This document shows, piece by piece, positions 1 to 64,000 of a stretch of 64,000 bases of DNA. Both the position numbers and the translations under genes were made by a program. The notes beneath the pieces are model-generated. The model saw nothing but the letters and a program-made list of their open reading frames with translations. It made no database searches and was not told where the DNA came from. The stretch's first letter is position 1. Each line of letters starts with the position of its first letter. This DNA comes from Craspedostauros australis (taxonomy: Eukaryota; Bacillariophyta; Bacillariophyceae; Mastogloiales; Achnanthaceae): the NCBI GenBank assembly GCA_026770025.1, contig JAMXDE010000011.1:1550001-1614000 (forward strand). The letters run 5' to 3'.

Positions 1-320
1 ATCGAATATAGTATGTTGCAGAGTGGCAGAGCGGCAGATGAGCGCAGCGGAGCGTGAAGAGCACGAGAGAGAAGCAAATTGGGAACCGAAACGAAGCAGT
101 AACGTATTTCATGATAGAATACGAAGAGTGAGATGGCGAAAAGTCTCATGGGATTGTCGCCACTACCAGCCGCAGCGGAGCAAACGGCGCAAGTGCGAAA
201 TAGCGCTGCAAGTCGAGCTCTGCCAACTGAGTATTGGTACAGCACTTGTCACACTATTTTCTCTACATCATCTCAAAGCGGCAGAGCACGTCGCTCAGTG
301 CAGGATGCTGATGCACTCAC

Positions 321-474
321 CCTTGCTCTTTGGCATGAGCTTCATGCGGTCATGTGGGACGCTCGTCTTTTCTTCCAACTCCGTCTTCAATCCCTTCACA
401 CCGCCAGGGATCACGCAGTTGAGGGTGAAGGATTCCTTCCCCCATTTCACGCTAAATGGCACGGAGTCTGTCAT
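321..474 (-). CDS. Ubp6/USP14-like deubiquitinase, first coding exon only
   Basis: The exon starts at an ATG at 474 and ends at a GTGAGT donor at 320-315. The roughly 51 residues form the start of a ubiquitin-like domain: FSVKWGKESF, then LKTELEEKTSVPHDRMKLM, ending KSKG. The VKWGKE...F start and the T-x-VP-x-x-R-x-K-x-M stretch match the N-terminal UBL of Ubp6/USP14, the proteasome-bound ubiquitin protease that docks on the 19S lid through this domain. The family continues with a Gly-rich turn and then the Cys/His peptidase domain, which must lie beyond the left edge; I could not find the next exon in positions 1-314. UBLCP1 has a related UBL and is the main alternative. Function is inferred from the UBL alone. 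Confidence 0.55.
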
Positions 475-1039
475 GGTCGATGGCTTTCTGGTCGAGTTGC
501 GGCTTTCGGTTTGCTGTGTTCGCTCTTCTCCGATCGCTTGCTGGCTCAAGTCTGTGCGTGTGTTTGTGATGGTTGCGAAAGAGTCGGAGATGGGCGACTA
601 TCTGTTTGCTTCGATTTGTGGACCTTGCCAGTATCACGACGATCTGCGGTTCTGGTTGCTCTCTTTGTGTGTGGTTGTGTCGCGGTCATTTTTTGATTTC
701 GGACTCCCTGTCACGGCGGTTTGTTTTCGCGCCGATCACGGAAGATCTGAAAAGAAGAATCAATACTAGTCCATGTAGTCAAGTGTCTCTTAAGAATTAC
801 TTAAGTACCTGAGTCCGCATCACGATGCGATGTGAAAACTAGAGAACAGAGCAGAGTCGACCAAAATTGCAAATTCAATTTGGCAACCAGGCTGTGGAGC
901 ATTACAATGAGCAGTCGAACCAAGCGAAAGAATCTCAAATAGATGATCACCGGCGGTGTGGTACTGTTATCCTATGTATAATATAATACGTACTATTGTA
1001 GTATTGAATTGAGCCCATTGATTTGAACAGGAACAGCGC
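475..1039. other. Intergenic region upstream of the Ubp6-like gene
   Basis: About 565 bases between two minus-strand genes. It should hold the promoter of the Ubp6-like gene and the 3' end of the helicase gene. The stretch 960-1015 is AT-rich (tatgtataatataatacg) and is the only candidate for polyadenylation or core promoter elements. No conserved frame is visible. Confidence 0.4.
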
Positions 1040-4000
1040 CTACAAATACAACGAGGAGCAGAAGACGATGTCACGTTTCAGCAGCTTGCTTCCCTCCTCG
1101 AACTTCATTTGCAACTCTTGGTCCCCGATGGCCTTGGCGGCGCAGGTGATCTGTCGCACCAGTTCCTCCAGCCGACGTAGCGTGCGGATCGTCGTGCCTT
1201 CGAAAGAGCCTGTCATCTTCTGCACCTCGATGAACTTGACTCCCTTGCACCAGGCGAACACGGCATCCATCCTGTGCATACGTGTGTTGCATTTGTATGG
1301 TCGTTGGATGTCGATGTCGATGTCGGCATTGGAAATTGATTTCATGTTCCGTTCGTGTTGACGATGATTCATGTTGTGGCGTTGTAGCCCAACAGTACAA
1401 GAGAAACGTGCATTTGGAGAGGATAAAATGATAAAAGTGAGAGACATATGATGAGCCCAGTGCAAGTCCGACCGGACACAGGACACAACATGCCACTTAC
1501 ATTCCAGGATTGATGCTCTCCACAAATTCATCTTCGTTGATTTCAATCCCGCAGGCGGCTTGCACTTGCGCCACCTTGCGGGCGGTCTCTTGCAACTTGA
1601 GGAAGGGTGGCAGCAAAGGTCCCTTGATGGCGCTGGCCGGATCGCCTTCGTCCTTGTTACGTTCGTCGAATGTCATGGCGGACATCAACGACACGCACTG
1701 CTCCACGGTCAGGGATTTAAAGACACCGCCGAAAATGAGCTCGACGATCACAAGTTCGTTGGCCGTGTTGATTTCGCATGCCGTGCGTCCCTTGGTCTGG
1801 ATCACACCGGTTGCATCGACATGACCCAGTTTCTTCAGCACCCGCTTCATCTTCTTGAGATCGTCCTTCATGGCGATAGTTTGGCAGGCCCGTCCTTCAT
1901 CTCGCATAACGCGCGCCTTTTGCTGCAGCTCGATCTTTTCTTCGTACGTTGACAGCAGCTTGTCGCGTTCCTCGGCATCAACATCCGATGCCAATTGGTG
2001 CGACTTGAGACGTTCCGAAAGAGTCTTGGCGCGTTCCATGAGAGTCTCGAAGCTGGGATCCGTAATCTGCTGATCCTTCAATGGATCGAGCAGCGGCACG
2101 CTGCCCTTCAACCGCTTGATGGCTTCGTTCATGGACAGCCCAGCACGCTTCCTGGCCTGCGCGGTGTGAATGGCCTTGGGAACCACGAGTCGGGCGGCGG
2201 ATATTCTGTCGATGGACTCCAAGCCGACCGAGAAGATGCGCATGGCGATCACCTTCGGGTCATCTTTGCCTGGCTTTGCCGGGCGGCAATGTCGGAAGGA
2301 CCCTCTCCACATCAATGCGCTGTCCTGCATGTCATCCGCCTTGTCCTTCTCATCGACGTTATCAAAGTGACGATCCACGCACGGCAACAGAACGTCCAGC
2401 TCATACTCGATGATCGTGTTGGCCTTATTCGCGTCTGGCTTGCTGCGCTTCTTGAAGCTCGTGAGGATGCCCCATCCGTAGTTGTCGCCGTTGATGGAGA
2501 TGTCCAGCATGCGGCCGTTCTTTTGCAGGAACTTGACAACATGCTCTGGCTTGCGCACGATCTTGGCGATGCTTTGTCTCGTGATGGATACCTGCTGCGT
2601 CATCTTGTAGTACTGCGAGATCAGCTCGGCCTGTTCCGGCGATCCCAGCTCAAGACCGTTGGCTTGCGTGTCCAGTTCATCAGCCTGGATGAAGAGTCCG
2701 GGAGCGTCCTTTTCGCGTTGGAACTGGTGGAAGGACGCCTTCAGCAGGAACTCTGGTTCCACGTCTTCCACCCGCATGAGGTTGAGGAGCATGTTGTAGG
2801 AGATCTTGTAGCTGGAATTGAGCGGATCCGGCTCACCGTACAGAATGCCCTTACAGACATCGGGCTCCATCTTCTCGTCCAGCATCTGGATGACGATACC
2901 GCGATCATCCTTGCCACGACGTCCTGCGCGACCGGACATCTGGATGTACTCGCCGGAGGTGACCCAACGGAAATCCTTGCCGTCCCATTTCCGGGTGTTG
3001 GTGAAGACCACGGTCTTGGCAGGCATGTTGATACCGATACTGAATGTCTCCGTTGCGAAGAGGGCCTTGATGAGACCTTCCGAAAACAGAATCTCCACAA
3101 TCTCCTTCAGGATGGGGAGCAGCCCTCCGTGGTGAATTCCGATTCCGCGCTTGAGCAGTGGGAGGAGCGCTTCGACCTGCGGAAGCTTCTGGTCATCCTC
3201 GCTGAGGGAGTCGATCGCGTTGCTGTAGACTTGCGAGATGAGGTCCTTCTCCACGTCGTCCGTGTAGTCCTCCTGGTTCAACGCCAAGGCGTATCGTTCG
3301 CAGTCCTTCTTGGAGAAAGAAAAGATGATGACCGGGTTGAGATTGCGCGACATGATGAGCTTCACGATACGATGGAGGTCCGCAAACGGGCCATTCTTCT
3401 TGCCACCACCGGTGGTGGCTCGCTTGCGCTTCTTGCCGTTGCCAGATGACAGCATCGCGTCGGCAGCTGCGGCGTCCATGTTGGATGACTGCAGGGTAGC
3501 GATTGCCTTTTGGAAATTGGCCTCGCGAAACTTGCCTCGCTCATCGACGACCAGGTGCAAACCGTCGCCGCCCTGTGGGAAGATGTAGTGCTGCAGTGGA
3601 GTTGGACGGTAGTTTGTGTAGACAACGTGGCACGGCTGATGGTGGATCTCGCAGATCCAGTCGGCAAACTGGGAAGCGTTCGGGATGGTAGCAGAAAGGA
3701 AGACGAATCGCACACGGTGTGGAAGCAGAATGATGGATTCCTCCCACACAACTCCACGCTCCGAATCACGCATGTAATGAACTTCATCGTACACGACCCA
3801 CGCAACTTCTCTCATCAGCTCGGAACCGCGGTAAAGCATGCTGCGCAAAATCTCTGTCGTCATGACCAAGGCCGTCGCAGTCGGGTTGATGGTGATGTCA
3901 CCTGTCATCAAGCCAACGTCGCTGAATTCCTCCTGCAAATCGCGATACTTTTGGTTGCTCAATGCCTATCATCAATCATCGCGCATCATCGTGTGCAAAT

Positions 4001-4897
4001 TGTGAAGATGGTTCGGGAACACAGATTTTGAGACGACAGTCAGACACTTTATCGAATCGAAGATGATAACGAAAGGTGCAAGGAATGCATGGAGGAGACT
4101 CGAATACCATGTGGACTGATGGCAGCCCTGCTCCGGCATCCCATCGTCAGTGAATGAGAGCTGCACAACTAACGTGTCATGGAATCTTCAATTCATTCAT
4201 TTGCCCAGTCATCCATCCATCCATCCATCCATTCGTTCATTCGTTCATTCGATTGTCTGCTTACCTTGATGGGCGATGTGTAGATCACACGTTGGTTGTT
4301 ATTCAATGCCTTCGCAATTGCGTACTCGGCGACGGCAGTTTTTCCTGCCGATGTATGCGCTGCCACCAACACAGACTCCTCCTTCTCGATGTAATCCACG
4401 GCCTGCTGCTGGAAGGGATCTAGCTTGAACGCGTACTGCTTCGCCGGTTGATCCGATGGCGTGACCACTGGCAGCTGATGACCTTCGGGCAGGTTCTTGG
4501 GATACGCAGAATAGGATCTCACTGTCTTGTCATGCGATGTTCCGGTGGAGATCTCTCGATTCTCGTCTTTCTTTTCTCCTTCGGCGGGTTTCGCTTTGGC
4601 CGTTGCTGCATCTGCGGCAGCCTCATTGCGTTGCCTTGAACTCGTCGTGGCAACATCCGACATGACGCTCTGGTACACCACCTTGTCCACCGTTCGGACG
4701 CCACCGCCGGATTCCTTCACATCATCGCCATTCTTCGACTCCTTGTCATCCATGTTGACATCTTCTCCACCGTCGGCTGCTGCCGTTGGGGCCTCCTTTG
4801 GTTTGTCAGCATCCTTGTTGGCTTCATCAGCTGCGACGGCGGCGCCGCTTTCATCGCCGTCGATGGCTCCAAACAGGTCATCCAAGCCGTCCGCCAT
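1040..4897 (-). CDS. MTR4: MTR4-type DExH RNA helicase
   Basis: Three exons: 4897-4265, 3965-1501 and 1271-1040, with phases that close to 1,109 residues. MTR4 is the nuclear exosome helicase (TRAMP and related complexes) that unwinds RNA 3'-5' for rRNA processing and decay. Visible: acidic Ala-rich N-terminus (1-120); LDPFQ-type Q motif near 159; Walker A AHTSAGKT at 180-187; motif Ia TSPIKALSNQK spanning intron 1; DEVH box at 271-274; SAT at 301-303; [10 protein letters not shown] motif VI; and a C-terminal helical block ending [12 protein letters not shown], nearly the family's invariant end. The short N-terminus and this C-terminus favour MTR4 over SKI2. The arch/KOW region lies between the two. 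Introns are 299 and 229 bases; the ATG at 4897 is the first in frame before the acidic region. Confidence 0.93.
4210..4252. repeat. CATC/CATTCGTT microsatellite in MTR4 intron 1
   Basis: About six tandem atcc units followed by about three cattcgtt-like units. The tract lies inside the 3966-4264 intron close to its 5' splice site on the minus strand, so it does not affect the protein. Confidence 0.85.
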
Positions 4898-5401
4898 CTT
4901 TGCAACTGCTTTATCGCCTTTCCGATTCCAACGATCTTGTTGTTGCGCTTCCTTGGCTCTCTCTGGAGTACTCGGATGGATCTTCGTGTCGGTCTTGATC
5001 CCTTCGTCAAGGAGCGAGAATGTGTGAGAGTGCCATCGACATCGACGTCCTCTGCAACGAACATGATGTCTGTCGTGGTTCCCTCGCCGCGTTGTTCATC
5101 ATTTGATCTGCTTTCTCCGTTTCACGCAATTGGTTCCTTTTGTTGGTTCTGTCGTGTCGACGCGTATCCAAGGACAGACGCTGCTAATAAAACACACAGC
5201 CAGAAATTTGACATCTTGCTTGCTTGTCGTAACTTCATCAACCTTCGCGTACACGGAGCAATGAGGAGTGTGGGTGTCTCTGGTGAGCAAGCAGGGTGAA
5301 CGAGCACCACTCGCCCTCTCTCCCCAGAAAACCATCATCCAAATCAATGTGCATGCTCTGCCTATGCAAACTAGTGTTCGTAGTTGCAGTTATCCAGTCC
5401 A
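4898..5401. other. Intergenic, MTR4 promoter side
   Basis: About 500 bases between the start of MTR4 and the end of the Lon-domain gene, both on the minus strand. Open frames here are short and match no family I recognise. Nothing beyond ordinary intergenic sequence is seen. Confidence 0.5.
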
Positions 5402-6988
5402 CTACGCTTCCTCGTTCTCATCAAAGAACCAACCGTTCGGAAGCATGAGGTCCTCGTCCACCAACTCATCGTCACCACCATCGGTTCCCAAGGAAGATAT
5501 GGGGGCTGCCGTTGGCTGGGCCGCCAGGTCTTCGAGGCGTTTTCGTTCTTGCGCCAGCAGACGTGAAACCCATCTCCATGGTTCTGTGGCAAAGTCCAAT
5601 CTTGATGACATCGACAAGGACGAGGACGACCAGAGCATGGACAGGAGAACTTGAAAGTCCAGCGTGGGATCCAGTCGAAGTTGCAGATAATCATGTTGAG
5701 CCGCGAGATCCACCCCTTCGATGTTGCGTCGATCCTCAGGCGATAAATCTGCCATGTGCACGGGCAACTTCAACGGACCGCCATTGCGACATGCTGCATC
5801 GATCATCAGCTCATTGCGATCCGCGGCCAGCAATGCTTGCCGTCCTGCCCTCCAGGTGTAGCATACCGATTGCCAGGTTTGCACAACCGTCAGCAACCAT
5901 CTCCTTGCGCTCTGCTCGGAGGCTGTGGCGGTGCCACCACCACCATCCTCACCATCCTCATTCTTGGCATCAAAATCTTCGACGAGCGGCATCGCGGAGA
6001 CCATCTCGGAAAGTCCATTGAGCGGCAGCAACTGTGATCCGACGCCAATCTCGTATATGATCTTGATCATTCTGTAATCTTCTGCGATCTTTGCCTTGTA
6101 TGCCGAAATCAGCTCCATCGTCGACATGGACCCAGTATCTACTGATGCATCATCCTCGCCCTTTGCATCGATCGATCTGGTGGATGAACGACGCTTCACC
6201 TTGACACGGATGTACTCATCGGACCGCAGTATTCTGGCCCGACTCGTGGCCGCATCCGGATTCAGCACCTCGCAAATCGAGGCAATGTCTTCCACAACGC
6301 ATTTGACGCGAATCCTCTGTGGTAGCGCTTCGGATGACGGCGACGATTGCTCTGCTCCCCATAGATCCCGACCACTTTCATCCGTGGCTTCCACGATTCT
6401 CAAAATGGTGCCCACGGTTGCGATTCTTCCCGTATCCGATGCACGCAGGACGGCGCAAAAGACGGGCGGAATCCCCTTCTCCCGGTGGTCTGAGCTCGTC
6501 AGATCCATGGCCATGTGGAGGTTGCGCGGTTCCACGTTGTTCAAGTAGTGGTACTCTGTCAATGCTCCATCTGCCACCGTATTGCCGTACGGCAGGTAGA
6601 CCGCATCCAGCGGATACAACGGCATATCTTGAAGGACGCATTCGTCGTCGTCGATGCTATTGTCCAGCTGATTCTGCAACGGCAACGACGGGTCCACCCA
6701 TTGGATGAAGTCTGTGTACGGATCCCAATCAGCCCGAGTTGCGACGATCTCCTCCTGCTGTGTCGCGTGGTCACCATTCCACTTGCGATTCTGCGCGATG
6801 TGTTCGCTGTTGGTATGCAACGAGAATGCGAGGCACGACGTGGAAATCACGGGCCGCACTCCGGGATGCCTCGAGAATGCATCGCACGAGACGATCAGGC
6901 ATGCTACTCGTAAGGTGATGACGCATGCAGCAACGGGCCAGGATCGACCGGATGCCATGTCAGCACGCACGAGACACGCAGTTGTCAT
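5402..6988 (-). CDS. Plastid-targeted Lon N-terminal domain protein
   Basis: Single-exon gene, 528 residues. Residues 1-38 are a hydrophobic signal peptide ending in CDAF, then an Arg/Ser/Thr-rich stretch, which is the bipartite plastid import signal of red-lineage secondary plastids. A LON substrate-binding domain starts near 120 with MPLYPLDAVYLP, followed by NVEPRNLHMAMD (family pattern: hydrophobic-P-L-hydrophobic-P, then EPRY) and a later beta-strand block around IRVKCVVEDI. The C-terminal half is helical and charged, with no AAA+ ATPase and no Ser-Lys protease. It is therefore a stand-alone LON-domain protein, like those of plant and algal chloroplasts, whose exact role is unknown. Substrate recognition or a scaffold role is inference. 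The tail is acidic (stop at 5404-5402). Confidence 0.78.
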   Translation of the reverse strand: MTTACLVRADMASGRSWPVAACVITLRVACLIVSCDAFSRHPGVRPVISTSCLAFSLHTNSEHIAQNRKWNGDHATQQEEIVATRADWDPYTDFIQWVDPSLPLQNQLDNSIDDDECVLQDMPLYPLDAVYLPYGNTVADGALTEYHYLNNVEPRNLHMAMDLTSSDHREKGIPPVFCAVLRASDTGRIATVGTILRIVEATDESGRDLWGAEQSSPSSEALPQRIRVKCVVEDIASICEVLNPDAATSRARILRSDEYIRVKVKRRSSTRSIDAKGEDDASVDTGSMSTMELISAYKAKIAEDYRMIKIIYEIGVGSQLLPLNGLSEMVSAMPLVEDFDAKNEDGEDGGGGTATASEQSARRWLLTVVQTWQSVCYTWRAGRQALLAADRNELMIDAACRNGGPLKLPVHMADLSPEDRRNIEGVDLAAQHDYLQLRLDPTLDFQVLLSMLWSSSSLSMSSRLDFATEPWRWVSRLLAQERKRLEDLAAQPTAAPISSLGTDGGDDELVDEDLMLPNGWFFDENEEA

Positions 6989-7509
6989 GATGAACGCGCA
7001 GCACTGAGCATAAGCGAAGCTGTTGTAGATCGTGACGGCACGAACGTGCGTGACCTACGAGGATTTGGAATGCAAGGTGTGCTCGCGCTATGTCCACACA
7101 GGCATGTGGACACTGTTCGAATCTTCAATGATCGTTCTTCTTTTTCATCGCTCTCGCAGCTTTGCAAGCATGGGATCGCGCTCCAGCCATCGCGCCGAAG
7201 AACGTCTGCCAACGTGGAAGGGTGGACAGGGTTCGGCACACGATTCTCGGAGGAGATGTTTCTTCGCTTTTGGGAGGAAAGATCGTTAGAAGTTGAGGGG
7301 AAATAATCACTTCACAATTGCTTCTTGCACGCGAACAGATCGAAGTTCCGGGACTGGTATAATATATTTCACCGCACCTCCTGAATATTCCTGGTGGTTC
7401 GCAAGCATACTACGTGGTATGGGTATAGTTCTATTCGTGTCCGCGACCTCGATCTCGCTTCTCTTGTATAGCAGCTCGCACCATTTCAATTCCTCCTCTA
7501 TCCAAAGTT
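6989..7509. other. Intergenic, promoter of the Lon-domain gene
   Basis: About 520 bases between the Lon-domain start and the APC1 stop. No reading frame or RNA gene is recognised. It should contain the promoter of the Lon-domain gene and the APC1 3' untranslated region. Confidence 0.45.
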
Positions 7510-10500
7510 TCAGCCATCGAAATGCTTCTGCTTCGATTGGATGTCTTGCATCATGGCATACAGATACGCCACGAGTTCGCGGTTCAGCGGTGGGTGACGA
7601 GCAATGGCATCATCGCCACCTGCCTCGGTATCCATGGCGTGACTCTGCTTGGCGAGCCAATGCCGATAGTATGACGCAAGAAGGCGGAAATCCCATGTCT
7701 TGCTCAGCCGTGATGTATCCGTTGCGTCAATTGTGGACATGATCGACAGATCCCAACACGATTGGATCATCTCCAATTGGTCTTGTGTTTGATCCACACG
7801 CTTCGGTCCGCCCATGCCTGGACGGGCCACCGTCGACGACAGATGTCCGTTGCCACCATTCCTTGCACCCTGATTCTGGGTTGGCGCGCCGAAGAATTCT
7901 GTGAACGTCTTCATCAGCCGATCATCATCAAACGAAAAGAAGGGAAGAGACGACGGGGACGATGAAAGTTGCTGGGATAGGCTGCCGGACGCCGTTCCTG
8001 CACGAAGTTCGCTGGGCACTCTTCGTTTCACGAAGAAGTTCATTCCGATCGATCCTTTCAAATGGATCGGGATGCGTAAAGGATACAGATCATTGGTGGC
8101 GAGTTTGAGCTCTTTTGGAGTCCTATCTGTGTTGTGGAAAAGACATGGGGTCTTCAAATCCAGAGGCTCCGATCCATCCGCAAATGTTATCTGTTTGTTG
8201 TTTGTTGTTGCAACAATAATTCCATTGGCAATGCATGGGAAACACACATGCAGGCACAACGCGAAGTTGACAATCGCAGCAACAGCAACAGCAGCAGCAT
8301 CAGCAAAAGCACAGCCGTGTGAGAAAGAACTCAAGCTCATGCATGGATCTGCGTATGGAACTTCATCATGACAACAGCACACAGACTCACCCGAATGGGA
8401 ACGGAGACAATCTTGCCCACGTCGACGTCGACGGCATTTATCAACGCTTTCTTCACAGCGATGGCATACAGATGACGCAATGCCTGCAAGTGGTACTGGT
8501 TGTCACTCGGCGACGAAGGGTACCGTGGATAGAATGCGGTGACAAGAGCGGCGATGTCTTCTGGTTCACGTCCCAATGTGCACGTGCCGCCGCCCAGGAA
8601 CAGCAGCCCAATGGCAGACCCGTACGCCATGTGATTGCCGTACAGGACTTCCTTGTCACAGCGCCATCTAAGCACCTTCAGGAGTCGCAGCGTTTCCAAA
8701 TCTCCTGAGCCAGCCATCACCATAGAGGCAGCAGTTGCGGCGCAGCACAGGCACATCTCCAGGATGGCACGTCCTGGAGTGAGTGCCTGCGCGTATGGGT
8801 CCGAGCTGTCGCGCAAGACCAGCAACTCTTCGACGCGTTCTCGAATCACGGCGGCGATATCCTTGTTCCCTGTTCCCGCGAAACGAAGACCAAGTGCGAA
8901 GCACGCGCCTGCCAGGATATGGGTGTACATCTGTCGCACCAGTTGCATATCTGTCTTGTTGCCAGTCTTGCTCTGTGCGTCTGGCTGTGACATTACAGTT
9001 CGATCCTGGATTTGCTGCAGCATCTCCTCGTACGACTTCAACACAACGGACGGAATCTGCGATTGGATCCATTCCTGAGTCCCCTCCACTTCATCCCACA
9101 GGATCAGTGATCTGGCCACAACTCGAAGCAGCAAAAAGTCTGGGCGAACGTAGCTCAGCAGGAAATGCGTGTCGGGGAGTTCAAGGGCGGACGCGATGCT
9201 GCTGTTTCCCGATTTCATGTACATGAAAGCAAGGGCCAAGATGGCTCCAGGTGCAGTCACGTTGATGTTGACTGTATCACCTTCGAAGATGCAAGAAAAT
9301 TTATCGTTTCCACTCGCCCCCTGCGTCGAGGAGAGATTCCTGTCGGCAAAGTCTTGGCTGCGGCCTGGGAGGTTGGCGTCGTTGGTGCCCGAGATGTACT
9401 TATACAAACGCTCTTCGATTCGCAAATCAGTTAGTCCCTTGCTGCGAGATTGGTCTCCTGAGGTTGCGCCCAAACTCAAATTGACCATCCCCAGTGCGAT
9501 GCCGCACGAAAGACTGTAGGCCTCGCGGTCGAAGGCGCTACTGTCGTTGATGGGCGCTCGTCCAATTTCGTTGAGCAGGAACTCGGTCATCATCCTGTGC
9601 GACGATCCTTGGTAAAGCAGCCCGGCGCTTGCAATTGCTGCCGTTTGGACAGAGCTGGCAACATCAATCGAACTGAAGTGCTGCGGGATGAGAGATGGAA
9701 TGTGCAGGCAAATCATTTTCGATCCTGATATGTCGCTGGTTCCTCTCATGCTGCGCACCAACGGAGCAGTGAATAAAAATGAGATGTAGAAGACATAGTG
9801 AGAGACCGGCACGCAAGTAAGATATAGTGGAGTCGAGTACATTGAAGCATTTGGAACTGCTTTGCAACCAAAGACAGCAGAGCGAACTTACTTGATGGCC
9901 ATGCCAAGGAGGATGCCGACCGTGGTTGTCACCGTTCCATACGTCAAATAATCAAAGATGTCCGACGTTTCTAGAGCCCCCAAATGTCCCCGGAGACCCA
10001 TCGCCATGAGGAGTCCGCCATGTGAGTAGTCTTCGTTCTTGTTGGGAGAGTTGGAATCGTTCTGTGGATTCTCTTGATTCGCATTGTGTCTCTGGCGATT
10101 GTAAACGATCCACGTGCGTGTGATCTTTTTGTACGCATCTGTGCCCATCTCCAGACGAAGTCCCGCAGCCACACCATTGTGGAACTCTGGCCACATGATC
10201 GGTTCATCGCGGGCCTCCGTCATATCAAGCGCGATCAGGGCATTCGACGGAGGAACTCTCCCAACAAGGCACAAGTCGGGGAGCGGAAGCTGTTCCGCTG
10301 AGGATGGCTTCAAGTTGCCGATCGTCAGCATACCACGCCCCACAGGCAATGCCAACACCCGACGGCAAAGTAGCACCAGCTTTTCCTGCTTGAGTGCCTC
10401 GAAGTCATGATCCGACACCTCGATCGGCCGATCAACCCGCAAGAACGTGGGCCGAGAAGAACGCAGCAATCGCCCTGCTTCGTGCATCCGGTTGTCATTG

Positions 10501-13500
10501 GAAAACAGCTTGGACGAGGCGATCTCCATCGGCACGATTCCATCCATGTCAGCATCGGGAAGTCTTGCTGTAGAATCCTGCTGATCGAGCGATGCACCTA
10601 CAATTTGATGCTTGGATTCGTCTCCCACCTTCACGCTGAGATTGCCGAGCAAATCTGTCCGACCGCAAAGCGACAGCAGCATTGCATCCGTCTCGGCATG
10701 CTGCGACAGGCGAGGGTTGAAACGATACCGACCCAGAGCGTCCAATATGGGCATGGCGAGACCCAAAGGCAAGTTGTCACGTATCGAGTCGGAATCCTTG
10801 AAGCCTGCTTGTATCAGAACGAGCAATGCACGCCGCACGCGCTCAGAATCCTGATCAGACTCCGAAGTATCAAACAAGATGGAATACGCCTGGACAACCG
10901 CGCCAAGCTTGGGCACTGATCCCTGAAGGAATGATGAGCCAATCGAGTCCACGAATGCATTGTTCACAACGCCCGCCATCTGGTCGTGCAAAGTCGATAC
11001 AATGCATGGCGCGAATTCCTCCGTTTGCATTGGCTTTCCAGCAGCTGAGGTCTTCGATCTCAGTTCGTTATTACCTGATCCAAGGTACCTCGCTTTCAGT
11101 CTTTCATTCGCGGTGTGCCAAGTGTTGGAACTCCTTCCGTAGTGTTGCATGCGAGCATCGTGAAGGGAAATGCTTCCATCATTGTTTTGGGATTTGGCGA
11201 GTCGCTGGATCTCGCTCAAGGAAGTCAGGATTGATGTGATCGATGCAAGACTCTTTCCTTCTGCGCTCGCCCTTGTCAATCTCATCTCCTCATGCAGAAC
11301 ATGAAGACAGTTGGATAGCATTGCTGTCAGATTGGGAATGAGGTCCGGAGTGGCTTCCGAAAGCAATCCCATATCTATCGACAGTGCTGTGGCAGATGTG
11401 CCGGTGGCTGCCACCGACGGGGTTCCGAAGATTGAGAATGCGTCGTCCGAAATGCTCGATTCATGATGAGCCGAACATAAGAGCTGTTCCCATGACGCTT
11501 TTCGCACGAGTGACTCAGTTGCTGTGTTTGGTGTGTGGTAAGCCTCAAACAAATCCATGCATGCTAGTGCAGCGATTGTGTCGCACACAGCTGACAAGGG
11601 GATGTTGTCACTCGCAGATGCTTGAGGATGCTGCTGCAAATGCTGGTGCATGCGGAGGCAATCCACGCGAAACTGTAACCCCACGAGTGTCTCTTTCGCA
11701 GAAGGGTCTGTCCCATGATGCTGCGAGTGAGCCAATGAATGTTCAATGTGACCAATCGCGCGCTCGCAAACCAGGCTGCCTTCCATCCTCAATGATAAAC
11801 TGCATCGTGCGCTTGGTCGGGAATCGTCAGCAAGGTCAATGGTGAAACGATTCCCAACAGGGTTTGAAATTCCAGTGATGGGTGCTTGTGTCGTTGTGCT
11901 CAGCTCGGCGTCGTCGTCATCCTGCGCTTGGTTCGGCAAGGAACATTCGAAAAGCCGGTCTGATTGTCGGTAGAATGCAAGGGTAGTTTTGTGGTCACTG
12001 TCTTCCTCCAGCACCAGCATATCCGTGATCGTGATTCGTGAATTATTGGCAGCGCTGGAGCTAGACTTCAGCCGCAACGGGATCGGTGCTGCCTTAATGG
12101 GCAATGCACAGCGGCATGGTATTGATGGTAGTTTCGAAACATAGAAGGTTGGTTCTCTCTGCGTCATCGCAGGAGACTGCTGCGAATCATCAGAGAGTTT
12201 CGCCGCCATGGTGCCGGTCTGGTGTTGAAATGAGAAGAGCTCCATCGTCGTCGTCAGTGATCCAGGTGCCGGATCAGCAATAAGCGACAGAGTCAACTGA
12301 CCATCTCCGGCGGTGTTGGCGGACAGGAAGGCAGTCGTTGCAGGTGTAAGCGCCGTTGCTCTGCCGCCAAGATGTATGCACCGAAAACCATACTTCGGAT
12401 GGAGGCTGGAAAAGGGGCCCAATGCCAGCAACTGCGTGCCCGCGACTGTATCCATGGACTCGTTCAATTGGTTATGCATGGAGGGTTCATGAAACGACCG
12501 GGACGTGGGTGATATCAGAGACGTGTTCGCCAAAGAAATAGGTCCGTTGTGGCGTCCCAGAGATCGACGGCTGGTTGATGGGCGACCAGTGCGCGTGGCC
12601 GCTTCTTCTACACTTTTTCTTGGTGTCTTACTGACTCCAAGAGCCTGAGCTAAGGCCTCCTTCCGAGACTGCTGGTTTCTGGAGGAGTTGTATGTGTTCG
12701 CGTTCGAATTGACATCCATGGCTCGAGCTCCACTTGCTGATGGGCCAATCTCCAGATCGTCAATGCCTTGCTGCAGCAGCCCAAGGTGACTATTCCAACC
12801 ATCCACAGCACGCCATTTACCGGTCTGCTTCCAAAGCGGAACTTTCGGTGGACCAGCAGGTGCGCACTTGATTTCCCAGATTGCGTGCCTGAGAAATAGG
12901 TTGTGGACAAGGATATGAGAATGAGGAAACCAGAATACAAAGAATCAGAAACGGCCAGATACATCACCGCTCACTCCTCCAAAACAGACCTTCGCCAGCA
13001 AACACCCGACATCAACGTCAAGCGCAACCAAAGCTCACCTTCGCTTGATTGTGTTGTACGTCACGCAAACCGGCAAGCTGTGCCTCGTCGATTCGTTCTC
13101 CGCGTCAGATTTCTCCGACCATTCAAGGTTGTCAACGAATATGATCTTTTCGAAGACATCCGACATCGCTTTCGTTTGTTGCGTGATGTCCGTGTCAATG
13201 AACGCAAGAGGGAGGACGTCATCCAGAGGGTTCGAAAGGGTGAAGAGGCTTGGGACCGAGTCTAACGCCGGCGCCCCCATTCCGGTCCTCAGATGGTTGA
13301 TCCCGCCCGCCATGTGCAGATGATTTGAAGACGTGTTGATTGCCGGAACCGTGCCCATGTGTGGAGTTTTGCCGGACCGCTTCGAATCCACTTGAGGCTC
13401 AAGATGACCGCCATGAGGCAAAACTCGGTGATCTTCGATGCTCTCCTTGCGCTGGATGACGATGCCGTATCCTCCCAGCGGGTGGATGCTGACTGCCTCA

Positions 13501-13967
13501 AAGGGTAATGACACGGCCATACCATCCATTTTTGGATCCTTGGGATCGTTCGTCGGGTATACGTCCCAAACGTTCAAGATAGTGGGAGACGCAAGGACGC
13601 AGAGCACCTTGTGATCACGATGGCTGGAGAATGACGCCCAGCAGAACTGCGATACTCGCATCCCATCAAACGGTGGTCCATGGATCGGGAGGAGGTAGGA
13701 CGCATGCACCACCCTCCGAGGAGAGCAAGGTCCATTTCGAACGAAGACCTGGCGTGAGATGATGTCTCCACTCTTGGCCTCATTTGCGAAGCGGATCTCC
13801 AAAGTTGTTTCGATCTCTCCTGATGCATTCGCGACAGTCGCGTTCGGTACCGCCGTCAGGAGCCTTTGCAACACCTGTCGGCAGCCACTTGCTTCGTCAT
13901 TGTTGCGTCTGCATTGATACCTCAGCGCCTTCACTTGAAGTGGTGATGGGGAAACGGGTTCCGTCAT
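7510..13967 (-). CDS. APC1: Anaphase-promoting complex subunit 1
   Basis: Four exons: 13967-13039, 12888-9892, 9750-8391 and 8190-7510; phases 2, 2, 0 close exactly to 1,988 residues, close to human APC1. APC1 is the largest scaffold of the APC/C ubiquitin ligase, joining the catalytic and TPR arms. Exon 1 holds the N-terminal WD40-like region; exon 2 ends with WPEFHNGVAAGLRLEM, HGGLLMAMGL and YGTVTTTVGILLGMA; exon 3 opens with KMICLHIPSLIP and contains GLLYQGSSHR, DREAYSLSCGIALGM and RPDFLLLRVVARSLILWD. These are the hallmark PC-repeat (proteasome/cyclosome) blocks. Exon 4 carries the C-terminal beta-rich region (LYPLRIPIHL). The start is the first ATG, followed by TEPVSP; earlier in-frame codons lack ATG. 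No breaks are seen. Confidence 0.96.
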
Positions 13968-14633
13968 TTTTCTCTCTCTTTGATTTTGTGGAGGTGTTGC
14001 CGCGTCTTTGGGTGTCTGTTTGTCCACGATCACGATCTCAACCTGTTTTTGAATTCTTGGCGGCCGATTTCAGAACCAGTCACGCTCAGAGTCATATTAG
14101 TCGAATAGGTCAACGAATCTGTCTGTCTGTCCTTCACCCCACCAGAACAACAGAAGAACAAGATCAAGAAGCCAAGAGATTGGTTGACTGGCCACGTTGT
14201 CGTATGACTACAAGCTATGGAACGTAGGCTTCAGTAGGATTCCTACGTGTTGTTCCGTGCCAGCGGACTTCTTTTTGGGCGTTGTGACACGGCAAAGAGG
14301 CGATTCGATCCAACGACACCTGCGCGAACAACACGAACAACACGAACAACACGAGCAACAACGCAAACAGCAGCGACAAAGGAGAAGAGAGAGGAATCGA
14401 ATACAAACACAAACAACAGCAGCAACACACACAACAACAGTAACACCCACCAAACACCAAGGCCAAGGAAGTGCACTGGAAACACAGCATCAGAAGTTGT
14501 CGACCATCAGAGCAGCAGCGTAGCGTAGAATCGCATCGAATACTCCTGTTGCAACACAGATCAGTTCAGATCAGTCCAGAGAGAGAGACACCACTCCATT
14601 ATACCCAGAAGCACAACAGAACAGTTGAGCACC
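13968..14633. other. Bidirectional intergenic region between APC1 and the PNUTS-like gene
   Basis: About 670 bases separating two divergent genes, so both promoters should be here. The stretch 14320-14450 is rich in CAA/AAC and cacgaacaa units (three tandem 9-mers near 14327-14353), likely a 5' untranslated region of the plus-strand gene. No protein family is recognised. Confidence 0.5.
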
Positions 14634-17600
14634 ATGTCAACGAGCTTGATTGATCGAGCCAAGGCAACGGGCAAGTGCCCACCATCCCTCCTGCAATCCA
14701 ACGGCTTTGACAATGCCCAAACGGCGTTTGAGAATGCAGTCGAGAAGGTGCTGGATGCCAATGGTTAGTGAAAAGCGTGGTATTGTTGTCGTTGTTACTG
14801 TTATTGACTAGAGTCGCGCAGAGTACTCCATTGATGTGTCTGTTCAACCGCATCAAACGGAGGTGTTAGCATCTACCGCTCGTTCCACAACGGCTGTCGT
14901 CTGCGACCGTCTATTTGTGCTGCCACTCTCTTCTGGGTCAAGCGATGTGTGTGATGCCATCTGCACCTGCTTTGTGATGCTCTGTGTCAGGCTTCCCAGT
15001 CCTGTTCTTCCTTGCTGTCTCACATTTGAAGCATGTACCTCACGACTCCTTCCCGTCATGAAACGCCCTTTGTGGCACCGCTCCTGCCTTGGCCTCACTT
15101 CCTCCATCGTTCACCTCCCACCTTCCAAGATCTCTCACTGGCACGAGGCCCGACTGTCGTTGGAGACATGAATACATTACTCAAGGTAGGTTGAAAACAG
15201 AAGAAAGCGTTTGTGCAACCAAGAAGCTGTTTGAATAAAGACATCGAGATGGACTTGGATGGACGGATAGGTGGACGGACCAGCCGACTAATAGAGGCAG
15301 TACAGACTGTTGGACAAGGGCAATGGTTCGTGGCTGGCGATGTAACATGCGACTTGGGGAGGTGACACCGATTGACGGCCCATGGAGTGCAAACGACGAT
15401 AAACATCATCGGCTGCATGGAATCCCCCTTTTCATGCGACGAAGCAGACCCTGTCACCCAGTACAGCGCTGGACGGAGACTTGGGCCCCCAGCAATGCAG
15501 ACGTCCTCTGTTGGAACAGCTTCGCCCATGGCTGGATTGCAAGGCAAGACAACACAGGCCTTTTCCCACCCGCCGACGATCGCCCCAACTACGATACCAA
15601 GACGAACATCAATTTCGTCCATGATACTGCTCGTTCAACGAAGGCAGCAGGAACGGCACGGGCACGATTCCCATTCCGAGCATGCTGCGCGAAGCATCTC
15701 TCGTTGCCACGATCGTGGAATCGCCGCACCCACCTGACTATGATTGCCAAGAATCGCCTACTCTCCATGAGAAGTAGGGACTGCATCGATCGACACCAGC
15801 TACGCTCATCGGAAGCAATGGCTGCACTGTCCGTCCTCCGAGTTCCGCGCTATCTGCGTCGTGGACATTCCCCTTTGCACCAATGTACGAGTAGAGCTTC
15901 GCAGTTTTGCGTTATCCCTCGAAGGAGGCACCATAGCCAAGGTGGATCGGCGACTGCTGGGTAACGTTCGTCGCAGTATGCACCGGAGCTGTCGCACAAA
16001 CATGTTGCAACGTTTGTAGCAGTATACATGCATACATGTGCGTTTATGTATGTGCATGCAGGGACATGTGTACACTCCACGCACACCAGTCACCATTGGG
16101 CCATGCGTTCGTGAACCCGTTCACGACTTTGCACACTTCCGTGGACACACGCAGCGTGTTTTCTTCATGCATACCGTACCATACAAAAACGATCACAACA
16201 CAGGCACCATCACGACCGTACGTTGAGACGGCACGAACGTTGCCGATGCAACAGCCTGGACATCCTCGATAGTCGCACCACTTCGCAGCCTTGCATTCAT
16301 AATGCACCTTGTGAGGAATCAGACCAAATCAATTGGTGTCCACAATCAGAGGTTTTGTTATCCGCAGCAAACACGTACAAATAGCTTTAGTCTTGACTAG
16401 CGTGCATAGCTACAGATACCTTGGTTCAGAGGAAACTGCGATCCAGCCAAACATCCCTCAAAGGCTCCATCCCGAGGTCAGCTGCGTTGCACCAACGACC
16501 CCAGGCTGCATACATGCATTCGACATCTCTCCTGCGAACGTCTTCGTCAGTGATGCTATCATGCCGACCATGCAAGCATGAGCGTGAACAACGCCAACAG
16601 ATGCCCAAGTGCGACCACGCAATTGAAGGGTTTCCAACAAAATCCAATCCAGTTCGCGCCATCCACGCTCCATCGATGCATCGAACCACATCTCACCATG
16701 CCGTGGAATACACACACAACGTCAGCCTGCATGAAGGAGGTAATGCATTCCGGCGATCTACAAGTATGACTCATGTTTGCCTACCAAAGAGCATCAAGCA
16801 TACCAGAGTAGAGTAGTGGGTTGACTTTGTAGTTCCGTACCAGAACCAGTCAGTCGTTGCACTGAGCTCGTATCTCGGGCACGGAGGACGAGCCTTGCCT
16901 CCATTGCATCCCGCAATCATGCATGCGGCCCACCATGACATCCAATCGCTCATCGCGGCCATCAAGCTATTATCTGCTCATTATCCACACACCCAAAGAA
17001 CGCTATCCTTTCCGTAGAATAGTAATCACCCAAGCCCCAGCGGGCCCAACCACACGCCATACTCGTACTGACACGACCTTCCGCCTCTCAACACCTGCAA
17101 CTTGCTTGTTGTCTATTCCACTCTGCCATACTCTATCCGTATACCTCCGCTCTATTCTGTCGCTTCACTCGTATATTCACCTCGACATACTCTACCAACA
17201 CCTTGGGTCACCCTGTAGATGGCGGAGAGCACCGGCTCTATCCAGGCCGTGAGTCCGGAAATACAGAAAGCCATCCTGCAGCAGCGCCGTTGCATCATCC
17301 TCTTGCTCGTTGGTGCGACGCCCAGCACCAACCCCGAGCTTCATCACATTCTGGCAGCGGGTTTCCTCACTTCTGCGAAGAAGTGGATGGATGACATTCT
17401 CAGCGGATCCGTCGGTAAGTGCGCTACATTCGTACGAGTATCCTCGCCATACTGATTCTCAAGTGTTCGAGGCCTTTGTCGGTTCAGTCCTCCATCCATG
17501 CATCTATGCATCCATCGGTTGGTGGATTCGATCCATGATGCAACTGGTACATTGTGTGGCTCCTCTATCGTCGTTCGCGCCCCTCACCGAACCACCTCTT

Positions 17601-20474
17601 CGAACTCCCTTTCTCTCTCTCACACACACTCTCATGCACACACTCCCTCATCCTGTGCACATCCGGCACATGGATAATGTCGCCAATGGCAAACCACATT
17701 CGTGCACGAACAGGCGGCATCGACCTGCTCCTTCATTTGCTGAGCAGCGTCACCAAGCTCCCAGTGACGAAGGCGGTCGTGAAGGAGTCCGGCATGGGGA
17801 AAGCCATCGGCGCCATCGACAAGCACAGGATTTGTGCAGGCACCCCCAACGAAGCAAGCATCAAGAACAGAGTCGTGCTGATCAAAGACATGTGGAGCAA
17901 GTCAGTCAAGGCAATGAAAGCACAGGCTGCCACCACATCCAATGCGAAGGCAAAGCGAAATCTGAGCAGCATCTCTGCATCGTCTTCGGCATCATCGCTC
18001 CCATCATCCTCGGCCGCACCGGCAACATCTGATGGTCCGTCAGCAAAGAGGACCCGTGTCGAAACAAGTCAGGCTCTGCCAAAGAAATCATCTCTGCTTC
18101 CTTCAACCAGAGGATCGTCGTCATCGTCGGCATCATCATCGTCCGGATCCTCACTCTCTGGCCTGCTCACCAAAATGACAGATTCCAAGCTGTCCAAGGC
18201 ATCACCGGCAGTTGCCAAGGCTAATGCCGCAGCGAATGCAAGCGCTGTCTCCAAACTACACAACACAGTCTCAAAGAAAGGTGAGGGCAAAAGTAATGCT
18301 CAATTTCGCGTTGGTGTGCGCCGCCTGCGTGGCGCTGATGTTTATCGTCCTTTCTTCTCTGAGACTATGGGTTTCGTTCGTTCGTCCGTTCATTCTCCCG
18401 ATTCCTGTGATACTTGGTTTGTGTTTGTGCATGCAGTGCTTCTTGACCAATTGTACTTCAAGATTTGCATCAAACTCACCGCTCTTCGATCGTCCCTCCT
18501 CCCTTTCCGATCGTCCTTCTTTGCTCCCGATTTCAATCAATTCTCCAATCGTCAGCCTCGAAGAATCGAGTCAAATGGGCTGACCATTTCGGAGGCGAAC
18601 TGAATGCCACGCGCTTCATCGAACCGAATGGAAGCGTGGAACAGCGCAGCGAGAGCGCGGCCTCCGTGCCCATGTCCTGGTCCGATCGAAAGAAGCGTGA
18701 CAGGACCCGCGAAAAGCAGCTGCTGTCCAGCGTGCCAAAGGCAAAGCTCGCTGATGATGACGACGACTTCGGCATGGGCGATAGGAAGGCCAGAGCGCCT
18801 ATCCAACCGACCATGGCATGGCGCTCGCCAACATTGCTGCCACCCGTCCCTGACGTTGCACCAACCGAACCCCAATCCACGGAGGTTGCAAAGCAGCAAG
18901 GCAGGCTCGCAAGCGCAACACAGGCCCGATACAGGAGCGACAGCGATGTACCTCCGAACCCAACGCCCATGAGCGACGTTGAGCAGGCGCTGGACATGAC
19001 ATCGCAATCATCCCTCGTCGTGACTTCCATTCCGTTCTTCGTTCCGCAGCAAACGCCGACTCCGCAGCCGCAGATACCGGCAGCCATCCCTCCGCCTCCT
19101 CCACCTTCCAGCGCACCCGCCCAGTCATACCAGCAGTATGCGCCGGTGCAAAACAATCTCGGCATTCCACCACCACCGCGACCAACAGGAGCAACTTCGG
19201 ACTTTGTGCAGTCCCTCGGTCTACCCATGTTTCTTATCGGCCAGAACGAGCAGGCTCTACAGACACTTGCGAAGTCCCCCGGCTTGCTGCACACATTTGT
19301 GGATGGAAACGGAATCTATGACCAACCACGCTTGATGAACATGGTGCAATCGTTGACCCCCAGCGCCGCGACAACTCAGCCACCGCTCGTGCATCAAAAC
19401 AACACAGGATATACTCAAAGCCACCAACTGAACCAGAACCAGCAATCAGCAGGTTATGGCCAGCCCAGTGCGCCGGCAGGTTCGTATGGCCATGCTGGCT
19501 CCACCAATGTATACGGCAGAGGCAACGCAGCTGGTGGACACATGCCAGTGCCCGCCCAGATGCCAGCTCCCGGTGGAGCAAATCACGGCAAGGAGGCGAA
19601 TGGCACTGAGGGCAACCTCCACCTGAGTGGGTACGGTCCAAATACCTCGCAGGCTGAGATCAGGGCGATGTTCTCACCGTTCGTGCGGGTAGGCGATATC
19701 GTCATGTTGAGTGGCTTCTGTTTTGTCAACACAAAAGATCCCGCTGGTGCCATGCGCGCCATGGATTCATTGCAGGGTGCACTAATTGGCGGTCAACCCG
19801 TGCGCATCCGGTCAGCACAAAGGAAGAGTCGAAATCCTGGTGGCGGTGGCGGTGCTGGAGGCGGTGGCGGTGCACATCATCACAATCAACCCAACCCTAT
19901 GAATGTCTACGGTGTGAATGGTGCCGCCGCAATGCAAGGAGGACAATACGGTGGACCGCCAAATGGAATGGGCAGACCCCAGTATGGAGGTCCTGCGCCT
20001 GCACCACCGGGCAATCCTAACAGTATGGGCATGTATCAACCGCCCCCACCAGGAGCAGGCCAGCCGATGCCAGGTGCGCCCGACGAGGCAAGCTTTGCGC
20101 ACATTCGTGATGAGAGAGGCAATGCGGCCACCAAGAACCTGTTCATTGCGGGGTATGGTGCTGGGACTACCGAGGCTCAGCTTCGCGATTTGGTCGGCGC
20201 CCACGGACCAGTTATCAGCGTGATCATGAAGGGAACCTTCAGCTTTGTGAACACAGCCAGCAGGGCTGCAGCAGTTTCCGCAAGGCAAGCTTTGGGTGGC
20301 GCCATGGTCAACGGCGGAGCATTGCGGATCAACTTTGCCAAAGAGACCGGGCGTCTCGGCACCAGCTTCGATGTGACATACAAAGGAGGGCCGAACCACG
20401 CTACAGCTGCTGCTGCTACTGCTGCTGGAGGTGGCAATCGCATGGGCTCGTCTCATTACGGGCGAGGCTTCTAG
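14634..20474 (+). CDS. PNUTS-like protein: TFIIS-N domain, PP1-docking motif, two RRMs
   Basis: Proposed exons: 14634-14763, 15130-15185, 17219-17414, 17714-18280 and 18556-20474; phases close to 955 residues. The last three are well supported, the first two less so; an alternative start is the ATG at 17219. Residues about 75-190 form a TFIIS N-terminal (LW) domain, including GGIDLLLHLLSSV and KESGMGKAIGAI, then a Ser-rich Lys-rich linker. At the exon 4/5 junction is KNRVKWAD (R321-V322-K323-W324), a PP1-docking RVxF/W motif. Then follow a Pro/Gln-rich region, RRM 1 (about 668-740) and RRM 2 (about 841-915) with Gly-rich linkers. TFIIS-N plus RVxW is the signature of PNUTS, the PP1 subunit controlling RNA polymerase II termination. 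Animal PNUTS lacks RRMs. Nuclear role inferred. Confidence 0.75.
15186..17218 (+). other. Long intron of the PNUTS-like gene, or an unannotated interval
   Basis: About 2.0 kb between a GTAGGT donor at 15186 and the acceptor before 17219. Other introns in the window are about 130-350 bases, so this is unusually long. Open frames on both strands here are short and have no recognisable motif. An ATG-rich catacatg tract is seen at 16020-16060. If the two upstream exons are not part of this gene, this is plain intergenic sequence with a promoter near 17100-17218. Confidence 0.4.
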
Positions 20475-21053
20475 CTTCGAGAGCTGACTAACAACTGCAC
20501 ACGCTGCTCGAACTGCAGTATCCTTTGTACGCGGAGACACAGCGAGCCGGAAGCAACCGCCAATGGACGCTTCTATCCTCTACGGTATTCACTCCATCCG
20601 TTATGATGAATGCTTTCATGATACCGTATGAAAGTGAGGTGGATTGAATCCTGGAATTCTCCAACATCGTCACAGTAGATCGACGAAGACTGGAGGGAGA
20701 GAGGTGCGCAGCACAATGCAGTGAAAATCGGAACCCGCCACGAAATAGAACTAAACATGGACGAACAAATGGTTCAAGCATACAAGTAACAATGAATAGA
20801 GACGACGAGCACTGTTATCATTCTCAATGCCTCATGGAGCAGAAGCGGCGAAGTCCATGCCACCCATGCGGGCACGTTGCGGACGAGAGATGGTTCTCTG
20901 ATACCGGAGCCTCCAGCACTATCAATCCTGTCAATCACAAGCAGTGAGGGTATCTTCGTCCATTGACTCATGGTGCCATTTAGCATTCTCCAAGATGTGC
21001 TCGTGTACTCTGTTTGTAATCCTCTATTGCATGTACTCTAATCGTTTGCAGCA
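20475..21053. other. Convergent 3' region
   Basis: About 580 bases between the stops of the PNUTS-like gene (plus) and the lactonase gene (minus). It should hold both 3' untranslated regions. Nothing else is visible. Confidence 0.5.
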
Positions 21054-23363
21054 TCACTTTCTAGCTTCCAACAATCGTCGCAACTGCTCGATCTCTCGCC
21101 GAGCTTGCTCCAATTCCTCCTCCAGCGAAGGATAAGAGGCAGAAGGTGGCGCCAGCATTGATGCCGGTGCTGTGCGCGCCTTCGGCTTTGGTCGGCGATG
21201 AGCCCGAAATGTGGAATCGTCGCTGTCGGATGTTTCGCCGCCGTCATCGGATGCTTTGTGTCGCATCACAAAGCTGGGATGTTGGGAGTGGCGCGAGGAT
21301 GTCGCAGCCAGCTCCTCTTCAGCCGTGTCAACCGACGCCACTGCTGGCACGCCTTCATTGACACTCTCTTCATCCACATCCATGAGCGGATACACAGGAC
21401 AGCAGCAGACGAAGTTGGGGGAAGGAACGCTGTACTCGTTGCCCGTGTACTGGATGCGGCCCGTGCTGAGATTGAAATCAAAGACGGCGACAGAATCCGT
21501 GTCCTGGTTGGCAACCAGAAGGTACTGTCCGGAATGATCGAACTGGAAGTGCCTTGGTGTGTCGCCTCGCGTGTGGAAATGCCCGACAAGATCCAACCGA
21601 CCTTGCTTCCTGCGCTTCACCTTGTACACGCAGATGGATTGGTGTCCGCGATTGCTCACCACGACGAAACGGCCGGATTGGTGAACGCAGATGCGTCCGC
21701 AGGTGTTCATCGTTTTGGGAAATGCGGGTGGCAGAGTGCTGATGGATTGGATGAGGCGCAAGGTGCTGCGTCCCTTGAATCTTGTCATATCCTCGCGGTT
21801 GCCCGCCGCCGCGTCCATTTCTTGGAGCAGATCGCGATCGACCTCGAACACTGCCACTGTGGAGCTGAGCTCATTGACGACGTAGGCAACGTTGTATTGC
21901 GGATGGAACTCCAGGTACCTCGGGCCGTCGGGATGGCCCGTGCACAGCCCAGATGGCAGCATGTTGGATTCATGCACGATCTTTCCCTCTGTGCGATCGT
22001 AGAGGAATTCGCGGATGACGTCCTTTCCCAAATCAGGAACGTACGCAACGGCCCCAACGAACGGATCCAGCACCAACGCATGCGAGTGAGGATCAGCCTG
22101 CCGTTGCTGGATGGTGGAAGCATCGTTGCAGGAATGGTTGGCTCCGCCATCCTTTTTCGCTGATGCCACCATCTTCTTGCCATGCTTGGGATCGTACATG
22201 GACTTGATCTGCGTATTATATAGAAGAGAGGTTGCAATTGAGAGGTGAATTTGGGAACGTGAAAAAGGGGTGGATGAGAAAATGAGGTGTCGTGGAATGT
22301 TGGTTGGCCGTGTGAGTGATCGTTCTGTGGTCTGAAGACTGCTGCGGTATGGGAATGGTGCCATTCGATGTGATGGATACGTACCGGACCTTCCAGAGCC
22401 CCCGTTGCTTCGTTGATGCGAATGACGGAAAGGGTGGAGTCCCAATAGTTGACAACCAGCAGGTGTTGCTGATCTTTGTCAATTGTGAGGTAGCATGTCG
22501 AGGTTCCACCGGCGCCGATGGGATCGCCGAGCTGCTGCAACTGTCCATCAGATTGGATTTGGTATGCGTAGATCAGACCTTCCTCTTCGATGTCTTCGGT
22601 GCAGGTGTAGACGGCATTGTGCTTGGGATGGTACCGAGAGAAGGCGGGGTTCAAGACGGCATCGCCTTGGACGTTGAGGAGGACGAGACTGCCGTCGGCC
22701 GGATCGAAGCGGTAGATGTACAGCGAGTGCTGCGCTTGGGTGCCTCGAGGACCGTGGGCTGACGGATGAGAGTGTGCAAATAGGTGTTGAGAGAATGATC
22801 GAGTGGATCATCATCAATGCATCATACGAGTAGCAATGGTGGTGTTGGTGTTGGTGTGTGGATCGGATTGGACACAGCGGGAGACGATGAGTGAGTTGGT
22901 TGGACGAGATGGAGGAGCATCCATGGGCAGAGAGGAGTTCTCATCTGTGATGTGGAAAGGAAGAACGAATCTGTTCGGTTCGTCGTGGAGGAAGGCAGAA
23001 AGGACAAGAAGGCGTTCGCGTTGTTCATGTTCTTTGTTCCATGTTCTTCGACGGCGAAACCTGCGCTTCATCAACCACGACCACAACGCAATGCATTGTG
23101 TCAAGGAAGAGAGGAAAGCGCAATCGCAAGGAGCCGTGCGCAACCAGCAGCAATGAACTTGGGCGACTGTGCAGTCCACGATGTCACTCACCTAGCTTGT
23201 CGAAGTTTGAGTAGCTGGTCACGAAGAAGAGCTGGTCTTCTTCGTCACCATCGCTGGACGATGGATGATATCCGCGGTGATGGAGGTGGCCGCTTTTCAC
23301 AGTTTCATGGCTGTTCGAAACGGTTGACACAGAACTGGAGCTGTGGGAGATGTGGTGCACCAT
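21054..23363 (-). CDS. Lactonase-type seven-bladed beta-propeller (6-phosphogluconolactonase-like)
   Basis: Three exons: 23363-23192, 22758-22385 and 22208-21054; phases 1 and 0 close to 566 residues. The core matches the YbhE/Pgl lactonase family (PF10282): NPAFSRYHPKHNAVYTC, then TCYLTIDKDQQHLLVVNYW, HALVLDPFVGAVAYVPDLG, GPRYLEFHPQYNVAYVVNE, PRHFQFDHSGQYLLVANQD. The repeated 'hydrophobic-P-x-G/hydrophobic-x-Y-V' blade strands are clear. Members hydrolyse 6-phosphogluconolactone in the oxidative pentose phosphate pathway or act on other lactones; which applies here is uncertain. No targeting peptide is seen. After the propeller there is a Ser/Asp-rich extension of about 100 residues that ends in a short charged coiled coil (EEELEQARREIEQLRRLL), not typical of the bacterial enzyme. 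The first exon is His/Ser-rich. Confidence 0.83.
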
Positions 23364-24657
23364 GTGAGCTGGGTGGTGTTGTTCGTGTTGGTGTAGTGTT
23401 GGTGAGGCTGTATTTGCTTTGCGTTGTCCTGCTTTGTCCTGCTTGTCTCGCTTTGGCGTTTCTTTGCTGTTGATGGTTTTGTTGGTCTCTGTCTTATCGT
23501 GTCTCTTTGTGTCTGTATGTCAGCTTTTATGAGACGATTCCAATGCCAACTCTCTCTCTCTCTCTCGCTTGCCTGATGTGGTCAGAGAGTGGAATGGTTG
23601 TGATGATGGATGGTGCAGTTGATGGCTTCCAAATTGGGGAAGCGAGAGCTGATGTGTGGTGTCAAGGCCAAAACAGACCAAAACCGAATGAGGTGAAGTG
23701 AAGCGAGACACGTGCGAATCACTTGGGTGTCAACTCACATCAACCGACCCAACCAGGTGGAGATTGTTGATCGGTTGTCAAGAGAGGAGATGCTGTCAAC
23801 AACAGACACCACCTTTTCGTTTTTCTCTGCTGTTGTGTTGTGTGTTTGTGTGTGGCGCGTTTGCGGTTTCATTGACAAGAGATCAATCCCAAAATCAGAG
23901 GGAGAGAGAGAGAGACCAACAGCGACGACGACAACGGCAGAGAGAGGAAGAGAGACGGGAAGTGTTGCACAAGTGTGTGGGTGCAGCAAAGAGGAGGCAG
24001 TGTGCAACTTCACGAATAGCCACATTCGCACGACAAGCGAATTGAGGAAGATGCGAGAACAAGAACTTGGGAGAAAGAAAGAAAAAGAAGAAGCGACAGA
24101 AAGAAGGTTGCACCGTGACTCAAATGGTATCTTGGGTGTCAACGCTGTTTCAACACGATCATTCTGTCAGTCCCGCGAAAAGATGGAATCCAGAACGGAA
24201 TTTAGCAGATGTCACTCGACACTTCGAAGCAACGACATGGCACACACACCACCCACAGCTGCTTCTCTCCTCTGCGATCTCAATCGTATTCCACTCCTCT
24301 CCCTCTCTTCGTTTTGTTCTGGGCGCCCACACGAAGAGAGCATCGTCCTCGCCACTCCTCCGTATCCTTGACACCAACGCCATCAACGCCACCAACGGCG
24401 ACATTACCACCATCATTTTCGAGGTGACACCTCTTTGAAATTGGCCTTCTCGTCGGCGACTGTCTCCACGCATGTGTTGATGGAATGGAGGCAGACAACG
24501 AAACAGCACAACAGCACAGATACCCAACACCTCCCACAATTCGCAGCAACTCACATCAATTCACATCAACTCGCATCAACGCGCAACCAAGCTTCCATCC
24601 TCGAACACCTTTCACAACTGAAGACCAAAGACTGAAGACCAAAGACTGAAGACGACA
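23364..24657. other. Divergent promoter region with GA-rich tracts
   Basis: About 1.3 kb between the lactonase gene (minus) and the SDR gene (plus). A purine-rich run (gagagagagaga) lies at 23899-23915 and a ctctctctctctctc run at 23550-23567. Near the SDR start, tcaactcgcatcaa-type and actgaagaccaaag-type short direct repeats occur (24548-24655). No coding frame is recognised. Confidence 0.45.
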
Positions 24658-25560
24658 ATGACAGACGCAGCGGAGAGAATAAAAGCGGATCAGCCCAGAC
24701 CATTCCTCAAGGACCCATCCTTCGAAAACCAAACCATCGTCATTACGGGCGCAGGAGGACAGTTCGGCCGCGAAGGCTGCCACTACTTCTACCGTCAAGG
24801 ATGCAGCGTCGTTGCGCTCGACAACAACACCAAAGCGCTGGAAGAAACGAAGGCATCCATTGATGATGGCAACAACGACGCTCATTTCATTTCCATCACG
24901 TGCGATGTGACCAGCGAAGAAAGCGTCGACGGTGCCATCCAGCAGGCCGTGGACAAGTTCCCCAGTGGGATCCACTTCCTATGGAACAACGCCGGCTACC
25001 AAGGACAGATCGCGCCAACGTTGGATTACCCTGTCGACGATTTCCGACGCGTCCTCGACATCAACGTCACCGGCATGTTCATGGTCCTCCAGCGCGTCGC
25101 CAGACAGATGACCAAGCAACAAGCCCAGCAAGGCCAACAAGGCCAACAATCCTCTTATGCCATCGTCAACACCGCCAGCGTCGCTGGATTGCGAGGAACG
25201 CCAGCAATGATCGCGTACGCATCATCCAAGGCAGCTGTACTGGCAATGACCGTGTCATCATCGAAAGATCTGGCACCGCACGGCATCCGTGTCAATGCCA
25301 TCTCTCCCGCGCTCATCGGTCCAGGATACATGTGGGATCGTCAGAATGAGCTGCATGCCGATTGTGCGTCTCCGTACTTCGCGAATGATGCGGCGACAGT
25401 GGCGCGGAACAAGATCAGCGGCGTTCCGATGAAGCGGCTGGGTAGCATCGCCGAGGTGGTTCAGTCTGTGTCGTACCTCCTGAGCCCACTGCAGTCGAGC
25501 TACACAACCGGCACGAACGTGGTGGTAGATGGTGGAATGAGCTCTGGTTTGAAGTGTTAG
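24658..25560 (+). CDS. Short-chain dehydrogenase/reductase (classical SDR)
   Basis: Single exon, 300 residues, typical for classical SDRs. The Rossmann NAD(P)-binding motif is TGAGGQFG at 30-37, CDVT at 82-85, NNAG at 110-113, and the catalytic triad is S174, Y187 and K191 (YASSK). The last block, TTGTNVVVDGGMSSG, is the usual SDR C-terminus. After the first strand comes LDNN, an acidic residue that favours NAD(H) over NADP(H). Substrate cannot be read from the sequence; closest styles are bacterial glucose/ribitol-type and 2,5-diketo-gluconate-type oxidoreductases. No targeting peptide is visible, so it is probably cytosolic. A short Gln/Gly-rich insert (QQAQQGQQGQQ, 154-164) precedes the active-site strand. 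Confidence 0.9.
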   Translation: MTDAAERIKADQPRPFLKDPSFENQTIVITGAGGQFGREGCHYFYRQGCSVVALDNNTKALEETKASIDDGNNDAHFISITCDVTSEESVDGAIQQAVDKFPSGIHFLWNNAGYQGQIAPTLDYPVDDFRRVLDINVTGMFMVLQRVARQMTKQQAQQGQQGQQSSYAIVNTASVAGLRGTPAMIAYASSKAAVLAMTVSSSKDLAPHGIRVNAISPALIGPGYMWDRQNELHADCASPYFANDAATVARNKISGVPMKRLGSIAEVVQSVSYLLSPLQSSYTTGTNVVVDGGMSSGLKC

Positions 25561-25991
25561 GTGGAAAGAAGGGAGCGGGACATGCAGAATGCAGAACGGA
25601 CATCGGATACCGGGTGAAAGAATGAAGGTGTACAGGAACACAAAAGCCATCGATCGTCGCTGTGGCGAGGGTTCAGCCGGAAGCGACAGCGGTGGCGTTG
25701 TTCGGAGAGAACGGCGGACGTTGGTGTCGGACTGTCTGCAACAGTCGGCTTTCCATTGAAATCAGGGCCAAAATAATGAAAATGAGCATGATGACTGATC
25801 ATCATGATGTCTATTTAGATATTCCCACCGTGCTGTACAAATGCTAGCACGACATGCATGCTGACGACAGCGCCACCCCACCATCAATGGGCGTCCTCAC
25901 ACGAAGCGTCACACGCTCTGATCCGTCGATCTCGCCCAGACTTCAGGGCTACTATCTTCTTCATTTCCGCCTTCCCCAATCCAACCAGCGA
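25561..25991. other. Convergent 3' region
   Basis: About 430 bases between the SDR stop and the stop of the P-loop protein. The stretch 25770-25830 is AT-rich and may serve polyadenylation. No gene is recognised. Confidence 0.45.
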
Positions 25992-28691
25992 TTATAGGTC
26001 TGCCCTTGTCAGCCTAATGCCATATTTTTCATGGCGTGCGTGCCGATTCAAAGTATCATCCAACGTCGTCATGTACTCGCGTAGCATGGGCGAACGATCG
26101 ACCGGAAATGACACCAACAGCGGTTCATCAGGACCATGGATCGGTTGCTCAGGGGGGCATGTCTCTTTGCGACTCATCACGCAATACCATCGATTCTTGC
26201 CAAATGGTATGTCCAATATATTTTCTGCCATTCTCCGCTTCTTTTCGCATATCTCTGGCAGGTCTTCAGCGCGTGCGCAGAAGTAATTCTTGGCAATGGT
26301 GCAGATGGTGTACACTTGTAGGTCCTTGAGTTGGCCATTCGCATCTCGCTTGCCACCGACGAACGAAATGGATCCATCCATGAGATCGCTATCCTCTTGC
26401 ACCACAGTGGTGAGCGGCGGATAGAAAGAAGTAGATGGGATGTTGGAGCATGCAGCTCTGAGGTTGAGAAGTGAGCCCGCCACTTCCTTATCCATCACCA
26501 AGGTATCTCTTGACCTTCGATCTGAATAATCTCCGACTCGAAGATCCTCCACATTTGTACAGGTTGTTGCTTCGCCAGGACTTATCACGTATGTTGGTGG
26601 TTGGCGCTCGGCGCCTTCAGTGCTGCTTTCACTGTCATATCCGTCGCTATCAGCTTCGTTGGCTCTTGATAATAGCATCGGGCATATGTGGAAGTGTGTG
26701 GACTTCATCGCATGATCGGAGACCACCGACACCGGGATTACTCCTCTGAGCCCATCCCATAGCTCCTCTCCCTCGCTATCAGGGTAGTCGATCGACGTAG
26801 GTGGGACGTACATGTTAAGTGTGTCCATCAAGATCGACTTGACGTCCTTCCGGTCTTCTTGCGCAACGGTCATGGCTCCTCCGATGGCGCAGCTGATGAG
26901 CTGCGGGGCCAACGCTTCAAAAGCCAACGGCTGGATATCAAAGCGGGTACGTGGATGGTCCAATGTCTTTCCACGTTGCACCAACCAGATGCAGAATAGC
27001 TCCATTGCCTTGTCAACTTGGAAGGGTTGTGGTACCCGCATGGTGAACTCCTTGTTTGGGTCCGGCCCTCGTCCCCACATTATCTCCGATGACGGAAACC
27101 GGACCGGTGTCACCAGACCAAAGTCTTCAACAAGGCGGTGCATTGGGATCGTGTTCTTCTCGAATGTAGCGAACTGGATACCGTAATCCAAGCTGGTTGC
27201 GACTCGATCGATCTCATCTAAAGTGCCGGTCATCGTGAACTCGCGCTGGAAGAGGAGAGTGGCAAGTGTCTGCGACGCCATCTGGATGAGTGTTTCTGGG
27301 TCGCTCCGCAGCTCTTTCAGGCTGCCGCAACAAATGAATGTCTGGAAGACATTCCAAACAATCGCTTCGTGACCATTTTGGTTCTTGAAGAACACCTCTC
27401 TATCGGATAGAAAATCCAGGAGGATGGACAGCATTCTTGGATTGTTCGCTATGGGATGGAGGAGAGGAAAGTTGATCATCTCATCGTACCCGGGGATGCG
27501 CTTTCTCCCATCCCCGGGGCACATCTGTCGCAGATGCCCGTAGAGTTGTTTCTTCGCCAACAGTGCGCTTGTTGTGCAACGCTCATAGTGAAAGGGGATG
27601 GATCCTACAGCAAAGTTGTGAACGCCTGCACCCGCAATGGAAAATGCCACCTTGAGGTTGGACCGTACTTCATCGTTGGGGAGCTCACCCTCGCATTCGT
27701 TCATGATGTATGCTCCAAGGACATTGCCAAAAACCATGTATTTGTGGATGATTGCTCGGATAAGGTTTGGACACTTCGATGCGTCATCAATGCCGAGAAT
27801 GACAGTGACATCGTCGTCGGTGCAGCCCCAACGGTTCCAGAATGCGACGGACCGTGAGATGGTGTTGATAACCCGCTTCGATTGTACAACACAGGCATCC
27901 AGAGATTCTTTGAGCTTATTTCGGGCGAGGGTGTGCCGTTCCTGGATGTCTACTGATTCTTTGATATCACCATCGGCATCAAGTAGGAACGTAATGGGCG
28001 CGTCCCTCGAGAATGCACTCGCCGCGAGCTCGATGGTCTTGCCAGTACCGATTCCGGAATCGTAAAGTAACACCGTGTTCTTGTCATAACATGGTGTTCG
28101 TCTCTTGATGAAGACTTCATCTGGAATCAGCGATTCAACTCCTTTGTGCCACACTGAGATCGTCCCAACGTAGTGTGAGCTTGAGCAGTATCCAAATGCA
28201 CTCTTGCAGCCAATTTTGTTGAGACCAATGTGCCATCGACATAGCTTGTCCAGCTCATAGCGGAGCATGGTGACAAGATCAGCATGGAGCCTGTTTGGAT
28301 TCTTCCCGCGAAGATAGCACCAAGCTCGAACTGCGTTGAATTCCTCGCGAAGCCATCGCCGGAGTGGGTCCTCTCGGCATGTGTTAGCACTTTCCTGATC
28401 GTCAATCCAGAACTCGCATCGCAGGGTCGATTTGTATTCGTTGCGTTCGGTCGACGACGCCGCGAGTCTTGCAATCGTCCTGGTGTTCCGCACGCTCTCG
28501 TACACTACCTGCCACTCCTTCCATGCTCGCCCCCTGATGTTCATCAGCGTCACCAAGCGCTCGTTCAGCTCCGCCTTTCCTAGATTGTTCTTCCAGAAAA
28601 CAGCGTCATCAAAGGCCCGTCCCCAATCGAGCTCATCAAGCGACGCGGGTGAGCAGAATAAGCCAGCGATCGCAGACATGTCGAACGGCAT
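25992..28691 (-). CDS. Large P-loop NTPase, Crinkler-like
   Basis: Single exon, 899 residues from the ATG at 28691; a longer start is not supported because no ATG lies between 28691 and an in-frame stop upstream, unless an upstream exon exists. Walker A is GIGTGKT at 213-219 after a hydrophobic strand (NTVLLYD); a Walker B-like ILGIDDAS lies near 290. The layout (N-terminal alpha-helical region, STAND-like P-loop NTPase, long C-terminal region with many W/F blocks) resembles the NTPase-bearing Crinkler (CR) proteins spread through oomycetes, algae and other eukaryotes. The N-terminal LxLFLAK header of oomycete effectors is absent. The C-terminal 250 residues may carry a nuclease-like or other effector domain, but no motif can be named. 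It looks intact. Confidence 0.6.
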   Translation of the reverse strand: MPFDMSAIAGLFCSPASLDELDWGRAFDDAVFWKNNLGKAELNERLVTLMNIRGRAWKEWQVVYESVRNTRTIARLAASSTERNEYKSTLRCEFWIDDQESANTCREDPLRRWLREEFNAVRAWCYLRGKNPNRLHADLVTMLRYELDKLCRWHIGLNKIGCKSAFGYCSSSHYVGTISVWHKGVESLIPDEVFIKRRTPCYDKNTVLLYDSGIGTGKTIELAASAFSRDAPITFLLDADGDIKESVDIQERHTLARNKLKESLDACVVQSKRVINTISRSVAFWNRWGCTDDDVTVILGIDDASKCPNLIRAIIHKYMVFGNVLGAYIMNECEGELPNDEVRSNLKVAFSIAGAGVHNFAVGSIPFHYERCTTSALLAKKQLYGHLRQMCPGDGRKRIPGYDEMINFPLLHPIANNPRMLSILLDFLSDREVFFKNQNGHEAIVWNVFQTFICCGSLKELRSDPETLIQMASQTLATLLFQREFTMTGTLDEIDRVATSLDYGIQFATFEKNTIPMHRLVEDFGLVTPVRFPSSEIMWGRGPDPNKEFTMRVPQPFQVDKAMELFCIWLVQRGKTLDHPRTRFDIQPLAFEALAPQLISCAIGGAMTVAQEDRKDVKSILMDTLNMYVPPTSIDYPDSEGEELWDGLRGVIPVSVVSDHAMKSTHFHICPMLLSRANEADSDGYDSESSTEGAERQPPTYVISPGEATTCTNVEDLRVGDYSDRRSRDTLVMDKEVAGSLLNLRAACSNIPSTSFYPPLTTVVQEDSDLMDGSISFVGGKRDANGQLKDLQVYTICTIAKNYFCARAEDLPEICEKKRRMAENILDIPFGKNRWYCVMSRKETCPPEQPIHGPDEPLLVSFPVDRSPMLREYMTTLDDTLNRHARHEKYGIRLTRADL

Positions 28692-29475
28692 CGTAAGTTC
28701 TTGTGCTCGAGGCTGCTGCTGCTGCTGCTGCTGTTGTTGCTCTTGATCCACTCTCCACCTGGGCTGCGCGTGTCCGTGCGATGTATCGGGTATCCAAGTT
28801 GTCTTTGAAGACTCTTTATGACGTTTTCAGTTGTTCTCTGATATCTCCAACCGAAACCTGAGTGCCGTCGGTACTTTGCCGTCGCTTTGTGGTGCCTGAA
28901 ATGCCATGCTGCCTCCGTGTCATCGCGTTGCCTCTGTCGCCGTTCCTTGTCTTTCTTGCTCGTTCGTTCCATACTCATGTCCACGCTCATGAGATCTTCC
29001 GCGTTCCTCAGATTTTCGCGGAAACGATCCAACGAACAAGAAGCGTGCCAACTCCAACAAAAGAACAAAGATTAATCGAGTCTTGGCTTGTCGCTGGGTC
29101 ACGCCGAATGCTATCTATTCTGTCAAACGTGGTCATGAACATTGCAAATCTGGTGCTTCCAATTGTGTGGTATTCCACAACCTAGTGCATGCAGCATTGC
29201 TGCTCCCACCAATATAAGAATGTCACATGCAACTAAAATGATGAATATCATGTAGTCTACGATCACAAGGACACTTCCTCCACCCAAGCCTCGGCAGCGT
29301 CTCAATGACATCACCGGCCGTGGGTGGCTTCGATCTGGAGAGCAGGTCAGATACCTTGCGTCGATGATTCTCTGGAAGCTGATGTTCTCTCCGGATCTCT
29401 CTCTTTCTCTCTCTTGTTGGCGGTGAAGCTTCGAATTGCACCATCATCGGATACAAAGGAGCGCCGTGCGCTGAC
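28692..29475. other. Upstream region of the P-loop gene with CTG repeat
   Basis: Nearest the gene is a run of about nine CTG/TTG triplets (28715-28741). It would encode poly-Gln in the minus-strand frame just upstream of the chosen ATG, so it is counted as untranslated here. Farther upstream are short open frames on both strands without recognisable motifs. Confidence 0.4.
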
Positions 29476-31146
29476 TTAAGACTTGTCGGCGATCAATTGG
29501 CTACTTGCATCCTTGCACCCATCTTCGCCAGCAAGATGCGTCTGCAGCTCTTCCAATTCGGCATTGGTGGCCTTGCCTTCGCTATTGAGCTTTCTGTAGT
29601 GCTCATACATATCGTTGTCCTGACCGATGCCCTCGCATGAGCCGAACTTGATCTGCACACGAGACATGCGAACCCCAAGACCGTTCGATGCTTTGTGGTC
29701 ATGATTGGTGGTGGTCGTTTCGACCTTCACTTGGGTGCAAGGAGAACGGCTCACAACATGCATCTTTTCGATGCAGCCACACATTGGCGCACTGGAGACA
29801 TTCCGGATGTACCCACGTATGTACAAGTGATCGAACCTGAAGGCAAAGATAGTAGCGACAGAATGGATGATGGCAGTGTTAGCAAGGAAGGAGTGGGAAG
29901 CAGCAGTTGGGAGCAATGGAATTGAAACAAAAATGGACGCGGCGACGATTCGGGAATACGGACGTGTGTGTGCACGAGCATACATCTTCAGGAACAAGAG
30001 TGAAAACCGGAGTGACCCACAGCAGATGCATTGATCCACGTCGTCCAAGTGTCCCGCAAGTAGCGAATGGCGCCAGTGCCATTCCTTCTGCCATGCACAA
30101 TACTTACGAGCTCATGTGGCACAGCTTGTGTGCCCTGAATAGCTCTGAAATGGCGACTTCGTTGGAGACCACAAAACCCATGACAGTGAGCCACACGCTT
30201 GTCGTCATTTGGATATCGAACGTACCTGCCCTTGACATGAGTAGCATATGGAGCATTGAACATGTCCACCAAACAGATATCAGTGTTGTCGGTCGGGTCA
30301 GCATCATAGCACCTTGTGTCATATGGAGAGGAGCAGTCGCCATTGCGGTCATGAGCCTTTTGATCTTGCACCCAGCAGCCCATGGCAGTATGTAGCTCGC
30401 AATCCTTGAAGTTGCTATTACCTAGATGCAACATGGTTGGTCCTCCAGGCCATGCCAAAAGACCTCGCTCTGTGTGGGAAAAGTGGACCCAGTTGATCAA
30501 CAACTGTGCTGCACTGTCCCACAGAGAATTGTCAACTTGCTGGGACTAGCCAACAGTTTCACACCCCCTCATTCAAGATGGTGCCAGCATCAAATACCTT
30601 CTTGACCTGAACCCTGGTGTACCTCATGGCATTGTCGAAGGTCATTCTGCTGTGATCCATGAAGTTGTGGTATGCCTTGAGACAGGCGTCATCGATCTAG
30701 CTTTCAATTTGATCTCCATCGACCTCGAGCATCATTGATAGTTCTTCGTTGTCGCCTCGGCCTTCACAACACTTGCCTGCAGTCTTGAGACAAGCTTGAA
30801 CCACTTCAAGTATATTTTTGTAGCTGCATACCTTCATGCTGAAGATTCTTATCAATGAAAGGCAGAGCTGGTCCTCCTCAATCAGCACTCGATCAGTGCA
30901 GAGGTTAGTGTTGGTGTGGCTGTCAACATCATGGCTGTTATCGACAGTTCTGGCAGAGTCATGGATGTCTTCCGTGTTGTAGACGCCATCTATACCATAG
31001 GTATCATTGGTATCGTGGATGCCATCATTTTGTGTGTACGTGTTAGCGAGATTGGTGGTGCCAGCAGCATATTTTCCGTAGCTATCAAGTGCAATTGCAC
31101 AACTGAGAACAAGGAGATGAGTGGCAGTAGTAATGGCTATCTTCAT
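29476..31146 (-). pseudogene. Secreted Cys-rich protein gene, probably decayed or fragmented
   Basis: Three blocks on the minus strand, in order, look like parts of one secreted algal protein family I have seen only as 'hypothetical'. Block 1 (31146-30697): ATG, signal peptide (MKIAITTATHLLVLSCAIAL), then a Cys-containing domain that meets a stop; the same frame continues as a sensible sequence (DDACLKAYHNFMDHSRMTF). Block 2 (about 30510-30110): NWVHFSHTERGLLAWPGGP, MGCWVQD, a CYDADPTDNTDICLVDM block and HCHGF; the sensible frame seems to shift after HCHGF. Block 3 (about 29850-29479): FDHLYIRGYIRNVSSAPMC, then a charged tail. Two interruptions plus the shift suggest a pseudogene, though unusual introns could explain some. 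Not a mobile element. Confidence 0.4.
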
Positions 31147-32708
31147 GGTGATGTTGGAGATGAAATGTGATGTTGTAGCTCGTACTCGTACTGTGCCACT
31201 TGGTATTGGTAGAGTGGTCAATGGCTAGCCATCTTATTGCTTGGCTTGTAATCTCTTGAGCTGATTGTCAAGTTGTGAACAATGAGAGGGTGATCGGACG
31301 AGCCTGGGGCCGCATGGTGTCGACACAAGCACAAATGGTGTTTCATGGTGGAAGGTCAACATCAGGGTAACAGCGAAGCTGTGGAGTATTGGATCAGTGA
31401 TAGGTACTGGAGAGACTGTCTTGTTGTACCTCTGTCGCAAGCATGTGATCCCAGAAATGATGATCACAAGAATGAGGCAAGAACGTGCGTTGATGGTTAC
31501 CAACGCCGTACCATCATTGTGGTTGCCCAGAACGTATGGCACGAGGACGCACACGATGCCATGTGATGGATTTTGTCTTTGCGACCCGAATCCATTGACC
31601 GATGTAAAGACACTTCTTGGAAATCCAGCGTCTGCTGCCGCCACCGCAGCTACGAGGATGTGGACGAGCCCTGTGACTGGAAAGTATTTCGGCAAGCCAT
31701 CGCACCATGTATTGATCCCATAGATTTCCTCAGGTTTGAAGTGATGATGAAGAACCAATACAGGACATGATGGACTGAGATGTGTAGAGAGAGGGAGGAA
31801 AGACCTCAGGAAGCACAAGGGAAGAATCCCCCACACGTCGTCCTTCAGGTAAGCGCGGAGGCGACGTGCTGGAAGTGATGGGCCAAGGTACGATCCATTG
31901 TACCATTTATACTCGTGAGAGCTACTGGAATATTTTATCGGGTGTTGTCTTGGACGAAAACAAGGGTGGTTCCCTCATCTCTACCCACTGTTGCAGCCAA
32001 ACAGGAACGCCGTGATGGATCTACACTCCTCAAATAGTGCGCGTGGATCAACTTCACGAATGCGAATACGAACTATAATGTCCGTATATATGGCGAACAC
32101 ATTGATTTCGATCACGACAGTTCGCGGACAGATACAATGGGGGCGTCTGTCACCCCTCGTTTTCGAATACAGATGTAGACTGTTCGGCGCAGCTTAGAAA
32201 GCACGCAACTTCATCTCAGCATATGAACAACAAGGGCTGGAGTAGAAGCTATGACTCTATTCCAAGAAAGCTGCTCTGCATCAGAAAAACAGACCAGTTG
32301 TTCAGATAGAGCAGCGTCGACCTCACATGTCTTCGTACAGCCAAATCCGGAGATATTTCTGCTCGTGCGTTCATCAGTCTACCGCCGATTACATGGACTA
32401 CACATGCATGTCTGAACCACCTTGACCGCATGACGACCAGACCACACATCACAAACTCAATCGCGTCCCTCCAAAAACAAAGATCAACGAACAAATGTGT
32501 TGTGCGAAAGGAGAATGGACAAGGGCGTCGGTGGATCAACAGACCAAGTCACTCACCAACACACCATCACCCCCGCCAACTCTCATCAAAGAAGGGAGGA
32601 AGTACCGAGCAAGGAAGACAGAAGACGACAATCAGCGAGTGATCTCAGAAGGACGCCTCGCATGCACTCATTGATTCCATACTGGTACACCAGGATTCAC
32701 CAATCATC
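31147..32708. other. Gene-poor interval
   Basis: About 1.56 kb. A 200-codon minus-strand frame (31836-31234) has two hydrophobic stretches but no family resemblance and no good ATG context, so I do not call it. The right end should contain the promoter of the plastid NusG-like gene. Confidence 0.45.
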
Positions 32709-35604
32709 ATGAGTGGGATATCATCAGTCCATCAGCGTCAGCGGCAACGGCGACCACAATGGCAACCGGAGCAACGGGAGCACACACTCTGTGCACTCTT
32801 CATACTGCTGCTCTGTTGCGGTTGTTCGTTGACTTCGGCATTTGTGCCATCATCGTTGTCATCCGCAAAGCATCAGCAACAGCAGCAGTATGAACACCAG
32901 CATCGGCCACTCTCGCGTTCAAATGCGGCCGTCCCACGATCGTGGACATGGTCGTGGACTACTACATCGTCGTCGTCATCGTCATCATCGTCGCCAATGG
33001 TGTCACTGTCAGCAAAGACAACATCCACCGCTCTGTTTGGAAAGCTGTGGGATAGAATGGAGCTGGAGGAGGACGAGGAGCACTTTTGGTATGTCCTCAA
33101 TTGCGTGGCAGGGCTCGAGATGGACTTGTTGGAGCAATGCAAGCAGCGCTGTGGAGAGATGGAGGACGTCACCAAATTCCTGGTGCCGACGGAGAGGAAG
33201 ACGAGGTCACATGGTGCCAAGCGCATCGTCACGGAGACCAAGGTGAAGTACTTGGGCTACGTCTTCGCCAAGCTCCGTCTTTGCGAGAAGACTTACGAAG
33301 CAATCCAAGGTACGTAAACAATGCAGAGGTGGACAAGTGGCCCTGTGTCTTGATGTGATGTGGTTGGTTGGTTGGTTGAGTGGTTCGTTGAGTGGTTCGT
33401 TGAATGGTTTGTTGGGTGAGCAGTGAGTTGGTCGGTTGAAGGATGGGTGGCTGCGTTCTACGAGCATGAATGCTTCCATCCATTCCACACTCACACAAAT
33501 CAATGCTCTGCTCTACTCCACTCTACTGCCTTACCCCACTCTCCTTTACACACGTTTGTGCTGTTGCTGTTATGCTGCATCATCCTTTCACGCTCGGACA
33601 GGACTCGATCTGTGCCGATCCTGGATGGGAACCGTTAACCAGAAGGGATACAAGAAGCTCCCTCCCGCTCCCGTCATTCTGAACGAGGATGAAATCGAAA
33701 AGTTCGGATTGGAGAAGGAAGAAGAGGAGGACGGCGAGGATGGTGGTGCAGGGGATAGCGGAATGCCAATCCCAATGCTGACGGAAGATGGAGAAGAGAT
33801 TATCATGGACACGCAAGAGGCAGATGCGAAACAGGCCGCCGAGGACAGGGCTTTGCAAGAGGAGGTCACCCGCACGTACGGCGAGCTCCGTGTGGATGAC
33901 ATGATCAAAGTGACGGCCCAAGGCAAGTTCCTTGGTGAGGATGGTATCGTCAAACGTCTGAAGGAAGGGAAGATCCTGGTTCGGTTCTACACCTACGGTA
34001 CCGTCTACGATCACTGGCTCAATCCTGGCGACGTGCGCAAGATGAGCGATATGGAGGCCTTGGACGGTCTTGGAGGACCCGTGCAACCCATCACGCAGTA
34101 CGACCTTGACAAGGCGCAGCAGCCTAATAGGAACTCCGGATCGGACATGCGGAACACAGTGGACCGCAGCACGCGCGGTTCCAGCCGCTTCATGCGTCAG
34201 AGACGACAGGACAACACGGTCCGCAAGTTCGGCAGCGACATGGATGCGAGGGAAGCGAAGAAGAACGCCGACAATTGGGATTGGTACAAGGACCAGAAAC
34301 GGAGTGATAATGACTCTGGGTACTCCGATGGTGAATGGACCTTCCGTGGCGGAAATTCGCGAGATGATATGGACAGACGCAATAACAACGGCAGAAACAG
34401 CAATAGAAACAACGGTGATGGATGGCAGAGTGGCGTGCGAGATGGTCAGGTACGAGGCTTGAGCTCTCGACGGCAGGAGCGACGCAACGATCGACAGAAG
34501 AACCGAGCAGACAACAGGAACGTGGAACGGGCCTTGGATGGGGCAGATGATTGGAGCTCGTTCGTCTCGCCAGCACAGTCACCGGCGTCTGCGAAGCCAT
34601 CATCGAGGTCTCGGCCTTCATCTGGTGGCGATGCAAGCTCCAATGACTCGTCTGATTTCTTCGAATCACTCATGAGTGATCTATCGAACGATCTTGACGG
34701 GGATGGCAGGGGGAGAGACAATCGCGGTGGCCCTCATGGTCGTGATGGTGGCGGTGACAGTGCTGGTGGTGGAATGAATACCAACTTCAACAACCGACGA
34801 TTCGATGATGGAAACAATCAGGATGATCTCTTCGATGACTCGGACTTCTTCGCATCGTTGGCATCGGAGATATCCGATACTGAATCCACACAAACTGACA
34901 GCAGTAGTAACGCCAACACCAACATCGGTGGTGCTGCCAACAGCGATATTGGCGACTCACGCGACAGCAACAGCGACTCCGATGACGATTTCTTCGCATC
35001 CCTGTCCAGTACCGTCAGTGAAAGTCTGAACGATGGTGCTGGCAGTGGTGCGAATGGCGGTGTTGGCGATGGAGAAGGCGCAGGTGTGTACGATGAAGCT
35101 GCATTCTCCTTGGAACTTGAGCATGATGTGGAGGACTTCCTGGCGGGCAGTTCTGACCCATTCACAGGCTCCAATGGCAACGATGGTATTACAGGCGACA
35201 TTGACGAATTCTTCGATCAGCTCGGAGACGACTTCGACTTTGAGTCGGAACCTACAACCGCGTTGGGCATGGAGGAAGCAGCATCCCGAATCAGCCAGAC
35301 TCTGGCAGAAGTGGAAGCGCAGGTTGGTGCGCAAGCGAAGCCGGAAGTATCCACAGGACTACCAACAGCAATGGACATGGACATGGATATGGCCATGAAC
35401 ATGGAAGCAGAAACGGGAGCGGAAGTAGCGGGGGCATCGAGCACTGTAACCAGTGCGACTGGCAGCAGCGAGAAGTCTGCCCCCAGCACGGGCAGCTCGT
35501 ACTCGTCGTTGACCGTGCCAGCCCTGAAGGATCTGCTGCGTGAGCGCGGCATGAAGGTGTCGGGGAAGAAGGCCGAGTTGATCGAACGACTGCAGCAAAG
35601 CTAG
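32709..35604 (+). CDS. Plastid NusG-like protein with KOW and SAP domains
   Basis: Two exons, 32709-33309 and 33602-35604, phase 1, 867 residues. N-terminus: hydrophobic signal peptide (28-44) ending TSAF|VP at 42-47, then a Ser/Arg-rich transit-like stretch; this is a bipartite plastid signal. The NGN (NusG N-terminal) domain begins with HFWYVLNCVAGLE and runs across the intron to DLCRSWMGTVN, a NusG-family stretch. A KOW-like segment follows near 270-310 (MIKVTAQGKFLGEDGIV). Then a very long Asp/Asn/Ser-rich region, and a SAP DNA/RNA-binding helix pair at the end (SLTVPALKDLLRERGMKVSG, then KKAELIERLQQ). NusG couples transcription and translation or promotes termination and pausing with plastid RNA polymerase; the SAP domain would add nucleic-acid contact. 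Role inferred. Confidence 0.85.
33358..33416. repeat. GGTTGGTT/GAGTGGTTCGTT repeats in the NusG-like intron
   Basis: Tandem ggtt units followed by three gagtggttcgtt-like units inside the 33310-33601 intron. They are non-coding and probably replication slippage products. Confidence 0.8.
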
Positions 35605-35901
35605 AGAGAGATGGCAGGAGTAATACTGAAGCACCGCTAGTAGTACTACGAGTGGTATAGTATGTACAATTGATTCAGCGTCACATGCCCGTAGTGGCTA
35701 TGTCGAACATCTGTCTACCAAATCGCGTGAGTAGTTCACGAAAGAACGAAACATCAGTGGTTTCAGTCCACACAAAGCACAAAACACTCTCCATGCCTGC
35801 AAATGCGCGCTTGTACTCGTATGTGGGTGGATGGTCTACGTTCCAGTTTCTATTAATCTTTGCATCAGAACAGCGTCCATGCTGACGGCATTCCATCCAT
35901 C

Positions 35902-37301
35902 CTACAATCCCATGTCCGACGGCAAATCCGTGACGAACATGTGGCCGGCGCTGTGCGTGATGGCGAATGGGACCTTCGACTGCATGAGGATGCTCTGTGG
36001 CGTCACACCGCATGCGTGGAACACAGGCACTTCATCCGCACGGATTTCGACCGCATCTCCCCATTCCGGCTTCGCAATGTCCTTCACACCGATGGCCTCC
36101 GCGCTGCCAACGCACACAGGACCTCCGTGGGCGTGGGTGTACTTCGATGTGATCTCGATGTGCTTGGAGATCTTGAGTGCAGGGATCGGTTTCATCGACA
36201 CGACCATGGTTCCATTCAACGAACCAGATGATCGGCACTTGAGGCTGGTGTTGTACATGGGGACATTCTTGCCCTGTTCGGCACTTCGCAGCGGGATGTC
36301 AGCATCGAGCAACGCGCCATCGTAGCTGAAGCTGCATCCGATGAGGAAGGCCACCGACCTCTCCGGCCAGTCTTCTGTGGCATCAGTAACCTCCTTCACG
36401 AGCTTCCCATCGCGATAGATTGCGTACCTGGAACCAGTGGGTTAGTAGGTGGACAGATAGGTGAACGAGGGAGGAGATAGAGATGTGAGGATGATGGGTG
36501 GAGGGCTGTGCGTAGGAAGCATTAGTCTATCCACACATGCACGCGCAACCAACAATAAACGTGGATGCATGCGATAAAACAGTCCTGTGGAGAGTTTACT
36601 CACTTTGGAACGTCCGTGCGCAGATCTGCGCCCTTCGCAAGGCCGTGAGGATGTGGCGATCCAACATCGCACACCTCCACCAACGGACAGGCTCGCGGAT
36701 TGCGTTGACAGAACAGCAAGAAGTCGAATGCATGTTTGCCTTCCGGAAGAACCACCAGATTACACTGCATGAATCCAGGACAGACTCCGTTGGTTGGTGC
36801 GGTGAATGCACCAGAACGAACTCGACTTCGGAAGTCTCTGGCTAAATGCGCCTCTCGGTGAAAGCGCGGTGCACCATGCCAGTCAAGCACTTCGATAGCA
36901 CCTGGTTGTGTTGGTGGAAGGGATGAATCCGGTTCAAAGAATGCAGAATCTGTGATGGTGCCCTGCTTGTTGCTTTGGCTGTCACGATCAGAACCATCTT
37001 GAAAGTTGCCAACGCTGCCCTCCACTGGCTTGACATGGTCAACGTCTTGTTGCTCAGTGTGTCGATCCTGCGCAATCTTCTGGTCGACAGTAGATTGACA
37101 GTGGAATCCAGGCAGAGCATCCTTCAACTCCGCCAACTGAGATGGCGTGAATGTGTTGGGTGGTGATCCCTCTTGTGGCTGACACTGCGGAAGAACGTCC
37201 CTGATCAGCTCGCTCTTTTCCTGCTTCGACAGTTCATCGTAGTCACATTGCGCTGTCGCAATTTGCGACGGTGTTGCTGATGAGTGGGCATGCTTTGTCA
37301 T
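35902..37301 (-). CDS. D-glutamate cyclase-like protein (DUF1445/YcsI family)
   Basis: Two exons, 37301-36604 and 36427-35902, joined in phase 2, 407 residues. The DUF1445 core starts near 155 and includes APTNGVCPGFMQCNLVVLP, then FLLFCQRNPRACPLVEVCDVG, HGLAKGADLRTDVPKYAIYRDG, FLIGCSFSYDGALLDADIPL and HACGVTPQ, ending with THSAGHMFVTDL. These are the family's invariant strings. Vertebrate DGLUCY is a mitochondrial D-glutamate cyclase that makes 5-oxo-D-proline; bacterial members are listed as putative hydro-lyases. Here the core is preceded by an unusual 150-residue Asp/Gln/Ser-rich extension and there is no C-terminal DGLUCY extension. No clear mitochondrial or plastid presequence is visible. 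Enzyme activity is inferred from the family. Confidence 0.88.
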
Positions 37302-38344
37302 GATGAGTCGATAGCTGTGCTACGATGAGCGCTTTGAGTGTTGTGTTGTGATGGGATGTGGTGCAACGTGGATTCCGTCGTACCTCACAATTGCAGACCA
37401 GCGCTGATTGGATCAAATTGGAGCAATTCTGGCTGAAGGGTCTCTCGTTGTACGTGCACTAGTATGATGATGACAATCAACAAGAGGATTGGCAATCAGT
37501 TTGTTGTTTGCATTGATGGTTGCTTGATCGACGCAGTACCTGCTTGAGTCTATGGCTGACTTCGTTTTATGCCAAGGTTGCAAGCGGAGCATGTACATTG
37601 TGCATCATGGTCGTCATCGTAGTTCTTGCTCTTGTTGCGAGTTGCTGATGTTGCGGCTGTTGTTTCTTTTTGGTTGGCTGCGTTGTGTTGTGTGTTGTTG
37701 CGAGGTCCGTTTTGTGGTGAGAAATTTTGCGTCGGATGTGTGACGAACTTCACATGACATCAACGCAATTGCGCCGCGAACGAGAAGGTTCGGGAAAGAC
37801 GACCAACTTCCATCTGTCCATCTCACCATGGTCGACCTGACGATCGAAAAGCATCGGAGATTCACGTGCAATGATGCGAAAAGAGGAGAGACTTGCAACG
37901 AAACGCAGCGCGGTTCTCGATCGAGTCGTCAAAGCCACTGCTCTATTCTTCTCTAACATGCTTTCTCGCTTCGGAATGCGCTTTTATTCAGCATACTACT
38001 ATCTCCTTCATTTCGATCGAGGAGAACAACATTTGGACGCGTGTTGACATTCCAGATATCCAAAGAGCGGTTCAAGCACGATGGCTCATGCATGTTCCAG
38101 CTGCATAGTTATTTCCACCCTTGATGTTGTCTCTGGAGAGAGAGATTGGATTCAACTGCCCAATGCCTGGACCGCGTTCTTTGCGCTCCTACTTCGAAAC
38201 GACACTCTACACTTGCGTAAACCACGTGGTCGACCCGTTCGAATGAAATTGGCTGTGTCTTGATCGAATTCACAAACGGTTTCACGAGACTGACTATTTC
38301 AATAGAATAGAAGAGTGCTTCTGGATTTGCCAACTAAAGCAAAA
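37302..38344. other. Intergenic, no gene seen
   Basis: About 1.04 kb between the D-glutamate-cyclase-like start and the TERT stop, both minus strand. Frames are short and none matches a family. It should carry the promoter of the cyclase-like gene. Confidence 0.45.
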
Positions 38345-41300
38345 TCAGTCCACCCTGATCTTGCTGCTCATGTCGAAGTCATTGAATGCGTGCTCCAAAA
38401 GAATAGAAGTGTTCTGGTGTTTGGGCATGCCGTGGCTTCTTTCAAGAGCTGGATGTATCAAGACGCGGTGGACTTCTTGCTGATCCGACAGCCTCGAGAA
38501 CACATCGTGGAATGCTTTCCAAGAAAGCCAAAGCGACTCAGCCAGATTGAGAGGGAAGTCTGAAGGTCTTCTTCCAGCTACATTTTCGGATGCCTTGGTT
38601 GCTGACATGCCGAGGCTGGATCGTATCAAACGGAATGCGAACAAGATTGTATCGCCAATGGCCTTGGTTGTGTGTGCGGGGTTGTGCGTGACCTTGTACG
38701 CACTGGATCTCAGATGCGCCACAGTCTTCACTGCGCAGTACAGCATCATTTGGTAGAAGTTCGTCATGACCACGTCCACCCGATTTATGGCAGGATCGTA
38801 CAGGATCGGGGTGCATCTTGGCCGGACGAAAGTGCGCAGCCTGCGAAAGAATTGATCACCTTCATGGCCATCGCTGTCAATGGTGAGGCTGTTCTCAACC
38901 CTGCCGTTGTCGAAGCGAGAGTAGTCGATCATCACATCGCCCGTGTTAATGTCAAAAAGGAGGCCGCACCATGGGAAGAGGCGTGCCCCGGACGATGACA
39001 CAATGCATGATGTTCTGGGCGACTCAATACGGTTGACACCAGCATCGTCCATGTCCATGTCCACGGCGACATCAGTGTTCGTGTCAATGTCGGTGTTGGT
39101 GTCGATTTCTATGGCACCCTCGGCGTCCTGGCCATAGTGAAAGGTCGGTTGCTCTCGCCTGTCGGCGTGTGGATCTTGCGCCGCGTAAGCGAAGCTGTGA
39201 CTGACGGTGGACTTGTCTGTGTTGATGCTCATGCCAAGCTCGGGGACGCCCTTTCGGGTCTGTGCCACGAATTTCTTGATGTCGTCCTTGTCAGTCGAGA
39301 TGAGCAGGAAGTCATCCACCTGCCTTGCCAAGAGGCAAAGGGGCTGCTTGGCATGTAGAATTGGTGAGTGATTGTCATCGTTGGAGATCCAGCGTGCATC
39401 GCGGAATCGCCGAGGCAGAAGGTGTGTCTCCACATCCGCGTAGTACAAGTTGCACAACAGGTTGGCGATAATGCTGCCTTGTGGGATCCCGCTACATTGC
39501 AGCAGGTACTGCGGGCAAAATCGCCCGCACGTTACCACCACATTTTGCTGGATGTGTGTTTTGAGGAGATCCAGCAGAGCGATCTTGTTCGCGAGCTTCA
39601 TGTTGGTCTTGTTGATCAGAATGGAAGAACCGGCGAGGATCTGTCTGCCACGTTCCGGCGCTGTACAGTTGCTGAGGAGAGAGCGGTAGCTGTGGACTGG
39701 AGCAACCTTGTTCCACAGCGCATGTCGGTGAGCATCCTTGCCGCTCGTGCCGGTGTCAGTCTTGGACCGGACAGCAGCATCGCCGGCTGCAGGGATCACG
39801 ACGTATGATGATTCGATCATGTATTCGGAATCTGACAGCTGGCTCTCCACGAGTCGCAGAAGATGATCTTGTTTGATGGTGTCATAGCACTTTTTCACAT
39901 CGATGCTGGCAAAGTGGAGACTGCGAGACCCGTTGGGCGGCGCTGGAACTGCTTTCCATGCGGTGATGAAGCGCCGGTAACGAGGGTAGAATTCAATGAA
40001 CCCATCTAAGCCCGAGCCGGTGGAACCTGTTTTCCTTCTTATCTCATACTGGAGCACTTGAAGCAAGGGCCTCAGGCGCGAGTTTGTCGAACGTCGAGAG
40101 GCTATTTGGTTGTGATCGACGGGACGTCCAGCCATGTCGATGATCGGTCGCACGCCTGTGGCCTTCGGCAATAATTTTAGTGAGGATGCGTGCAATGCGT
40201 TCTCTTGTGCCAGCACAGATTGTAGCTTCTTGCGTGAGAGGATTTGGAAGTGGTCGTGTGTCAACTTCTTCATCGCCAATGATCGATAGAGAGACCACAC
40301 TGGCTTGCGGTAGTACGCCAGACGATTGTGGCTGAATTCTGTGTCAGTCACATGAAACGTGCATCGTATCAGTGGGATGATGAAGTTTCGGAACACCCAT
40401 CGCAGCACCGTCAAGGCCAAACGTTGCATAGCATCGTGGTCGGTTCTTGAGAATTTGGACCTGCTGGGTGTGCATTTGGAAGCCGGAGCTGCTGGGATCG
40501 ATCTGCGAATTCTGTGCTTGAATGACCTCTGCCGCTCCGCTTGGCATTGGCGCTGGAATGGCATCGTGCTCTGAGTTTGCGTTCCGCGACTGGAATTGTT
40601 ACTCTTGGATTCGAAAGTGTTCGGTGCTGAGTGCAACCATTTCATCTGCTTCGTCCTGAAGCCGTGCATTAAACTCTTGTTGGCAAGCTTTTCCTTCTTT
40701 CGCAGAGAAACCAAGGCTTGGACATTCCGTACAACGACGTCGAAGTTTTGTTTCGAACCCCAAAAGTTGATCGGGAAGATTGCTCTCAATGCACTGTTGA
40801 GGAATGACGCGACCCTGTCCGATTGGGTGTGGAGCTTCACCACATCGGTCAATTCCAATTCATCCCGTGACTTAGTTGCGCTTGCGCCACCTGCCGATGT
40901 CGTGGGTTGGAACCGCTCAATCAGCGGGCAATAGCGTTCCAAGATGCGATGGAAATTGCATTTGGAATGGTTCCTCAGGATCTCGACACACATTTGCGGC
41001 CCTTGGGTTGCGAGACGCCGCCTTCTCTTCCGCAGCGCGGTGCCATTGCTGTTCTGGAGCGGGATCATCGCTCGCAGCAAGTGCCTCCCGCCAATGGCCG
41101 TATTTAGGATGTTGTCACGTGGGAGCCCAACCGTCGGGGTGTACGTGTTCGAGTGCGTGTGTGAAATTGGGTTGGAATACGCTGGTGATGGTGAGCCGGA
41201 GCCAATGCATGAACTTGCGTTGGCGTGTAAAGCATTTGATGACGCATTGGGCTGAGCGAGCGACTGCCGTCTTCTCCGCTTTGTTGCTCTGGGTTGTTTG

Positions 41301-42307
41301 AGCATTGGCGGCGCAGGTTCCGACATGAGGTTTGTGCCGTCTTCATCTATTCTTTTCCTCTTCGTCGAATTCTGTGAATGGCACCGTTGGTCGCGAATGG
41401 AGTGATCAGTGGCTGCTTTCGCTCTCGGCGTACTCATAGGAGGGCTATATTGCCGAGGCAATGGCGGTCCACACAGGAGGATGTAGTTGCGATTGGCATG
41501 GGTAATCGTAGCGAAGCCATCCGCGGCGCTGTCTCGATTTTTCAATGGAATGAAAAGTCTGGTGTACAACAGCAGGACCCTGAAGATCTCATCGCCCACC
41601 GTCGCATGCAACAACCGGCAATAGTTGGATGTTTTGCAGAATGTGACGTTGGGGTTTGGGATAGTGCAGACGATTCCCGCTGCAGCATGGGCTGAAGGCT
41701 GGTAGCTTTGATCGGAGCGCTGTTGATGGTCGGAGGCGATGTTGTATCCTTCGATGAGAACATTGCGTCGGTGGATTGAATCAAATTGGGGTTCAATGTT
41801 GCGTGCCCTTTTTTCGTTGCTTGGGGCACGCCGCTGGCGATTCCTGTTGCGCTTCGGTGTTGCAGCAGACTCCTTCGCATTCTGAAGTAATGTGGCCCGC
41901 GGTTTTCGATGCCTGGACAGCATGGCAGCGATAGCCCCATCCACCAGGCTCGAAACTGATTCGTGGCAGGTTGGGGAAGCAGATCGATCCAGGCCTTGGG
42001 GGATTTCGCGGTATGGTGCCACGATGACTCCCGAGAGCTGGGCGTCGAGATAGATGGCGGGTCGTTGACTGCCTTGGTTGTCAACGTCAACGTCAACGTC
42101 AACGTCAACGTCGATGGCGGTGGATGGTGAGACGCCTTGCCGTCGCTGGTCATTGTCCAGCAGCGAGGGGCAGTGTCGTCGCAAGAAGTCGCTCAGATAT
42201 TCTGGATTCTGTCGTGTTGGATCCTCCACCATCGACCGGATCGCTCGTTTGATGCCATGGTGGTGAGGATTCTGTTCGCGTGGCGCTCTTCCTTGGCTTC
42301 TCCTCAT
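38345..42307 (-). CDS. TERT: Telomerase reverse transcriptase
   Basis: Single exon of 1,320 residues from the ATG at 42307 (the open frame extends further upstream without ATG). TEN domain at about 235-285: ATVGDEIFRVLLLYTRLF, then YILLCGPPLPRQY, strikingly like human TERT's VGDDVLVHLL...QVCGPPLY. A long Ser/Arg-rich linker follows, then the TRBD with T motif TFHVTDTEFSHNRLAYYRKP, RT motif 1/2 (LLPKATGVRPIIDM), motif A with catalytic D803 (DVKKCYD), motif B' (CSGIPQGSIIANLLCNLYY), motif C VDD with D998-D999 (RQVDDFLLISTD), motif D (GMSINTDKS) and motif E (FPWCGLLFD). The C-terminal extension ends with a DMSSKIRVD tail. TERT copies the telomerase RNA template to extend chromosome ends. A VDVDVD repeat at about 66-76 lies in the N-terminal linker. 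Looks intact. Confidence 0.95.
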   Translation of the reverse strand: MRRSQGRAPREQNPHHHGIKRAIRSMVEDPTRQNPEYLSDFLRRHCPSLLDNDQRRQGVSPSTAIDVDVDVDVDVDNQGSQRPAIYLDAQLSGVIVAPYREIPQGLDRSASPTCHESVSSLVDGAIAAMLSRHRKPRATLLQNAKESAATPKRNRNRQRRAPSNEKRARNIEPQFDSIHRRNVLIEGYNIASDHQQRSDQSYQPSAHAAAGIVCTIPNPNVTFCKTSNYCRLLHATVGDEIFRVLLLYTRLFIPLKNRDSAADGFATITHANRNYILLCGPPLPRQYSPPMSTPRAKAATDHSIRDQRCHSQNSTKRKRIDEDGTNLMSEPAPPMLKQPRATKRRRRQSLAQPNASSNALHANASSCIGSGSPSPAYSNPISHTHSNTYTPTVGLPRDNILNTAIGGRHLLRAMIPLQNSNGTALRKRRRRLATQGPQMCVEILRNHSKCNFHRILERYCPLIERFQPTTSAGGASATKSRDELELTDVVKLHTQSDRVASFLNSALRAIFPINFWGSKQNFDVVVRNVQALVSLRKKEKLANKSLMHGFRTKQMKWLHSAPNTFESKSNNSSRGTQTQSTMPFQRQCQAERQRSFKHRIRRSIPAAPASKCTPSRSKFSRTDHDAMQRLALTVLRWVFRNFIIPLIRCTFHVTDTEFSHNRLAYYRKPVWSLYRSLAMKKLTHDHFQILSRKKLQSVLAQENALHASSLKLLPKATGVRPIIDMAGRPVDHNQIASRRSTNSRLRPLLQVLQYEIRRKTGSTGSGLDGFIEFYPRYRRFITAWKAVPAPPNGSRSLHFASIDVKKCYDTIKQDHLLRLVESQLSDSEYMIESSYVVIPAAGDAAVRSKTDTGTSGKDAHRHALWNKVAPVHSYRSLLSNCTAPERGRQILAGSSILINKTNMKLANKIALLDLLKTHIQQNVVVTCGRFCPQYLLQCSGIPQGSIIANLLCNLYYADVETHLLPRRFRDARWISNDDNHSPILHAKQPLCLLARQVDDFLLISTDKDDIKKFVAQTRKGVPELGMSINTDKSTVSHSFAYAAQDPHADRREQPTFHYGQDAEGAIEIDTNTDIDTNTDVAVDMDMDDAGVNRIESPRTSCIVSSSGARLFPWCGLLFDINTGDVMIDYSRFDNGRVENSLTIDSDGHEGDQFFRRLRTFVRPRCTPILYDPAINRVDVVMTNFYQMMLYCAVKTVAHLRSSAYKVTHNPAHTTKAIGDTILFAFRLIRSSLGMSATKASENVAGRRPSDFPLNLAESLWLSWKAFHDVFSRLSDQQEVHRVLIHPALERSHGMPKHQNTSILLEHAFNDFDMSSKIRVD
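42078..42114. repeat. GTCAAC hexamer repeat in the TERT coding region
   Basis: About five tandem tcaacg units. On the minus strand they encode the alternating Val-Asp run in the N-terminal linker of TERT, so length change here would keep the frame. Confidence 0.85.
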
Positions 42308-43308
42308 GGATGGATGTGTCGATGCTGTTGGCTCCGCGCGGAGTGCGAATACGAGAGTCCTCCTGCGAATGCTGGAACACAAGAGATGGGCTCGAAGCAC
42401 AAGTTCAACCGTACTTATATTTGCGTATGCCACTTGTATGGTGCGAGAGTACGTATACCAGGTGCGTACAACTATTCGCGTATGTCTGCATGTGTGCACA
42501 AAGGCCGGAGTCAAATCGAACCGAAAGTCCCCGCAGAAGTGATTCACTCTGCGACCTAATCTCTTCGTCCTTGTGGCGACCTCTTGGTCATACTTCCGGA
42601 TCGGCCGGTCTTCGTCGAGGATGCAGGTTGTGTTGGCCGAGTCGCCGAGGTGGGTGGTAGAGCTGCGATGGCAGCAACGTTCGCAGTTCTGCGTGTGTGA
42701 TTGGTGTTGCTACTGTTCTGTCGCTGTTGGTGATCGGATTTTTCTGTTGCTGTCTGTGTTCTGTGCTCATGGCGTGATGCGTGTGCTGGTCGGAGTAAAC
42801 CTCTTTGCCCTGTCGTTGCCCTCCTACGAAAGTGTTTGTGCACATCTGTCTCCGCCTCCAAACCGACAGGTCGCACCATACAACTGCTGGTGCCCTCGTG
42901 ATACCGCCCAAAAACGGTAAAAGCGATTAGACGCCACCGATTGTGGGTTCCACCGGGACCGGAATGGACGCGTGCCGCTGCCATCTGTTTGGACTGTGTC
43001 AAATGCAACCAAAAGTCATCACAACCAAAAGAGTAAAGTGTCAGAGAGTTTTGTTGTTGCAGCTTCTCGCTTGCTTGCTCACGTTGCGATGGTCGAAAAA
43101 AGAATACGAGTACCGGTGAGGTGTAAAGAACCGATGAGAACGTCGTCGTGCCTCCACACAAAGTCACACGAAGACCCAGCTTCGCCACGAATTGTGTCCC
43201 TGGGCACAAAAACTTGTTGTTTCTTGGTGAGTCCAGTCTTGAGAAAGGTCTGAAACTCTACTATCGAGCAGTATCTCGATTTGTGGAGCACAATGGGTGG
43301 AGTGATAC
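42308..43308. other. TERT upstream region up to the transposon
   Basis: About 1.0 kb between the TERT start and the left end of element A, so the TERT promoter should lie here, immediately next to the insertion. A minus-strand open frame of 217 codons (43209-42556) is Ser/Thr/Arg-rich with no motif and is not called. Confidence 0.45.
43305..43308. other. Target-site duplication of element A, left (ATAC)
   Basis: ATAC directly abuts the left TIR and is matched by ATAC right after the right TIR at 55480-55483. Confidence 0.85.
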
Positions 43309-43462
43309 GAGCCCCCCGAGTGAGTCGACCTGCACTTTGTCCTGGGACTCAACATCTTTTTTCTCGGATATCCAAACAAATCACATATTCATAATCCTCA
43401 TATTCTAAAACCAAATAATGATTCAAATTACTTTCCGGTTAGACCTTAGTTTAAGTTTTATG
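43309..43462 (+). repeat. Left terminal inverted repeat of element A
   Basis: About 154 bases from GAGCCCCCCGAG to aagttttat. It pairs with 55327-55479 nearly throughout, including A-specific bases such as CCTGGGACTC and CTCGGATATCC that differ from element B. Confidence 0.9.
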
Positions 43463-45133
43463 GTCCCATCAAGGTGCTAATTTTTAGACTGATTTAGGGA
43501 CTCAGCCTTTGACAGACGACTACATCGATCCAATTTAACCCTTTGCTGTTCTTTGTTTCAGCAAGTTTGTTCCGATTTTGAATTGTTTAGTCTCTTTTTC
43601 AGGTGTTCGGACGACACCATCCAACAGTCCATCCACGATAGCACTAGTTGTAGAATGTTGGGGTAAGCGGTGAATGCGCTTTTACATGCATTCAACCATG
43701 TGCTCGGACGATCCGTCATCGACGTCACGAAATTGGATACTTCGTCATGAAACACCAATGATATCACGATGCGCAACATCAGGTCTGCTTCGTCGTGGCG
43801 AAGTGGTTGAGCGGGGTTGGTACTCCTCGAGTGTTTTATGTTGTGCTCCTTTTGGACAGTCACTACAATTCTTGGTAAATCTCCACATCCCCCAATATGT
43901 GAGGCTGGTTGAGAGTGGCAAACTTGACACACCAACATGGAAGTGGAGCCACACCAAAAAAACATCCACAATGGCCGTCGAACGGTATGCTTGGCGCCGC
44001 AACAACCAGCCGGCCAATTCAAGATTCAAGCATATCGCCGTCACCGCCATGCAACCTTTGGTGGGTGGACGAGCGGAGGCGGGAAGAGGGGTTGATTTGG
44101 GGCCGTCGTAGGCCCCAGAAATACGGCCACAATTTGGCTCCAAATCGGCTCGTTGGTTTTGGCCTGTGTGTGGCACACACAGGTCATATCAGCGCCTATG
44201 GATGCGCAAGATGCCTCAAGGAGGCCAAGATGAAGGCACCCTCGAAGTTTGAGGGTCGCGGAGCACCGGGAAGGTGTCCGCGCGGAGGCAAAGGTGGTTT
44301 TGAGGAGTTTTGGTTGGGGCTCGCCTGGCACCGGTCGCGTGGCTTTGGCTGTGAGGGGCGATGGGACGACGCCCCTCAATCGCAAAGCCACCCATACAAG
44401 GTGCGTGCGACATCAATTGAAGATGCACGTCGTGAAGTGTGCGCCATGGATATGGTCTACAAGAGGCTGCAGCTGACCATATCTGCAGAATGGTCGTTGT
44501 TGGTGGGAGCAGAAAATGCACCACCACATCATCATATGGAGGTGTACCACGTCGGCCATGCACTCCCAGCCCATTCTGGATGCATCCGCGTGTCGCCATG
44601 GAGTGTGGGAATGCACGAGGAGCGCTTGGAGGGGCTGAAAGGGTCATATGGATGAGGTATGGATCCGTATCCATACCGCATCCGGATTGACAACGTTTTT
44701 TGGCAATTGCTCTGTTTCAGTGTGTGGCTGCATTGCTGCATGCAGAGCCAATGTCTGTGGCCATCCTTCATGGAGCGGATAGCTGGGGGGTATTCAGAGC
44801 GAATGGTATGCACAGTTTGCTGAAATACAAGGATGATGATAATGATCATGTGTGCTCATTGGAGGGCAACATTGTGGCATCAGCATTTTTTTCCGAATCC
44901 ACCACACAAAACACAGCAAACCAACATGACTTCCAAAATATTTTCTATACTCATTTAACTTCAATATTCTGATAAACCGATAATCATGCGTATTAATGCA
45001 ATGTTTAGATTTAATTGTAAGCGATGTGTTGTTGAGATATGGCATGACAAGCAGATATTGGATGTGTTTTTGGATGGCCTCTAGACTCGTTGTAGTAGCA
45101 TGGCCTGCCACCCACAAAACTCCACAACTAGTG
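43463..45133. other. Conserved segment 3' of the transposase in element A
   Basis: About 1.67 kb with a counterpart in element B (49381-51075). The two copies can be aligned by eye over most of this length, but with more change than in the transposase. A plus-strand frame in A (43909-44655) shares runs with B such as QWPSNG, SPSPPCN, DERR and LIWGRR. B lacks the same long open frame, and the opposite strand shares similar runs, so a second gene is only a possibility. A part near 44600-45000 is AT-rich and leads to the transposase stop. Confidence 0.45.
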
Positions 45134-48100
45134 TTATCGCGGCAGTACGTGCCCATCACAATTTTCCGTCTCATCACCCAACACAGCCTCACTTTCTGTG
45201 TTGGCCTTGATTGTGTCAGCATCACACCACATCTGATGATCCAGCTCCTCTTCTTCTCTCTGCAACTCCTCTTCTCTCTGCTCCTCCTCTGTTGCAGCTG
45301 GCGCATTGTGGGTCGCCACGATTACAGATGCTGTTGCTGTGCTTGTTGGGTTGGTGTTGGTGTTGGTTTCCGCCTTGATGAGAGAGGCCTCCTTCTTGTC
45401 CTTGCGTTGTTTGGCGTTGTACGCTGCAGACAGCGACGCTTTCACGCGCATGGGATTTGCGTGCAGTTGTACGTACCAGTCAGTTTTGGTCCTGTTGTCG
45501 TCCATCAATTGTTCGTGTGCTTCGTGTTCGGATGGTCTGTTTTTTGGGTCCTTCGCGGACGCTTCACTGATGTCCTTCAATTTGTCCGCGATGTAGTCTG
45601 GTAGTTCCGCTGGTTTGCGCGTTGTTTTGCTCGCCCAGCCTGGCACTGCGAGTAGTGGGTGTTCGGTTTCCGCGGTCTGGTCTTGTAGCACTGTGGTGTG
45701 ATCGGATGGTAGATGTTGTTGTCCGTCTGCGATGGCTTTACCGAACGCCAGCCCCTTGCTCTCCGCCGCTGTGCGCCCGAGTTTTCGCGTCTTGTCCGTC
45801 TTCCTGAACGATTCGGACGTTATCGGCAGCTTGTCGGACGTGAACGTTCTGTCCTCGAGGACACCCAGCTCGTTGACAATCCAGCCATCCCATTCGGTGC
45901 TCTTGACCACGACGTCTTCCGTGATACCAGATGCAGCCACCAACCGCGCCTGGTCATCGTCATACTTCACCTCGTGAGTTTGACGTACCTGTTGTCCGTT
46001 CGCGCGGAATCGTCGTTTTGGTGCGCCAGGAAGCGTGGTGATGTTGCCTTGGAGGGATGACGCGTTGACCAGTACCGTGGTGGTACCCGCGATGTTACCA
46101 GCTTTCAGCGCAAGGAAGAGTTGGAACGGGGTCTTGATGTTGCGTCCACTTTGCACGTATTTTCGCAGTACACGGGTGATGTACGCGAAGTGGGTGTCCA
46201 GCATGCTCTTACCAGTTTGGGCCTCTGTGTAGATCCATGCGATGATTTTGGCCGCCTTTCGTGTCGCAAGGTTCTTGTTGAGTACCGATGTGATGAGCGC
46301 GATGTGCTCGTGACTGGCAAAGCAACACGCGTTATCGCTCTGGAAGATGATTTCAGTCACGGATGGGTGAATGTCTTTGACCGTTTTTTGCAGGATGTCA
46401 AGTAGTCCACCAACTTGAAGTGTGTCTTGTGTCGGTCTTCCGCCGACCACAATGTCAATGAATTGATAAGTAAAAATGTCGTTGCGACACGTGATGACCA
46501 TCGCCCCAAGCAGTGACATTCCCTTCTTCCCCCAATATTCTTGTTGGGCTTCGCTTTGGCCTGTCGGTAGAATTTTTTGCTTATGGTCGAGTACCACATA
46601 GGCTCTTTCAGGCTTATCATTGAGTTCGGATTGATAAAAGGCGATTTGTCGGAATTGCACTTTGGCACGCACTTTGTGAGCCATGTAGTTAACAATTTCG
46701 TTGGCGAATCCCGGCGCCGCCGCAAGCATTGATTGCAATTCGTCCGTGTGTTCTGCGAGTTCGTTGTCCTTAAGCATTTCGACGAATGGGACAAAACGAT
46801 CATTCACAAATCGCATTGCTGATCCACAACGGTTGCATACTTTACGTGGTTGTTCGGTCGCGGTGGTGGGAGAAGTGTCATTTGTGATGGTTGGCGTGTC
46901 GCTTTTGAGAGTGTTCTTCTTGCGCTTGTGCTTGTTGGTGCGTGGTTTGCGTTGATTGGAGGATGTGGTTGTTGCCTTCTTCTTCTCCTTTCCGGTGATG
47001 AGTGCGAACGCAGCCGAATGCATGGGGTCATCACACTGAAGCTGCATGTGGGAGGCGGAGAATTCCCATTTGAGGAACACAACAAGCAGCTCGAGCGCAT
47101 GCAAGAGGGAATCGGCTGTGCGCACATGTGGAGAGATGACGTCATCTGGGTTGTCGTTGTCGCTGTCGCTGTCGCTCTCGTCATTGGCATCGTTTTGTTC
47201 CTCCCCGTCTGTTTCATACTTAGCCTTCAGTAGGTCTACTAGGCGCGAAATTGCCTGTTTGAGTTTCTCCGTCGCCATCCAGAAGTAACTCTCAAAGGAA
47301 GAGAGGCCCGTCTTGATCTTGCTTTTGCGTGTTAGTAGGTGGGTCATGGTGGTGAAAGCGGGCATTCCCACTGGGCGGTTGGTCGTAGACGAGTACATGT
47401 CGAATAGTTGTTCGATAGTCGTGCTTCCTCGATCGAACACCGGAACATTTTCAAAATTGACACCGCCATACTGTACTGTGTGACTCAAACCTGCCTTGTA
47501 TGTTGCAGTGGTCATGAGGAAAGATGTCACACCAGACAGGTCACAGGCAGGCACACGATACTGGAGAACTCTTGGCGGGATGATTTTGCCGCGGCTGAAC
47601 ATTTCAAAAGCATGTCGCAAGGTTGTTAGTTGACTCCGGGTCATAGTAGCGCGTGCAGGCTTGACACGAATACGTTGGTCCTCTGGAAGAGTCTCCACAT
47701 GATGAGACAGGATTGCAGAGCTGTTAGTGAATGTCGTAGACGCAGCAAGCACAGCCCTGGATGCGTTAGCCAGTGTCTTTTCCCCCCTCACACAGAGGGT
47801 GTATAGATTCGGACCGAGTGTAGTTGGTGGAAGGTCCACGCGAGCACGGACAAACGACACCACCTGTTGCATCTGGCGAGTTGGCAATGCCTCACAAGGG
47901 AGCAAGACACCCCAGAGTGCAGTAACCACAGTAACCCATACGCGTATCACGTCCCACCATGTTTGCCTGTCACGCTGGCCACCAAGCACGAATCCCGTGG
48001 GAGGCATGGAATTAAACACGTCCATGTTGATGTCATCGGTGAGCTCCTCCATCACGCGGATCACAGCATCACGCCTCCAGCTCCCCTCCTCTGATGTATC

Positions 48101-48682
48101 ACCCTCGAACTTGCCGCCCCTCCTGCCCCTGCTGGCGCGCATCTGTTCCTCCTTGTCGTCCATGTAGGTGCTGTCACTGTCATGGGAGGGATCCGCGTAG
48201 CCACCAGCAACAACAGTGTTGCAACGCCGGGGAAGCCTCGCCGGTGGGGCAGGCTCGACAGGTGGTGCAACGTCGGCCACAGCAGGCGGGGGTGGCGCGT
48301 TCACGACAACGCTCACCGAAGTCCCATCGCCAACACCTCGTCCCTCGGATCGCACCCTGACGTTGGAGTTGTCGTAGGCGCCTCCGTTGTTGTCGAGGAT
48401 GTGAACGTACACATGTAGCTCGCGAGCGTGCGCATGCGTACCGTTCGGGACGAGGCTGCCATCTGCTGCGAGCATCGGCTTCACATCGATCACTTGCGTG
48501 ATGATGCTCGGCTTCCTCAACGTAGCGGATGGCTTGTCAGGCAACAGTTGATCGGCGGTTGGCAACAGGAACCCCTTCGAATCGACAGGAGGAGCAGGCA
48601 CACGGTGAGCAGAACGCAGTTTCTTACTGGGGGAGGGGTTAGCATCCTTGGAGTGGGCCTTGGCAGCGGTAGAGGTAGACAT
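45134..48682 (-). CDS. Putative DDD-type transposase of element A
   Basis: Uninterrupted, 1,182 residues from the ATG at 48682. The N-terminal half is Pro/Asp-rich with many charged residues. A basic nuclear-localisation-like run (RKPRTNKHKRKKN) near 590 precedes CNRCGSAM (C-x2-C, about 615), a possible zinc-binding site. A putative RNase H-fold core follows: D699 in VVLDHKQKI, with EYWGKKGMSLLGAMVI after it; D783 in IIFQSDNACCF; and D829 in the GKSMLDTHF block. Each acid sits after a hydrophobic strand or in a conserved block, and all three match in element B. Cut-and-paste activity is inferred from these and from the TIR/TSD structure. No family name can be given with confidence. It appears intact, suggesting recent movement. 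Confidence 0.72.
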   Translation of the reverse strand: MSTSTAAKAHSKDANPSPSKKLRSAHRVPAPPVDSKGFLLPTADQLLPDKPSATLRKPSIITQVIDVKPMLAADGSLVPNGTHAHARELHVYVHILDNNGGAYDNSNVRVRSEGRGVGDGTSVSVVVNAPPPPAVADVAPPVEPAPPARLPRRCNTVVAGGYADPSHDSDSTYMDDKEEQMRASRGRRGGKFEGDTSEEGSWRRDAVIRVMEELTDDINMDVFNSMPPTGFVLGGQRDRQTWWDVIRVWVTVVTALWGVLLPCEALPTRQMQQVVSFVRARVDLPPTTLGPNLYTLCVRGEKTLANASRAVLAASTTFTNSSAILSHHVETLPEDQRIRVKPARATMTRSQLTTLRHAFEMFSRGKIIPPRVLQYRVPACDLSGVTSFLMTTATYKAGLSHTVQYGGVNFENVPVFDRGSTTIEQLFDMYSSTTNRPVGMPAFTTMTHLLTRKSKIKTGLSSFESYFWMATEKLKQAISRLVDLLKAKYETDGEEQNDANDESDSDSDNDNPDDVISPHVRTADSLLHALELLVVFLKWEFSASHMQLQCDDPMHSAAFALITGKEKKKATTTSSNQRKPRTNKHKRKKNTLKSDTPTITNDTSPTTATEQPRKVCNRCGSAMRFVNDRFVPFVEMLKDNELAEHTDELQSMLAAAPGFANEIVNYMAHKVRAKVQFRQIAFYQSELNDKPERAYVVLDHKQKILPTGQSEAQQEYWGKKGMSLLGAMVITCRNDIFTYQFIDIVVGGRPTQDTLQVGGLLDILQKTVKDIHPSVTEIIFQSDNACCFASHEHIALITSVLNKNLATRKAAKIIAWIYTEAQTGKSMLDTHFAYITRVLRKYVQSGRNIKTPFQLFLALKAGNIAGTTTVLVNASSLQGNITTLPGAPKRRFRANGQQVRQTHEVKYDDDQARLVAASGITEDVVVKSTEWDGWIVNELGVLEDRTFTSDKLPITSESFRKTDKTRKLGRTAAESKGLAFGKAIADGQQHLPSDHTTVLQDQTAETEHPLLAVPGWASKTTRKPAELPDYIADKLKDISEASAKDPKNRPSEHEAHEQLMDDNRTKTDWYVQLHANPMRVKASLSAAYNAKQRKDKKEASLIKAETNTNTNPTSTATASVIVATHNAPAATEEEQREEELQREEEELDHQMWCDADTIKANTESEAVLGDETENCDGHVLPR

Positions 48683-48978
48683 GGTGAAGTTGTTGCTGTA
48701 GAGTATAGTTGTTGGCTGGTTGGATGTGATGAACTGCACTGGTCTGAGATGAAGTGAGGAAGGAGAGCACAGGATGACAGGTCGACCATTCGTTGACAAC
48801 AACAACAACAACAACAACTACTACTACTACACTACCACCACACTACCAGAACGAGCACTAACATTGAACACAAGAGCGAGCACGCATGGAATTGGCGAGG
48901 AAAGTTGTGAAATGGAGCGAAAGTGTGGCGATGATGTGTGAATGGTGAGGGGGTGTCGATGATGTTGGATGCGATGTG

Positions 48979-49027
48979 TTTTGTGTGATGTGTTTTGTGT
49001 GATGCGTTTTGTGTGATGTGTTTTGTG
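48979..49027. repeat. 14-bp tandem repeat, element A (about four units)
   Basis: Units follow the pattern tgatgtgttttgtg with single-base variants. Element B has about five units at 54909-54979. Confidence 0.8.
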
Positions 49028-49222
49028 ACGAGCAAAATGTGAGATCATGCGCCACATGCTAACGTGTATTTAACGCGTACCAACCGAACGACATCTTCGA
49101 CACCGTCTTCGTGACTGATTACCATACGATAAATAATCAAGAACATCACAGAACCTTCTGAGAAACAAGTAGGAGTTTCATGGGGTTCGACCCATACGAC
49201 TCAAAAATGCCTCGATGGGCTC

Positions 49223-49226
49223 ATAA
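49223..49226. other. Target-site duplication of element B, left (ATAA)
   Basis: ATAA abuts the left end of B and is repeated at 55327-55330. Removing B and one ATAA restores a continuous element A TIR end (gggctcATAAaactta). Confidence 0.85.
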
Positions 49227-49380
49227 GAGCCCGATCAGTGAGTCGACCTGCACTTTGTTATGGGACTCAACAACATTTTTCTTGGATATCCAAACCGACC
49301 GCATATTCATAATCCTCATATTCTAAAACCAAATACTGGTACAAAATACCTTTCTGTTAGACCTTATTTTAAGTTTTATG
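49227..49380 (+). repeat. Left terminal inverted repeat of element B
   Basis: About 154 bases pairing with 55173-55326 by eye with few differences; both share B-specific bases. Confidence 0.9.
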
Positions 49381-51075
49381 GACCCATCAAGGTGCAGATT
49401 TTTAGACTGCTTTAGGGACTGGGCCTTTTGCGTCCGACTACATCGATCCAACTTAACCCTTTGCTGTTCTTCGTTTCAGCAAGTTTGTTCCGATTTTGAA
49501 TTGTTTAGTCTCTTTTTGAGGTGTTCCGATGAGACCATCCCACACCTCCTCCACGATAGCGCTAGTTGTAGAGTTTGGGGAGAAGCGGCGAGTTCGCGTT
49601 TACATCCATTCTACCCTATGTTTGCCTGATCCGTCATCTACGTCACCAGACTGGCTGCTGCGTCATGAACCACCAATCATAGCACGATGTGAATCATCCT
49701 TGGCTACGTTTCGTCGTAACAGAATGGTTGAGTTGCATTGGTACTCTCGAAGTGTTTTGTGTGATGCTTCTTTCGTACATTTGGTAAGGTTATGAGTAAA
49801 TACCGGGGACCCCAAGATGTGAGGCCGGTCGGGAGCGCAAAACTCGACACAACCACATGACAATGGTGCAACACCAAAAAAAACTCACAATGGCCGTCCA
49901 ACGGCAACCCCCGCGCCGCAACAACCAGCGGTCCACCGGCAAATACAAGCACATCGCCGTCACCGCCATGCAACCCTTGGTGGGAGGACGAGCGGAGGCT
50001 GCGAGAGCGGTTGATTTGGGGCCGCCGCAGCCCTCCGCGCAAACGTCTCCAAATTGCGGCAGATAAGCTTGTTGGATGCAGCCTGTGTATTCCATGCACA
50101 GGCCACACCAACACCTGCAAATGGGCAAGGCGCATCCAGGAGGGCATCGCCAACGCGCCCATGAAGTCTCAGGCTTGGGGAGGACCAGGAAGGCATCCGC
50201 GCGGAGGAATTGGTGGAGGGCAAGAGTTTTGTTGGTGGGGTCGCGGTGTACCTGGCATGTGTCTTTCGCAGTGAGGGGACAGCATCATCGAGCTGCCCAA
50301 TCGCCAAGTCACCCATACAAGGCCCGTGCGGCATCGCCTGAAGATGCACGTCGCGGAGTTCGAGCTGCTGCAATGGTCTGGAAGAGGCTGTGGCATGGAA
50401 TGAGTGCAGACAGGTCCGTTTTGGTGGGGCACCCCAAATCACCAGTGCCATCACCAAATGGAGGTGTGCCATTGGGACCATCCATGCCCATCCCACTCTG
50501 GATGCATCAGCGTGTCGGCAGGGAGTGTGGGAATGCACGAGGGGCGCATGGAGGGGCTGAAAGGGTCATGTGGATGTGATATGGATCCGTATCCACACTG
50601 CATCCGGCTTGCAAATCGTTTTTTGACATCGCTCTTTTTCAGTGTATGGACACTTTGGGGTATGCAATGTGGCATAAACGTTCTGTCCTTCATGGAGTGG
50701 ATAGATGGAGAACATACAGAGCCATTGTGATGCGCAGTTTGCCAAAATACAAGCATGATGATGATGATCATGGGTGCTGAGTGGAGGGCAACATTGCTTG
50801 ATCGAATTTTTTTTCCATCCACCACGCAACTGTGTGGTGGACCAACATGAAATTAAAAATAGCTTCTATGTCAATTTAACTTCAATATTCTGAATAAACG
50901 AAAGTCAGGCGTATGAATGCACTGTTTATATTTGATTGTAAACAATGTGTTGTTGAGATATAGCATGATAAGCAGATATTTGGATGGTTTTGGGGTGGGC
51001 TCTAGATAGTCTACATATCACGACCCATCGCCCACAAAACTCCACAACTAGCGTTATCGTGGTGATGCACAGCCA
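49381..51075. other. Conserved segment 3' of the transposase in element B
   Basis: Counterpart of 43463-45133. It has plus-strand frames that match A in runs such as LIWGRR and HPYKARA, but the frames are not open over the whole length. Whether it codes is not settled. Confidence 0.45.
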
Positions 51076-54000
51076 TCACAAAATTTCCGTCTCATCACCC
51101 AACACAGCCTCACTTTCTGTGTTGGCCTTCATTGTGTGAGCATCACACCACATCTGCTGGTCCAATTCCTCTTCCTCTCTCTGCAACTCCTCTTCTCTCT
51201 GCTCCTCCTCTGTTGCAGCTGGTGCATTGGAGGTCGCCACAATTGCAGGTGCAGGTGCTATTGCTTTGCTTGTTGTTTTGGCTTCTGTCTTGATGGGAGC
51301 AGCCTCCTTCTTCTGTTTGCGTTGTTTGGCACTGTACGCTGCAAACAGTGATGCTTTCACGCGCATGGGGTGAGCATGCAGTTGTACGTACCAGTCAGTT
51401 TTGGCCCGTTCATCGTCCATCAATTGCTCATGTGCTTCGTGTTCGGATGGTCTGTTTTTCGGGTCCTTCGCGGACGCTTCACTGATGTCCTTCAATTTGT
51501 CCGCGATGTAGTCTGGTAGCTTCGCTGGTTTGCGTGTTGTTTTGCTCGCCCAGCCTTGCACAGCGAGCGGTGGGTGTTCTGTTTCTGCGGTTTGGTCTTG
51601 TAACGCCGTGGTGTGATCATACGGCAGGTTTCCTTGTGCATCGTCGATGGCTTTGCCGAACGCCAGCCCCTTGCTCTCTGCCGCTGTGCGCCCGAGTTTT
51701 CGCGTCTTGTCCGTCTTCCTGAATGATTCGGACGTAATTGCCGGCTTGTCGGACGTGAACGTTCTGTCCTCGAGGACACCCAGCTCGTTGAGCGCCCAGC
51801 CTTCCCATTCGGTGCTCTTGACCACGACGTCTTCCGTGATACCAGACGCAGCCACCAGCCGTGCCTGGTCATCGTCATACTTCACCTCGTGAGTCATACG
51901 TACCTGTTGCCCACTTGCGCGGAATCGTCGTTTTGGTGCGCCAGGAAGCGTGGTGATGTTGCCTTGGAGGGATGACGCGTTGACTAGCACCGTTGTCGTA
52001 CCTGCGATGCCACCAGCTTTCAGTGCTTCGTAGAGTTGGCGGGCGGTCTTGATGTCCTTGCCACTTTGCACGTATTTTCGCAGTACACGTGTGATGAACG
52101 CGAAGTGGGTGTCCAACATGCTCTTACCGGTTTGGGCCTCTGTGTAGATCCATGCGATGATTTTGGCCGCCTTTCGTGTCACAAGGTTCTTGTTGAGTAC
52201 CGATGTGATGAGCGCGATGTGCTCGTGACTGGCGAAGCAACACGCGTTATCGCTCTGTAGGATAATTTCAGTCACGGATGGGAGAATTTCTTTGACCTTT
52301 TTTTGCACAATGTCAAGTAGTCCACCAACTTGAAGTGTGTCTTGTGTGGGTCTTCCACCAACCACAATGTCAATGAATCGATAAGTAAAAATGTCGTTTT
52401 CGCACGTGATGACCATCGCCCCAAGCAGTGACATCCCCTTCTTCCCCCAATATTCTTGTTGGGCTTCGCCTTGGCCGGTTGGTAGAATTTTTTGCTTATG
52501 GTCGAGTACCACATGGGCTCTTTGTGGATTGTTGTTCGTCGTGGATTGATAAAAGGCAATTTGTCTGAATTGCACTTTGGCACGCACTTTGTGAGCCATG
52601 TAGTTAACAATTTCGTTGGCGAATCCCGGTGCCGCCGCAAGCATTGATTGCAATTCGTCCTTGTGTTCTGTGAGTTCGTTGTCCTTAAGCATTGTGACAA
52701 AAGGAACAAAACGATCATCCACAAATCGCATTGCTGCGCCACATCTGTTGCATACTCTACGTGGTTGTTCGGTTGAGGTGGTGGGAGGAATGTCAATTGT
52801 GATGGTTGGATTGTCATTTGTGAGAGTGTTCTTCTTGCGCTTGTGCTTGTTGGTGCGTGGTTTGCGTTGGTTGGTTGATGTGGTTGTTGTCTTCTTCTCC
52901 TTTTCGGTGGTGAGAGCGAACGCGGCCGAATGCATGGGATCGTCGCACTTAAGCTGCATGTGCGACGCGGTGAATTCCCATTTAACGAACACCACAAGCA
53001 GTTCGAGTGCATGCAAGAGAGAATCAGCAGTGCGCACATGCTGCGCAATGACGTCATCCGGCTCGTCGTCATTGTGGCTCTCGTCATTGGCATCGTTTTT
53101 CTCCTCCGCGTCCGCATCATACTTAGCCTTCAGCAGGTCTACTAGGCGCGAAATCGCCTGTTTTAGTTTCTGTGTTGCCATCCAGAAGTAACTCTCGAAG
53201 GAAGAAAGACCCGTCTTGATCTTGCTTTTGCGTGTGAGGAGGTTCGTCATGAGGGTGAACGCGGGCCTTCCCACTGGGTTGCTGGTCGTGGAGGAGTACA
53301 TATCGAATAATTGTTTGATGGTTGTGCTTCCGCGATCGAACACCGGGACATTGTCAAATTTGACACCTCCATACTGTACCATGTGACTTAGACCTGCCTT
53401 GTATGTTGCAGTGCTCATGAGGAATGACGTGACGCCAGACAGGTCACAGGCAGGCACGCGATACTGGAGAACTCGCGATGGGATGACCTCGCCGCGTCCG
53501 AACATGTCAAAATCGCGCCGCAACGTCGTGAGCTGACTCCGGGTCATTGTAGCGCGTCCCGGCTCGACACGATTGCGTTGTTCCTCCGGAAGAGTCTTCA
53601 CGTGACAAGACAGGATTGCGGAGCTGTTAGTGAATGACGTAGATGCAGCGAGCACAGCTCTGGCAGCGTTGGCCAGTGTCGCTTCTCCCCTAACACATAG
53701 GGTGTATAGATTTAGACCAAGTGTAGTTGGCGGTAGATCCGCGCGAGCGCGGACAAACGCCACCACCTGTTGCATCTGGCGCGTTGGCAATTCCTCGTGA
53801 GGGAGCAAGACACCCCAGAGCGCAGTAGCTACAGTGACCCACACACGTGTTAAGTGCCACCAGGTTGGCCTGTCGCACTTGGCGCCAAGCATGAATCCCG
53901 TGGCAGGCATGCAATTAAACACGTCCATGTCGATGTCATCGGTGAGCTCCTCCATCACGCGGATCACAGCATCACGCCTCCAGCTCCCCTCCTCTGATGT

Positions 54001-54585
54001 ATCACCCTCGAACTTGCCGCCCCTCCTGCCCCTGCCGGCGCGCATCTGTTCCTCCTTGTCGTCCATGTAGGTGCTGTCACTGTCAATAGAGGGATCTGTG
54101 TACCCCCCGGCAACTACAGTGTTGCAGCGCCGGGGAAGCCTCCCTGGTGGGGTAGGCTCGACAGGTGGAGCAACGTCAGGCACAGAAGGCAGGGGTGGCG
54201 CGTTGACGACAACGCTCACCACTGTTCCATCGCCGACACCTCGTCCCTCTGATCGCACCTTGACGTTGGAGTCGTCAAAGACGCCTCCGTTGTCGTGGAG
54301 GATGTGAATGTACACATGCAGCTCACTGGCGTGCGCATGCGTACCGTTCGGGACGAGGCTGCCATCCGCTGCATGCATCGGCTTCACATCGATCACTTGC
54401 GTGATGGTGGTTGGCTTCCTCAACGCAGCGGATGGCTTGTCAGGCAACAGTTGCTCCGCGGTTGGGAGCAAGTTTCCCTTGGAGTCGAATGGAGGAGCAG
54501 ATACAGGGTAAGTAGAACACGGCTTCTTACGAGGAGAGGGGTTGCCATCCTTGGAGAGGGCCTTGGCAGCAGCAGAGGGAAACAT
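51076..54585 (-). CDS. Putative DDD-type transposase of element B
   Basis: Uninterrupted, 1,169 residues from the ATG at 54585. It aligns with the element A protein along its full length with a few small gaps; by eye most residues agree. The three acids align at D695, D779 and D825, each four residues earlier than in A. The basic run RKPRTNKHKRKKN and CNRCGAAM are kept. Spacing between the acids is 83 and 45 residues in both. Full-length reading frames in two diverged copies argue for purifying selection or recent activity. Same caution on family name as for A. Confidence 0.72.
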   Translation of the reverse strand: MFPSAAAKALSKDGNPSPRKKPCSTYPVSAPPFDSKGNLLPTAEQLLPDKPSAALRKPTTITQVIDVKPMHAADGSLVPNGTHAHASELHVYIHILHDNGGVFDDSNVKVRSEGRGVGDGTVVSVVVNAPPLPSVPDVAPPVEPTPPGRLPRRCNTVVAGGYTDPSIDSDSTYMDDKEEQMRAGRGRRGGKFEGDTSEEGSWRRDAVIRVMEELTDDIDMDVFNCMPATGFMLGAKCDRPTWWHLTRVWVTVATALWGVLLPHEELPTRQMQQVVAFVRARADLPPTTLGLNLYTLCVRGEATLANAARAVLAASTSFTNSSAILSCHVKTLPEEQRNRVEPGRATMTRSQLTTLRRDFDMFGRGEVIPSRVLQYRVPACDLSGVTSFLMSTATYKAGLSHMVQYGGVKFDNVPVFDRGSTTIKQLFDMYSSTTSNPVGRPAFTLMTNLLTRKSKIKTGLSSFESYFWMATQKLKQAISRLVDLLKAKYDADAEEKNDANDESHNDDEPDDVIAQHVRTADSLLHALELLVVFVKWEFTASHMQLKCDDPMHSAAFALTTEKEKKTTTTSTNQRKPRTNKHKRKKNTLTNDNPTITIDIPPTTSTEQPRRVCNRCGAAMRFVDDRFVPFVTMLKDNELTEHKDELQSMLAAAPGFANEIVNYMAHKVRAKVQFRQIAFYQSTTNNNPQRAHVVLDHKQKILPTGQGEAQQEYWGKKGMSLLGAMVITCENDIFTYRFIDIVVGGRPTQDTLQVGGLLDIVQKKVKEILPSVTEIILQSDNACCFASHEHIALITSVLNKNLVTRKAAKIIAWIYTEAQTGKSMLDTHFAFITRVLRKYVQSGKDIKTARQLYEALKAGGIAGTTTVLVNASSLQGNITTLPGAPKRRFRASGQQVRMTHEVKYDDDQARLVAASGITEDVVVKSTEWEGWALNELGVLEDRTFTSDKPAITSESFRKTDKTRKLGRTAAESKGLAFGKAIDDAQGNLPYDHTTALQDQTAETEHPPLAVQGWASKTTRKPAKLPDYIADKLKDISEASAKDPKNRPSEHEAHEQLMDDERAKTDWYVQLHAHPMRVKASLFAAYSAKQRKQKKEAAPIKTEAKTTSKAIAPAPAIVATSNAPAATEEEQREEELQREEEELDQQMWCDAHTMKANTESEAVLGDETEIL

Positions 54586-55172
54586 GGTGGAATTGTTGGC
54601 GGAGAGTAGTGTTGTTTGCTAGGTGGATGTGATGAACTGCACAGGTTGAGACGAAGTGAGGAAGGAGAGCATACGATGAATGGTCGACCATTTGTTGACA
54701 ACAACAACAACAACAACAACAACGACTACTACTACTACACGACGCCACTACCAGGGCGAGCACAAGCATGGAACACAACAGCGAGTACGCATGACATTGG
54801 CGAAGAAAGTTGCGAAATAGAGCGAAAGTGTGGCGATGATGTTTGAATTTGTGAACGGATGCCGATGATGTTTGAATTTGTGAACGGATGTCGATGATGT
54901 TGTGTGTGTGATGTGTTTTGTGTGATGTGTTTTGTGTGATGTGTTTTGTGTGATGTGTTTTGTGTCATGTGTTTTGTGACGAGCAAAATGTGAGATCATG
55001 TCGCAGATGCTAACGTGTATTTAACGCGTACCAACCGAACGACATCTTCGACGTCGTCTCCGTGACTGAGTACCTTACGATAAATAAACGAGAACATCAA
55101 AGAACTTTCTGAGAAACAAGCAGGAGTTTCATGAGGTGCGACCCATACGACTAAAAAACACCTTTGACCGCC
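54586..55172 (-). promoter_or_regulatory. Upstream region of transposase B with tandem repeats
   Basis: Carries an AAC triplet run (54699-54722), a duplicated block gatgatgtttgaatttgtga (about 54835-54895), the 14-base tandem repeat, and the same gtatttaacgcgtacc block as A near 55016-55031. Presumed promoter and transposase-binding region. Confidence 0.5.
54909..54979. repeat. 14-bp tandem repeat, element B (about five units)
   Basis: Units tgatgtgttttgtg, nearly perfect; the copy number is one higher than in A. Confidence 0.8.
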
Positions 55173-55326
55173 CATAAAACTTAAAATAAGGTCTAACCGA
55201 AAAGTAATTTGTACCAGTATTTGGTTTTAGAACATGAGGATTATGAATATGCAGTCGGTTTGGATCTACTATAAAAATGTTGTTGAGTCCCATAACAAAG
55301 TGCAGGTCGACTCACTGATCGGGCTC
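55173..55326 (-). repeat. Right terminal inverted repeat of element B
   Basis: Ends ctcactgatcgggctc at 55326, the exact complement of B's left end. Confidence 0.9.
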
Positions 55327-55479
55327 ATAAAACTTAAAATAAGGTCTAACCGGAAAGTGATTTGAATCAGTATTTGGTTTTAGAATATGGGGATTATGAA
55401 TATGTGATTTGTTTGGATATCCGAGAAAAAAGGTGTTGAGTCCCAGGACAAAGTGCAGGTCGACTCACTCGGGGGGCTC
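55327..55479 (-). repeat. Right terminal inverted repeat of element A, remaining part
   Basis: Starts with the ATAA copy shared with B's TSD and ends ctcactcggggggctc. It pairs with 43309-43462. B split A at the inner edge of this repeat. Confidence 0.9.
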
Positions 55480-56754
55480 ATACATCAGAACAGAGTCGCG
55501 TACACTGGCACGATGCATTCCATTGGATCCAGACAAGCAGAGATCGAAGGTGATGATCACTCTCGAGAGCACGGACAGGGGATGTCTTGTTGGTGTCACT
55601 GGAGTACTGGTCCTGTTCGTGTTCAGGTACTCTACGAACTATTATACTACTTTACTATACTTGACTGTACTTTAAGAAGCGGTCAGGTACTGAGCCCTTC
55701 GTACTATATACTCTATCTATGGACACGACAGTATTCCTTTCCAACAACAGGGAGTTACTGCTGCGTGAACATGAAGTCTCTTCTGCCCTGTCAGAGACAC
55801 GATAAGAAACGAACTGGAACCAGGACTGCCTTCTGTGAAAAGCAGGGACGAGCCCATGGGTCCGTACCTGGTGGGTGCGACTTCTACCTGGTACAGTGAG
55901 AGCGTTTCCGTGAGGCGGCTGTTCATTCTGTGCAGTTTTTGTTGTCCGGTTGTCATAAATATAGTTCAAAGAAGTGCTTGTTGCGTTCATGGCCTTCTCT
56001 TCCTTGACTTGGCCAGATTCAATTAACGACCAAGAAAGCACATTAAGTGGCCGAATGAGAGCATGCACAAGGCCTGTCGCACTGTCCAAACAAGTGCAAT
56101 AATGTGTTGTCCGCTCAGTCGAAGGGGGTGCAAAAGTGATGCCGCGAGCTGGCTTGAAAATGTTCTGGCACCATTCACTGTAGCCGGCATTCGAATGCGA
56201 ACAATTGTGATCATTCTGGTTGGCTCCCTTGGTCACGCAGAAGTGATAAAACCGGCAACAAGAATGTCTGCTCGGAACAACATTCGCCCTCACTTCCCCA
56301 ACACCGCAGTCCTGCGCGACGTGGCTGTCACCGTAGCACGCGCAACGCATCACCATTCGTCCGCGCTATGCAACAAACGTGCGTCTGCGCGAACTCATCC
56401 GTGAAGATCACCCATGGCAAAACTGGCGATTGGCAGTGGCAGCGCCCCTTCGGGAGTACCAACCGGAGTACGCGTCCGACAATCGGGGTGTTGTGATGCT
56501 TGTCCGTATGCATGGTACTTGAATGTGCGAGCCACGCAGCGGAGTAGAATTGCGGTGGACGCGTTCGTGCATCGTTGCTCTCTTTCTCGTCCAGTGCCCT
56601 TCTCTGTGGTGTTTTTTTGTCGTACTCGTCCTCTCGCTGGCAACGCCACAGTGAAACAGACTGGGATGGTTGAGACAGTTGTTACAGGTGTGACAATCGA
56701 GACAACCCAGACAAGGATACGGCATTACAATCGAAAGAACGAGGTCTTCACATC

Positions 56755-56861
56755 ATCGTCAGTATCGCCATCGTCATCATCATCATCATCGTTATCGTTA
56801 TCGTTATCGTTATCATCATCATCATCGTTATCGTTATCGTCGTCATCGTCATCATCTCGTC
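56755..56861. repeat. ATC/TCG trinucleotide-rich tract
   Basis: Interspersed catcat, gttatc and gtcgtc units, about 107 bases. It lies outside called genes. Confidence 0.8.
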
Positions 56862-57399
56862 AGACGATTGGTGCACAGAAGAACGCATTCACACCCAAGG
56901 TTCGTTTGTCTGCACAGGCCATTCGTCCACGACAAAATCACCGGATCTGTGAGCGGATCGACCACCAACATCAACAAAATTATTTCTGCCTCTCTCTCTC
57001 TCTTCCCCTCACCTTCTCTCCCCTTCCTAAATCAACACTTCTGCTTCGGCAAGTCGGCATTACTATTGACATTGCTGTCGTTGTGGTTGTGGCTGGACAC
57101 CGCAAAGACAGGCAGGCAATCTAATCGCAACCAAACCACGTCAAGAGACTGCGGACTGGCGGACAATAGAGGCGGCACCTGTACAAGGGCACAACGAAAG
57201 TGACAACACAAAACCGCACAGTCCTCCCTTCTCTCCAAACACACAGCAACTCTCTATCGGGTGGACGAGGCAGCGCACACCCGAACCATACCATACATGC
57301 ACACCAGTGGTTCGATAGATGATTGAATGCATGGCTGTATGGTTTGCACGATACTATACGTTGGAACATTGCAACATTCGACCATTTTGACAATCCAGC

Positions 57400-57407
57400 A
57401 TAAAAGG
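57400..57407 (+). promoter_or_regulatory. TATA-like box of the C2HC protein gene
   Basis: ataaaagg about 180 bases before the ATG at 57585. With a start site some 30 bases downstream this would give a 5' untranslated region of about 150 bases. Confidence 0.35.
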
Positions 57408-57584
57408 CCTCCACAACATTTCGCATTCAGAGACAGACACAGAGAGAGAGAGACAAAGGCAGACAGAGTTTCGCATAGAGCACATACTCCACTACGCTCG
57501 CACATCACACCAATACCACACCAATACTACACTTGTTTAATACCCCATCCTCTTGCCACCCATACGCAACACAAATCCACACCT

Positions 57585-60530
57585 ATGCTCGAGTTGATCG
57601 TTCCAGCACCAACAACAAGACTGTGCCCGTTTCACATGCAGGGCCGGACGGACGAAGAGCTGCATGCTGCTGCTGATGGGAACCATCGTCTCTCAACCCA
57701 TGATAACAACAACACCAACAACGACGGCGACGACAACGACAACCAGCGAGAAGCATTCGTCCCTGTACCATTCGCTACGGAAGCTGCAGCCCGGATGAAC
57801 AGACAACCTCCATTCCCAAGACATGACGAGCAAGCAGGTAGGCTCGGTTCAAAGAAACGGCGATCTCCAGATCAAGACGACATGAAAGCTGGCGGGATCA
57901 CTTCCATTGCTGCTGCTGGTGGCAGTGACGTTGATATTCACAGAACATTCGATCCACGAAGCGCCATCGGCGATGCATCTGACGGGCACATGGAGCGAGG
58001 AGAGCAGATGATGATGAAGGATGGCAACAAGCCGGTTGGAACTGAGGTCAAATCGTCCGAATCACTGTCCCTGCAGCAACGTCTACCGCAACAGCAACGA
58101 GCGAATCATGCAGAGGCTGTGCACGGCACTAGAAGGGACGATGAACGTGCCCAGCTGGACCTGATGACTGGATCTCCCAGAGTTCTCTCTTCCCGTGCGC
58201 ATGCTGACGTCAGTGCTCGGGATCCATACAGCCCTAGCCTCCTCAAACGCCGAAGGCACGAAGCTCACACACAGGTCGTAGATGATGCCAAAGGTGGCTA
58301 TGACAGCGACCGGGCAGCAGGTATGCACAACATCAGAGATCCTCCTGGTGCCATTGCGGGCTACCCGTGGTCCAGAGCTGGTGTTGGTGTTGGTATTGAT
58401 GGAGATCCTAGTGCAATGGTTGGCAGGCATGACATGCATGCTGATCCAGCATACTACCTTCACGGAGGCCCCACTATGAGCGCGGATCCAAGACTACACC
58501 AAGAATCGCGAGTTCACCACGCAACCATGCACGACGACAGACGGCAGGAGTCTCTCTACAACCCACCTCAATACACGTCTCCTCGTTTACCTTCCTCCAG
58601 ACGACATCTCGATGAGACATATCCACGTCCAGGTGCAGGTGCAGATGCAGACCCAGCTCAGCAGTACCCACCGTTACACCCACAGCACCACTACCCTCAC
58701 AGCAATGCTATCCAACCCTACAATCGCTATCATTACCAAGACAAACAGCACTCTGCGTACCCCCGAGAAGCGTTCTACGAACAGAGCCAGCACATGCACC
58801 ATCACCTTGCTGACTACCACCTTCGCTCAGGCCCAGTTGATCCTGCATACTTCTTGGTAGACCCACGCACTGGTGCGACCAACGACAATGCCCAACACGC
58901 GATGCCTTGGGCGCAGGTAGCTCAGTCACTTGGTCCACCATTCTCTTCTGCACGCCATCATCGTCATCAACATCCCGGCAGGCCTCACGAATCACCAGGT
59001 GCAGGTGAGGAAGGCGCATATCCTGAACGAGCTGACTCAGCAATGGCTCCTTCCTTCCAACGTGGCCAAGACTATCCTGCCGTGGATGATAGCATCCATT
59101 TTGTGCCCGGGCACTCACGCCCAAGATCGCATTCATCGGCATCAGTCCACCCCCTTGCTCCGCAGTCCTCCCACCACCCGGCCTTTCCGGCAGGACTCTC
59201 GTCATCACGAGCATCCCGTGCTGCTTGGGCCGATGAAGCTGCCGTCATGGCTGCGATGTCCTCAACACGAACATCAGCAGTGGACGACCAAGAATCTCGT
59301 AGCGCCAGAGCGATGGATTGGCCATCTGCTGCTGCTGCTAATGGTGGGGATGTTGGTGGCAATAACAGCAGTAGACAACAAGACTTGGCGATGGTATCAG
59401 CAGCCTTCCAGCCTCCATACGGCTACATGCCATCAGCAAGAAGGGAGCACCACACAGAGCTTCGTGCCACAGATCCAGATGCGCTGAATCGCATGGTTAC
59501 CTCGTTGCTTCCATTGCCATCCATCGAGTCCACAATGATCCCATTATACACCGACAGAACACCAATCCCGCTCGCCGCCGATGAGGATCACAATTGGTTG
59601 TCAGAGTTCCTGTGCTTCGTTCGCATGGAATTGGTGGAAATCTTCCGGGCCAGCATGTTGGACGTTCGCACTCGGAACAGCAGTAAGAAGGTCACGCATG
59701 GGCAGGTCGGTATCCGATGCCGCTTCTGTGCTCACATGAAGATGAATGCGCGTGCGAGCCGATCCTCCAGCTTCCCTTCGTCGCTGAGCCGAATCTACCA
59801 AAGCCTGACAATGATGCTGCGGGATCACTTTGGCAAATGCACCGCGATTCCAAGTTCGCTGCGCCATCGGTTCTTGGAGCTGAAAGCCAAAACGTCGCAG
59901 GGTGCGACAGATTCAAAGCACTACTGGGTGTACGCCGCCATGAAGCGCGGGTTGGTCGATTCCGAATACGGAATCTGGATCAATGAAGACCCTAACGCTC
60001 TCGGTGCTCATCCACTGCCGTTCGATGGTGCGTCGACGTTGACGTCAGAGCAGATGTTGGATCGCTTGGCGCACAGCTCGAGGCCAGCCGCTGAGACTGA
60101 TCTGCCCATGCTGTTGGTTGATCCCGACGACAAACCGTTGGTGCCAGAATTCCTTTACGAATTCATGACCCAGGTTCAGAGGGTCGAGCTGCAGCAGGTG
60201 GAACGGACTGGCAATCGCAAGACGCTGCCGCTGGGTTTGGCCGGCATCGCCTGCCGGCATTGCTGCGAGCTCAACCGGATGGGGCTATGCCGCATCTTCC
60301 CCGGTAGACGACGCACGTTGCCAAGCAAGCTCACAGACCTCTGGGACCACGTGCGTCGCTGTCCATTGTGTCCATCCGATGTCCGCATGCAGTTGACATA
60401 CCTGCACGGCTTCGTTGTGGGCGATGAGATCAGTGGGCGACGACCTGGGGAGAAGGAGTTCTATGACAGGATCTGGAAGCGGCTGGGGCACCAGGCACCG
60501 TCAGGGCTGACCAAGACTACCGAAGATTAG
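57585..60530 (+). CDS. Protein with two C2HC-like zinc modules, unknown function
   Basis: Single exon, 981 residues from the ATG at 57585. The first 640 residues are low-complexity (His, Asp, Pro, Ser, Tyr), probably disordered. Then two related modules: VGIRCRFCAH, FPSSLSRIYQSLTMMLRDHF, GKC (about 707-760), and LAGIACRHCCE, FPGRRRTLPSKLTDLWDHVR, RCPLC (about 885-935). Each has C-x2-C, then an H-x-x-x-C or H-x3-R-C-type end, the pattern of a zinc-binding fold repeated twice. I recognise this arrangement as widespread in diatom and other stramenopile genomes but know no assigned function. The long disordered N-terminus and zinc modules suggest a nuclear DNA- or RNA-associated role; that is inference. 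Confidence 0.7.
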   Translation: MLELIVPAPTTRLCPFHMQGRTDEELHAAADGNHRLSTHDNNNTNNDGDDNDNQREAFVPVPFATEAAARMNRQPPFPRHDEQAGRLGSKKRRSPDQDDMKAGGITSIAAAGGSDVDIHRTFDPRSAIGDASDGHMERGEQMMMKDGNKPVGTEVKSSESLSLQQRLPQQQRANHAEAVHGTRRDDERAQLDLMTGSPRVLSSRAHADVSARDPYSPSLLKRRRHEAHTQVVDDAKGGYDSDRAAGMHNIRDPPGAIAGYPWSRAGVGVGIDGDPSAMVGRHDMHADPAYYLHGGPTMSADPRLHQESRVHHATMHDDRRQESLYNPPQYTSPRLPSSRRHLDETYPRPGAGADADPAQQYPPLHPQHHYPHSNAIQPYNRYHYQDKQHSAYPREAFYEQSQHMHHHLADYHLRSGPVDPAYFLVDPRTGATNDNAQHAMPWAQVAQSLGPPFSSARHHRHQHPGRPHESPGAGEEGAYPERADSAMAPSFQRGQDYPAVDDSIHFVPGHSRPRSHSSASVHPLAPQSSHHPAFPAGLSSSRASRAAWADEAAVMAAMSSTRTSAVDDQESRSARAMDWPSAAAANGGDVGGNNSSRQQDLAMVSAAFQPPYGYMPSARREHHTELRATDPDALNRMVTSLLPLPSIESTMIPLYTDRTPIPLAADEDHNWLSEFLCFVRMELVEIFRASMLDVRTRNSSKKVTHGQVGIRCRFCAHMKMNARASRSSSFPSSLSRIYQSLTMMLRDHFGKCTAIPSSLRHRFLELKAKTSQGATDSKHYWVYAAMKRGLVDSEYGIWINEDPNALGAHPLPFDGASTLTSEQMLDRLAHSSRPAAETDLPMLLVDPDDKPLVPEFLYEFMTQVQRVELQQVERTGNRKTLPLGLAGIACRHCCELNRMGLCRIFPGRRRTLPSKLTDLWDHVRRCPLCPSDVRMQLTYLHGFVVGDEISGRRPGEKEFYDRIWKRLGHQAPSGLTKTTED

Positions 60531-61098
60531 CTTCCGATTGGCGAGAGAGATGAGACTTGGTGTCGAATTCTCAACGAGGCCATCGTGAATGCAAGCTCAC
60601 ACAACGAGCACACACAAACTCGTACCAGTACTTTCCAACCAAACGACAAGATACTATAGGTCGTACAGTACGATACCATACCACACAATACAATACACAT
60701 ACTCTCAATACTCTGGAGGGGTTGTGCAACGCAAACAGCACTTGTACGAGAAGGGAGAATTGAGAGAGCGGGGATACAGCACTGCAGCAAGACCGAAAAC
60801 AACAGCAACCATTGTTGCACTCGACAATACAGGTGGCATTGCTTGTGGATCATGCTATTAAAACGCAAGCAAAGCAAACTAGACAAATATAAAAAGACAA
60901 CAACAGAAACAATCTGATACAAACACTCTGCTCTCTCTCTCTCACTAGAGTACTCGCGACGCGACGAGAGGATAAGAGTACCATACTCATGGTCGAGGAT
61001 ACAAGAAGCATAGGATACGAGTAGACTTATTGCGGTACAAACTACGAGTGGTGCGCTGACGTCGTACATTGGAGCAAAACGTGCGGAGTGTCCCATTT
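60531..61098. other. Convergent 3' region
   Basis: About 570 bases between the stops of the zinc-module gene and the ELM2-SANT gene. It includes AT-rich stretches with many actata/atacca motifs and a ctctctctctct run near 60933-60945. No gene is recognised. Confidence 0.45.
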
Positions 61099-63640
61099 TC
61101 ATGATCGCACGCGTCTCGGTAAGAAGCCCAAGCAGCGTTGCTGCAGATCTGCATGGCCCTGCAGGATGTCGCTGAGCAAGATCGACCTCAACTCTGATAC
61201 CGACTTGTCGTGCAAGTTCTTGATGGCGTTGGCTACGTCAGCCAGCTTTTCCTTCCCGAGCTTTGCTTCCACGTCGAGTAGGAACTGCCTGGCTGCTGCT
61301 CTACGGGCCTCGACTTTGCCAACGACGTCACTTGTGCTCGTTTTCGCCCTGTTGGTGGTGTGTCGTTGAGTTTGATTGGGTTGGTTCGATTTCGGAGACA
61401 GGTTCGGGTGAGAGAACGGCGGTAGCTGTGACGTACAAAATATGATTGGCAAAGAGCGTGAAATCACGAGCGAACCTCTTATCTCACTCTGCAGATCGGA
61501 AAGTGTGCGCATACATAGCCCTGCGAAACTGTGACTGCGACATGCTGCTGGATCGTAATGTGCACAGAAACATGTAGAATACGAGGAGAGTATGCAAGCC
61601 TTGCCAAGATGTTCAAGTGCCGATGGAGGGAGCGATAGAGGCTTCAATCACAGGTATGGTAGTCACAGTTGGAGTTGCAGTTGGTAGAGTACGAGGCACG
61701 CACGCACGCACGCATGCATGCATTGATACATACATGCGACCAATCACGCACGAAGAGAACAGGACGTACCATTCACCAGTCTTGGCTCGTTTCGATGAAC
61801 CATCCTTGTCACTCGGATTGGACTTGTCGCCTGTCGTCACAAAGGTGGAGGACGCGTATCGTCTCGTTTCGATGCATTCCATCATTCGCACCGCCTGCTC
61901 GCGTTTCTTTTCTTGGAATCGACGGAATTGATCGGGTATCTTGAAACGGTATTGGTAGTCGATGACGTCCTGAAAGTCCTTGGTGGGCGCAATGCCCTTG
62001 GCGATCATGCGCAAGGATCCTGAGTAACGGCGGAAGCCAGAGTTGAAGAGCTCCTTGTCTTCGACCGTCCAGCAGGCGACGAACTTGCGCGGTTCCCGTG
62101 CGATGGCCTTGGCGGCTGCGTCGACGTTGTAGTTGTGGTCGTGGAGGTTTGCGAGCAACGCGTCCGTGTCGCATTCGCGCAGCATCGAGTTGATTTTGGT
62201 GGAAAGAGAGGACGATGTAGACATCGTGCTGAGCGTTGGCAATTCGCCTTTGGGGTATGCCCGTGCGTGCTTGTCGATCTTCTCCGAATGCAGCGGCGTG
62301 TATGGCTCCTGAGAGTGCAATTCGTTCTCGTAGATGTAAGGAGTGAGGACGTTGGCGACCTTTCGAAAGTAACCGTCGAGCTTTTGGGTGGAGATCTTGT
62401 CTCGCTTCCAGACCAAAGTTGGCTGCCTTGATGTGATGCGTTGATCCGGCTGGAACGATGGCACCTGGGCCTGATGTTCGTGCCCCACGCGAATGTCGCG
62501 CTGCTCTGTCGTACCTTCTGCATCAGGTGCGTTGGCACGACGGATGATGTCCTCCTGTGCTTCTTTGTTGTCACTGTCTTCATCGTCGTCGTCGTCGCCA
62601 TGATGGTCATCCGAGCCGCCCGTTCGGCTTGTGCTGTTGTCGGAGCTGTCGTCGCTGTCGCTGTTTCTGTTGCTGTCATCGCTGTCGTCACTATCGCTCT
62701 GCAGGTGACTGTTGGTGCCCCTGCTCCGAGCGCTGATGCTCTTGGTCTCTCCGTCGTGGACATCGTTGTCTGTGTTCATCGCACTGATCCCGTCGTCGCT
62801 GTTTGAGTTCTTCGTACTCGTGTTCTGATAGTGGCTATCGTCGTTTCCATTCTGGGTGCCTTGGTCGTGACCATTGATGCTGTTGTTCTCATTCTCATGC
62901 TCGTTGTCATCGTTGGTGTTAGCATAGGCGCTGGCACTGGCATCTCCTTTGGCCTTGTTAGTATCGCCATTGGTCTTGTTGTCGATGTTGCTGTTGATAT
63001 TGATGCTCGAAGGATGGTTGCCTGTGTTGCCAAGGTCTGCCATGTCTTGGGCGGAATCATTAGGTTGATAGTCGCCACGATGGCTGCCATCATGGGGATC
63101 CGTGGGCTCATTCATCCCATCGGTCTTCTCCGATGCGGTGTTCGCTTCTTGATCGACTTCGCCACTGCCACCTCCACGACTGCTCTCGTCAGCAGCACCA
63201 TTCGCAGCTTGCTTCGTGCCCATGCCATCGGCATCATCGTTCCCGCTGCTCTTCCGTTTCCCAGGAGGATGAACGGTAGCAGACGTTGGCGGAGCGCTCG
63301 CCGCATCGGCTGTGGCTTTGGCATCACCGGAGTGCATGCGCTGTTTCTTGGTGGCTGGTTCCGTCAGATGTTCGCTTTCGGCCATCGGCGCATCTTTGGT
63401 GCTGTTGCTGGTGTCATTGCTGTCATTGCTTCTGCCATTGCTTCTGCCATTGCTGTTGCCATTGCCAGCATCCACCACGCCTCCGTTCTTGCCATTGGCT
63501 TCGCCATGGTCGACGTGGCTATCGTTCCTCTCCTCGGGAGCTTGGCCTGGTTGCTTGTCGCTTGCAGCACCGCCTTCCATGATTGCTTCGTTTTGCTGCG
63601 ATATTGGTACGTGTGGCATCAATTCCACGATTTTGTGCAT
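61099..63640 (-). CDS. ELM2-SANT domain protein, corepressor-type
   Basis: Two exons, 63640-61770 and 61348-61099, joined in phase 2 (GTACGT donor), 706 residues. The first 380 residues are Asp/Asn/Ser/Gly-rich and disordered. An ELM2 domain begins RVGHEHQAQVPSF and continues through LVWKRDKIS to KLDGYFRKVANVL. A SANT domain follows: KFVACWTVEDKELFNSGFRR, then RYSGSLRMIAKGIAPTKDF, QDVIDYQYRFKI. After the intron, a Lys/Arg/Ala-rich helix (ARRAAARQFLLDVEAKL) ends the protein. ELM2-SANT proteins (CoREST, MTA, MIER, RERE) bind class I histone deacetylases and anchor corepressor complexes in the nucleus. Which type this is cannot be said; it lacks BAH and zinc-finger domains of MTA. The start is the first ATG of the open frame. 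Confidence 0.8.
61690..61736. repeat. CACG/CATG tract in the ELM2-SANT intron
   Basis: gcacgcacgcacgcacgcatgcatgcattgatacatacat-type sequence, entirely inside the 61349-61769 intron. Confidence 0.75.
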
Positions 63641-64000
63641 TGATGTGAATACTCTTGTCCACGCTCGTCCATGTGGGGCGACAACCTATTGCTACGACTA
63701 CTCTCACGTAGATCCCTGTCGAAAGGCTCGCCTTTGTCTGGGGATTCTCTCTTTGTGCCTTCCCATGTCGGTGAGCGAAAGACGGTCATCGCTCCACCAC
63801 GATCATGGTTCATCGTCGCGCAATCCCAGATGTCGCAACCAACGTGTCTGTAGTGTGCAACCCGTTTTTTGCACAACACGATGTATTGTATTCGAGTGAG
63901 TCGCACCTCGCTCAACGGAACACAAACGATGAGGAAAGATGATGCATGTTTCGATCAGTCATCGTGGAGGAAAACACGGAATACGATCACCCAAATGCCA
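63641..64000. other. Upstream of the ELM2-SANT gene to the window edge
   Basis: About 360 bases, presumably the promoter of the minus-strand ELM2-SANT gene. No gene is recognised before the right edge. Confidence 0.4.

Follow-up and report, generated by a model that had tools for sequence, protein, structure and literature searches.

The window examined in this work is a stretch of 64,000 nucleotides from the diatom Craspedostauros australis (contig JAMXDE010000011.1), and all coordinates given here refer to positions within it. The first-pass annotation had placed at positions 43309–55479 a nested pair of DNA transposons of one family that carry terminal inverted repeats (TIRs), and this is confirmed by our analysis, in which the boundaries of the elements were read directly. 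The features of the pair, including the flanking target site duplications (TSDs), are as follows, with the basis of each given in parentheses:

43305–43308: left copy of the outer-element TSD, ATAC (boundary read directly)
43309–55479, minus strand: outer element, subfamily B, split by the inner element (inverted repeats and boundary reading)
43309–43467, plus strand: outer left TIR, at the downstream end of the gene (inverted-repeat search)
45134–48682, minus strand: outer transposase gene, 1,182 aa, intact (ORF list; dN/dS)
46196–46198, minus strand: third-aspartate codon of the outer copy, aligning with D825 (computed from alignment)
46334–46336, minus strand: second-aspartate codon of the outer copy, aligning with D779 (computed from alignment)
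46586–46588, minus strand: first-aspartate codon of the outer copy, aligning with inner D695 (computed from alignment)
49223–49226: left copy of the inner-element TSD, ATAA (boundary read directly)
49227–55326, minus strand: inner element, subfamily A, 6,100 bp (boundaries, alignment)
49227–49394, plus strand: inner left TIR (inverted-repeat search)
51076–54585, minus strand: inner transposase gene, 1,169 aa, intact (ORF list; dN/dS)
52111–52113, minus strand: D825 codon of the inner copy (computed from alignment)
52249–52251, minus strand: D779 codon of the inner copy (computed from alignment)
52501–52503, minus strand: D695 codon of the inner copy (computed from alignment)
55159–55326, minus strand: inner right TIR (inverted-repeat search)
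55327–55330: right copy of the inner-element TSD, ATAA (boundary read directly)
55327–55479, minus strand: outer right TIR, the 153-bp part past the inner element (inverted repeats, TIR alignment)
55480–55483: right copy of the outer-element TSD, ATAC (boundary read directly)

Both elements start with GAGCCC, and the outer one measures 6,067 bp once the inner element and one copy of its TSD are subtracted. The inverted arms of the outer element are 162 nt long and 95% complementary, with 3–4 flanking TSD bases counted in, and those of the inner element are 171 nt long and 91% complementary. As had been proposed, each copy contains one uninterrupted large frame, and in both copies it lies on the minus strand; the length of 1,182 aa for the outer frame is counted from its ATG, whereas the ORF list begins at a TTG and gives 1,227 aa. 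The two transposases are 85% alike.

The nested pair as a self-insertion

The inner element was inserted at a TTAT within the outer right TIR, near the inner margin of that repeat. In all nine copies of subfamily B that were examined, the corresponding site is present in its unoccupied form, TTTTAAGTTTTATG[GA]GCCCATC, and in two of them (L017 and L022) it has exactly the letters that border the inner element. Because the site is unoccupied in the nine B copies and TTAT stands on either side of the inner element at this same position in the window, the insertion is real, and the nesting is a true self-insertion of one family member into another. The elements themselves are not due to chance, since the genome contains 45 matches to the TIR and 40 scored matches to the protein, the latter being the best of 555 candidates. 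It is very improbable that the two elements travelled together as a single composite unit rather than arriving by two separate insertions. In favour of such a unit, the pair as a whole is bordered by intact outer TIRs and an intact outer TSD, but the separate TSD of the inner element and the unoccupied site in the B copies argue against it. Further, the three other confirmed insertions of family members into a family TIR, which are described below, involve other partners, two of them at different sites and the third in a diverged TIR, where the TTTTAT site is again the one used, and among the elements that were read, which are a part of the total, no second copy of the pair was met.

The family in the host genome and its target site

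The family was sought in the host genome, which comprises 74.8 Mb in 90 contigs. One contig encodes a RuBisCO large subunit, and its best PDB matches (7yk5, 5mz2, 5n9z, and 5oya; 1,066–1,072 bits) are diatom enzymes. Of the 40 best-scoring matches among 555 candidates to the inner protein, 37 were without a stop codon (one of these being partial), and as top scorers these 40 are biased toward intact copies. The 30 copies that were fetched fell into four subfamilies, with 83–86% identity between and 94–100% within them in the seven rows shown by the comparison. Subfamily A includes the inner copy, and subfamily B the outer. A degenerate protein-motif pattern, which also captures diverged relatives, gave 230 exact sites (123 + 107), and its reversed control gave none. 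Exact TIR ends, counted only where the first pattern place was not G, numbered 179 (78 + 98 + 1 + 2), with 0, 1, 0, and 0 hits for the respective controls. By greedy pairing, these ends gave 50 pairs and 79 single ends, or about 129 elements, pairs being accepted at spans of 4 kb and more. The spans of 34 of the 50 pairs were 6,037–6,144 bp including 34 flanking bases, which corresponds to elements of 6,003–6,110 bp; of the remaining pairs, two were up to 6,634 bp and 14 were longer.

Two other interpretations of family structure were considered and rejected. The long 3' interruptions of four copies (stretches L039, L041, L048, and L049) were considered as further self-insertions, but these stretches have no match to the family, and they look like LTR-retrotransposon sequence. 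A second gene located 3' of the transposase was likewise rejected, as the longest antisense frames differ among the subfamilies; the dN/dS values of these frames are near neutral (0.82 for B vs C over 250 codons and 0.86 for D vs A over 235 codons).

Both ends were sought for 20 copies and were readable with the pattern used in 16, of which 14 have identical 4-bp flanks and the other two (L027 and L030) have a damaged end. The centre of the 4-bp site is TA in 176 of the 179 ends, and the target is thus NTAN, with the outer bases free. The duplications met include ATAC, ATAA, CTAG, and GTAT. L059, a relative from the deeper branch E (see below), has a TIR of 167 nt and different termini (GACCCGG), but its TSD, GTAT, is again of the NTAN form. 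The duplications ATAC and ATAA, by which the first-pass annotation excluded the TTAA-specific families, are two cases of a family-wide NTAN, and TTAA is used as well (L024).

The flanks of the 179 ends were also read by eye for insertions into relatives, and ten stretches at ten junctions were fetched and compared with TIR references. Four insertions were observed within a family TIR: that in the window, at about TIR position 150–153; that in C15 (L065), at about position 155 and at the same TTTTAT site as in the window; that in C12 (L071 and L021), at position 131–134; and that in C33 (L072 and L012), at about position 23–27. In two additional cases, C44 (L073) and C75 (L067), the alignments support an end-to-end arrangement with a relative in which one NTAN is held in common, and the partner in C75 is 87% like an end of L059. 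Two more end-to-end cases, C24:828876 (L066) and C52 (L064), were recognized by eye only; the former has CACTCAAGTGGGTC in common with the end of L077 and gave no alignment to the TIR references. L069 and L070, which were also considered as end-to-end or in-TIR cases, were rejected. For about 129 elements, with such TIRs making up 0.057% of the genome, the binomial P for four in-TIR insertions is 1.1e-6, and it is 0.007 if ten times more TIR DNA is assumed; the question was prompted by the window pair, and three in-TIR insertions are left without it. Insertions into family TIRs are more frequent than chance gives, and either the bound ends may attract new insertions or insertions at these places may simply be tolerated.

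The transposase and its conserved residues

The large frame is under purifying selection, with dN/dS values between subfamilies of 0.22–0.27 in all six pairs over about 1,160 codons. Two deeper branches, E and F, each have an intact member, viz. L077 (1,197 aa) and L060 (1,309 aa), whose identities to the inner copy are 45% and 29–32%, respectively. As groups these branches are more decayed, stops being present in 16 of 28 E-like rows (at least 78% identity) and in 14 of 36 rows from the F search.

In an alignment of five rows (the two window copies, L078, L077 for E, and L060 for F), the aspartates D695, D779, and D825 of the inner copy, which are D699, D783, and D829 of the outer copy counted from its ATG, are retained in all rows, down to 29% identity. 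The spacings of 83 and 45 residues that had been noted hold in both window copies. Across the five rows, only F departs from them, with a first spacing of 84 and a second of 109. Among others, D739, D749, and E816 are likewise invariant across the five rows, and since E816 (like D749 and D739) is conserved as strictly as the proposed triad, it may be E816 that serves as the third acid. Of the acids checked in 30 close copies, D779 was the sole variable one, being replaced by N in two copies (L020 and L029). A catalytic aspartate changed in this way should lose its function; the frames of L020 and L029 are full-length, and these copies may have been moved in trans. Hence, the DDD triad proposed earlier stands in so far as its three aspartates are kept at 45% and 29% identity, but it is qualified by N at D779 in 2 of the 30 copies and by the equal invariance of E816. 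Ahead of the acids, the residues H542, H552, C612, and C615 are also invariant, forming an H-x9/10-H-x17–64-C-x2-C motif. Integrases carry an H-H-C-C zinc-type motif, and the motif found here resembles their zinc module, as a likeness only.

Structure prediction for residues 600–960 alone had a mean pLDDT of 34.8, and that covering 251 residues of the two window copies a mean of 37.4. Strands and helices are predicted in an order compatible with an RNase H core, which at a pLDDT of 35–37 proves nothing, and a Foldseek search with the second, low-confidence model (pLDDT 37.4), which gave no match at E <= 0.001, is similarly uninformative.

Based upon these observations, it is highly probable that this is an autonomous, cut-and-paste family of DDD/E TIR DNA transposons with one gene, an assessment that was made with the D779-to-N copies in view. 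Cut-and-paste movement rather than copying is assumed because of the TIR and TSD anatomy. The transposase would bind the 150–170-bp TIRs and cut at GAGCCC by means of an RNase H-type acidic triad (D695/D779/D825, or with E816 as the third acid); the ends would then be joined to the target around TA, at points on its two strands that lie 4 bp from each other, and repair of the gaps would produce the NTAN duplication. The inner copy would have performed this same reaction inside the outer right TIR.

Relationship to named superfamilies

The Sola superfamily, which the first-pass annotation mentioned and whose founding abstract of 2009 reportedly gave a DDD transposase and a 4-bp TSD, is the named group whose description comes closest to this family. 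We consider the chances about even that the family is a member of Sola or its close kin, nearest to Sola1 by size, the comparison being one of descriptions and not of sequences. According to PMC10741241, Sola elements (Sola1, Sola2, and Sola3) have a DDD transposase, 4-bp TSDs, lengths of mostly 2–9 kb and TIRs of 11–1124 bp. The family fits the published TSD, size, and TIR length, with 4-bp TSDs in 14 of the 16 copies readable at both ends and in both window copies, and with a size of 6.1 kb and TIRs of about 160–170 bp, although size and TIR length are weak indicators that many groups would fit. As for the DDD triad, the three aspartates are kept in all five rows, with the reservations on E816 and D779 given above. 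The mean length given for Sola1 in bivalves is 5,445 bp (PMC10294476), and Sola is listed in a diatom in PMC7466962. Against this placement, the six amoebozoan Sola2 families that served as a yardstick have AWWT-like sites (AWWT or ATAT, AAAT, ATTT; PMC3627910), whereas here the target is NTAN, with TA fixed at the centre of 176 of 179 ends.

The probability that is left beside Sola and a superfamily of its own falls to other named groups, each of which has some features in common with the family and differs in others. Kolobok and piggyBac also have a 4-bp TSD with a central TA, and TTAA occurs as a site of this family too, but those groups are TTAA-specific according to PMC9587614, whereas this family takes any NTAN; neither gave a Pfam match to the family protein, and in contrast to Kolobok no C/DxxH is present between the second and third acids in the five rows. 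In the same paper, hAT, P, MuDR, and Dada are described as having a C/DxxH motif between the second D and the last acid (PMC9587614); this motif is absent from the five rows, and the TSD here is 4 bp. The strict TA in the target is common to Tc1/mariner, which however duplicates 2 bp rather than 4 (PMC10741241), and there is no Pfam match. Like this family, Ginger, IS3EU, and IS481EU have a zinc-type H-H-C-C motif that precedes the acids, and Ginger1 also has a 4-bp TSD (PMC10045372), but the protein of this family is much larger than those of integrase-type elements and has no match to the Pfam integrase models. Banshee differs in its ends, which are TGT according to PMC10045372 and GAGCCC here. 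For Academ, Novosib, Zator, EnSpm/Chapaev, Zisupton, and Ginger, no match was found to whatever Pfam holds of them.

A superfamily of its own is a rather unlikely alternative, and it would comprise DDD/E proteins of about 1.2 kaa with an integrase-like H-H-C-C motif, an NTAN target, and complexes drawn to the ends of relatives, leading to pile-ups in TIRs. The strict NTAN target and the H-H-C-C motif ahead of the core are in its favour, as is the result that no significant match, and none to a transposase, was obtained in Pfam, NCBIfam, PHROGs, or PDB sequences, where the best matches (E 0.028 in Pfam, 0.038 in PHROGs, and 0.19 in PDB) are weak and fall far short of any cut-off. No relative was found in viral contigs by protein and alignment searches, in prokaryote genomes by an alignment search, or in phages and plasmids by tblastn with residues 600–960, and a pattern made from the third motif of the family was absent from the viral contigs. 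However, the collections searched outside the host genome were those of viruses, prokaryotes, phages, plasmids, and general protein models, and because they are without eukaryote genomes or transposon libraries, the absence of relatives is weak evidence for novelty. In addition, invertebrate proteins with SDNAGCYH and GKGxCD motifs, which look related, count against a separate superfamily, and branch E carries SDNAGCF and GKGRID. Patterns of these invertebrate motifs gave no match in viral contigs; a single match in a prokaryote genome lay in a stretch full of stops and was taken as chance. By description rather than by sequence, the family is probably in or near Sola.

The family is real, ordinary in kind, and well preserved in its main subfamilies. 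As its members are numerous, young, and well preserved in these subfamilies, it is a candidate active transposon native to the alga, with possible use as a genetic tool. The TA-centred 4-bp target, together with the insertions into the ends of relatives, makes the choice of sites by the transposase testable, and if the family lies outside Sola, it would add a superfamily.

Gene and candidate gene adjoining the elements

In the vicinity of the elements, two features were noted, the first beside the outer transposon of the window and the second in stretch L059, beside the E relative with other termini (host genome G000, contig C1).

Window 38345-42547, minus strand: telomerase reverse transcriptase gene, with matches to Telomerase_RBD (1.8e-30), RVT_1 and TERT_C
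L059 4852-6042, minus strand: frame that looks like a putative Copia-type polyprotein

The three telomerase domains are all contained within a single frame, and 762 bp separate the listed ORF start of this gene from the outer transposon, which lies upstream of it.

Insertion sites and damaged ends

At C15:1147311 and C15:1162523 of the host genome (target site TTAC), each of the two flanks matches sequence that lies subterminally in family members, and both flank strings are present in window 49053-49082; therefore, this represents one further self-insertion, into a subterminal part. Two copies, L027 (3' end, stretch L055) and L030 (5' end), are missing the outermost TIR bases. Both of the damaged ends terminate in palindromes built from flanking DNA (a perfect 22 bp palindrome in L055 and one of 12+2+12 in L030), as after fold-back repair at a broken end.

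Variation within and between subfamilies

In two of the 30 copies compared (L020 and L029), the residue aligned with D779, the putative second catalytic aspartate, shows a natural D-to-N change; their frames are otherwise full-length, and these copies were perhaps mobilised in trans. The representatives of subfamilies B (L015) and C (L019) are 92% alike over the 1500 bp 3' of the transposase and 87% within the gene, whereas the other five subfamily pairs show 73-78% over the same 1500 bp. On these figures, the elements have a mosaic look, as if subfamilies had recombined.
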